Assembly (NCBI RefSeq): GCF_018861125.1
Contig: NZ_JAHKQN010000030.1
Location: 1 to 37,797, forward strand
Direction: 5' to 3'
DNA length: 37,797 nucleotides
Source: Cellulophaga baltica
GTDB taxonomy: Bacteria > Bacteroidota > Bacteroidia > Flavobacteriales > Flavobacteriaceae
In this document: positions 1 to 37,797 of the stretch, one piece after another
Layout: every line of letters begins with the position of its first letter
Numbering within the stretch: the stretch's first letter is position 1
Program-made: the position numbers and the translations under genes
The notes under the pieces: model-generated
The model's database searches: none
The model's input: only the letters and a program-made list of their open reading frames with translations
What the model was told of the DNA's origin: nothing

Positions 1-175
1 TAAGTTCAAATCTAAAGGATCTGAACGTGATGTAAGTAGTAAAAGAAAGAGGATTACGGGCGTTGTCGAAGTCTAAAGCTTCACCGTATAAAGTAACCTT
101 AATTCTCTCTTTTGTTCTTTCTGATTTATAACTAAATTTAATAGAAATCAAACTTAAGCGGTGTAAAAATAATTG
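1..175 (-). other. Open reading frame running off the left edge, unassigned
   Basis: One minus-strand frame is open from 175 to position 1 and leaves the window. It has no ATG inside the window, and a stop lies just upstream (176-178). The translation has balanced amino acid use and includes KVTLYGEALDFDN and TTYITFRSFRFEL. I do not recognise a family. It may be a gene fragment whose 5' part was lost where the folded spacer (158-275) begins, or an open frame inside a non-coding repeat. Confidence 0.2.
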
Positions 176-275
176 CTAGTGCAAGCCTACTTACGAAAAT
201 CCTCGCGAATTTTCTATTCGGTTTGTATTTGCTAAATTAGGTGCTTAAACCACGCAACTAATCTTATACAAACAG
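158..275 (+). repeat. Folded inter-cassette spacer S0 (118-nt class)
   Basis: This is the left-most member of the spacer family found again at 30383, 32103, 36212 and 37598. The left arm (161-176) and right arm (254-269) form a 16-bp imperfect inverted repeat. An internal hairpin lies at 195-214 (GAAAATCC, TCGC, GAATTTTC). The block TTGCTAAATTAGGTGCTTAA is shared with the spacer at 30383. Six bases separate the right arm from the start of the next cassette, as in the complete spacers. Unlike them, no CAAC cassette end precedes the left arm, so the upstream neighbour is missing or degraded. Confidence 0.7.
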
Positions 276-830
276 GTTACCTGCAAGCTGAAAATCGAAA
301 CTATGAAAAAACATTTAGTTATAATTATTATTTTGATTTCATTCAAAAGTTTTGCTTGTGACTGTGTGATAAAAAGACTTTCCGATTGGCAGAAATCTGA
401 ATTGGAAAATTCTGAATGTATTTTTATTGGAGAAGTAATTGAAGTGAACGAAGCCGACTTGACATTTAAAATAAAAGTAACGGAATCATTAGATGGTGGA
501 GACTCAATCGGAAATGTTTATGTTGGAAAAAATTGGAAATATTGCAGTCCATATGTTGAGAAAAATGGAAAGTGGATTGTATATGGAAATATGGAAGACG
601 GATTTTTACGGCTGAATATGTGTGGAATAAGTAGGAGTTTTGACTATCCAATAGTTAATCCTCTTCCGCCTTCACCTGAACTGTACGAAAAGAAAATAAC
701 TGAAAAAGAAAAAAAGAAACTGATTGAAAAATTACGTGCTGAAAATATGAAAATCGCTTTGTCTGACTTGGAATTAGAAATAATAGCTTTGAGAAAAAAA
801 AGAGATGATGAATAAAAGCCTGCAGGTAAC
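276..830 (+). mobile_element. Isolated gene cassette A with private terminal inverted repeats
   Basis: The segment starts GTTACCTGCA (276-285) and ends TGCAGGTAAC (821-830), a perfect 10-bp inverted repeat. Position 11 is A (286) and the base before the end repeat is C (820). GCT (287-289) then pairs with AGC (817-819). The same layout, with different private bases, bounds the four cassettes after 29768. The core here is GTTA rather than GTTG. It carries one gene (303-815), has a spacer upstream and none downstream. That it moves as a unit is inferred from topology only. Confidence 0.6.
303..815 (+). CDS. Secreted NTR/TIMP-like cysteine protein
   Basis: The product has 170 residues. A short signal peptide (about 1-18) ends at Ala18, so the mature protein would begin CDC (Cys19, Cys21). 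This is followed by Cys39 and a strand reading IFIGEVIEV, then Cys residues in KYCSPY and LNMCG. An N-terminal C-x-C followed by an 'FIGEV' strand is the usual look of bacterial NTR (netrin/TIMP-like OB-fold) secreted proteins, which are thought to be extracytoplasmic binding or inhibitor modules. The last 45 residues are charged and probably helical. The start codon lies 27 bases inside the cassette and the stop 5 bases before the end repeat, so the gene fills the cassette. The family call is moderate; the ligand is unknown. Confidence 0.6.
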   Translation: MKKHLVIIIILISFKSFACDCVIKRLSDWQKSELENSECIFIGEVIEVNEADLTFKIKVTESLDGGDSIGNVYVGKNWKYCSPYVEKNGKWIVYGNMEDGFLRLNMCGISRSFDYPIVNPLPPSPELYEKKITEKEKKKLIEKLRAENMKIALSDLELEIIALRKKRDDE

Positions 831-889
831 AAAGAACTGAGGTAAAAAACAAACAAAATCTTCATTAAATTTAGATACTATTATTCTAG

Positions 890-927
890 GCTCATAGATT
901 CAAAAACAGATTCTTTGAGCTTTTTTA
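890..927 (+). terminator. Rho-independent terminator
   Basis: GCTCATAGATTC (890-901) pairs with GATTCTTTGAGC (909-920) with two mismatches over a 7-nt loop, followed by a run of T. It reads on the + strand, about 75 bp downstream of the stop of the NTR-like gene. Confidence 0.55.
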
Positions 928-944
928 TTGTATTAAATTTCTAT

Positions 945-1073
945 TTATCTAGGCAATATAGAAACGTAAGTTTCATCATACGGCCTTTTAGATTTTGCAA
1001 TAGCAAAGCATTGTTTTAAAAGTTTATTCTCATATTTAAAATTTTCATCAATATTTACAATAGCGGTATATTC
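945..1073 (-). pseudogene. Probable 3' remnant of a lost gene
   Basis: A minus-strand frame of 42 codons ends in TAA at 945-947. It reads like a natural protein tail: EYTAIVNIDENFKYE at its start, CFAIAKSKRPYDETYVS near its end. An in-frame stop (1074-1076) directly precedes it and there is no ATG. The simplest reading is the decayed C-terminus of a gene disrupted near the cassette A integration point. The family is not recognised. Confidence 0.35.
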
Positions 1074-1076
1074 TTA

Positions 1077-1350
1077 AATAAACTAGCGTGCTAGATAGAT
1101 TTAATTGAGGAGTTACTTGTTTAATCATTAATTATCCTTCTTTTTGAAAGTATTTTAAGCAACTATACGACAATCAATTCTGAGTTTTCTGTAGATAAAT
1201 TATCTGTTTTTTTTAATTTTAGATCTTTGTAAAGTGTAATTATCTTTAAAATATTTAAAATAAAGTAATATATTCTGATTTTATATCTATTTAAAAATTA
1301 TTAATCTTTTATTTTGATATTTGTAAGGTAAAAAAACTAAATATCATCAA
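1077..1350. promoter_or_regulatory. Upstream region of mesX with a 13-bp palindrome
   Basis: This AT-rich stretch precedes mesX. It contains the perfect palindrome AGATAAATTATCT (1193-1205), about 145 bp before the start codon, possibly an operator. I see no recognisable SAM riboswitch and no clean TAnnTTTG box. Confidence 0.3.
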
Positions 1351-2388
1351 ATGAAATCGATTGTATTAGAAAGTTCTAAAAAAGGTAAGGTTGAAAACAC
1401 TACTAGTAAAATTAAGAACGATTTTTCATTCATATTAGATAGAAATTTTTTCAATGAAAACTATGTTCCGTCTAGTAGTACACGAGCAACAACCAACTTT
1501 GCTAACTTAGCAAGAGGAGAAAATCGTCAAGAAAACTTACGCAATACTATTAATATGATTAACAATCGTTTCAATAGTATGGCGAAATGGGATAACGCTA
1601 ATAACGATAGGTATTCAGTTGAATTAGAAATAGTTTCTGTTGCTGTAGATATTGATGGTAGTGGTAAAACATTTCCATCTATTGAGGTTCTAAAAACATA
1701 TGTTGTTGATCATAAAACAAGTAAACGTATTGAAGGTATAGTCGGTAATAATTTATCGTCGTATATCCGTGATTATGATTTTAGCATATTGCTTTCAGAA
1801 CATAATAAAGGAGATAAAAACTTTGAGCTTCCTGATAATTTTGGTGAGTTACACGGAAATATATTTAAGTCTTTTGTCAATTCTGATACTTATAAAAATA
1901 ACTTTAGTAAGTCACCTGTTATATGCCTGAGCGTATCAAGCAATAAAACATATCATCGTACAACAAACCATCATCCAATATTAGGTTTTGAATACCAAAC
2001 CGATACCTCTTCTTTAACGGAAGAATACTTTAAAAAAATGGGATTGAAGGTTCGTTATTTTATACCGCCAAATAGCGTTGCACCTTTGGCTTTTTATTTT
2101 TTTGGAGACCTATTGGCTGATTATACAAACCTTGAACTAATAAGTACAATTAGTACTATGGAAACGTTTCAAAAGATTTATAGACCTGAAATTTACAATG
2201 CTAATGCTACGGCAGGAGAGTGCTATAATGCTAGTTTAAATAACCAAGACTATTCTTTAACAAAAATTATATACGACCGTGAAGAGCGAACTAGTTTAGG
2301 TATTGAGCAAGGTAAATTTACGGAAGAGCATTTTATAAAGCCAAACAAAAGTTTGTTAGAACAATGGTCTAATAACTTCAGCCTTTAA
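1351..2388 (+). CDS. mesX: MesX (DUF1852 family), partner of core methionine synthase
   Basis: The product has 345 residues, typical for DUF1852, with no signal peptide. The SYIRDYDFS block, HHPILGFEY block and the N-terminal FSFILDRNFF stretch match my recollection of this family. Known background: in other bacteria MesX is required with MesD for a methionine synthase that needs oxygen and does not use the folate-binding module of MetE. The gene is 29 bp upstream of mesD on the same strand, so the two are almost certainly co-transcribed. The start is the first ATG after a long AT-rich leader. The exact chemistry of MesX is not settled, to my knowledge; an oxygenase-like role has been suggested. 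Confidence 0.82.
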   Translation: MKSIVLESSKKGKVENTTSKIKNDFSFILDRNFFNENYVPSSSTRATTNFANLARGENRQENLRNTINMINNRFNSMAKWDNANNDRYSVELEIVSVAVDIDGSGKTFPSIEVLKTYVVDHKTSKRIEGIVGNNLSSYIRDYDFSILLSEHNKGDKNFELPDNFGELHGNIFKSFVNSDTYKNNFSKSPVICLSVSSNKTYHRTTNHHPILGFEYQTDTSSLTEEYFKKMGLKVRYFIPPNSVAPLAFYFFGDLLADYTNLELISTISTMETFQKIYRPEIYNANATAGECYNASLNNQDYSLTKIIYDREERTSLGIEQGKFTEEHFIKPNKSLLEQWSNNFSL

Positions 2389-2417
2389 TTAATACATCAC
2401 TTTTTTATTATATTGTT

Positions 2418-3446
2418 ATGAAAAAATTATTACCAACTTCAACTGTTGGAAGTTTACCGAAACCTGCTTGGCTTGCGCCACCCGAAAAATTATGGTCACC
2501 ATGGAAATTAGAAGGGAATCACCTAAAGGAAGGAAAACAAGATGCTTTGCTTGTTTCATTACAAGAACAACAATTAGCAGGAATTGATATTATTAGTGAT
2601 GGTGAGCAAACACGTCAACATTTTGTAACGACTTTTATCGAGCATTTAAATGGTGTAGATTTTAAAAATCGTAAAACGGTAAAAATTCGTGACCGTTATG
2701 AAGCAAGTGTTCCAGTTGTTGTTGATGAAATTGCACGTCAAAAATCAGTTTTTGTTGATGATGCTAAATTTTTACGCAAGCAGACTAATAAACCCATTAA
2801 ATGGGCATTGCCAGGACCAATGACCATGGTAGATACTTTATATGATAATCACTATAAAAGCCGAGAGAAATTGGCTTGGGAATTTGCGAAAGTACTCAAC
2901 GAAGAAGCAAGAGAACTCCATGATGCAGGTATAGATATAATCCAGTTTGATGAGCCGGCATTTAATGTGTTTTTTAACGAGGTGAACGATTGGGGTATGG
3001 TTGCTATGGAAAGAGCTGTTGAAGGTTTAAATTGCGAAACTGCAATACATATTTGTTATGGTTATGGAATAAAAGCCAATAATGATTGGAAAAAAACATT
3101 AGGTTCAGAATGGCGTCAATACGAAGAAATTTTTCCAAAAATTCAGAAATCAAATATTGATGTGGTGTCCTTAGAATGTCATAATTCACATGTACCTTAT
3201 GATTTAATTGAACTTGTTCGTGGTAAAAAAGTAATGGTCGGTGCAATTGATGTGTCAACTAACACCATTGAAACACCTGAAGAAGTAGCGGCTACTTTAC
3301 GCAAAGCTTTAGAGTTTGTAGCTATTGAAAATCTATACCCTTCTACGAATTGTGGTATGGCTCCGTTATCGCGAAATATTGCAAAAGCCAAATTGAATGC
3401 TTTAAGCGCTGGTACAAAAATTATACGTGATGAATTTGCGATTTAA
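2418..3446 (+). CDS. mesD: Core methionine synthase MesD (MetE C-terminal-like)
   Basis: The product has 342 residues, about the size of the catalytic half of cobalamin-independent MetE (whole MetE is about 750). It starts with STVGSLPKP, the MetE barrel signature. Zinc ligands expected from MetE are visible: His211 and Cys213 (HICYGYG), Glu243 (SLEC) and Cys312 (TNCGMAPLS). FDEPAF near 178-182 is the usual substrate-site acid. The folate-binding N-terminal half is absent, so the methyl donor is not expected to be polyglutamyl methyl-folate. Adjacency to the DUF1852 gene identifies the MesD subtype. It makes methionine from homocysteine in the cytoplasm. The operon ends in a strong terminator. 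Confidence 0.85.
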   Translation: MKKLLPTSTVGSLPKPAWLAPPEKLWSPWKLEGNHLKEGKQDALLVSLQEQQLAGIDIISDGEQTRQHFVTTFIEHLNGVDFKNRKTVKIRDRYEASVPVVVDEIARQKSVFVDDAKFLRKQTNKPIKWALPGPMTMVDTLYDNHYKSREKLAWEFAKVLNEEARELHDAGIDIIQFDEPAFNVFFNEVNDWGMVAMERAVEGLNCETAIHICYGYGIKANNDWKKTLGSEWRQYEEIFPKIQKSNIDVVSLECHNSHVPYDLIELVRGKKVMVGAIDVSTNTIETPEEVAATLRKALEFVAIENLYPSTNCGMAPLSRNIAKAKLNALSAGTKIIRDEFAI

Positions 3447-3470
3447 AAATTTATAAATTCATAAAATTAT

Positions 3471-3513
3471 AAAAAACAAACAACTGGTATTTAAGGCAGT
3501 TGTTTGTTTTTTT
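3471..3513 (+). terminator. Strong terminator after mesXD
   Basis: AAAAAACAAACAACTG (3471-3486) pairs perfectly with CAGTTGTTTGTTTTTT (from 3497) across a 10-nt loop. The right arm merges into a T run. It lies 25 bp after the mesD stop. Confidence 0.85.
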
Positions 3514-3912
3514 AAGAAGTTGTGCGAATAAGAACTTTTTTCTTCATTCAGTTATAGCTATAATTAATACGAATAAAATTGAAATCGAAAGAAATTAATT
3601 GGGTTTATATTTTTTAGTAAAGTTCACTTGAGTTTTTACAACTAAATAATTGTGGAATAAATAGAGTTTTTAATTATTCAATTGTAAACCTTTCTGCTCT
3701 TTCACCTAAAGTATGTGAAGAGAATACAACCAAAAGAACGTATAACGATAAATAAAAAAATTTTGTTTTAAAATATGGAAACCGCCTTTCTAACTTGTAG
3801 TTTAAAACTAATTGCTTTGCGAAAAAATAACGATAACTAATATTTTTTATTAAAATAACTACTAATACAGTTGATTAAATTACTCAAATAAGTTGTGAGC
3901 TTTTTATGAAAA
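3514..3912. other. Non-coding AT-rich gap, nothing recognised
   Basis: About 400 bp between the mesD terminator and the tetR operator. I see no convincing reading frame, RNA or repeat. Confidence 0.4.
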
Positions 3913-3916
3913 AAAG

Positions 3917-3930
3917 ACAGACCTGTCTGT
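3917..3930. promoter_or_regulatory. TetR operator 1 (autoregulatory)
   Basis: ACAGACCTGTCTGT has 6-bp arms around a 2-bp centre. It lies 17 bp upstream of the TAnnTTTG box of tetR, where it would cover the -33 region. A nearly identical palindrome lies in front of the next gene (4539-4560), and the core AGAC-NN-GTCT resembles NemR-like TetR operators. Confidence 0.7.
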
Positions 3931-3946
3931 TTTTAAAAATATTTTA

Positions 3947-3954
3947 TATATTTG
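3947..3954 (+). promoter_or_regulatory. -7 box of tetR promoter
   Basis: TATATTTG matches the Bacteroidota consensus TAnnTTTG exactly. It ends only 4 bp before the tetR ATG, so transcription would begin at or next to the start codon and the mRNA may be leaderless. Confidence 0.6.
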
Positions 3955-3958
3955 CAGT

Positions 3959-4522
3959 ATGAAACATAGTGAAGTAAAAAATAAAATCACTGAAACAGCT
4001 TCATTTTTATTTTATAAGAATGGGTACAATTCTACGGGTATAAACCAAATTATTGCTGAAGCTGGCATTGCTAAGGCTACGCTTTATAGTCATTTCAAAT
4101 CTAAAGAAGAGATTTGTTTAGCCTATCTTCAATTTAAGAATATCAATTTTCTTGAAGATTTTGAAAAATTTACCACATCAAAACCAAAAGGAAAACAGCA
4201 GATATTAGCCATATTTGATTTCCTTCACCTTTTTTATCAAGACAAAGATTTTAATGGGTGTTGGTGCATTAAAACGGTTTCAGAAATACCAAAAGATAAT
4301 GAGATTATTAGAAATGAAATTCAGTCTCAAAAAAACAACTTCATAGCACTCATAACTAAGCTTATTACTAATAATCTTGAAGACGTAAAACATGAGCAAA
4401 TAAGTTCACTTGCTAGACAAATCTATTTACTATACGAGAGTGCGGTGGGCGAAAGTCACTTGCATCAAGAAGATTGGCCTATTATAGAGTCTAAAAATTT
4501 ATGTGAAAAAATAATAAACTAA
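3959..4522 (+). CDS. TetR/AcrR family transcriptional regulator
   Basis: The product has 187 residues with a classic TetR N-terminus: helix 1 around 9-22 and a helix-turn-helix around 28-47 (INQIIAEAGIAKATLYSHF), followed by KSKEEI. The C-terminal part (about 70-187) is the helical ligand and dimer domain and resembles YxaF/LmrA-type repressors. GCWCIKT puts two cysteines in the ligand domain, but no redox role can be claimed from that. Palindromes 3917-3930 and 4539-4560 lie before this gene and before the cupin gene. It probably represses itself and the cupin-SDR pair. The ligand is unknown; neighbouring oxidoreductase and hydrolases suggest a small reactive organic compound. Confidence 0.85.
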   Translation: MKHSEVKNKITETASFLFYKNGYNSTGINQIIAEAGIAKATLYSHFKSKEEICLAYLQFKNINFLEDFEKFTTSKPKGKQQILAIFDFLHLFYQDKDFNGCWCIKTVSEIPKDNEIIRNEIQSQKNNFIALITKLITNNLEDVKHEQISSLARQIYLLYESAVGESHLHQEDWPIIESKNLCEKIIN

Positions 4523-4538
4523 AAAAATTTAAACAAAC

Positions 4539-4560
4539 AAAGACAGACTTGTCTGTCTTT
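4539..4560. promoter_or_regulatory. TetR operator 2
   Basis: AAAGACAGAC and GTCTGTCTTT are perfect 10-bp arms separated by TT. This is a stronger version of the palindrome at 3917. It ends 15 bp before the cupin start codon, so repressor binding here would block the cupin-SDR transcript. Confidence 0.72.
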
Positions 4561-4575
4561 AAATAATATTTTCCT

Positions 4576-5019
4576 ATGAAAAAAAACAACACTTCAAGCG
4601 ATTACTCAAAACTAGAATTAGGTGAATTCTCAAATTTGACTGAAAATGTATTTCAGCCAAGTCCTGATTTTAAATTAGAAGGTAAAAAGTTTGTAAAAGA
4701 TGAACTCGGATTAACGAGCTCCGAAATATCGTTTAATACTATGGTGCCGAACACGGCCATTCCGCTACTTCATAAACACAAAGAGAACGAAGAAATATAT
4801 ATTGCTGTTAAGGGCAAAGGGCAATTACTTCTCAATGATAATTACGTAGATATGAAAGAGGGAACAATTGTAAGAGTTGCCACAGATACAGAAAGAGCTA
4901 TTAGAAGTAATTCGGATGCACCTTTCTCTTATATAGTGATACAAGCCAAAGAAAATTCATTCGAAGGAAGCACTGTTTCTGACGGATACTTAATTGAGAA
5001 AAAACCAAATTGGAATTAA
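4576..5019 (+). CDS. Cupin-domain protein
   Basis: The product has 147 residues and a single cupin_2 barrel. Motif 1 gives metal ligands His66 and His68 (HKHKENEE) with a Glu at about 72-73. The second motif is around 100-115. There is no signal peptide, so it is cytoplasmic. Proteins of this size act as small metal-dependent isomerases, dioxygenases or binding proteins; the sequence does not decide. It lies directly behind a TetR operator and 22 bp before the SDR gene, so the two are probably a repressed operon. Confidence 0.75.
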   Translation: MKKNNTSSDYSKLELGEFSNLTENVFQPSPDFKLEGKKFVKDELGLTSSEISFNTMVPNTAIPLLHKHKENEEIYIAVKGKGQLLLNDNYVDMKEGTIVRVATDTERAIRSNSDAPFSYIVIQAKENSFEGSTVSDGYLIEKKPNWN

Positions 5020-5041
5020 ATAATAATTAAATAGAAATAAA

Positions 5042-5788
5042 ATGAAAGAATTTGAAAACAAAGTAGCCTTAGTAATTGGTGGAACAAGTGGAATTGGCAA
5101 CGCAACAACAAATGCGTTATTGGAAGGTGGTGCAACAGTACATGTTGTAGGAAGAAATACGGATAAAATTGCCGATGTACCAAACTTGGTGAAACACACA
5201 GCAAATATCTCTAATACCACAGAAGTGGATGCTTTAATAGCTAAAATAGATGTTTTAGATAACTTAGATTATTTGATAAATGCCTCAGGGATTTTTGGAC
5301 CTAAACCTTTTTTAGATCATACCATGGAAGATTATAATTCATACCAAGATTTAAATAGAGGGTTCTTTTTTATCACTCAAAGTGCTGCTAAAAAAATGAA
5401 AGCTACACAAGGTGGGTCGATTGTAAACGTAGGTTCTATGTGGGCAAAACAAGCTGTAAAAGCAACACCGTCTTCTGCATATTCTATGCAAAAAGCAGGT
5501 TTACATTCATTAACTCAACATTTAGCTATGGAATTAGCAGACGATAACATTCGTGTAAATGCGGTATCTCCAGCACTAGTAAACACACCTGTTTATCATG
5601 GTGTTTTTGGTGGAGAAGCAGAAGCTAAAGAAGCGTTAGTTGGCTTTAACGGTTTTCATCCAATAGGTCGTTTTGGTGAATCGGATGATATAGCTAATAG
5701 TATCGTCTTCTTATTATCAGACAAAGCGGCTTGGGTAACAGGTGCTATTTGGGATACTGATGGTGGTGTTATGGCTGGTAGAAATTAA
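5042..5788 (+). CDS. Short-chain dehydrogenase/reductase (SDR)
   Basis: The product has 248 residues, the standard classical SDR length. The nucleotide-binding GGTSGIG is at 13-19, the NASG motif at 80-83, the catalytic Ser at 132 (NVGSMWA) and Tyr147/Lys151 (YSMQK). The C-terminal [16 protein letters not shown] is typical. R38 after the second strand (VVGRN) hints at an NADP preference. It reduces or oxidises an unknown carbonyl or alcohol in the cytoplasm. It is the last gene of the TetR-controlled pair and is followed by a terminator. Confidence 0.88.
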
Positions 5789-5807
5789 AAAAATAAAAAT
5801 AATTATG

Positions 5808-5850
5808 AAGCCATAATCGTAACTAATTTAGGTTATGGCTTTTCTTTTTA
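5808..5850 (+). terminator. Terminator after the SDR gene
   Basis: AAGCCATAA (5808-5816) pairs with TTATGGCTT (5833-5841), followed by a T-rich tail. It lies 20 bp after the SDR stop and separates the TetR-controlled pair from the hydrolase pair. Confidence 0.75.
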
Positions 5851-5852
5851 AT

Positions 5853-5877
5853 AAATCTCAAAATTATTTTGAGATTT
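5853..5877. promoter_or_regulatory. 25-bp palindrome upstream of the hydrolase pair
   Basis: AAATCTCAAAA (5853-5863) and TTTTGAGATTT (5867-5877) are perfect 11-bp arms around TTA. The right arm runs into the -7 box at 5877, so the palindrome fills the space between -33 and -7, an operator-like position. It differs from the TetR palindromes. Confidence 0.5.
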
Positions 5878-5884
5878 AAATTTG
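5877..5884 (+). promoter_or_regulatory. -7 box of the hydrolase promoter
   Basis: TAAATTTG fits TAnnTTTG and lies 10 bp before the ATG at 5895, giving a very short leader. Confidence 0.5.
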
Positions 5885-5894
5885 AATTCAAACT

Positions 5895-6848
5895 ATGAAA
5901 AATTTAGTCTTAATTTTAAGTACAGTTTTATTGTTTATATCTTGTAAGGAGGAAGTAGCATTAGAAACAGATCATCTTTCTAAAACAACAACACTAAAAT
6001 ATAAAAACTTAGAAGTCAATGGTATTAATATTGCTTATAGAGAAGCAGGTGATGTAAATGATCCAACCATAGTTTTACTACATGGTTTTCCAGCATCTTC
6101 ATATCAATACAGGAAAGTATTGGCGCAATTATCTAACGAGTTTCATTTAATTGCTCCTGATTATCCTGGTTTTGGAAACAGCGATTTTCCAGATGCTGAA
6201 ACGTTTGCCTATACGTTTGATAATATAGCAACGGTTGTAGATTCATTTTTAGAACAAAAAGAGATTAACTCTTATGCCATTATGATTCAAGATTATGGAG
6301 CTCCTATTGGTTTTAGATTAGCTACAGAACATCCTGAAAGAATTACAGCAATAATAAATCAAAACGGAAATGCTTACGAAGCAGGTTTAGGTGATGCTTG
6401 GGCTGGCATAAGAGCACTTTGGAAACATAGAACAAAAGAAACCGAAGAGGCGCTATTACCTGCTTTTTCGTTAGAAGGTTTAAAATGGCAATACACACAT
6501 GGTGTTAGAGATATAGAAACTGTAGATCCGGATACTTATAATTTAGATTTTTTAAGATTGTCTAGACCAAATGCACATGCTGTAAATTTAGATTTGTTTT
6601 ATGATTATCAGAATAATGTAAAACTATATCCAAAATGGCAACAGTATTTAAGAGATAATCAACCACCATTATTAATAGTTTGGGGTAAAAATGATGCTTT
6701 TTTTCCTGAAAGTGGTGCCGAAGCGTTTAAAAAAGACGTAAAAAACATAGATTACAACATTTATGATACCGGTCATTTTGCTTTAGAAGAAGATGGAGAT
6801 GCTATTATTAAAAACATGAGAGGTTTTATGAGAAACCTGAATAAATAG
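5895..6848 (+). CDS. Lipoprotein alpha/beta hydrolase, dehalogenase-like (copy 1)
   Basis: The product has 317 residues with a lipoprotein signal ending FISC (Cys17), so it is probably tethered in the envelope. The alpha/beta hydrolase core shows the oxyanion motif HGFP (63-66), DYPGFGNSD, an Asp nucleophile at 133 in QDYGAP instead of the serine of esterases, Asp267 (WGKNDAFF) and His294 (TGHFALEE). An Asp nucleophile places it with haloalkane dehalogenases and epoxide hydrolases. Substrate specificity cannot be read from sequence. It is followed 9 bp later by a paralogue with the same architecture, so the pair arose by tandem duplication. Confidence 0.82.
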   Translation: MKNLVLILSTVLLFISCKEEVALETDHLSKTTTLKYKNLEVNGINIAYREAGDVNDPTIVLLHGFPASSYQYRKVLAQLSNEFHLIAPDYPGFGNSDFPDAETFAYTFDNIATVVDSFLEQKEINSYAIMIQDYGAPIGFRLATEHPERITAIINQNGNAYEAGLGDAWAGIRALWKHRTKETEEALLPAFSLEGLKWQYTHGVRDIETVDPDTYNLDFLRLSRPNAHAVNLDLFYDYQNNVKLYPKWQQYLRDNQPPLLIVWGKNDAFFPESGAEAFKKDVKNIDYNIYDTGHFALEEDGDAIIKNMRGFMRNLNK

Positions 6849-6857
6849 ATTAACAGT

Positions 6858-7838
6858 ATGAGACAATTTGCACTAACATTAGTTATTATAGCCTCTTTTT
6901 TTGGTTGTCAGAATGCAATTGAGAAGAATGAAAAACAGTTTTTTTTACCGCCAGCTACAACGTATAATTATGTAGCAATTGATAGTGTAAAACTGTTTTA
7001 TAGAGAAGCAGGAGATAAAAGCAAGCCGACGATAGTTTTACTTCATGGCTATCCATCATCTTCACATTCGTATAGAAACTTGATTCCGATGTTGGCAACG
7101 GATTATCATGTTATTGCTCCAGATAATTTAGGATCGGGTTACAGCACACATTTAGATCCTGAAACTACAACCTATACGTTTGATTTATTGGCAGCTTACA
7201 CGGAGAAGTTAATTAATGCGCTTCAAATTGAAAATTACGTGATGTATATGCAAGATTTTGGGGCACCTGTAGGTTACCGAATGATGATAAAAAACCCAAA
7301 ACGAATAGAAGCTCTAATTGTTCAAAATGCAAATGCCTATTTAGAGGGTTTAACGCCTAAACGACAAGATTTTTTTAGAACGGCACAGACCGATACATCT
7401 GAAACAAAACATGATTTTTTATATAGTTTAACAAGTAAAGATGCTATAATAAATAAGCAATATTTATTTGATTTGGATAGCACAAATATCAACATTCAAA
7501 GTCCGGATGCTTGGACACATGATTTGGGATTTTTAAGATCTAAAAAAGACAGAGAAATTCAGGTACAGTTATTTCAAGATTATAACACCAATTTAATTCG
7601 ATACCCTGAATGGCAAAAGATGTTGAAAGAAAATCAACCAAAAACATTGATTGCTTGGGGCAAAAAGGATTTGAAATTTAATGCCAATGGCGCAAAGGCA
7701 TATTTAAAAGATATACCAAATGCTGAGTTACACTTATTGGATGCTGGTCATTTTGCAGCTGAAGAAAAAACAAGAAAAATAGCAAAACTCATTTTAGAAT
7801 TTTTAGCTAAAAATGAAATAACTAACCACAACAAATAA
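6858..7838 (+). CDS. Lipoprotein alpha/beta hydrolase, dehalogenase-like (copy 2)
   Basis: The product has 326 residues and is a paralogue of the gene just upstream. Its lipobox is FFGC (Cys17), with HGYPSSS (63-69), Asp nucleophile 133 in QDFGAP, Asp270 (WGKKDLKF) and His297 (AGHFAAEE). Catalytic positions align with the first copy. The cap region (about 150-240) differs, including a longer segment rich in Lys, Asp and Ser, so substrates have probably diverged. The 9-bp gap indicates co-transcription. There is no clear terminator after it. Confidence 0.82.
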   Translation: MRQFALTLVIIASFFGCQNAIEKNEKQFFLPPATTYNYVAIDSVKLFYREAGDKSKPTIVLLHGYPSSSHSYRNLIPMLATDYHVIAPDNLGSGYSTHLDPETTTYTFDLLAAYTEKLINALQIENYVMYMQDFGAPVGYRMMIKNPKRIEALIVQNANAYLEGLTPKRQDFFRTAQTDTSETKHDFLYSLTSKDAIINKQYLFDLDSTNINIQSPDAWTHDLGFLRSKKDREIQVQLFQDYNTNLIRYPEWQKMLKENQPKTLIAWGKKDLKFNANGAKAYLKDIPNAELHLLDAGHFAAEEKTRKIAKLILEFLAKNEITNHNK

Positions 7839-8360
7839 TTAAGATAAAAACACTCATTTTTTTTGTTTAATAGCTTTTATGTATTAAGTGCTTTAATTTA
7901 CCAAGTACAAAAATGTTTTCGACCAAAAACCATTTTTTGAAATAGTAGAAAAAAATATAACTAAAAAGCAACTTTAATTCTAAATAAAAATGAAGCTGAG
8001 AATGAAGATTATATATATTATTTAGAAGATGGTACTAGCTTATGGCACGGATTCAGATTTAAAATCAGGTGTCAAAATACCGGTAGGATTGAAGTAATTA
8101 TAGATAAAGTTGAAATAAATATAGGTAGCGTAAGCGGAACAACAACATATATCTTTTGGGAAGATATATAGTAAAAAGCTCAAGAGGAATACTTGTTTTA
8201 ATATACATAGAGGTATTATCATTCTTTATACGAAGATGAGCCGTATTGGACTTTCGATCTTGCTTTTTGGTAAGATGTGCCATTGACCGAAAAATATTTT
8301 ATTCAAGTACCTTGAGTTTTTTAAATTTCTTAATTTTAAAAATATTTAACCACCAAAATA
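7839..8360. other. Gap between hydrolase 2 and the VOC gene
   Basis: A 522-bp stretch without an intact gene. It holds the open frame described at 7965-8171. The rest shows no terminator or repeat I can support. Confidence 0.4.
7965..8171 (+). pseudogene. Possible gene remnant
   Basis: A 68-codon + strand frame without an ATG reads like natural protein: NEDYIYYLEDGTSLWHGF near its start and TTTYIFWEDI at its end. A stop (7962-7964) precedes it. After its own stop a further open stretch continues in another frame, as expected for a frameshifted relic. The family is not recognised. Confidence 0.25.
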
Positions 8361-8744
8361 ATGCTCGATTTTACCTTTAACCATATTGCACTTTCAGTAA
8401 AAGATGTGAATGAATCTGTTGATTTTTATCAAAAAGTGCTTCAACTTAAAGAAATTCAGAATACTGCTTCAGCATCAAAAACAAGATGGCTTTTGTTTAA
8501 TGAGAATAAACAACTTCATCTTATTCCGCGCCCAGATGCAGAAATAAAGATTAATAAAGCTGTGCATTTTGCACTTACAACTTCAGATATAGATTTATTT
8601 ATAACTAAATTGAATGAGTTGGAAATCGATTATTCTGACTGGAGAGATACACCTAATAAAGATTATATACGTAATGACGGAATTAGACAAGTTTATTTTC
8701 AAGATCCTGATGGATATTGGATTGAAGTAAATTGCGAAAATTAA
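8361..8744 (+). CDS. VOC (glyoxalase/bleomycin-resistance) family protein
   Basis: The product has 127 residues with two beta-alpha-beta-beta-beta modules. Module 1 starts FNHIALSVKDVNESVDFY (5-22), module 2 starts about residue 67 (AVHFALTTSDID). The C-terminus QVYFQDPDGYWIEV is the family hallmark. Likely metal ligands are His8, His69 and the Glu in WIEV (about 123), so an active metal site is plausible. The reaction is unknown. It is convergent with the sulfatase, whose stop lies 5 bp away, so it is probably not part of the PUL transcript. Confidence 0.83.
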   Translation: MLDFTFNHIALSVKDVNESVDFYQKVLQLKEIQNTASASKTRWLLFNENKQLHLIPRPDAEIKINKAVHFALTTSDIDLFITKLNELEIDYSDWRDTPNKDYIRNDGIRQVYFQDPDGYWIEVNCEN

Positions 8745-8749
8745 TAATA

Positions 8750-10564
8750 CTATTTAGCTTTTAACTTTTCTATATAAACATAATATGCAGGGTAAACTCT
8801 GTTGTATTTATCAATTAACTGAGCTTCCATATCATATTTCCCTGCAGGGATGTTTCCGGTAAATGTAATTTCGCCGGGGTTACCTTCAATTTTTATGGTT
8901 TTTGAAATATTAGCCACATATAGGTAAGCCTCAGTAAAGTCAGACTTTACACTGGCTGGCATAATTTGTTCCAATTCCTCAGTTTTCTTTACTTCTGGGA
9001 AAGTTGCATTAATTGCTAAGTTACTTTCACGAGGAAAACGTCGTAAACTAATAGTGTATTCGCCATCTTCTACAAATTCAATTTTCCATCGCCCTGTACC
9101 TTGTGATGCGGTTGCTGCACCGTATTGGTGCCAAATGTTATTGTACTTTCCAGTTAATAAATCATGCGTAGAAATACGACTTGGGTTTTCTTCAGGTGAC
9201 CCCACTTTAATATAGGCATATCGTTCATCTGGTCCTTCAGACATTATTGATTTCCACCAATTTTCATAGCCTTCTTTTAATCGAGTAACAATCTCAGGAT
9301 AATTTGCTATTACATTATTTTTTTGACCTAAATCTTCATTTATTTGGTACAATTCATCGCCGTTGACTAAACGCCATTGGTCATCCATAACAACGTTGCT
9401 TTTATACTTTATAAGGTTTTGCTTTCGTTGCGTGTCCATGTATAAAATTCGGTTCTTCCAATCTGTATTTTTTTTCTCTAGCAATGGTTTCAAACTAGTT
9501 CCGTCAAGGGGTTTTTTGGGTTCAAAATCAAGACCTAGTAAATCAACAAAAGTGGGTAGCAAATCATAATGCGCTACTAATTCATCAATATCTTTACCTC
9601 CAGTTAGTTTTCCATCTGGCCAACGAATAAATAACGGTACACGGTGTCCGCCTTCATAAACACTACCTTTAGCGCCTTTTAAACCAGCATTGTAAGCACT
9701 ACGACCAACTGCCGTACCATTATCAGTGGTGAAGATAAGTATGGTGTTGTCACTAATTTTTAATTCTTTTAGTTTGTCAACCAAAACTTTGAAATTATCG
9801 TCTATATTACTAATCATTCCATAAAAGCGTTTTGTTTTTTCAGGAATTTCATCAATATCTTTATAAAGTTCTAAATACTCTTTAGGCAAATTTCTTGGTC
9901 CGTGTGGTGCGTTGGTAGATAGGTAACAGAAAAAAGGTTTGTCTTTATTCTCTTCAATGAAGTCTATTGCCTCATTAAAAAATACATCTGTACAATAGCC
10001 ATTATATTTTTGGGTTTCCCCGTTATGCCAATAAGTATCATCAAAATAATCATTTCCCCAATAATCCGGACCTTGGGTAATGCCACCACCACCAAGCCTT
10101 ACAACTTCGTCAAAACCTCTATCTTCTGGTCTGTATGGGTAATTATCTCCTAAATGCCATTTGCCAAACATGCCATTGGTATAACCATTCTCAGAAAGTA
10201 CTTGTGGCAGAATAACTTCATCTTCAAAAAGAATAGAACGGCCAGATATGGTATGGTAAACATTTAAACGGTTTGTATGCCTACCCGTCATAATTGAGCC
10301 ACGACTAGGTGCGCAGGTAGTTGATACATGATAGTTTGTAAACCGAACAGACTCGTTATAAAAATCATCAATATTAGGCGTTTTGAGGTAAGGATTACCG
10401 CTACTCGATAAATCGCCTTTTCCTTGGTCGTCAGTAATGACCATTATGATGTTCGGTTTCTGTTTTTTAGCCTTTTTTTGAGCTAAGAGAAGAGTATTTG
10501 AACTAATGAAAAATAGTGCAAATAAAGCAACAATTATTACGCGTTTTCTTCGATTTAAAAACAT
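8750..10564 (-). CDS. Type I sulfatase (formylglycine-dependent), secreted
   Basis: I place the start at 10564 (604 residues), because MFLNRRKRVIIVALFALFF then forms a normal signal peptide ending near LLLAQ. An in-frame ATG at 10618 adds 18 residues. PNIIMVITDDQGKGD carries the metal-binding Asp pair. CAPSR (Cys84 from this start) is the C-x-P-x-R signature, in which Cys is converted to formylglycine by an anaerobic-type maturase encoded elsewhere. TGRH follows. The N-terminal alkaline-phosphatase fold covers about 40-440; a C-terminal beta-rich domain follows. It would remove sulfate esters from a polysaccharide outside the cytoplasm. It is divergent from the PUL regulator and convergent with the VOC gene. 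Substrate linkage is not deducible. Confidence 0.9.
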   Translation of the reverse strand: MFLNRRKRVIIVALFALFFISSNTLLLAQKKAKKQKPNIIMVITDDQGKGDLSSSGNPYLKTPNIDDFYNESVRFTNYHVSTTCAPSRGSIMTGRHTNRLNVYHTISGRSILFEDEVILPQVLSENGYTNGMFGKWHLGDNYPYRPEDRGFDEVVRLGGGGITQGPDYWGNDYFDDTYWHNGETQKYNGYCTDVFFNEAIDFIEENKDKPFFCYLSTNAPHGPRNLPKEYLELYKDIDEIPEKTKRFYGMISNIDDNFKVLVDKLKELKISDNTILIFTTDNGTAVGRSAYNAGLKGAKGSVYEGGHRVPLFIRWPDGKLTGGKDIDELVAHYDLLPTFVDLLGLDFEPKKPLDGTSLKPLLEKKNTDWKNRILYMDTQRKQNLIKYKSNVVMDDQWRLVNGDELYQINEDLGQKNNVIANYPEIVTRLKEGYENWWKSIMSEGPDERYAYIKVGSPEENPSRISTHDLLTGKYNNIWHQYGAATASQGTGRWKIEFVEDGEYTISLRRFPRESNLAINATFPEVKKTEELEQIMPASVKSDFTEAYLYVANISKTIKIEGNPGEITFTGNIPAGKYDMEAQLIDKYNRVYPAYYVYIEKLKAK

Positions 10565-10879
10565 TTTAATACTCTTTAAAATTAAAAAAACAAACAAGTT
10601 AGTACTATTAGCATCCAAGATAATACTTTATATTTTTTTATGTTTCTTTTGACTGATTTTAGCTTAATGATTTATGTTGCTCCATGGTTTTATTTACTTC
10701 GTATTAAATAAAATCACAATTATTAATTACATGATATTTAATAAGTTGGTGTTTAGTAGCGAAGTTTAAGTGTGTAGTTATTTTTCAATTCATAAAATTT
10801 AATTAATAAGCTTTCTTGTTTCTAATTTGTTTTATAAATTAAATAGCTAAGTTTAGCAGTAATTAATTTTAGTTTTATA
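10565..10879. promoter_or_regulatory. Divergent intergenic region, sulfatase/regulator
   Basis: This AT-rich 315-bp region must hold promoters for both directions. On the + strand TAAGTTTA, shortly before the regulator, is one mismatch from TAnnTTTG. I find no convincing operator repeat. Confidence 0.3.
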
Positions 10880-13669
10880 ATGAGATTTAGGTTTATTGTA
10901 TTTATAATTTTGACATTCTTTTTTTACTGTAAATTACCTGCACAGTATATACCTTATTTTCAAAACTTCTCATTATCAGAATACAAAGCAGGAAATCAAA
11001 ATTGGTCGCTTTCAAGATCAGAAGATGGTATGTTATACGTAGCCAATAATAATGGCTTATTAACATATGACGGTGTAAAATGGGCTTTTAATGCACTACC
11101 CAATAAAACTATTGTTAGATCGGTATTAGCACATAATGGATTGGTGTATACAGGTTCTTATGAGGAGTTTGGCTATTGGGAAAAAGATAGTAAAGGTTTT
11201 TTAATTTATAACTCATTAAGCGATTTAATTAAGGAGCAAATTTCATCTAATGAAGAAATATGGCAAATAGTACCTTTTGAAAACGGAATAATTTTTCGTT
11301 CTTTTTCAAATATATACGTCTATAATTTTAATGGAGAAATAGAAAAAATACCAACCAATTTGGTAATTATCTCTTGTAATATAGTAGGTGACAAATTATA
11401 CGTTGCTACATTAAATAATGGTATTTATGAATTAAAAAACAATCGTTTAGTACAGATAATTAATAATAGAGCTCTTGCTAATACTAAAGTTTTAGCTATT
11501 AAAGAATTTGATGGTAAATTGTTGATAGTTACCTCGCTAAAAGGTTGTTTTGTTTATGATGGAGATACTTTTAAACCGAATGATTTTGAAGTTAATGCTA
11601 AAATTAAACAACATTTACTTAATGGTTTTTCTATTTTAAAAAGTGGAGAAATGGCTTTCGGTACAATCAAAGATGGAGTGTATATAACCGGTTCTAAAGG
11701 GGAGATTACATATCATATTAATAAAGAAAATGGTTTAATAAATAATACCGTATTAAGTCAGTTTTTAGATAATGAAAATAACTTATGGCTAGGCTTAGAT
11801 AATGGTATAGCTAAAGTATATTTAAATAATGATAACTATTTTTTTAATGACGTTTCTGGTAGGTTAGGTGCAGTTTATGATGTTATCAATTACCAAGGCA
11901 CTGTCTATATGGGTAGTAATACAGGCTTATTTTATATTGATGAGCAAAAAAAGTTGCAATTTATAGAAGGTTCGCAAGGGCAGGTGTGGAGCTTACAAGA
12001 AATCGAAGGAGATTTGTTCTGTGGTCATAATGACGGTACGTTTTTGGTAGAAAACCGTAAACTAAAATTAGTATCGAATGTTGTTGGTGGTTGGGCGATT
12101 AAAAAAGTACCGAATAAGAATAATGTATATGTTCAAGGTACTTATATAGGTTTGGTTACTTATAAAAAGAAGAACGGTAATTGGGAAGCTACCAGTTTAG
12201 GAAAAACGACTATACCTAGTAAATATTTAGCTTTTGAAGATGAGCAAACTGCATGGGTAGCACATGCATATAAAGGACTTTATAAGGTTAAGTTTGATAA
12301 AAACTATGATTCAATTAAAAGCATTGAGAACTATAAGGGAAAAGGTGTTTTTTCAGATTTTAATGTTAGACTATATAAAATTAAAAATGAAATATGTTTT
12401 AAAACCAATGATGGATGGTTAAAATACCAACCGATACTTGATAGTATTGTTCCTTATCAATTGTTAGATAAAACTTTTGGTAGTGATGCTTATATTATTT
12501 CTGAAGAGAATACGAAGCAAATAGGATTAAAGAAAGCCAACGATGTTATTAATTTTAAATCTTTAAATACAGATGAACAGGAAACTTCATTATCAAATAT
12601 TTTTTTAGAAAATAAACTTATTGTAGGTTATGAGAATGTTTCAAAAATGAACGATTCTATTCTTGCGCTAAATTTAGATAACGGTTTTATGTTGTTTAAT
12701 ACTAATTCTCATTCAAAAGCTGTACTATACAAACCTATAATAGATCAAATAGTAATTGATGAAAAATTGAAAGACACTACAGATTTTGATAAAATAGATT
12801 TACAAATAAATAGTAGCTTTCGTATTAGCGTTTTATCACCAAGATCAACAAATCATTTTTTTGAATATAATATTTTAGAGTTAGAGGCTAATAAATGGCA
12901 AAAACTTGAAGAAAATACTTTGGAGCTATCTAGCTTAAAGGACGGTAGTTATACTATTTTGTTTAGAACAAGTAATCCGTTAGGGCAATTTTCTGAAGCT
13001 ACTAAAATTCAATTAGAAGTATTACCACCATGGTATAAAAGTACTTTAGGTTTTTTACTTTATACCATCCTATTTATAATAGTTGTATTGCTAATTTACT
13101 ATTTCAATAAAAAGAAGAATGAACAAGTTCAAAAACAATTGAAAATAAAATATGCGAAAGAGCAAGAAAAGCTACTAAAAGAGAAAACATTAGAAAATGA
13201 GAAAAGAATTATTCAACTTAAAAATGAATCATTAACTAATGAGGTTAAATTAAAAAGTAAAGAGTTAGCAAATACTGCAATGGCATTGGTGAAAAAAAAT
13301 GAAACCCTTCAAGAAATTAAAAAAGAACTAGCCGTTAGTAAAGAAAATTTTGACAACCAATACACCTACAAAAAAATACTAAAAAAGGTAGATAACTCTA
13401 TTGAATATAAAGATGAGTGGAAAGTTTTTGAACATAATTTTAATCAAGTTCATGAGGATTTCTTTAAGAGTTTAAAAAGTAATCATCCAAACTTAACTGC
13501 TAAAGACTTAAAGATATGTGCCTACATCAAAATGAATTTAGCCAATAAAGAAATAGCTCCATTAATGAATGTTTCTGTAAGAGGTTTAGAAACACATAGA
13601 TATAGATTAAAAAAGAAATTAAATTTAGAAAATGATATTTCTGTGTTTGATTATTTATCAAATATGTAA
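10880..13669 (+). CDS. PUL regulator: reg_prop propeller, Y_Y_Y, LuxR-type HTH
   Basis: The product has 929 residues. The signal peptide (1-21, ending LPAQ) is followed by a large periplasmic region of repeated beta-propeller blades (for example NLWLGLDNGIAKVY), then a Y_Y_Y domain (about 650-715) ending in LPPWYKS. One membrane helix follows (LGFLLYTILFIIVVLLIYYF), then a Lys/Glu-rich coiled coil (about 750-850) and a LuxR/GerE-like HTH at the C-terminus (LTAKDLKICAYIKMNLANKE to the end). There is no histidine kinase or receiver domain, so this is a one-component relative of hybrid two-component PUL sensors. It likely senses an oligosaccharide in the periplasm and controls the SusCD operon directly downstream. 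Confidence 0.87.
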   Translation: MRFRFIVFIILTFFFYCKLPAQYIPYFQNFSLSEYKAGNQNWSLSRSEDGMLYVANNNGLLTYDGVKWAFNALPNKTIVRSVLAHNGLVYTGSYEEFGYWEKDSKGFLIYNSLSDLIKEQISSNEEIWQIVPFENGIIFRSFSNIYVYNFNGEIEKIPTNLVIISCNIVGDKLYVATLNNGIYELKNNRLVQIINNRALANTKVLAIKEFDGKLLIVTSLKGCFVYDGDTFKPNDFEVNAKIKQHLLNGFSILKSGEMAFGTIKDGVYITGSKGEITYHINKENGLINNTVLSQFLDNENNLWLGLDNGIAKVYLNNDNYFFNDVSGRLGAVYDVINYQGTVYMGSNTGLFYIDEQKKLQFIEGSQGQVWSLQEIEGDLFCGHNDGTFLVENRKLKLVSNVVGGWAIKKVPNKNNVYVQGTYIGLVTYKKKNGNWEATSLGKTTIPSKYLAFEDEQTAWVAHAYKGLYKVKFDKNYDSIKSIENYKGKGVFSDFNVRLYKIKNEICFKTNDGWLKYQPILDSIVPYQLLDKTFGSDAYIISEENTKQIGLKKANDVINFKSLNTDEQETSLSNIFLENKLIVGYENVSKMNDSILALNLDNGFMLFNTNSHSKAVLYKPIIDQIVIDEKLKDTTDFDKIDLQINSSFRISVLSPRSTNHFFEYNILELEANKWQKLEENTLELSSLKDGSYTILFRTSNPLGQFSEATKIQLEVLPPWYKSTLGFLLYTILFIIVVLLIYYFNKKKNEQVQKQLKIKYAKEQEKLLKEKTLENEKRIIQLKNESLTNEVKLKSKELANTAMALVKKNETLQEIKKELAVSKENFDNQYTYKKILKKVDNSIEYKDEWKVFEHNFNQVHEDFFKSLKSNHPNLTAKDLKICAYIKMNLANKEIAPLMNVSVRGLETHRYRLKKKLNLENDISVFDYLSNM

Positions 13670-13813
13670 AATAAAAGCTTTAAATTATCTTTTTGATAGT
13701 TCGTAAATACGTCATTACTACTTCATTTAACATATTTTGATGTTTTTATACTCACTTTTTTTATACAATTAACACCAATTATATAGAGCTTTCTAAACAT
13801 TTTAATAAAGGTG

Positions 13814-13832
13814 ACGTATTTAAAGTGTACGT
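13814..13832. promoter_or_regulatory. Short inverted repeat upstream of susC
   Basis: ACGTA (13814-13818) and TACGT (13828-13832) flank a 9-bp centre, about 58 bp before the preferred SusC start. It could be the target of the regulator encoded just upstream. The arms are short, so support is weak. Confidence 0.25.
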
Positions 13833-13889
13833 GTTAAATTTTTCAAAAATTAAATTGGTTCTAACTTGTCACTTCTAAAATTCAAGTAT

Positions 13890-16800
13890 ATGAAAACAAA
13901 ATTTATATTTAATTTATTCCTACTATTTTCAGTTTTTGGTTTTGCACAAGAATCAACAGTATCTGGTGTGGTAATAGGTTCTGATGATGGTATGCCGGCA
14001 GCCGGTGTAAATGTCGTTATTCAAGGAACCACTGAAGGTACCAGTACCGATTTTGATGGTAATTATACAATTAGTGTTACAGAAGGTGATGTGTTAGAAT
14101 TCACTTATATCGGATTCAAAAAAGTAGCTATTCCCGTAAACGGACAATCGGTTATTGATGTAAAATTAGAAGCCGATTTAGAGTCTTTAGATGAGGTGGT
14201 TGTTATTGGTTTTGGTACTCAAAAACGATCAGATTTAACAGGTTCAGTTTCCAGTATAAAATCTGAAGAACTATTAAAACAACCAGCCTTGAATGCCACG
14301 CAGTCCATACAAGGTAAATTATCAGGTGTTAATATCATCAACACTAATGCACCGGGTAGTGAACCGGTAGTTATGATTAGAGGTTTAGGTACTGCTGCAT
14401 CAGGTACTACGCCACTGTATATTGTTGATGGTGTTCAGGTAAGTGGTATTAGTAATATTAACCCTGCCGATATTGAGAATATGGATGTTATGAAAGATGC
14501 AGCTTCTGCGGCTATTTATGGTATGGATGCTGCCAACGGTGTTGTGTTTATTACCACAAAAAAGGGTAAATCTGGTAAAGCCAAAATTTCTTTAAGTTCG
14601 TATATGGGGGCTACAAGTATGCTTAATCAAGTAGAAATGGCTAATGCTTCTGATTATATTACGTATTTCAACGAAGTGCAAACTTCTATTGGAGGAACAA
14701 ACCTACTTTCAACAGAACAACTTTATGATACAGATTGGTTTGACGAATTAACCAATGTTGGTTTTTCAAACAACAATAACATTTCTATTTCTGGTGCTAA
14801 TGATAAAATCAATTATTTTTTCAGTTTTAATAATTATTCTGAAGATGGTATTTTAGAAGGTCAGAATTTAGCTAGGAACACTATAAGATCAAATAACACA
14901 TTTAATATTTTAGATGATAGAATAAAATTTACTCAAAATATTAGTGCTTCGTTTATAAAATCTATTCCTAAGCCTTACAGTTCTTTTAATGAGGCATATA
15001 GGCAAGCACCAATAGTACCTGCTTATTATAAAAATGGAGATTTTGGTCAGCCAGATTGGGATACTACAACAGGGCTTGTTGCTTACCAAGGCGGTAGCAG
15101 TTTAAATTCAATTGGTAACCCATTAGCAACGGTGTATTATAATAACGAGAAAGACGAAACAACAGATTTACAAGGGTCTTTTGATTTAGAAGTTAAAATA
15201 ACTGATGATTTAAAAGTAAACTCACGTTACGGAGCAACAAAAACATACTATAAATCAAGAGTTTTTAGCGATATAAAATCTCAATACTTAACTACGAATA
15301 CTGGGCAAGATGAATCAGATTTTGAAGCTTTGAAAGAAGCAAACCCTGAGGTAACTACTTATGCAGATAATAGTTTATCTTATACAACATCAGAAAGTTA
15401 TAGATTTAACTGGGATACGTATTTAACTTTTGACAAGCAAATAAATAATCATTCTATTAATGTTGTTGCAGGTCTTACAAAAGGTAGTAAAAATGACATC
15501 TATAATTCGTATCAGCAAGCTTACGATGTGCCTGAGAAAGAGCAATATTGGAATATAAATTTTGCTTCTGATGATTATGATCAAGTCTCGCAGCAATATT
15601 ACTCAACGCCAATACATCAATTATCGTATTATTCAAGATTGCAGTATAACTACAATCAAAAATATTTTCTTCAAGCAAATATTCGTAGAGATGGTATCAG
15701 TACTTTTAATAATGATAATGATACGGAGTATTTTGGCAACTTCCCATCTTTTAGTGCAGGTTGGGTTTTAACAAAAGAGAATTTTTTAAGTGATGTTAAA
15801 AATTTAGATTTCTTAAAAATAAGAGCAGGTTGGGGTAAATTAGGAAATTCAGATGTACCTTTTAATGTATCAACTTATACCACAAGTACTACAAGTTCTA
15901 ACACAAACTATGTGTTTGGTGCTAATCAAGATTTAGTGTATGGTGCTGCATTAGGCGCTTCTGTTTATCCAATTTCTTGGGAGGTTACTAAAGAAACAAA
16001 TTTAGGACTTGACTTTCAAGCGTTTGATTATAAACTGTCAGGTAATTTCAATTATTATAATAGGAATACTGAGAATGCAATTCTATATGTAACTCCTGTA
16101 TATACCTCGGGTGAAAGCTCTAATTTCTATGATCATGGTGCTGAAGTTATTAATAAGGGTTTTGAAGTAGAATTAAATTGGAAAGACAATATCTCTGAGG
16201 ACTTCTCTTATAACGTTGGTCTTGTATTTTCAAACAACAAAAACAATGTAGAGAATGTAAAAGATACCTATGACGGACAAACAGGAGGTAGCTTGTCTAA
16301 CGGACAAGTCACAAAAAAACTAGAAGAAGGACAACCAATTTATGCATGGTGGATGTGGGAAGCTGACGGTGTTTGGCAGAACCAAGATGAAATTGATAAT
16401 AATGCACATTACGGTTCTCCATCTCCTGGTCACCTACGTTATAAAGATCAAAATGATGACGGAGTTATTGATGATAACGATAAAAAGTTCTTAGGGTCTT
16501 ATATGCCTACCTATAATTTCGGATTCAATTTTGGTGTAAACTATAAAAACTTTGACCTAGCTGTTGATGCTTTTGGTGCCGGTGGAAATAAAATTTACAA
16601 CGGATTAAAAGGTACTCGAATAGATGGAGGTGAAAACATTGCAGCCGCTACATTTACTAACCGTTGGACAGGAGAAGGCTCTACAAATTCAGATCCAGGA
16701 GCAGATAGAGATTCTTACGCTTCTAGTTATTATTTAGAAGACGGTGATTATTTAAGAATTAACAACATAACTATAGGGTATACTTTACCTAAAATAGTAA

Positions 16801-16988
16801 ATCAAATTTCTCGAATTAGAATTTATGCAACGGCTAAAAATCCATTTATGTTCACAGGTTATTCTGGTTTTACGCCTGAAATAGTTGGTTCAAGTGACTC
16901 TACAGGAGCAAGTGGAACATCAGGGATAGAGCTATCTGCTTATCCAAATACAAAAACATTTATTCTAGGTGTAAACGTTGATTTATAA
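13890..16988 (+). CDS. SusC/RagA-type TonB-linked outer-membrane transporter
   Basis: The preferred start (13890) gives 1032 residues, beginning MKTKFIFNLFLLFSVFGFAQ, a clean signal peptide. An upstream ATG at 13866 adds eight residues. A carboxypeptidase-regulatory-like domain (about 22-95) is followed by the plug: DEVVVIGFGTQKRSDLTGSV, then QGKLSGVNI, PLYIVDGV and ASAAIYGMDAANGVV. The remaining 800 or so residues are the outer-membrane barrel, ending KTFILGVNVDL. It imports oligosaccharides released at the cell surface with its SusD partner 17 bp downstream. It is under the likely control of the adjacent regulator. Confidence 0.93.
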   Translation: MKTKFIFNLFLLFSVFGFAQESTVSGVVIGSDDGMPAAGVNVVIQGTTEGTSTDFDGNYTISVTEGDVLEFTYIGFKKVAIPVNGQSVIDVKLEADLESLDEVVVIGFGTQKRSDLTGSVSSIKSEELLKQPALNATQSIQGKLSGVNIINTNAPGSEPVVMIRGLGTAASGTTPLYIVDGVQVSGISNINPADIENMDVMKDAASAAIYGMDAANGVVFITTKKGKSGKAKISLSSYMGATSMLNQVEMANASDYITYFNEVQTSIGGTNLLSTEQLYDTDWFDELTNVGFSNNNNISISGANDKINYFFSFNNYSEDGILEGQNLARNTIRSNNTFNILDDRIKFTQNISASFIKSIPKPYSSFNEAYRQAPIVPAYYKNGDFGQPDWDTTTGLVAYQGGSSLNSIGNPLATVYYNNEKDETTDLQGSFDLEVKITDDLKVNSRYGATKTYYKSRVFSDIKSQYLTTNTGQDESDFEALKEANPEVTTYADNSLSYTTSESYRFNWDTYLTFDKQINNHSINVVAGLTKGSKNDIYNSYQQAYDVPEKEQYWNINFASDDYDQVSQQYYSTPIHQLSYYSRLQYNYNQKYFLQANIRRDGISTFNNDNDTEYFGNFPSFSAGWVLTKENFLSDVKNLDFLKIRAGWGKLGNSDVPFNVSTYTTSTTSSNTNYVFGANQDLVYGAALGASVYPISWEVTKETNLGLDFQAFDYKLSGNFNYYNRNTENAILYVTPVYTSGESSNFYDHGAEVINKGFEVELNWKDNISEDFSYNVGLVFSNNKNNVENVKDTYDGQTGGSLSNGQVTKKLEEGQPIYAWWMWEADGVWQNQDEIDNNAHYGSPSPGHLRYKDQNDDGVIDDNDKKFLGSYMPTYNFGFNFGVNYKNFDLAVDAFGAGGNKIYNGLKGTRIDGGENIAAATFTNRWTGEGSTNSDPGADRDSYASSYYLEDGDYLRINNITIGYTLPKIVNQISRIRIYATAKNPFMFTGYSGFTPEIVGSSDSTGASGTSGIELSAYPNTKTFILGVNVDL

Positions 16989-17005
16989 CATTCAAAAAAA
17001 CGATT

Positions 17006-18418
17006 ATGAAAATTAATAATAAAAATATGCGAGTTCTATATTTCGTACTAATACTATTAATAACAGCATCTTGTAGTGAAGAATATTTAGATGTTGATAG
17101 TAAAGAGGAAATAGCTCAAGAAGATTCAGAGAATGTAACACCTGAAGAAATGGTAAATGGTGTTTACGGTATGCTTACGGAATTTGCTTATGCATTTTCG
17201 TACTTAGGTATAACCGAAATTATTTCAGATAATGCAGATAAAGGGAGTTCGTCTACTGATACAGGTTCTGATAAAGATGTATTAGATGCTTTAACTTTTA
17301 CAAGTAGCGCCGGTTCTTTAATTGAAATGTGGGATAACTGGTATAAATCAATAAACAGAGCGACCAATGCAATTGAATATGCTGAAGATTATGGTTTAAC
17401 AGACGAAGACTATAAAGATAGATTGGTCGGGGAAGCGGAGTTTTTAAGAGCCTTAAATTACTTTTGGTTGGTACGTTCTTTTGGTGCTGTACCCTTACAA
17501 CATATTGATTTGGTTGAAAGACAACCAGTAGCTGATGTGTACGATTTTATTGAAGAAGATTTGCTAGACGCTATCGATAAATTACCACTTAAAAGTGAAT
17601 ATGATTCTGATGATTTAGGGCGTGTGACTAAAGGTGCAGCACAAGCACTTTTAGCTAAGGTGTATTTGTATCAAGAAGATTGGGAGAATGCTTATGATAT
17701 GGCCGATGAGGTTATACTTTCTGCAGAGTATAGTTTACATTCTGATTATGCAGCATTGTGGAGAGCAACTACAGAAAACGGTGTAGAATCAATTTTTGAG
17801 GTACAAGCAAGAGGAGAATCTATAGCACACGGTGTGCAACAATATTCACAAACACAAGGTGCTAGAGGTACTGATGGTTGGGGCTGGGGTTACAATATTC
17901 CGTCTGAAACACTTGTAAATGCTTATGAAGCAGCAGGTGATGAAATTAGAATGAATGCTTCTATTATTTTTGAAGGCGAAACCTTGTGGGATGGCCGTGA
18001 AGTATTTACAGTTGAAAACCCAAGGTATAATGAAAAAGCATATTCTAGTGCTTCTGCTGGTGCCGATGAAAGTGATAAAAACATTAGAATACTTCGTTAT
18101 GCCGAAATATTATTGATAAAAGCTGAAGCAGCTTCATACCTTGGTGAAGATGCTGCAACACCTTTAAATTTGGTAAGAACTAGAGTTGGTTTAGATGCGA
18201 TAAGCAACCCAACTTTAGAACAAATTTGGGAAGAAAGACATTTAGAGTTGGCTATGGAGCACGACCGTTGGTTTGATTTGATTAGAACTGGACAAGCACA
18301 AGAAGCAATGGCGGCTGATGGTAAAACATTTATTGTGGGCAAGCATGAGTTGTTTCCTATACCTTATAATCAATTAGTACAAACTCCATCAATGGAGCAA
18401 AACCCTGGTTGGGAATAA
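17006..18418 (+). CDS. SusD/RagB-type surface glycan-binding lipoprotein
   Basis: The product has 470 residues with a lipoprotein signal ending TASC (Cys23), so it is lipid-anchored on the cell surface. TPR-like helices show FLRALNYFWLVRSFGAVPL, and GRVTKGAAQALLAKVYLYQEDW is the conserved SusD core. The C-terminus has LVRTRVGL, WEERHLELAMEHDRWFDLIR and FPIPYNQL. It caps SusC and delivers glycan. A perfect 19-bp-stem hairpin follows the stop and probably separates high susCD expression from the enzyme genes. Confidence 0.93.
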   Translation: MKINNKNMRVLYFVLILLITASCSEEYLDVDSKEEIAQEDSENVTPEEMVNGVYGMLTEFAYAFSYLGITEIISDNADKGSSSTDTGSDKDVLDALTFTSSAGSLIEMWDNWYKSINRATNAIEYAEDYGLTDEDYKDRLVGEAEFLRALNYFWLVRSFGAVPLQHIDLVERQPVADVYDFIEEDLLDAIDKLPLKSEYDSDDLGRVTKGAAQALLAKVYLYQEDWENAYDMADEVILSAEYSLHSDYAALWRATTENGVESIFEVQARGESIAHGVQQYSQTQGARGTDGWGWGYNIPSETLVNAYEAAGDEIRMNASIIFEGETLWDGREVFTVENPRYNEKAYSSASAGADESDKNIRILRYAEILLIKAEAASYLGEDAATPLNLVRTRVGLDAISNPTLEQIWEERHLELAMEHDRWFDLIRTGQAQEAMAADGKTFIVGKHELFPIPYNQLVQTPSMEQNPGWE

Positions 18419-18422
18419 GTAT

Positions 18423-18463
18423 AAATTTAGGATACACTAACTTAGTTAGTGTATCCTAAATTT
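18423..18463 (+). terminator. 19-bp-stem hairpin between susD and the enzyme genes
   Basis: AAATTTAGGATACACTAAC (18423-18441) pairs perfectly with its complement (18445-18463) around a TTA loop. There is no long T run after it, and the next gene starts 13 bp later. It may be an attenuator or mRNA-stabilising 3' end that keeps susCD transcripts more abundant than enzyme transcripts. Confidence 0.7.
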
Positions 18464-18475
18464 AATTGATAAGTA

Positions 18476-19282
18476 ATGAGAATGTTAGTTACTCAAAAAA
18501 TAATGTTGTTCAATATATTAGTAATATCACTTTTTATTGGCAACGCACAACAAATAGAAAAACCACAAAATTTGTATCAATCAAAAACGCATATAGTTGG
18601 TAATAACACGCTAAAATATAGAATGTTATTACCTAAAGACTTTTCAGAAGATAAGAGCTATCCTTTAGTTTTGGTATTGCATGGTTCTGGGGAGCGAGGT
18701 GATGATAATGAAAAGCAATTATTGCATGGAGGTGATTTATTTTTAAAAGAACAGCTCCGCAATTCATTTCCTGCGATAGTGATTTTTCCGCAATGCCCTG
18801 AAAGTGACTATTGGTCTAAAGTAGTTGTAGACCGGACAAAAAAACCATTCACTTTTGATTTTAAATATAATGAAGGTCCAACAAATGTAATGACATTGGT
18901 TATTGATTTGATGGAAGAAATGGTATATAAACCCTATGTAAAATCCGATCAAGTATATGTGATGGGCTTATCAATGGGTGGTATGGGGACTTTTGAAATT
19001 TTGTATCGAAAACCAAAAATGTTTGCAGCAGGCGTTCCAATTTGTGGCGGTGGTGATGTTACTTCAGTTACACAATATGCAAAATCAGTACCCTTATGGG
19101 TTTTTCATGGTGCTAAAGATAATGTGGTAAATCCAAAATCATCAATCAATATGGTCTCGGCGATACTAAACAATGAGGGTTTTCCAAAATTTACCTTATA
19201 TGACTTTGCAAAACATAATAGTTGGGATGCTGCTTTTTCAGAACCAGAACTTTTGCCATGGATTTTTTCAAAAACTAAATAA
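18476..19282 (+). CDS. Secreted esterase, alpha/beta hydrolase (PHB-depolymerase-like)
   Basis: The product has 268 residues; a signal peptide ends near GNAQQ (about 25). An in-frame ATG 6 bp further on is an equally good start. PLVLVLHGSGERGDD holds the oxyanion region. GLSMGGMG gives nucleophile Ser166, with Asp215 (GAKDNVV) and His247 (KHNSWDAAF) completing the triad. It resembles the COG4099/CE1-like hydrolases found in PULs, which remove acyl decorations from glycans. It lies behind the susD hairpin and 3 bp before the GH3 gene. Confidence 0.83.
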   Translation: MRMLVTQKIMLFNILVISLFIGNAQQIEKPQNLYQSKTHIVGNNTLKYRMLLPKDFSEDKSYPLVLVLHGSGERGDDNEKQLLHGGDLFLKEQLRNSFPAIVIFPQCPESDYWSKVVVDRTKKPFTFDFKYNEGPTNVMTLVIDLMEEMVYKPYVKSDQVYVMGLSMGGMGTFEILYRKPKMFAAGVPICGGGDVTSVTQYAKSVPLWVFHGAKDNVVNPKSSINMVSAILNNEGFPKFTLYDFAKHNSWDAAFSEPELLPWIFSKTK

Positions 19283-19285
19283 AAA

Positions 19286-21637
19286 ATGAATAGAAGAATA
19301 TATATTATATTAAGTGGAGTTGCATTTTTAATATTTACAATCTTTAGTTGTACATCAGAAACTACTAAAAATGTAGCACCCAACATCATAAAAAATGTAG
19401 CTAACGATAAAATAGCTGTGAAAGTAGATTCTGTTTTAGCACTGATGACTATCGATGAAAAAATAGGACAACTTAATTTACCAACTTCTGGAGATATTAC
19501 GACAGGTGTAGCAAAAGGTTCTGATGTTGGTAAACGAATAGAAGAAGGTAAAATAGGTGGTTTGTTTAATATTAAAACCGTTGAAAAAATTAAAGAAGTT
19601 CAAAAAATAGCAGTAGAAAAAAGTAGGCTTGGTATTCCATTAATTTTCGGGATGGATGTTATTCATGGTTACAAAACAACATTTCCGATTCCCTTGGGCT
19701 TATCAAGTTCTTGGGATATGGAAATGATTGAAAAAACAGCGCGTATTGCAGCAATTGAAGCAAGTGCAGATGGTATTAATTGGACTTTTTCTCCAATGGT
19801 AGATATATCAAGAGATCCACGATGGGGTAGAGTATCAGAAGGTAATGGTGAAGACCCATTTTTAGGCAGCGCAATTGCCAAAGCAATGGTGAATGGCTAT
19901 CAAGCAGAAGATTTAACAGCAAACAATACGTTATTAGCATGTGTGAAACATTTTGCACTTTATGGAGCAGTTGAAGCAGGTAGAGACTATAATACTGTTG
20001 ATATGAGCCGCATTAGAATGTATAATGAATACTTAGCGCCGTATAAAGCAGCAGTTGATGCAGGCGTGGGTTCTGTTATGGCATCTTTTAATGAAATTGA
20101 TGGTATTCCTGCAACAGGAAATAAATGGTTGCTTACTGATTTACTTCGTGACGATTGGGGATTCAATGGTTTTATAGTAACCGATTACACAGGCATTTAT
20201 GAAATGATAGATCACGGAATAGGGGATAAGTATGCGGTATCAGAACGTGCATTAAAAGCAGGCGTAGATATGGATATGGCTGGTGATTCTCCATCAATTC
20301 CTGCTGCATTTGCTAAAACATTGAAAGAATCTTATGATAACGGTAAGGTGACAATGGAAGAAATTGATGCTGCAGTAAGAAGAATGTTGACGGCTAAATT
20401 TCAGTTGGGTTTATTTGATGATCCTTATAAATATTGTGACATCAAAAGGGCTAAAACTGAAATTTTTACACCAGAACATAAAGCATACGCACGTAAAGTT
20501 GGTGCAGAATCTGTGGTGTTGTTGAAAAACGAAGCACAATTACTACCAATAAAAAAGTCTGGAACTATAGCTTTAATTGGTCCGTTGGCAAAAGCGGCTA
20601 ATAATATGGCTGGTACATGGAGTGTAGCTACGGATCAAGAAAATTCAACTTCTGTTTTTGATGGTTTAACTGAAGTTGTTGGCGATAAAGCATCACTGTT
20701 ATACGCAAAAGGTAGTAACGTAGATTATGATTTAGCGCTTGAAAATAGAGCAACAATGTTTGGTAAAGACATCCCTAGAGATAACCGAACAGATAAAGAA
20801 CTTTTAGATGAAGCACTACAAATAGCAACTAAATCAGATGTTATAGTTGCTACGCTTGGTGAAACGGCAGAATTTAGTGGAGAAAGTAGTAGTAGAACAG
20901 ATTTAGGAATTCCGCAAGTACAAAAAGATTTGTTGAACGCATTATTGAAAACAGGGAAACCGGTTGTTTTAGTGCTTTTTACAGGTAGACCATTGGTTTT
21001 GGTTGAAGAAAATGAAAATGTACCGGCAATACTTAATGTTTGGTTTCCGGGTAGTGAGGCAGGCTTGGCAATATCAGACGTGTTATTTGGCGATGTTAAT
21101 CCATCAGGGAAATTAACAGCTACGTTCCCAAGAAATGTTGGGCAAGTTCCAATTTTTTACAATCATAAAAATACGGGTAGACCTTTAGGAAATAAAGAAG
21201 GTAAGTTTCAAAAATTTAAAAGTAATTATATTGATGTTCGTAATGAACCTTTATATCCGTTTGGTTACGGATTAAGTTACACAACTTTTAAATACAGTAA
21301 TTTTAAAATAAATAAACCTGAAATAACAATGAATGATACGGTTACTGTTTCTGTAGCGGTAACCAATACGGGAGACTATGACGGAAAAGAAGTGGTCCAA
21401 CTATATATCAGAGATGTTGTGGGTAGTATCACAAGACCAGTAAGAGAGCTGAAAGGTTTTCAAAAAGTAATGATTAAAAAAGGAGCGACAAAAACTGTTA
21501 CTTTTAACTTAAGTGTTGAAGATTTAAAATTCTATAATTCAGATTTAGATTTTGTTGCAGAAGCTGGTGATTTTGAAGTGTTTGTGGGAACAGATTCAAA
21601 TGCCGAATTAAAAGGGGAGTTTTCATTGTCAAAATAA
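19286..21637 (+). CDS. Glycoside hydrolase family 3 (beta-glucosidase/xylosidase-type)
   Basis: The product has 783 residues, the full length for BglX-like GH3. Lipobox is IFSC (Cys22), so it is membrane-anchored. The first domain is a TIM barrel: PLIFGMDVIHGYKTTFPIPL, PRWGRVSEGNGEDP, KHFALYGA, and catalytic nucleophile Asp300 in GFIVTDYTG. The second domain contains ESVVLLKNE and SGESSSRTDLG. A fibronectin-III-like C-terminus includes VTNTGDYDGKEVVQLY. It would release terminal beta-linked sugars from imported oligosaccharides. It sits 6 bp before the GH43 gene. Confidence 0.93.
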   Translation: MNRRIYIILSGVAFLIFTIFSCTSETTKNVAPNIIKNVANDKIAVKVDSVLALMTIDEKIGQLNLPTSGDITTGVAKGSDVGKRIEEGKIGGLFNIKTVEKIKEVQKIAVEKSRLGIPLIFGMDVIHGYKTTFPIPLGLSSSWDMEMIEKTARIAAIEASADGINWTFSPMVDISRDPRWGRVSEGNGEDPFLGSAIAKAMVNGYQAEDLTANNTLLACVKHFALYGAVEAGRDYNTVDMSRIRMYNEYLAPYKAAVDAGVGSVMASFNEIDGIPATGNKWLLTDLLRDDWGFNGFIVTDYTGIYEMIDHGIGDKYAVSERALKAGVDMDMAGDSPSIPAAFAKTLKESYDNGKVTMEEIDAAVRRMLTAKFQLGLFDDPYKYCDIKRAKTEIFTPEHKAYARKVGAESVVLLKNEAQLLPIKKSGTIALIGPLAKAANNMAGTWSVATDQENSTSVFDGLTEVVGDKASLLYAKGSNVDYDLALENRATMFGKDIPRDNRTDKELLDEALQIATKSDVIVATLGETAEFSGESSSRTDLGIPQVQKDLLNALLKTGKPVVLVLFTGRPLVLVEENENVPAILNVWFPGSEAGLAISDVLFGDVNPSGKLTATFPRNVGQVPIFYNHKNTGRPLGNKEGKFQKFKSNYIDVRNEPLYPFGYGLSYTTFKYSNFKINKPEITMNDTVTVSVAVTNTGDYDGKEVVQLYIRDVVGSITRPVRELKGFQKVMIKKGATKTVTFNLSVEDLKFYNSDLDFVAEAGDFEVFVGTDSNAELKGEFSLSK

Positions 21638-21643
21638 AATAAC

Positions 21644-23491
21644 ATGAAAAAAGGCGTAATAGTTTTATTGATACTTCTGGTTTGTTCTTGTCAGTATAAA
21701 CCAGAAGAAAAAAACACTAATACTACTGATGTTTCTATTGAAAATACCAATAGAACTGATTCCGAAACTTACATTAACCCTTTAGATATTGATTATACCT
21801 ACATGGTGTATAATTCAACTAATAATATATCATACCGTTCAGGAGCAGATCCGGCAGTAATAGAGTTTAAAAGGGAATATTACATGTTTGTTACACGTTC
21901 TTTTGGGTATTGGCATTCTACTGATTTGGTCAATTGGAAATTTATTACGCCTCAACAATGGTTTTTTGAAGGTAGTAACGCACCCACGGCATTTAATTAT
22001 AAAGATTCTCTAGTTTATTTTGCAGGTAATCCTGCGGGTTACGGTAGTATTCTTTATTCTGATGATTTAAAAAATGGAAAATGGAAACCAACAGCTTCTA
22101 TTTCAACAGATATTCAAGATTCAGAATTGTTTATTGATGATGATGGCAAGTCGTATTTGTATTGGGGATCTTCAAATATTTACCCAATTAAAGTAAAAAC
22201 ACTAAATAAAAATGATCGTTTTTTAGAAACAGGTGTTAAAAAAGAGCTTATTAATTTAGAAGAAGAAAAACACGGATGGGAACGTTTTGGAGAAAACAAC
22301 TTTCATCCCACGTTAAAAGAAGGTTATATGGAAGGCGCTTCCATGACTAAACACGATGGAAAATATTATTTACAATATGCAGCTCCCGGAACACAATTTA
22401 ATGTGTATGCCGATGGTGCGTATGTAAGCGACTCACCTCTAGGTCCGTTTACGTATATGAAAAATAACCCCATGAGTTTTAAACCTGGCGGATTTGCAAA
22501 CGGAGCAGGGCATGGTGTAACAGTAAAACAAACCAACGGCCAATACTGGCATTTTGCGACAATGGCATTAGCATCTAACTCGCAGTGGGAACGCCGTTTA
22601 TGTATGTTTCCTACTTATTTTGATGATGACGGTTTAATGTATACCAACACAGCGTATGGCGATTATCCGCGTTTTGCACCAAGCCACCCTACAAAAGCGG
22701 GACAACATAATGGGTGGATGTTGCTATCGTACAAAGGTGATGTGACCGTTTCATCTTCATTAAAACAAGTTGAAAAGTTTACCTCAAATGATGATCAAGT
22801 TAAGATTACCGAATTGCCATTGGAGAAGAATGCTAATGGCCAAATATTAGCTAAAGTTTTAACTGATGAAAACCCTAAAACATTTTGGGTTGCAAAAGCT
22901 AATAATGGCGAACAATCTATTCAAATTGAAATGCAACAGTTAGGAAATATTCATGCCATTCAGTTGAATTTTCATGATTATGAATCGGGCATTTATACGC
23001 GTACAGAAGGATTAAAACATCAATTCACTATTGATGTATCAGAAGATGGTAGTACATGGAATACAGTTGTAGATAAAAGTAAGAGTAATAAAGATACACC
23101 TAACGCTTATATTGTGTTAGACAAACCTGTAAAAGCAAAGTTTGTACGTTATAATAATATAAAAGTTCCAGGTGCAAATTTTGCAATGTCTGAATTTCGA
23201 ATATTTGGTATGGGCTTAGGAGAAAAACCAAAACCAGTTTCAGGTTTTAATATAAATAGAGAAAAAGATCGTAGAAATGTGTCTTTTACATGGAATGCGG
23301 TAGAAGGAGCGCAAGGGTATAATATACGCTGGGGAATAGCAAAAGATAAGTTATACCAATCATGGCAAATTTATGATAAGAATGAGCATTTTATGCGTTG
23401 TTTAGATCGTGATACGCCGTATTATTTTGCTATTGAAGCTTTTAATGAAAACGGAATTTCTGAAATTTCTGAAATTTTTTATGAGGAATAA
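21644..23491 (+). CDS. Glycoside hydrolase family 43 with F5/8C and fibronectin-III domains
   Basis: The product has 615 residues with a lipoprotein-type signal (LLVCSC, Cys16). The five-blade propeller shows GADPAVIEF (Asp69, general base), IQDSELFIDDDG (Asp159, pKa modulator) and GYMEGASMTKHDGKYYL (Glu230, acid). A discoidin-like carbohydrate-binding domain spans about 385-525 (ENPKTFWVAK, KFVRYNNIKVPG, EFRIFG) and an Fn3 domain about 530-615 (VSFTWNAVEGAQGYNIRWG). GH43 enzymes act on arabinose- or xylose-type or beta-galactose linkages; the subfamily cannot be fixed by eye. It is the last gene of the PUL operon. Confidence 0.88.
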   Translation: MKKGVIVLLILLVCSCQYKPEEKNTNTTDVSIENTNRTDSETYINPLDIDYTYMVYNSTNNISYRSGADPAVIEFKREYYMFVTRSFGYWHSTDLVNWKFITPQQWFFEGSNAPTAFNYKDSLVYFAGNPAGYGSILYSDDLKNGKWKPTASISTDIQDSELFIDDDGKSYLYWGSSNIYPIKVKTLNKNDRFLETGVKKELINLEEEKHGWERFGENNFHPTLKEGYMEGASMTKHDGKYYLQYAAPGTQFNVYADGAYVSDSPLGPFTYMKNNPMSFKPGGFANGAGHGVTVKQTNGQYWHFATMALASNSQWERRLCMFPTYFDDDGLMYTNTAYGDYPRFAPSHPTKAGQHNGWMLLSYKGDVTVSSSLKQVEKFTSNDDQVKITELPLEKNANGQILAKVLTDENPKTFWVAKANNGEQSIQIEMQQLGNIHAIQLNFHDYESGIYTRTEGLKHQFTIDVSEDGSTWNTVVDKSKSNKDTPNAYIVLDKPVKAKFVRYNNIKVPGANFAMSEFRIFGMGLGEKPKPVSGFNINREKDRRNVSFTWNAVEGAQGYNIRWGIAKDKLYQSWQIYDKNEHFMRCLDRDTPYYFAIEAFNENGISEISEIFYEE

Positions 23492-23848
23492 CAACTCAAT
23501 TAAGAAAAACAGTCTGCAAAAATATATTTTATTAAAAAAAATAACAAAACATTACCATTTCAGGTAATCTCAATTTAAAATTTATCTTCTTTAAAACAAG
23601 CTTAAATTCTAATTAAAAGTTAAATTTTAAGTTTCTTACCCTATAAACATTGACTTGTAAGAATAAATAAAAAACATACATAGTAAACTATGATTTCTGT
23701 CATGTTTTTTAATTGCAATTAAAAATAATTTTGAGTAACCAATCTACCTTTTAGTGATCATATAGGTCTCATTTTTATAAGGTTAAGGCAAATATGTGAA
23801 GCTTAAAAAGTAGTCTGTATTAAATAATACTTTTTAATTTTTTTCATC
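23492..23848. other. Gap between the PUL and the pnt operon
   Basis: A 357-bp AT-rich gap. A small hairpin ATTACC/GGTAAT lies at 23551-23568. A composite hairpin spans 23669-23710: AAAAAACAT pairs with ATGTTTTTT, with CATAG/CTATG nested inside, and it ends in T. The latter could terminate the PUL. I see no gene. Confidence 0.4.
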
Positions 23849-24979
23849 ATGATTATAGGAGTTGTAAAAGAACCGGATAAAGAAGATCGTGTATCTCTTC
23901 TTTCCGATGAAGTCAAAAAGCTAACAACCCAAGATATTCAAGTTTGGGTAGAAAAAGGAGCAGGAGAAAAAGCATTTTGTTTAGATGATGCTTACAAAAA
24001 AGCAGGAGCAATCTTAAAAACCAGGAAAGAGCTATTAATAAATGCCGATATATTAATAAGCATTCATCGAATAGAATTGCCTAAAGATTTAAAAAGTAAA
24101 GTTCTTATTGGTATATACCAACCTTTGTATGATGTTTCACAAATAGAAAATTTAGCCATTGATGGTCATGTTGTTTTTAGCATGGATATGCTTCCGAGAA
24201 CTACGCGTGCTCAGTCTATGGATGTATTAAGTTCGCAATCTAATGTAGCCGGTTACGGTGCATTTATTTTAGCAGCATCTAATTACCCTCGTTATGTTCC
24301 TATGTTAATGACAGCAGCAGGTAGTATAAAACCAGCTACATTATTAGTTTTAGGCGCAGGTGTTGCAGGCCTACAGGCAATAGCTACAGGTCACCGTTTA
24401 GGGGCCGTTGTACAAGCTTTTGATACAAGGCCTGCGGTAAAAGAAGAAGTTGAAAGTTTGGGTGCTAAATTTATAGAAGTTGAAGGCGCTCAAGATGCTT
24501 CAAAAGCAAAAGGGTATGCAGTTGAACAAACGGAGGCATTTAAAGAAAAACAAAAAGCAAAAATAGCATCATGCATTCAAAAAGCAGATATTGTTATTAC
24601 TACAGCTCAAATTTTTGGAAGTAAAGCTCCCATACTTGTAACTAAGGAAATGATTGAAACTATGGAGCCAGGCTCTGTAATTGTAGATTTAGCAGCTTCA
24701 ACGGGTGGAAATACGGCTTTGACTAAAGATGCAACAAAAATTATTACACCTACCAACCAAGTAACTATTATCGGAGATTCAAATATACCTTCAAAATTCC
24801 CGTATGATTCTTCAAAATTATATGGTAGAAATATTACTAATTTTTTAAAGCTGATAACTACGGATAAAGGAGATTTAAATCTTGATTTTTCAGATGAATT
24901 AGTATCAGGTACTTGCATTACCAAAGATGGTAAAATAGTTAATGAAAGAGTAAGTAAGCTTTTGGAAGTAACAGTTTAG
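23849..24979 (+). CDS. pntAA: NAD(P) transhydrogenase subunit alpha part 1 (PntAA)
   Basis: The product has 376 residues, the length of the soluble NAD(H)-binding domain I in three-subunit transhydrogenases of the Rhodospirillum type. The N-terminus MIIGVVKEPDKEDRVSL is the alanine-dehydrogenase/PNT signature. The dinucleotide fold shows LVLGAGVAGLQAIATGHRLG and AFDTRP. It exchanges hydride between NADH and NADP at the membrane, driven by proton entry. It is co-transcribed with pntAB (20 bp) and pntB (12 bp). Confidence 0.93.
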   Translation: MIIGVVKEPDKEDRVSLLSDEVKKLTTQDIQVWVEKGAGEKAFCLDDAYKKAGAILKTRKELLINADILISIHRIELPKDLKSKVLIGIYQPLYDVSQIENLAIDGHVVFSMDMLPRTTRAQSMDVLSSQSNVAGYGAFILAASNYPRYVPMLMTAAGSIKPATLLVLGAGVAGLQAIATGHRLGAVVQAFDTRPAVKEEVESLGAKFIEVEGAQDASKAKGYAVEQTEAFKEKQKAKIASCIQKADIVITTAQIFGSKAPILVTKEMIETMEPGSVIVDLAASTGGNTALTKDATKIITPTNQVTIIGDSNIPSKFPYDSSKLYGRNITNFLKLITTDKGDLNLDFSDELVSGTCITKDGKIVNERVSKLLEVTV

Positions 24980-24999
24980 GAACTATAAAATAAAATATC

Positions 25000-25326
25000 A
25001 TGCAAGATTTTTTTCAATTTATAACGGATAATGAACAAATGATTTACCTCATAATACTAATGATGTTTTTAGGTGTTGAAGTAATATCACAAGTACCATC
25101 TATACTCCATACACCTTTAATGAGTGGAGCAAATGCAATACATGGTGTTATTGTAATTGGAGCAATAATAGTGATGGGAGAATCTGATGCTAATAATTAT
25201 TTAGCAATGTCAATTGGTTTCATAGCAGTAATTGTAGGAACTTTAAACGTAGTGGGAGGTTTTGTTGTAACAGATAAGATGCTTGGTATGTTTAAATCAG
25301 ATAAAAAAAATAATAGTAATAACTAA
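25000..25326 (+). CDS. pntAB: NAD(P) transhydrogenase subunit alpha part 2 (PntAB)
   Basis: The product has 108 residues and three membrane helices: about 15-36, 45-64 and 70-93. SQVPSILHTPLMSGANAIHG is the hallmark of the membrane part of PntA. It forms the proton channel with PntB. Its position between the other two subunit genes confirms the call. Confidence 0.92.
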   Translation: MQDFFQFITDNEQMIYLIILMMFLGVEVISQVPSILHTPLMSGANAIHGVIVIGAIIVMGESDANNYLAMSIGFIAVIVGTLNVVGGFVVTDKMLGMFKSDKKNNSNN

Positions 25327-25338
25327 AAATTTAAAAAG

Positions 25339-26748
25339 ATGCTTAGTACTTCATTATTACTTATATGTTACCTAGTAGGTTCAGTAGCCTTTATTCTAGG
25401 TTTAAAAATGCTCTCTTCACCAAAAACTGCCTTAAATGGTAATCGGTTAGCAGCAGTTGGTATGCTTATAGCTATTGGCGGAACATTCTTATTTTATAGA
25501 AATTCAAATGGGGAACCTTTAGGTAACCTTATATACATATTTATTGCCATTGCAATAGGGGCAACGATAGGCACACTTGGGGCTAAAAAAGTAAAAATGA
25601 CAGCCATGCCTCAATTGGTAAGTTTGTTTAACGGTGCAGGTGGGTTGTGCGCAAGTTTAATTTCAATTGTTGAATTTAACCGTATAATATCATCAAACAC
25701 AATAAACCAGATTTCAACAGGCTTTTTATTAATTCTTATAGCAGATTTGTTAATTGGTAGTGTTTCTTTTTCAGGGAGTATGATTGCTTTTGCGAAATTA
25801 AACGGAAACATAAAAAAAGTCACTTCTTTTACAGGGCAACAGTTTATAAATTTTGGAATATTAATACTTATAATATTTCTAGCAGTATTAGTAGTAAATG
25901 GTAGTGTTAATACATCACTTTACTTTTACGCTATTTTTAGTTTAGCCTTGGTTTACGGAGTGTTATTTGTAGTACCTATTGGCGGTGCAGATATGCCAGT
26001 AGTAATATCATTACTAAACTCTTTTACCGGAATAGCTACAGCTTTTGCTGGTTTTCTATATAGTAACCAAGCAATGATGACTGGTGGTATACTCGTAGGT
26101 TCAGCAGGTACCATATTAACTCTTGTTATGTGCCGTGCAATGAATAGATCGTTAAGTAAAGTTTTACTGGGTTCTTTTGGGGCAAAAAAAACTGCTACTG
26201 GCGAAAGTGCTGAACGTGATTACAAAGAAATTTCGGTGTCTGATACAGCAATGATTATGAATTATGCACATAAAGTGATGATAGTTCCTGGTTATGGCTT
26301 AGCAGTAGCACAGGCACAACATGCTTGTCATGATTTAGATAAGATACTTACTGATAAGGGAATTGAGGTTAGTTATGCTATTCACCCAGTTGCAGGTCGT
26401 ATGCCAGGTCATATGAATGTTTTGTTAGCAGAGGCAAATGTACCCTATGACGAATTAGAAGAAATGGAACCTTCAAATGATGAATTCCCTCATACTGATG
26501 TTGTATTAGTACTTGGTGCAAATGATGTCGTAAACCCTGCAGCAGAAAATGATCCGGCAAGTCCAATTTACGGCATGCAAATATTAGAAGTTGATAAAGC
26601 AAAGCAAGTAATTGTAAATAAACGTACCATGCACCCTGGCTATGCAGGTATTTCAAACGCTTTGTTTTACGAAGACAATACTTCTATGCTTTTCGGAGAT
26701 GCAAAAAACGTATTAGAACAAATAATAACAGAAATCAAATCAATGTAA
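25339..26748 (+). CDS. pntB: NAD(P) transhydrogenase subunit beta (PntB)
   Basis: The product has 469 residues: about eight membrane helices over the first 265, including PQLVSLFNGAGGL, GGADMPVVISLLNSFTGIA and GSAGTILT, then the soluble NADP(H)-binding domain III. That domain shows VPGYGLAVAQAQHA, HPVAGRMPGHMNVLLAEA, LVLGANDVVNP and NKRTMHPGYAG. Together with PntAA and PntAB it supplies NADPH from NADH using proton motive force. The two dehydrogenases that follow are a plausible redox context. Confidence 0.94.
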   Translation: MLSTSLLLICYLVGSVAFILGLKMLSSPKTALNGNRLAAVGMLIAIGGTFLFYRNSNGEPLGNLIYIFIAIAIGATIGTLGAKKVKMTAMPQLVSLFNGAGGLCASLISIVEFNRIISSNTINQISTGFLLILIADLLIGSVSFSGSMIAFAKLNGNIKKVTSFTGQQFINFGILILIIFLAVLVVNGSVNTSLYFYAIFSLALVYGVLFVVPIGGADMPVVISLLNSFTGIATAFAGFLYSNQAMMTGGILVGSAGTILTLVMCRAMNRSLSKVLLGSFGAKKTATGESAERDYKEISVSDTAMIMNYAHKVMIVPGYGLAVAQAQHACHDLDKILTDKGIEVSYAIHPVAGRMPGHMNVLLAEANVPYDELEEMEPSNDEFPHTDVVLVLGANDVVNPAAENDPASPIYGMQILEVDKAKQVIVNKRTMHPGYAGISNALFYEDNTSMLFGDAKNVLEQIITEIKSM

Positions 26749-26825
26749 AACTCTAATAAACAATATTAAGATCAATTTTATCATAAAATAAAAAATCACT
26801 GATTATTAATTAAAAAATAGATATC

Positions 26826-28229
26826 ATGAATTCACATGTAAAACATTCTCCAATTAAAACAGTCAATCCTTTTACAAACAAAATTGAAAAAGAGTTTGAT
26901 GTAATGACTTCTGAACAAGTTGCAAAAATTATTGACAATGCAGATGTAGCTTTTAAAAGCTGGAAAAACACTCCTTTTTCAAAAAGAGCAACAATCATAC
27001 GTAAAGTAGCGTCAATTATGAGAGAGCGGAAAGAAACTCTTGGTAAATTAGCAACTATTGAAATGGGTAAGTTACTCGCAGAAAGTATTTACGAAGTAGA
27101 ACTTTCAGCTAATATTTTTGATTATTATGCTAATAATGCTGCTGAATTTTTAGCTGATAAGCCATTAGATGTTAAGCACGGTGAAGCATTTTTAAGTTAT
27201 GAACCTATAGGGGTAATATTAAGTGTACAACCCTGGAACTTCCCTTACTACCAAATAACAAGATCTGCCGCTTCAAATTTAATGGCCGGTAATACCATGG
27301 TTTTAAAACACGCTTCAAATGTGCCACAATGCGCACAAATAATGGAAGATATTTTTAAAGAAGCAGGTTTACCAAATGGTGTTTATACTAATTTGTTTGT
27401 TCCGGGTAGATCAGTTTCCGCAATTGTTTCTAACCCAAAAATTAAAGCAGTAACCTTAACAGGTAGTAAACCCGCAGGTTCTAGTATTACAGCAGCTGCA
27501 GGTGAAAATGTTAAAAAATCAACTTTAGAATTAGGTGGTAGCGACCCTTTTATTGTTATGGCTGATGCCGATGTACAAGAAGCTGTAGATGTGGCTGTTT
27601 CAGGTAGAATGTGGAATGCAGGTCAAGTTTGCGTATCACCAAAAAGAGTTATAGTACCTAAAAGTCTGTACAATGAGTTTTTAGATAAAACTAAAAAAGC
27701 ATTTGCAAATTTAGTTGTTGGTGATCCTATGGATGCGGCTACAAATGTGGCGCCTCTAAGTTCAGAACAAGCAGCAGTTGATGTACAAAAACAGGTTCAA
27801 AAAGCAGCAGAACAAGGAGCGGCAGTACGTATAGGTGGGAATAGAGTAGATAGAGAAGGTGCATTTTTAGAACCTACATTAATCACCGATATTACCCCTG
27901 AAATGGATGCATATTTTGAAGAGATTTTTGGTCCTGTATTTATGTTATATCAATATGATACAATTGATGAAGCTATTGAAATTGCAAATGCGACTGAATT
28001 TGGTTTGGGAGGTAGTGTTTTTGGAAAAGACACTAAAAAAGCAGTTGAAGTTGCTCGTAAAATTGATACCGGTATGGTATATATAAACCATGTAACGGGT
28101 ATTGCCCCAGAATTACCATTTGGTGGTACAAAAGAATCTGGGTTTGGTAGAGAACAATCACCTGCTGGTATTTATGAATTTACAAATGCTAAACTGATAA
28201 GAACCACTTCTTCTGATAAAGCATATTAG
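26826..28229 (+). CDS. Succinate-semialdehyde-type aldehyde dehydrogenase (Sad/YneI-like)
   Basis: The product has 467 residues. Asn138 (QPWNFP), Lys161 (KHASN), Glu235 (LELGGSDPF) and catalytic Cys269 (NAGQVCVSPKR) are in place; EEIFGPV follows. KHASNVPQCA and LELGGSDPFIV match the Sad/YneI NAD-linked succinate-semialdehyde dehydrogenase branch rather than GabD. No GABA transaminase lies nearby, so its physiological aldehyde is uncertain. It is 77 bp after pntB and 50 bp before an alcohol dehydrogenase gene, which suggests an alcohol-aldehyde-acid pair. Confidence 0.87.
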   Translation: MNSHVKHSPIKTVNPFTNKIEKEFDVMTSEQVAKIIDNADVAFKSWKNTPFSKRATIIRKVASIMRERKETLGKLATIEMGKLLAESIYEVELSANIFDYYANNAAEFLADKPLDVKHGEAFLSYEPIGVILSVQPWNFPYYQITRSAASNLMAGNTMVLKHASNVPQCAQIMEDIFKEAGLPNGVYTNLFVPGRSVSAIVSNPKIKAVTLTGSKPAGSSITAAAGENVKKSTLELGGSDPFIVMADADVQEAVDVAVSGRMWNAGQVCVSPKRVIVPKSLYNEFLDKTKKAFANLVVGDPMDAATNVAPLSSEQAAVDVQKQVQKAAEQGAAVRIGGNRVDREGAFLEPTLITDITPEMDAYFEEIFGPVFMLYQYDTIDEAIEIANATEFGLGGSVFGKDTKKAVEVARKIDTGMVYINHVTGIAPELPFGGTKESGFGREQSPAGIYEFTNAKLIRTTSSDKAY

Positions 28230-28279
28230 AGCGTTTAATAAGAAAAGTTTAGAAAAAAAAACATATAAAATTATCTCAT

Positions 28280-29311
28280 ATGAAAATTCCAGAAACAATG
28301 AAAGCAGCAGTTGTGCATGAGTTTGGAGCACGATTGCAGATAGAAGAAGTTGAGGTTAAAAAACCAGGCAAAAACGAAGTTTTAGTAAAAGTGATTGCTT
28401 GTGGTGTTTGCCATACAGATTTGCATGCTATTGAAGGTGATTGGCCCGTTAAACCTATTATGCCGCTAATACCAGGTCATGAAGGTGTTGGGCATGTAGT
28501 TGCTCTTGGTGAAGATGTAGCCAATGTAAAAATTGGAGATGCCGTTGGTGTGCCTTGGCTTTATAGTGCTTGCGGATGCTGTGATTATTGTATTACAGGT
28601 TGGGAAACTTTATGCGAATCACAAGAAAACGGTGGTTATAGTGTAAATGGTGGCTTTGCCGAATACGTAATTGCTGATGCCAGGTACGTAGGTAAGTTGC
28701 CAAAAAACGCTAATTTTTTAGAATTAGCACCAATTTTATGTGCAGGTGTAACCGTTTATAAAGGTTTAAAAGAAACGGAAACAAAACCCGGAGAATGGGT
28801 CGCAATTTCAGGTATAGGAGGTCTAGGGCACGTAGCAGTTCAATATGCAAAAGCTATGGGAATGAAAGTTGCAGCGATTGACATTGCAGATGAAAAACTA
28901 GATTTAGCAAAACGGCTTGGTGCAGATATTGTTGTTAATGCTAAAAATACAGATCCAGGTACGTATTTGCAAAAAGAAATTGGTGGTGCGCATGGCGCAT
29001 TAATTACCGCAGTATCACCAATAGCTTTTAAACAAGGTATGGAGGTACTAAGACGTAAAGGTACTATGGCTTTAAATGGCTTGCCACCTGGTGATTTTGA
29101 TTTTCCAATATTTAGTACTGTTTTAAATAGAATAACCGTACGTGGTTCTATTGTTGGTACTCGTAAAGATTTGCAAGATGCTATAGATTTTGCAGTTGCG
29201 GGTAAAGTAAAAGCAAATATTCATAAAGCAAAATTAGAAGATATTAATGATGTTTTTGACCAAATGAAAGCAGGGAAAATTGAAGGACGTGTAGTTTTAG
29301 ATTTTGCCTAG
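28280..29311 (+). CDS. adhP: Zinc-dependent alcohol dehydrogenase (AdhP-like)
   Basis: The product has 343 residues, the usual medium-chain length. Catalytic zinc ligands are Cys44 (GVCHTD) and His67-Glu68 (GHEGVGH), with a Cys in [11 protein letters not shown]. The structural zinc is held by Cys98, 101, 104 and 112. The Rossmann motif is [17 protein letters not shown]. It interconverts primary alcohols and aldehydes with NAD. It is next to the aldehyde dehydrogenase and downstream of the transhydrogenase; a strong terminator follows. Confidence 0.9.
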
Positions 29312-29338
29312 TAGTTTTTTAATAACTTTAAAAATGAG

Positions 29339-29400
29339 AGTTACATTTTTAATTGTAAGTGGAGATTAATCTTTTTTACAATTAAAAATGTAACTTTTTA
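29339..29400 (+). terminator. Long perfect terminator after adhP
   Basis: A 20-bp arm (29339-29358, starting AGTTACATTT) pairs perfectly with 29376-29395 (ending ATGTAACT), followed by TTTT. It closes the redox block just before the cassette array. Confidence 0.85.
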
Positions 29401-29767
29401 TATTTTAATACAATTACCATTGTAAGCTTATTAAAAACAGAAAATAACACAGCTTTTAATTTAGTAGAATTGCAGTACGAAGGAAAAAAACAAGTCTAAA
29501 AATTACGTCTATCTCTCAAGGACTTTTTACTACAAAAGACTTTTATTTTTTACCATTGCGGAAAACCACATTATAAATTGATTTTGTTTTTTGATCTTTG
29601 AATAGAGCCACTTGCAGTTGTATATTTATAAAATAGCTATAAATTGCATGGTGTAAGAATATTCAACCTTAAAACAGTGGAAGCTAAAAAATACAAAACG
29701 GAACAAAACTTCCGCATAGCCAACCAAAATGGCAGTATAAAAGGAAGAAAGTTCCGCATATAAACAA
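29401..29767. other. Left flank of the cassette array with TTCCGCA repeats
   Basis: There is no gene in this 367-bp stretch. TTCCGCATA occurs at 29710-29718 and 29752-29760, each preceded by GGAA and six to eight bases. Its inverse TTGCGGAA occurs at 29556-29563 and again just inside the first cassette (29779-29786). No folded spacer of the array type is present, so this is where the array begins. It could be an entry site, but nothing proves that. Confidence 0.45.
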
Positions 29768-30382
29768 GTTGTAGCACATTGCGGAAATCAATCCTCATAA
29801 TATTATTTGTAACTTACAAACAACTATTAACCAATTATATATAAAATTATGAAAACAAAAATGACATTTGTATTGATTATAATTTTCGGAATTGTAATTA
29901 CAAGTTGCAAACAAAAGGAAGAAAAAGTTGAAGTTGAAGAAGTGAAAATAGATTTAATTAATAATGAATTTCCTGAAGCAAAACAAGAAGTGAAATCAGT
30001 TTTGGACAGTTTATTCATCAGCATTCAAAAAAGAGAAACAGAGGAATTACTTTCTTATCATTTGTACTCGGATAAATTTACAGAATTTCGTGATGGATTG
30101 CCGAGAACAGGTTCATCTGAAAATGAAGAATATGAAAGACAATTAATAAAGAATATTTCTTCTTTTGATTACAATCTTGGAGATTTAAAAATCGACATTT
30201 TTGATAGAGTTGCCATTGTTACCTTCAATGCTGATTTCCGACCTACTATTGGAGAAAATGTTGTCCAATTATGGAGACAGGGAACAATTGTATTTGTCAA
30301 GAATAACGGAGTTTGGAGAATTACGCATGAACACTTCTCACCTATGAATGTAGAAGAATCGGAATAAAAAACGTGCTACAAC
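29768..30382 (+). mobile_element. Gene cassette C1
   Basis: Start GTTGTAGCAC (29768-29777) and end GTGCTACAAC (30373-30382) are perfect reverse complements. Position 11 is A and the base before the end repeat is C, so the next position is a G-T wobble only on the - strand; two more pairs follow. It carries one gene. A folded spacer follows directly, but none precedes, making this the first unit of the array. Confidence 0.65.
29849..30367 (+). CDS. NTF2/SnoaL-like lipoprotein
   Basis: The product has 172 residues. The lipoprotein signal ends VITSC (Cys20), followed by an acidic linker. An NTF2-like domain follows: VKSVLDSLFISIQKRETEELLSYH is the first helix, then the strands VAIVTFNADFRP and NNGVWRITHEHFSPM. 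The terminal GVWRITHEHFS is characteristic of SnoaL/DUF4440-type proteins. These may be enzymes or binding proteins; function here is unknown. The stop lies 5 bp before the cassette end repeat. Confidence 0.72.
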   Translation: MKTKMTFVLIIIFGIVITSCKQKEEKVEVEEVKIDLINNEFPEAKQEVKSVLDSLFISIQKRETEELLSYHLYSDKFTEFRDGLPRTGSSENEEYERQLIKNISSFDYNLGDLKIDIFDRVAIVTFNADFRPTIGENVVQLWRQGTIVFVKNNGVWRITHEHFSPMNVEESE

Positions 30383-30499
30383 ACAGTATATAATTAATGG
30401 CTAGTTTTAGCTTACTTACGAAAATCCTCGCGGATTTTCTATTCGGTATTTGTTTGCTAAATTAGGTGCTTAAACACGCCACTAATCATATACATAACC
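30383..30499 (+). repeat. Folded inter-cassette spacer S1 (117 nt)
   Basis: Arms GTATATAATTAATGGC (30386-30401) and GCCACTAATCATATAC (30478-30493) pair over 16 positions with two A-C mismatches (G-T on the - strand). The internal hairpin GAAAATCC-TCGC-GGATTTTC is at 30420-30439. Three bases separate the left arm from CAAC; six separate the right arm from the next GTTG. The length equals that of spacer S2. Confidence 0.8.
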
Positions 30500-32102
30500 G
30501 TTGGCGGTAATTTGAATGACAACCTATAAACAAGAAATTAAAGACCATTCCAGAGAATTAATTTGGAAACACTCAATCGACAATTTAACATTGAATCGGG
30601 AGGATAGCAAAATTCTAAATTCAAAATATATTAATCGACTTTGGGACTTTGCATTTGAAGACCATATTTTAAAGTATGGAATTGCCGATAAAGTAAATGA
30701 GCAATACCTTAATGATTGGAATAGTTTTTCAGAACAAACTTATTCAACAAAAAAAACTGACGAGTTAAAAGTTGCTTATCTATGTGGACCTGAACCTCAA
30801 AATGATTTAGACCACTTATTAAATTTAGGGATTAGAATTGAAAACGTTTATGCTTTTGAAAGCGAAAAACAAGCATATAACCAAGCTCTTAATTCATTAA
30901 AAGACAGTTATCCAACTTTAAAAATATTTAATGGTAAAATTGACCACTATCTAAAATCTACGGCAGTCAAATTTGATATTGTCTATTTAGATTTTACAGC
31001 ACCTTTATTTAGCAGAGATTCTAAACCATTTCAAACTATAATTACATTATTCGAAAATCAATCATTGAGCAATCTTTCAAGTCTAATTGTAAATACTTGT
31101 TATCCTGACAAATCAAATGAAAATATTGACTTTTTGACTTCCTATTTCCATTATCAAGCATTTTATGATTATCTGATTTATGATTCATCAGATAAAGATG
31201 GAAAAGGTCGTTTTATGGAAGATAATTTTTCAGCAGGTATTTATGATAAAGAAGAGTTTAAGCCATACGTGGATAAGAATTTTGAATATGCTTATTCAGC
31301 TTTCCAAACAAATTTCATAATAAACTATAGTAATCACATTTTACCAATTACAAATGTTCTAAAAAACCCTTTGTTATTAAAAAGGTTATTTACAACAGAC
31401 TCGAAAACTATTCTAGAAGAAATAGACAAATTTGAGAAAAACGAAAGCACATATTTAAGTCCTACAAACTATTCGCTCTTCCATTTTTTTAATGAAATAA
31501 TGGAAGGTGATTCCAAAATTAAAAGAAGCTGGAAAAATTTTATTTCAAAGAATGACTATAATGGTCATAGTATGGAAATGGCTGTGAAGTTTTTCTATAT
31601 GCAATTAAATGCGCCATCAGAGGGATTTATGCAAATATTATCGGATGGAATGAAAAAATCGATTCCAGAAATAATGGCTAATATACCAGATTCAATAAAA
31701 AATGAAAGTAGAGGATTGTTTTGTGATGTCCCAATGATTCATTTATGGCAAGAATTAGCTATAAATCAATTAGGTTATCCATATCATCACAACACTAAAG
31801 CTCACAAGAGATTTTCTTATACTGCGAAGGAAAGAAAAATGTGTGTTGATATATTTACGTTTGACCAATGTAGGTCTTTGTATGATTGGCTTCCAATGAT
31901 TGAATATTATGGAGAAGATTTGAAAATTATGGAACGACAGATTTTGACAAGAATATGTATTGACGCCATCGCAAAACATAGTTTGCATATTTTACAAAAC
32001 CAGTATTTTGGAGCACACATTGTCTGTATAAATGATAGAAGTTGGTCTGAAAATCACTATTTTGATAATCGAGAAAATTTAGAATAAAAAACTACCGCCA
32101 AC
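30500..32102 (+). mobile_element. Gene cassette C2
   Basis: Start GTTGGCGGTA (30500-30509) and end TACCGCCAAC (32093-32102) are perfect reverse complements. A at position 11 faces C, and TTT (30511-30513) then pairs with AAA (32089-32091). The single gene starts 16 bp into the cassette and stops 5 bp before the end repeat. Spacers lie on both sides. Confidence 0.68.
30516..32087 (+). CDS. Methyltransferase-like protein of unknown function
   Basis: The product has 523 residues with no signal peptide. Residues about 85-160 look like a class I SAM-dependent methyltransferase fold: strand plus glycine loop VAYLCGPEPQND, acidic end of strand 2 VYAFESEK, and FDIVYLDFTAP as strand 4. The loop CGPEP is not the standard GxGxG, so SAM binding is likely but not certain. 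The long C-terminal part is helical and unfamiliar. Position as the only gene in a cassette suggests accessory function; modification or defence are possibilities, with no direct evidence. The start is the first ATG, only 16 bp inside the cassette, leaving a very short leader. Confidence 0.5.
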   Translation: MTTYKQEIKDHSRELIWKHSIDNLTLNREDSKILNSKYINRLWDFAFEDHILKYGIADKVNEQYLNDWNSFSEQTYSTKKTDELKVAYLCGPEPQNDLDHLLNLGIRIENVYAFESEKQAYNQALNSLKDSYPTLKIFNGKIDHYLKSTAVKFDIVYLDFTAPLFSRDSKPFQTIITLFENQSLSNLSSLIVNTCYPDKSNENIDFLTSYFHYQAFYDYLIYDSSDKDGKGRFMEDNFSAGIYDKEEFKPYVDKNFEYAYSAFQTNFIINYSNHILPITNVLKNPLLLKRLFTTDSKTILEEIDKFEKNESTYLSPTNYSLFHFFNEIMEGDSKIKRSWKNFISKNDYNGHSMEMAVKFFYMQLNAPSEGFMQILSDGMKKSIPEIMANIPDSIKNESRGLFCDVPMIHLWQELAINQLGYPYHHNTKAHKRFSYTAKERKMCVDIFTFDQCRSLYDWLPMIEYYGEDLKIMERQILTRICIDAIAKHSLHILQNQYFGAHIVCINDRSWSENHYFDNRENLE

Positions 32103-32219
32103 AATGGCTATAAGTAATTGCTTGTTCTTGCCTACTTGTGAAAATCCTCGCGGATTTTCAGTTTGGTGTGTACTTGCTAAATTAAGTGATAACCCACGCA
32201 ACTACTCATAGCCGAGACC
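32103..32219 (+). repeat. Folded inter-cassette spacer S2 (117 nt)
   Basis: Arms GGCTATAAGTAATTGC (32106-32121) and GCAACTACTCATAGCC (32198-32213) pair with A-C mismatches at the same two positions as S1, although most other bases differ. The internal hairpin (32140-32159) is identical to S1. The 3-nt and 6-nt flanks are identical in length to S1. Confidence 0.8.
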
Positions 32220-32271
32220 GTTGTGCATAATGCGGAAAATCGTTCTAAACATCAACATTTGAACTAAAAAA

Positions 32272-32361
32272 GCCAACGCGCAAACAGCACATTTATTTTT
32301 TTTGCCAATGCGAAAAGCCAACGCTTAAAAAAACAAAAAGAGCTGTTTCTTTGCCAACGCT
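32272..32361. repeat. Second structured repeat, copy M1
   Basis: GCCAACGC occurs at 32272, 32317 and 32353. AAACAGC (32282-32288) pairs with GCTGTTT (32342-32348). The left arm is followed by ACATTTA and the right arm preceded by AAAAAGA. The same frame with other arm bases recurs at 36065-36147. Confidence 0.6.
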
Positions 32362-32421
32362 AAATCCGTTCTTGACAATCGGAATAAAAAACTTTGCAAC
32401 ACCATTGCATCGAAATTTATT

Positions 32422-32429
32422 TATCTTTG
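32422..32429 (+). promoter_or_regulatory. -7 box of the zinc-type module
   Basis: TATCTTTG matches TAnnTTTG. It ends 5 bp before the ATG at 32435, so the transcript would start at or beside the start codon. I see no clear Zur-box palindrome around it. Confidence 0.5.
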
Positions 32430-32434
32430 TGCCA

Positions 32435-32752
32435 ATGAAATTTATAACTATCATACTATCATTATTAATTCTTGGTTTATCAATCAAACCTTGTTCTGAT
32501 GGAAATAATGCCGAAGACCAACATCAAGAAGAAATATCTGCTGAACACAATCATCAAAATGATAGTGATGATACTTGTCCAATAACTTGTATTTGTAATT
32601 GTTGCGGAATCGCAATTACATATGAACCAATTCAAACTTTTGAATTAGGTGTTAATAATCAAATCTCTACAGAAATATTATCTGTCTATCAATCAATCTA
32701 CAGATTTAACTTTCATTCCAATATCTGGCAACCGCCACAATTAATTAGCTAA
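32435..32752 (+). CDS. Small His/Cys-rich DUF6660-like protein
   Basis: The preferred start (32435) gives 105 residues; an in-frame ATG at 32351 lies inside the repeat M1 and upstream of the -7 box. MKFITIILSLLILGLSIKPC is a signal peptide, then an acidic His-rich linker (HQEEISAEHNHQND) and a cysteine cluster CPITCICNCCG. The size, signal and CxCxCC-type cluster match small Bacteroidota proteins I recall as DUF6660, often next to metal TonB receptors. It probably binds a metal in the envelope. The next gene is such a receptor, 52 bp away. Confidence 0.65.
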   Translation: MKFITIILSLLILGLSIKPCSDGNNAEDQHQEEISAEHNHQNDSDDTCPITCICNCCGIAITYEPIQTFELGVNNQISTEILSVYQSIYRFNFHSNIWQPPQLIS

Positions 32753-32804
32753 AAATATCGACTAAAAGTCAAAATTTTAAAGTTAATTAATATTTACATT
32801 TTCA

Positions 32805-34991
32805 ATGAATAAATACATATTGAGCGCAATGCTCACAATTATAACGTGCTTTTCTATAAAAGCGCAAACATCTGATATACAAATAAAGGTAGTTTCAGAA
32901 TCCGAAAACGAACCGTTATTAGGAGCAACAGTATATTTTGAGGAATTAGAAAAAGGAGCAGTAACCGATTTTGACGGAATTGCAACTTTTACAGAAATTC
33001 CAAACGGAGAACATATTATAATAATTTCATATTTAGGTTTTGAAACCTTAAAAACTACTATTCTAATCCCTAATAATTCAGATTTAATTTTCAAATTAAA
33101 AAGTGGTGGAAACGAATTGGACGAAGTTGTATTGCAATCTTCAAGAAGTACAAGAACGGTAAGAAAAATTCCAATAAGAATAGAATATATTGGTGCAGAA
33201 GAGTTAGGAGAAAAAGCCATAATGAATCCCACTAATATCTCAATGGTACTTCGTGAAAGCACAGGAATTCAAATGCAACAAACTTCTTTAAGTAGCGGAA
33301 GTACAAATATTAGAATTCAAGGACTCGATGGACGTTACACACAACTTTTAAGAGATGGATTTCCACTTTATGGAGGCTTTTCAAGTGGTTTGAGTATTTT
33401 ACAAATTCCACCTTTAGACTTGCAACAATTTGAAATTATTAAAGGAAGTTCATCTACACTTTATGGTGGTGGAGCAATTGCAGGTTTAATAAATATGGTA
33501 TCAAAAACACCAGACGAAGAACCTGCTTTAGACATTATGCTTACACAAACACAAGCATTAGGAAGTACTGCAAATGTATTTTACAGCAAACGGAATGAAA
33601 AGTTTGGTATTTCGCTTTACGGTTCAGGTCACTATCAAAAAGCTTATGACCCAGAAGATGATGGCTTTAGTAATTTACCAAAAACTAAATCTATTTCATT
33701 TAATCCAAAATTCTTTTATTATCCATCTGCCAAAACTACTTTTTGGTTTGGTCTAAACGGAACTTATGACGATAGAATTGGTGGAGACATTACTAAAATA
33801 GAAAGTGGCGAAAATGGAATTCATCAATATACAGAGGAAAACATTTCAAAAAGATTGAGTAGTCAAGCAGTTTACAAAACTCAAATAGATTCTATTAGTT
33901 CTTTGAACATTAAAAATAGTGTATCCTTTTTCGATAGAAATTTAACGATTCCCGATTTCAATTTTGATGGTAAACAAACCAACACATTTACAGAAATAAC
34001 TTATCAAAGAGAAACATCAAGAGCAGATTGGATTTTTGGAGCAAATTTATATACTTCAAACTTTGACGAAAATGATAATGCAACTTTACAACGTGACCAA
34101 AAAGACATCACTTACGGAATGTTTGCTAACAATATTTATGACCTTTCCGAGAATTGGATTTTAGAAACTGGATTGCGAGCAGATTACAATACTGATTTTG
34201 GTTTTTTTCCACTTCCAAAAATTTCATTGCTTTATAAAAATGATAGCGGATTTTCGAGTAGAATTGGTGGTGGTTTAGGTTACAAAATTCCAGATATTTT
34301 TACAGAAGAGGCTGAATTTATAAACTTTGAAAATGTACTTGGCATTGATAAATCTTCATTAAAAGCAGAACGTTCCTATGGTGTAAATCTTGATTTCAAT
34401 TACCAAACACGTTTATTTGAAAACATTGGTTTTTCTATTAATCAACTTTTTTATGTTACAGCAATTAACAACGGTTTGTTATTGAATAGTACAAATAACG
34501 GTTTGTTTGCATTTGAAAATGCAACTGATGAAATTTTTAGCAAAGGAGCAGAAACAAATATAAAGTTTACTTATAAAGATTTTAGATGGTTTTTAAATTA
34601 TGCGCTTATAGACACTAAATTGAACTATTTGGCAGGAAATCCACAAAAACCACTAACCGCAAAACATAATGCAGGAAGTGTATTGATGTACGAATCTGAA
34701 AAATGGCGTATAGGTTATGAAACTTTTTACACAGGAAAACAATTTTTATCTAACGGAACCGAAACGACAGATTTTGTAACTATGGGTTTACTATTAATGC
34801 GTAATTTTAAATTTGGTAGTGCATTTGTGAACTTTGAAAATTTTACAGACAGAAGACAAAGTAGGTTTTCACCTTTGGTTTTACCACCACACGAAAATCC
34901 AGAATTTCCAGAAATCTATGCACCAACAGACGGTTTTATTTTTAGCGTTGGAATTATTATTAAACCGTTTGGAAACGAAGAGCATCATTAA
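32805..34991 (+). CDS. TonB-dependent receptor, probable metal (zinc) uptake
   Basis: The product has 728 residues with a signal peptide ending IKAQ (about 20). A carboxypeptidase-regulatory-like domain spans about 23-100. The plug includes VLRESTGIQMQQTS, NIRIQGLDGRYTQLLRDG, LDLQQFEIIKGSSSTLYGGG and AGLINMVSK. The barrel ends SVGIIIKPFGNEEHH. The length is that of metal or siderophore receptors, much shorter than SusC, and no SusD follows. Immediate linkage (2 bp) to a Fur/Zur regulator and a His/Cys-rich protein points to metal, most likely zinc. Copper or iron chelates cannot be excluded. Confidence 0.85.
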   Translation: MNKYILSAMLTIITCFSIKAQTSDIQIKVVSESENEPLLGATVYFEELEKGAVTDFDGIATFTEIPNGEHIIIISYLGFETLKTTILIPNNSDLIFKLKSGGNELDEVVLQSSRSTRTVRKIPIRIEYIGAEELGEKAIMNPTNISMVLRESTGIQMQQTSLSSGSTNIRIQGLDGRYTQLLRDGFPLYGGFSSGLSILQIPPLDLQQFEIIKGSSSTLYGGGAIAGLINMVSKTPDEEPALDIMLTQTQALGSTANVFYSKRNEKFGISLYGSGHYQKAYDPEDDGFSNLPKTKSISFNPKFFYYPSAKTTFWFGLNGTYDDRIGGDITKIESGENGIHQYTEENISKRLSSQAVYKTQIDSISSLNIKNSVSFFDRNLTIPDFNFDGKQTNTFTEITYQRETSRADWIFGANLYTSNFDENDNATLQRDQKDITYGMFANNIYDLSENWILETGLRADYNTDFGFFPLPKISLLYKNDSGFSSRIGGGLGYKIPDIFTEEAEFINFENVLGIDKSSLKAERSYGVNLDFNYQTRLFENIGFSINQLFYVTAINNGLLLNSTNNGLFAFENATDEIFSKGAETNIKFTYKDFRWFLNYALIDTKLNYLAGNPQKPLTAKHNAGSVLMYESEKWRIGYETFYTGKQFLSNGTETTDFVTMGLLLMRNFKFGSAFVNFENFTDRRQSRFSPLVLPPHENPEFPEIYAPTDGFIFSVGIIIKPFGNEEHH

Positions 34992-34993
34992 CT

Positions 34994-35410
34994 ATGAAAA
35001 CAATTGAAGAATTTTTAGAGTCAAAAAATATTAGAGTAACTGCAATGCGTTTATTAATTTATAAATTCCTTGCCGAAAAACTAGTTGCAGTTACGTTAAG
35101 TGATATAGAAAATGCTTTTGAGAAAGCAGATAGAACAACATTGTACAGAACTATTAAAACATTTGAAGAAAAAGAAATTGTGCATCAAATAGACGATGGC
35201 ACAGGAATAACGAAATATGCTTTGTGCGAAAAGGGTTGTAATTGTGAGATTGAAACCGATTTGCATTTACATTTTCATTGTAATAACTGTAATGAAACCA
35301 TTTGTTTAACAGAACATAAAATCCCTCAAATAAAAGTGCCTGATGGCTTTGTTTCAGAAAATGTAAACTTGGTTGTAAAAGGTATTTGCGATAAATGTAG
35401 CGGACAATAA
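34994..35410 (+). CDS. Fur-family regulator, Zur-like
   Basis: The product has 138 residues. The N-terminal winged helix (about 5-78) shows RVTAMRLLIYKFL and DRTTLYRTIKTFEEKEIVH. The metal domain has HLHFHC (His91, 93, 95), structural zinc cysteines Cys96/Cys99 and Cys132/Cys135 (CDKC), plus an extra GCNC at about 81-84. Start is 2 bp after the receptor stop, so the regulator is co-transcribed with its likely target. With zinc bound it would repress the module. Iron-type Fur is less likely given the short length and context, but the assignment is inferential. Confidence 0.85.
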   Translation: MKTIEEFLESKNIRVTAMRLLIYKFLAEKLVAVTLSDIENAFEKADRTTLYRTIKTFEEKEIVHQIDDGTGITKYALCEKGCNCEIETDLHLHFHCNNCNETICLTEHKIPQIKVPDGFVSENVNLVVKGICDKCSGQ

Positions 35411-35463
35411 ATGCACTTCCATTGCATTGGTTATTATAGCATTTTTACATAAAATTAGAAACT

Positions 35464-36048
35464 ATGTTATTATTCGCTTATCTCATATTGTATTTTTTAT
35501 TGGTCTTTGTTTTAAGGTCTGTATTACTTTGGAAAAAAACTGGAATAAATCCATTCACATTTGAAAAGACAGATAATGCACACGATTATAATGGCAAGAT
35601 TTTTACATTTATCACAGTTCTTGAGCTAATTGTTATAGGAATCTATGCTTTCAAAGAAGAATGGTATCAATATTTACTTCCTTTTTGGTATTTGGAAAAT
35701 CAAACTTTACAGAAAATTGGTTGGGTACTTTTGTTGGTATCGCTGATTTTTGTTTGGTTTTCTCAAAGCCAAATGGCAAATTCTTGGAGAATCGGAATTG
35801 ATGAAAACAACAAAACCAAATTGGTAACAAAAGGAGTATTTTCAATTTCAAGAAATCCTATATTTTTAGGAATAATGATTACGAATATTGGGTTATTCCT
35901 TGTAATTCCTAATGCATTTACATTACTAATAATTTCATTATCTACTTTAAGCATAAATACACAAATACGTTTGGAAGAAGAATTTTTAAAACGTGAATTC
36001 GGAAATGAATATAAAGAATACGCAAAAAAAGTAAGACGATGGATTTAA
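35464..36048 (+). CDS. ICMT/PEMT-like membrane methyltransferase
   Basis: The product has 194 residues with about five membrane helices (2-20, 45-62, 68-82, 85-102, 135-160). The conserved C-terminal half reads LVTKGVFSISRNPIFLGIMI, then LEEEFLKREFGNEYKEYAKKVRRW, the signature of bacterial isoprenylcysteine carboxyl methyltransferase-like and phospholipid methyltransferase proteins. The Glu-Glu and R-x-x-R-W end fit SAM binding. The substrate is unknown. Relatives commonly sit beside metal-resistance or uptake genes, as here. The 53-bp gap to the regulator gene suggests the same transcript. Confidence 0.8.
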   Translation: MLLFAYLILYFLLVFVLRSVLLWKKTGINPFTFEKTDNAHDYNGKIFTFITVLELIVIGIYAFKEEWYQYLLPFWYLENQTLQKIGWVLLLVSLIFVWFSQSQMANSWRIGIDENNKTKLVTKGVFSISRNPIFLGIMITNIGLFLVIPNAFTLLIISLSTLSINTQIRLEEEFLKREFGNEYKEYAKKVRRWI

Positions 36049-36064
36049 TAATTAACGTAAAATT

Positions 36065-36147
36065 GCCAACGCTTAAAGCCATACACATTTACAGTCGCAT
36101 CATCCAAGCTTCACCAAAACTGTAAAAGAGTATGTCTTGCCAACGCT
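36065..36147. repeat. Second structured repeat, copy M2
   Basis: GCCAACGCT flanks both ends (36065-36073 and 36139-36147). CATACACATTTACAG (36080-36094) pairs with CTGTAAAAGAGTATG (36120-36134), 13 of 15. The mismatched positions, CACATTT against AAAAGAG, are shared with copy M1, while the outer stem bases differ. It lies on the far side of the zinc-type module. Confidence 0.6.
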
Positions 36148-36211
36148 CACTTTGGAACTAAATAACAAACATCGGAAAACCAAGCTGAACGTGAAAAGCA
36201 CTATGCACAAC

Positions 36212-36394
36212 AACGTGTATAAAACATAGCTATTATAGGCTTTCCGAGAGGTTTTTGTGTATTTGCAAAGTACGCCAAATTTTTAATTTTGTATATTTGA
36301 AAAAGCAAAATTAAATATAAAAATTAAAAATTCGGCTCGTGCTAAATCCGAAAAGTTAGCGTTTATTTATACGCTACGTTTCATACACAAGACC
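36212..36394 (+). repeat. Folded inter-cassette spacer S3 (183 nt)
   Basis: Arms GTGTATAAAACATAGC (36215-36230) and GCTACGTTTCATACAC (36373-36388) pair with A-C mismatches at the same two positions as S1 and S2. An internal 17-bp inverted repeat (36274-36290 with 36320-36336) has a single mismatch. The flanks are again 3 and 6 nt. This is a longer spacer class than S1 and S2. Confidence 0.78.
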
Positions 36395-36427
36395 GTTGTA
36401 TGCAATGCCGAAAAAAAATAAAAATCT

Positions 36428-36823
36428 ATGAATTTAAAAGAATTAAAAGATGATATTTTAAAAACAATTGAGAATTTAAAAAATCACGGAAAATTCCCAA
36501 AAGAAAATAACCTTTATGATTATAAACTTGAATTAAATTTTTACGGTTTAACAGATGTGGTTGAAATATTTATGAGAAATTTCGCCAAAGATATTTTGTC
36601 TTTTTCAAATTCTAATGGCGGAATTCTATTACTCGGTATAAAAGAAGATAAATCAACTGGTCAATTAGATGACACAGGATTAAATCAAAAAAACATTGAT
36701 TTACTCACCAAAATAGACTTAAACTTAGTCTCACAACAGTTTAATAAAATTGCAAAAACTGGAGTTGATTTAGATTTACAATCATTTCAAACTGGCACAA
36801 GAAAATTTTATTGGGATTATTAA
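36428..36823 (+). pseudogene. AlbA_2-domain gene, 5' part (frameshifted)
   Basis: The 131-residue frame has an AlbA_2 (Schlafen AAA_4-like) putative DNA-binding domain: LELNFYGLTDVVEIFMRNFA followed by DILSFSNSNGGILLLGIKED is the family core. It ends abruptly at GTRKFYWDY. The continuing protein is found one base back in the frame starting near 36811, with a 13-bp overlap at AAAATTTTATTGGG. Adding one base in the A or T run would give ...RKFLLGLLIEKQN... and one protein of about 385 residues. No classical X-XXY-YYZ slippery site fits the frame here. An indel in a homopolymer or a sequencing error is more likely than programmed frameshifting. Confidence 0.65.
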
Positions 36824-37584
36824 TTGAAAAACAAAATCAAATAATAATCCCAATAAACGACTTCGAAAAATATAATTTAAAAAAAGGAGAAATAACATAT
36901 AGAGTATCAGGAAAAAATGCAACTGCTAATTCAACCACCCAAGATTTTAATCGATTTATTCAAATAAAAGCCAATGAGAAAAATAAGGAATTTATGGAAA
37001 TTTGGTCAAAATTATTACCTGAAATGTTTGACATAAACCCAAGAGAAGTATTGATTTTAAATCCTAAAAGTAATACCGTTTATGGTTATAATTCAAAAGA
37101 AAATTTACTTTCAAGTAGTGAAATAGATATCGACCAAACAGAAGACGGAGCTTTTAATGTAATTTTGAATGCAATTTCCGCTGGAGATATAGGGAAAATA
37201 TCAACTGATGAAGGGAAACCCATTTATAAAATTGTTGGAGAATTAAAAAGTAAAACCCCAAGAGATTTCATTTATTTCTCTTCTTTAATGAAACAAATAA
37301 AAGTTATTTCTAATTATAATTTTTCTTCCACGCAATTAAAATATGTTTTTAAATATTTAAAATGGAGTACCGATAATAGTTTTAAAATTGAGAACCCAGA
37401 TGAAACAAAAATAAATCCTGAATTTAATCAATATATGTGGATTGAAATACTTGATAAAACTCATAAGGTCGTATTTTCTAAAAATGCAATTGAACCAATA
37501 ACAGAGGCTATAAATAAACCCAAAAATCATTTAGCTATATTTGGTAAAGAATTACAACTTAAGTCAAAAAAGAAAACCAAATAG
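36811..37584 (+). pseudogene. AlbA_2-domain gene, 3' part
   Basis: The 257-codon frame continues the upstream AlbA_2 protein. It opens with EKQNQIIIPINDFEKYNLKKG and RVSGKNATAN, the typical downstream strand and loop of AlbA_2 proteins. The rest (about 60-257) is mixed alpha/beta, including MFDINPREVLILNP and a winged-helix-like region around residues 120-200. The first ATG is inside the overlap and is unlikely to be a natural start. As a whole the gene would encode a cytoplasmic DNA- or RNA-associated regulator; its target is unknown. The stop lies 3 bp before the cassette end repeat. Confidence 0.6.
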
Positions 37585-37597
37585 CACTGCATACAAC

Positions 37598-37780
37598 AAT
37601 GGCTAAAATTAATACAGGTTTTGGTGCTTAATCCAAAGTTTAGTGTATTTTTATAAAGTCCGCCAAATCTTTTGATTTGGCTTTAGAACAGAAAAAGATA
37701 AAACAAAATAAAAAGCTTTGGCTAATCGCTTAATCCGAAATTAAATGCTAATTTAATCCCGTACTAACATTAGCCGAGCC
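37598..37780 (+). repeat. Folded inter-cassette spacer S4 (183 nt)
   Basis: Arms GGCTAAAATTAATAC (37601-37615) and GTACTAACATTAGCC (37761-37775) pair imperfectly. The internal perfect hairpin GCCAAATC-TTTT-GATTTGGC is at 37662-37681. The flanks are 3 and 5 nt. It has exactly the length of S3 and shares its GTGTATTT, CGCCAAAT and AATCCGAAA blocks. Confidence 0.75.
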
Positions 37781-37797
37781 GTTGTCATTAATTTTAT
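37781..37797 (+). mobile_element. Start of the next cassette (cut by window edge)
   Basis: GTTGTCATTA (37781-37790) is followed by A at position 11, the layout of every other cassette start. The matching end would lie outside the window. Confidence 0.5.

Follow-up and report, generated by a model that had tools for sequence, protein, structure and literature searches.

The closest described systems are integrons of the IntI type (chromosomal superintegrons and the integrase-less arrays termed CALIN), in which cassettes stand head to tail with AAC/GTT triplets, and the sites, with R and L arms and an unpaired spacer between them, fold on the bottom strand and receive insertions at GTT. In spirochaetes (Treponema) the orientation of intI is unusual. 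The related Xer recombinases resolve chromosome dimers at dif. According to PMC2727003, attC sites measure 57-142 nt, and in most integron cassettes self-pairing does not stop at the 7-nt R boxes but reaches 9-11 nt, so that private arms as such are already known. Spirochaete integrons, as described in PMC3607928, resemble the present arrays in lying outside Proteobacteria and in their variable attC length, but work with IntI and with attC sites that have a protruding G, unlike the arrays reported here. As for Bacteroidota, PMC9892861 reports that a Polaribacter phage has attC sites, of which one is active with IntI1; PMC9024848 reports one complete integron, in Salinibacter ruber; and PMC8618304 only names the phylum among those bearing integrons. 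Integron surveys take the IntI domain and the usual attC model as their basis. Searches of an open-access library listed no account of a system such as the one below.

The window, that is, the whole stretch of DNA analysed, is the forward strand of Cellulophaga baltica GCF_018861125.1, contig NZ_JAHKQN010000030.1, positions 1-37,797 (37,797 nt). At its right end, four cassettes and their spacers tile the sequence from 29768 to the contig end. The features are as follows, with AAC and GTT counted in the spacer lengths (123 bp for two spacers of the array, 189 bp for the other two).

151..278, + strand: truncated attC-like spacer beside the left contig edge, with another repeat element in place of its first bases
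276..830, + strand: left-edge cassette, private pair GTTACCTGCAAGCT/AGCCTGCAGGTAAC, ORF 303-815; no spacer seen by eye on its 3' side
29678..29770, + strand: attI-like leader, with a near-identical leader before the first cassette beside an integrase on contig C34 (L025); two copies of TTCCGCATA (29710-29718 and 29752-29760), then ATAAACAA, and the first GTT at 29768-29770
29768..30382, + strand: cassette 1, private pair GTTGTAGCAC/GTGCTACAAC; ORF 29849-30367, SnoaL-like (Pfam SnoaL_3)
30380..30502, + strand: attC-like hairpin spacer, short class, 123 bp from AAC to GTT
30500..32102, + strand: cassette 2, private pair GTTGGCGGTA/TACCGCCAAC; ORF 30516-32087, 523 aa
32100..32222, + strand: attC-like hairpin spacer, short class
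32220..36211, + strand: cassette 3, private pair GTTGTGCATAATGC/GCACTATGCACAAC, with the same ends in four congeners; a small ORF, a TonB-dependent receptor (32805-34991), a Fur-like protein (34994-35410) and a PEMT/ICMT-like methyltransferase (35464-36048)
36209..36397, + strand: attC-like hairpin spacer, long class, 189 bp
36395..37597, + strand: cassette 4, private pair GTTGTATGCA/TGCATACAAC; ORFs 36428-36823 (SLFN AlbA_2-like, Pfam) and 36811-37584
37595..37783, + strand: attC-like hairpin spacer, long class; after it a fifth cassette begins, which the contig end interrupts

The 523-aa protein of cassette 2 has neither a Pfam nor a PADLOC match. A reading of the array as a defence island was dropped because PADLOC gave nothing at E<=0.01 on eight cassette products (six from the window, two from L025).

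A preliminary description of this DNA had proposed units closed by private inverted repeats 0.6-4 kb apart. The four pairs are real, being exact over 10 bp at 29768/30382, 30500/32102, 32220/36211 and 36395/37597, and their arms are indeed 0.6-4 kb apart. No other GTTGN6...N6'CAAC pair at 0.4-5 kb occurs in the 37.8-kb window. By first-order Markov shuffling, 1.2 such 10-bp pairs are expected per window (5 at most) and 0.19 in the end region; the tiling is therefore better evidence than the 10-mers, whose weight alone is modest. A fifth private pair, beyond the four proposed, lies at the left edge (276-830). As to the shared GTTG/CAAC, GTT/AAC is an invariant core, while the fourth base varies (G, A or C) elsewhere in the genome. 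The pairing extends to 14 positions: GTT is followed by seven private bases, then, at position 11, by a fixed mismatch (A where the cassette starts, C where it ends), and finally by three more private bases. Among 37 consecutive site pairs of the same genome, which include a few that are no real cassettes, 36 have A as the start base and 35 have C as the end base. In 32 of the 37 the seven private bases agree with their own partner at 7/7 or 6/7, and mostly at 1-4 with the others, in accordance with the claim that each unit's ends match only each other. Overall, 28 pairs of 14 positions with the A-versus-C signature are found in 12 stretches, against 0-2 per shuffle; one evident chance pair and two overlapping alternatives leave 25 plausible units. 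The shuffle control that had been called for gives the same picture in 20 integrase loci, with 224 A/G-signature pairs against 2-7 per shuffle.

While this private-end anatomy stood, the preliminary account had missed the hairpin spacers, the attI-like array start and the recombinase. The spacers between units are imperfect palindromes of about 125 or 190 bp and show AAC/GTT triplets, paired R and L arms, an unpaired central spacer and bottom-strand folding, as in attC sites of integrons. The bottom strand is the better folder in 129 of 130 sites, and the fixed mismatches are G.T wobbles on that strand, A.C on the other. For 120 of 127 non-redundant sites, a difference of 2-4 nt separates the two sides of the unpaired spacer. 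Unlike attC, most L arms show no extrahelical G: at least 12 of 15 L-arm columns are paired without a bulge in 89 of the 127, the remaining 38 fitting more poorly, and A/G mismatches stand instead at fixed columns (91% at one column). Fixed G.T wobbles are found here where attC has an extrahelical G. The arms of 14 positions and the spacers of up to about 190 bp also differ from IntI-type sites, for which PMC2727003 gives 57-142 nt.

In the sampled Flavobacteriaceae, arrays usually begin just downstream of one family of tyrosine recombinases. Measured from the end of the protein match, signature pairs begin within 47-177 bp of the integrase in 16 of 20 loci; L078 has none, and in L074, L080 and L082 the first pair is 519-1659 bp away. 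The integrase is co-directional with the array in these 20 loci, none of which thus has the divergent integrase gene of IntI-type integrons; it is divergent in L154, L163, L169 and L171, whose integrases have no N-terminal domain. Among 52 listed leaders between integrase and first cassette, 25 end in AAACAA-GTT, and the others have a palindrome or neither.

The recombinases share their fold with XerA, XerC and XerD, which likewise have no IntI domain, and NF040815 (XerA_Arch) is the best NCBI model for two proteins of the window's own genome. The IntI-specific segment of about 40 residues is missing in all eight array-linked proteins aligned with IntI1 (G000_A, G000_B, L176, L169, L171, L154, L096 and L148). 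Five recombinases of this family reach 186-207 bits on TIGR02249, whose cut-off is 265 and on which IntI1 itself scores 508.6; their matches fall into two stretches and pass over the IntI-specific part. In none of 149 Flavobacteriaceae genomes does TIGR02249 match at E<=1e-40 or above its cut-off, nor did any of 14 control genomes match. Unlike Xer genes, those of the array integrases head cassette arrays. In a tree of 66 rows made by a quick method, with one IntI only and with long branches, IntI1 among them, the array integrases fall outside IntI1 and apart from the two Xer-like proteins of the window's own genome. Most also carry an additional N-terminal domain of about 95 residues, which distinguishes them from IntI. 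Modelled alone, this domain has a mean pLDDT of 82 and a pTM of 0.62. Foldseek finds nothing for it at E<=0.001, with weak matches to YciH (E 0.038), XPB (5tnu, probability 0.99, E 0.11) and the HARP domain of SMARCAL1 (4o66, E 0.26). At E<=0.1, HARP matches two of 58 full-length proteins, with a best E of 7e-4; it matches none of 42 N-terminal pieces at E<=0.05, and a profile search of PDB sequences gave nothing convincing. The possible likeness to HARP may serve as a lead.

Dispersed copies of cassettes are similar from GTT to GTT and have unrelated flanks. Cassette 3 occurs in four congeners with identical private ends and different neighbours, the left-flank identity being 0.25-0.36 in six pairs (comparisons with G163, whose flank is 76 bp, are left out). 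For cassette 3 and the dispersed G100 copies, similarity breaks at GTT on both sides, which places the crossover within this triplet, the resolution being the triplet and not the exact bond. In the cases examined, unit boundaries thus coincide with copy and presence/absence breakpoints, as the preliminary description required.

Such copies bear directly on homologous recombination between like spacers, by which genes would be shuffled without a site-specific enzyme. Spacers of the same class are often 70-95% alike, and some copies share tens of bases or the whole preceding spacer (part or all of it in L075, L077, L079 and L082); since homologous recombination or tandem duplication would give such shared spacers, they weigh against a capture system. 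However, the G100 copies and a G068/Muricauda pair, each with one copy at the attI-like position directly behind an integrase, break at GTT with unrelated left flanks, and the private arms, the fixed mismatch and the integrase neighbour would be left unexplained; we therefore consider this explanation very improbable. We give slightly less credit still to an ordinary integron worked by a canonical IntI with its additional domain. Its anatomy is the same, and the name of NF040815 contains 'integron integrase', but the TIGR02249 results argue strongly against it.

Spacers acting as RNA elements, terminators or regulators, with the private pairs working in the transcript, would agree with the strong secondary structure. 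Yet the better-folding strand is antisense to the cassette genes, the arms lie far apart in the window's array, and Rfam over 29300-37797 at E<=1 finds mir-392 only (E 0.57; 23.8 bits, the gathering score being 62), which is at chance level, making this reading highly improbable. Hardly credible at all is a transposon or insertion-sequence family whose ends differ by chance: inverted repeats do bound the units, and transposase genes adjoin or sit inside some arrays, but the two ends of a unit correspond to one another and to those of no other unit, the cargo differs, and the tested products of the window's four units include no transposase. Neither the same ends nor, among those tested products, an encoded transposase, as in transposons with terminal inverted repeats, is found.

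We thus read the arrays as an integron-like cassette capture system with a recombinase related to IntI and XerA, with a probability of about 0.87. At the level of sequence, this is supported by the unit anatomy, the folding bias to one strand, the GTT-to-GTT copy boundaries and the position of arrays behind an integrase. It is not a textbook integron: the recombinase is without the IntI-specific domain, no IntI exceeds the cut-off in 149 genomes, and wobbles take the place of the bulge in most stems. We infer that the family recombinase is the acting enzyme, that its substrate is single-stranded and that circles form. The enzyme would recognise the bottom strand of a folded site made of private arm, AAC/GTT, short unpaired spacer, L-type arm and variable top, would join cassette circles at GTT to the attI-like site or another attC-like site, and would also excise cassettes. 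The arms would be private since each comes together with its counter-arm in the circle alone, its partner in the array being part of the neighbour; the earlier suggestion, that a circle is opened within a hairpin as in integrons, agrees with this anatomy. Against the capture reading weigh the missing integrase beside the window's own array (NZ_JAHKQN010000030.1 gave no integrase match), the loci L078, L074, L080 and L082 named above, and the 39 of 80 named loci without a downstream signature pair, of which 20 have less than 700 bp of downstream sequence and 19 have more. Should the enzyme act in this way, folded single strands can be recombined without the additional domain, and a second code of strand choice exists. 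A large pool of mobile cassettes would then become accessible, along with a natural comparison for the origin of integrons from Xer-like enzymes and for how cassettes acquire their arms.

We lean somewhat toward regarding these arrays as a separate class of integron that is widespread in Flavobacteriaceae and also occurs in other Bacteroidota. Its integrase, lacking the IntI domain, would act on folded single strands, and the strand would be chosen through fixed G.T wobbles and not bulges; the N-terminal domain, weakly like the damage-recognition domain of XPB and SMARCAL1 HARP, may do the work of the IntI domain in holding the hairpin. Integrase and sites do not always occur together, which also counts against the capture reading: both are found in 94 of the 149 Flavobacteriaceae genomes, the integrase only in 7, sites only in 32 and neither in 16. 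The site model was trained on 21 sites from five genomes of the family, G000 among them, and the site counts are lower bounds, with 8 candidates scored per genome in the phylum search and 23 in the family search. On the whole, attC-like sites are found in at least 126 of the 149 genomes, and also in other families of Bacteroidota.

The four private pairs are exact, as the preliminary description had claimed (each unit beginning with GTTG plus six bases of its own and ending with their reverse complement), and the window holds no others of the form GTTGN6...N6'CAAC, for which shuffles give 1.2 chance pairs per window and 0.19 in the end region. Between the units lie imperfect palindromes resembling attC sites, which begin with AAC, end with GTT, fall into a short class (~125 bp) and a long class (~190 bp) and have an inner arm pair adjoining a short unpaired spacer. 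For the short class, a bottom-strand alignment of 21 sites gives a stem of 25 predicted pairs, 9 of them with pair-keeping changes on both sides, and two stem columns are G.U in 20/21 and 21/21 sequences. On the whole, the own genome (36 contigs, 3.92 Mb, the window being contig C7) shows 53 merged spacer matches, some partial, across 12 fetched stretches. The 20 genome places with sites, drawn from 40 scored candidates out of 115, are less than 13 kb from a contig end or on contigs below 8 kb, as expected where repeats break up an assembly. For 37 consecutive pairs of sites, a cassette's own two ends agree at all 7 private bases in 22 and at 6 in 10, while its end does not pair with the next cassette's start (2 or 3 of 7 being commonest in 44 junctions). 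At position 11 the start has A in 36/37 and the end has C in 35/37, and three further private positions follow. In addition, the left ends of C7 (window 13-164) and of contig C5 (L031 1-152) have a stretch of ~150 bp in common (local score 128 over 152 columns). In both contigs it meets an attC-like spacer at an identical point, as though a single repeat element had landed at one position in each of two spacers.

The integron-integrase model has its two best matches in this genome, both under the cut-off, on contigs C34 (371 aa; locus L025) and C2 (336 aa, the N-terminal part interrupted; locus L026), each immediately upstream of an array and co-directional with it. The features in and around integrase-linked arrays are as follows.

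L025 3974-4258, minus strand: N-terminal domain, residues 1-95 of the C34 integrase, modelled with mean pLDDT 82
L025 52-843, plus strand: DDE transposase gene, array end of C34
L026 8630-9640, minus strand: second integrase (C2), N-terminal stretch broken by a stop; first cassette core GTTC
L026 3-431, plus strand: Transposase_20 (IS110-family) gene, array end of C2
L176 24275-25273, minus strand: Transposase_20 (IS110-family) gene among Chryseobacterium plasmid cassettes
L169 6719-7189, minus strand: Cass2 (integron-associated effector binding protein), Pfam match, cassette region of the Empedobacter brevis array

The modelled N-terminal domain has weak fold matches only (YciH, the XPB damage-recognition domain, SMARCAL1 HARP). 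Window 29678-29770 is nearly identical to the C34 leader preceding the first GTT, therefore the window array starts with an attI-like leader. No integrase match was found beside this array on contig C7; either it would be served by an enzyme encoded at another place in the genome, or it would be an orphan.

Of the 149 family genomes, 124 have a match to the C34 protein at E<=1e-30 and 101 at E<=1e-50; of the congeners, 18/18 have one at E<=1e-30. In 20 loci from 19 genomes we counted 224 pairs with the A/G signature (14 positions in all, with the fixed mismatch at position 11), some redundant through repeated cassettes, where ten shuffles gave 2-7 each; the remaining base combinations jointly give 38 pairs, not above the shuffle totals of 43-68. 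Of the gaps of 80-260 bp in these loci, 145/146 measure 115-124 or 174-186 bp. Downstream signature pairs occur in 41 of 80 named loci, where 165 same-strand pairs are found in 389 kb downstream of the integrase versus 5 in 652 kb upstream. The complete genome G014, which also has site-model matches, carries 50 units (~64 kb) behind its integrase, with one pair on the opposite strand and 41/50 gaps of 100-200 bp. The site model matches 126/149 family genomes (E<=1e-4) and 43/395 phylum genomes (E<=1e-5), of which 20 belong to the family, 6 to the rest of the class and 17 lie outside it. Integrase and sites occur together in 94 of the 149 family genomes, integrase only in 7, sites only in 32 and neither in 16 (Fisher p 1.2e-4, the genomes not being independent); the 32 may have orphan arrays or use another form.

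The sites favour one strand. With the circle junction modelled for folding at 130 short-class sites, the bottom strand gives the more stable fold in 129 (mean -29.1 vs -24.6 kcal/mol for the top) and the own start is better than the array neighbour in 126, while the control with random segments of the same loci gives 66/160. In the L arms of 127 non-redundant sites, 263 mismatches become G.T on the bottom strand, 53 are of the opposite kind and 247 are transversions; the bottom-strand G.T kind stands at one column in 91% of sites and at another in 52%, and accounts for all mismatches in 62/127 (15-column gapless arm, best register). A mismatch tally over cassette ends is not evidence, the ends having been preselected for A/G.

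Cassettes are found in changing company. G100 has a 450-bp cassette in four copies (94.7-100% alike) with unrelated flanks; the similarity runs from GTT to the spacer-closing GTT, and one copy directly follows the integrase as first cassette. Another cassette, 97.7% alike in its two occurrences, stands within the G068 array and is the first one in Muricauda sp. CAU 1633; its left flanks are unrelated. Cassette 3 of the window recurs in G158, G163, G153 and G154. Its ends, GTTGTGCATAATGC and GCACTATGCACAAC, are unchanged there and its spacer is similar; what precedes the cassette and how the next one starts differ in all five genomes, and in G158 and G154 a large part of the interior is different as well. 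To its left in G154 (L201) we found GGCATTAAAACGCCGCATATCTGCATAC and no spacer; this stretch contains a small inverted repeat and may be another attI-like site. Copies in L075, L077, L079 and L082 have the preceding spacer in common, partly or wholly, which points to a possible additional role for homologous recombination or tandem duplication.

With anatomy, conservation, mobility boundaries and strand bias shown from sequence, and catalysis by the recombinase putative, the system appears to work like an integron and probably represents a sister kind to the IntI integrons rather than one of them. The IntI-specific segment is absent from the eight array-linked proteins inspected in the alignment, no IntI over the cut-off was found in the 149 family genomes, and no bulge is needed in 89/127 L arms. 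PMC2426708 chose IntI proteins by their possession of this additional domain; the insertion is described in a passage of PMC8138268 as incompletely conserved in an integron-like subgroup, yet essential for integron function, which implies that relatives without it were classified earlier, in that passage without mention of arrays.

Related enzymes extend further. Chryseobacterium sp. SNU WT5 has a plasmid with an integrase, a gene unit 84% similar to a cassette of G121 and a weak site match. In L154, L163 (one unit), L169 and L171, divergent arrays accompany a short integrase form that lacks the N-terminal domain. The short integrases of L169, L170 and L171 (Empedobacter, Parapedobacter and Sphingobacterium records) are identical or near-identical, those of L169 and L170 being identical over the compared part though from different families, which suggests recent transfer between families. 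Related recombinases are also seen in L153 and L165, from MAGs labelled Desulfobulbaceae and Planctomycetota, and L153 has one signature pair, upstream and on the opposite strand. In L169, two MliC-like proteins are encoded closer to the integrase than the Cass2 product.
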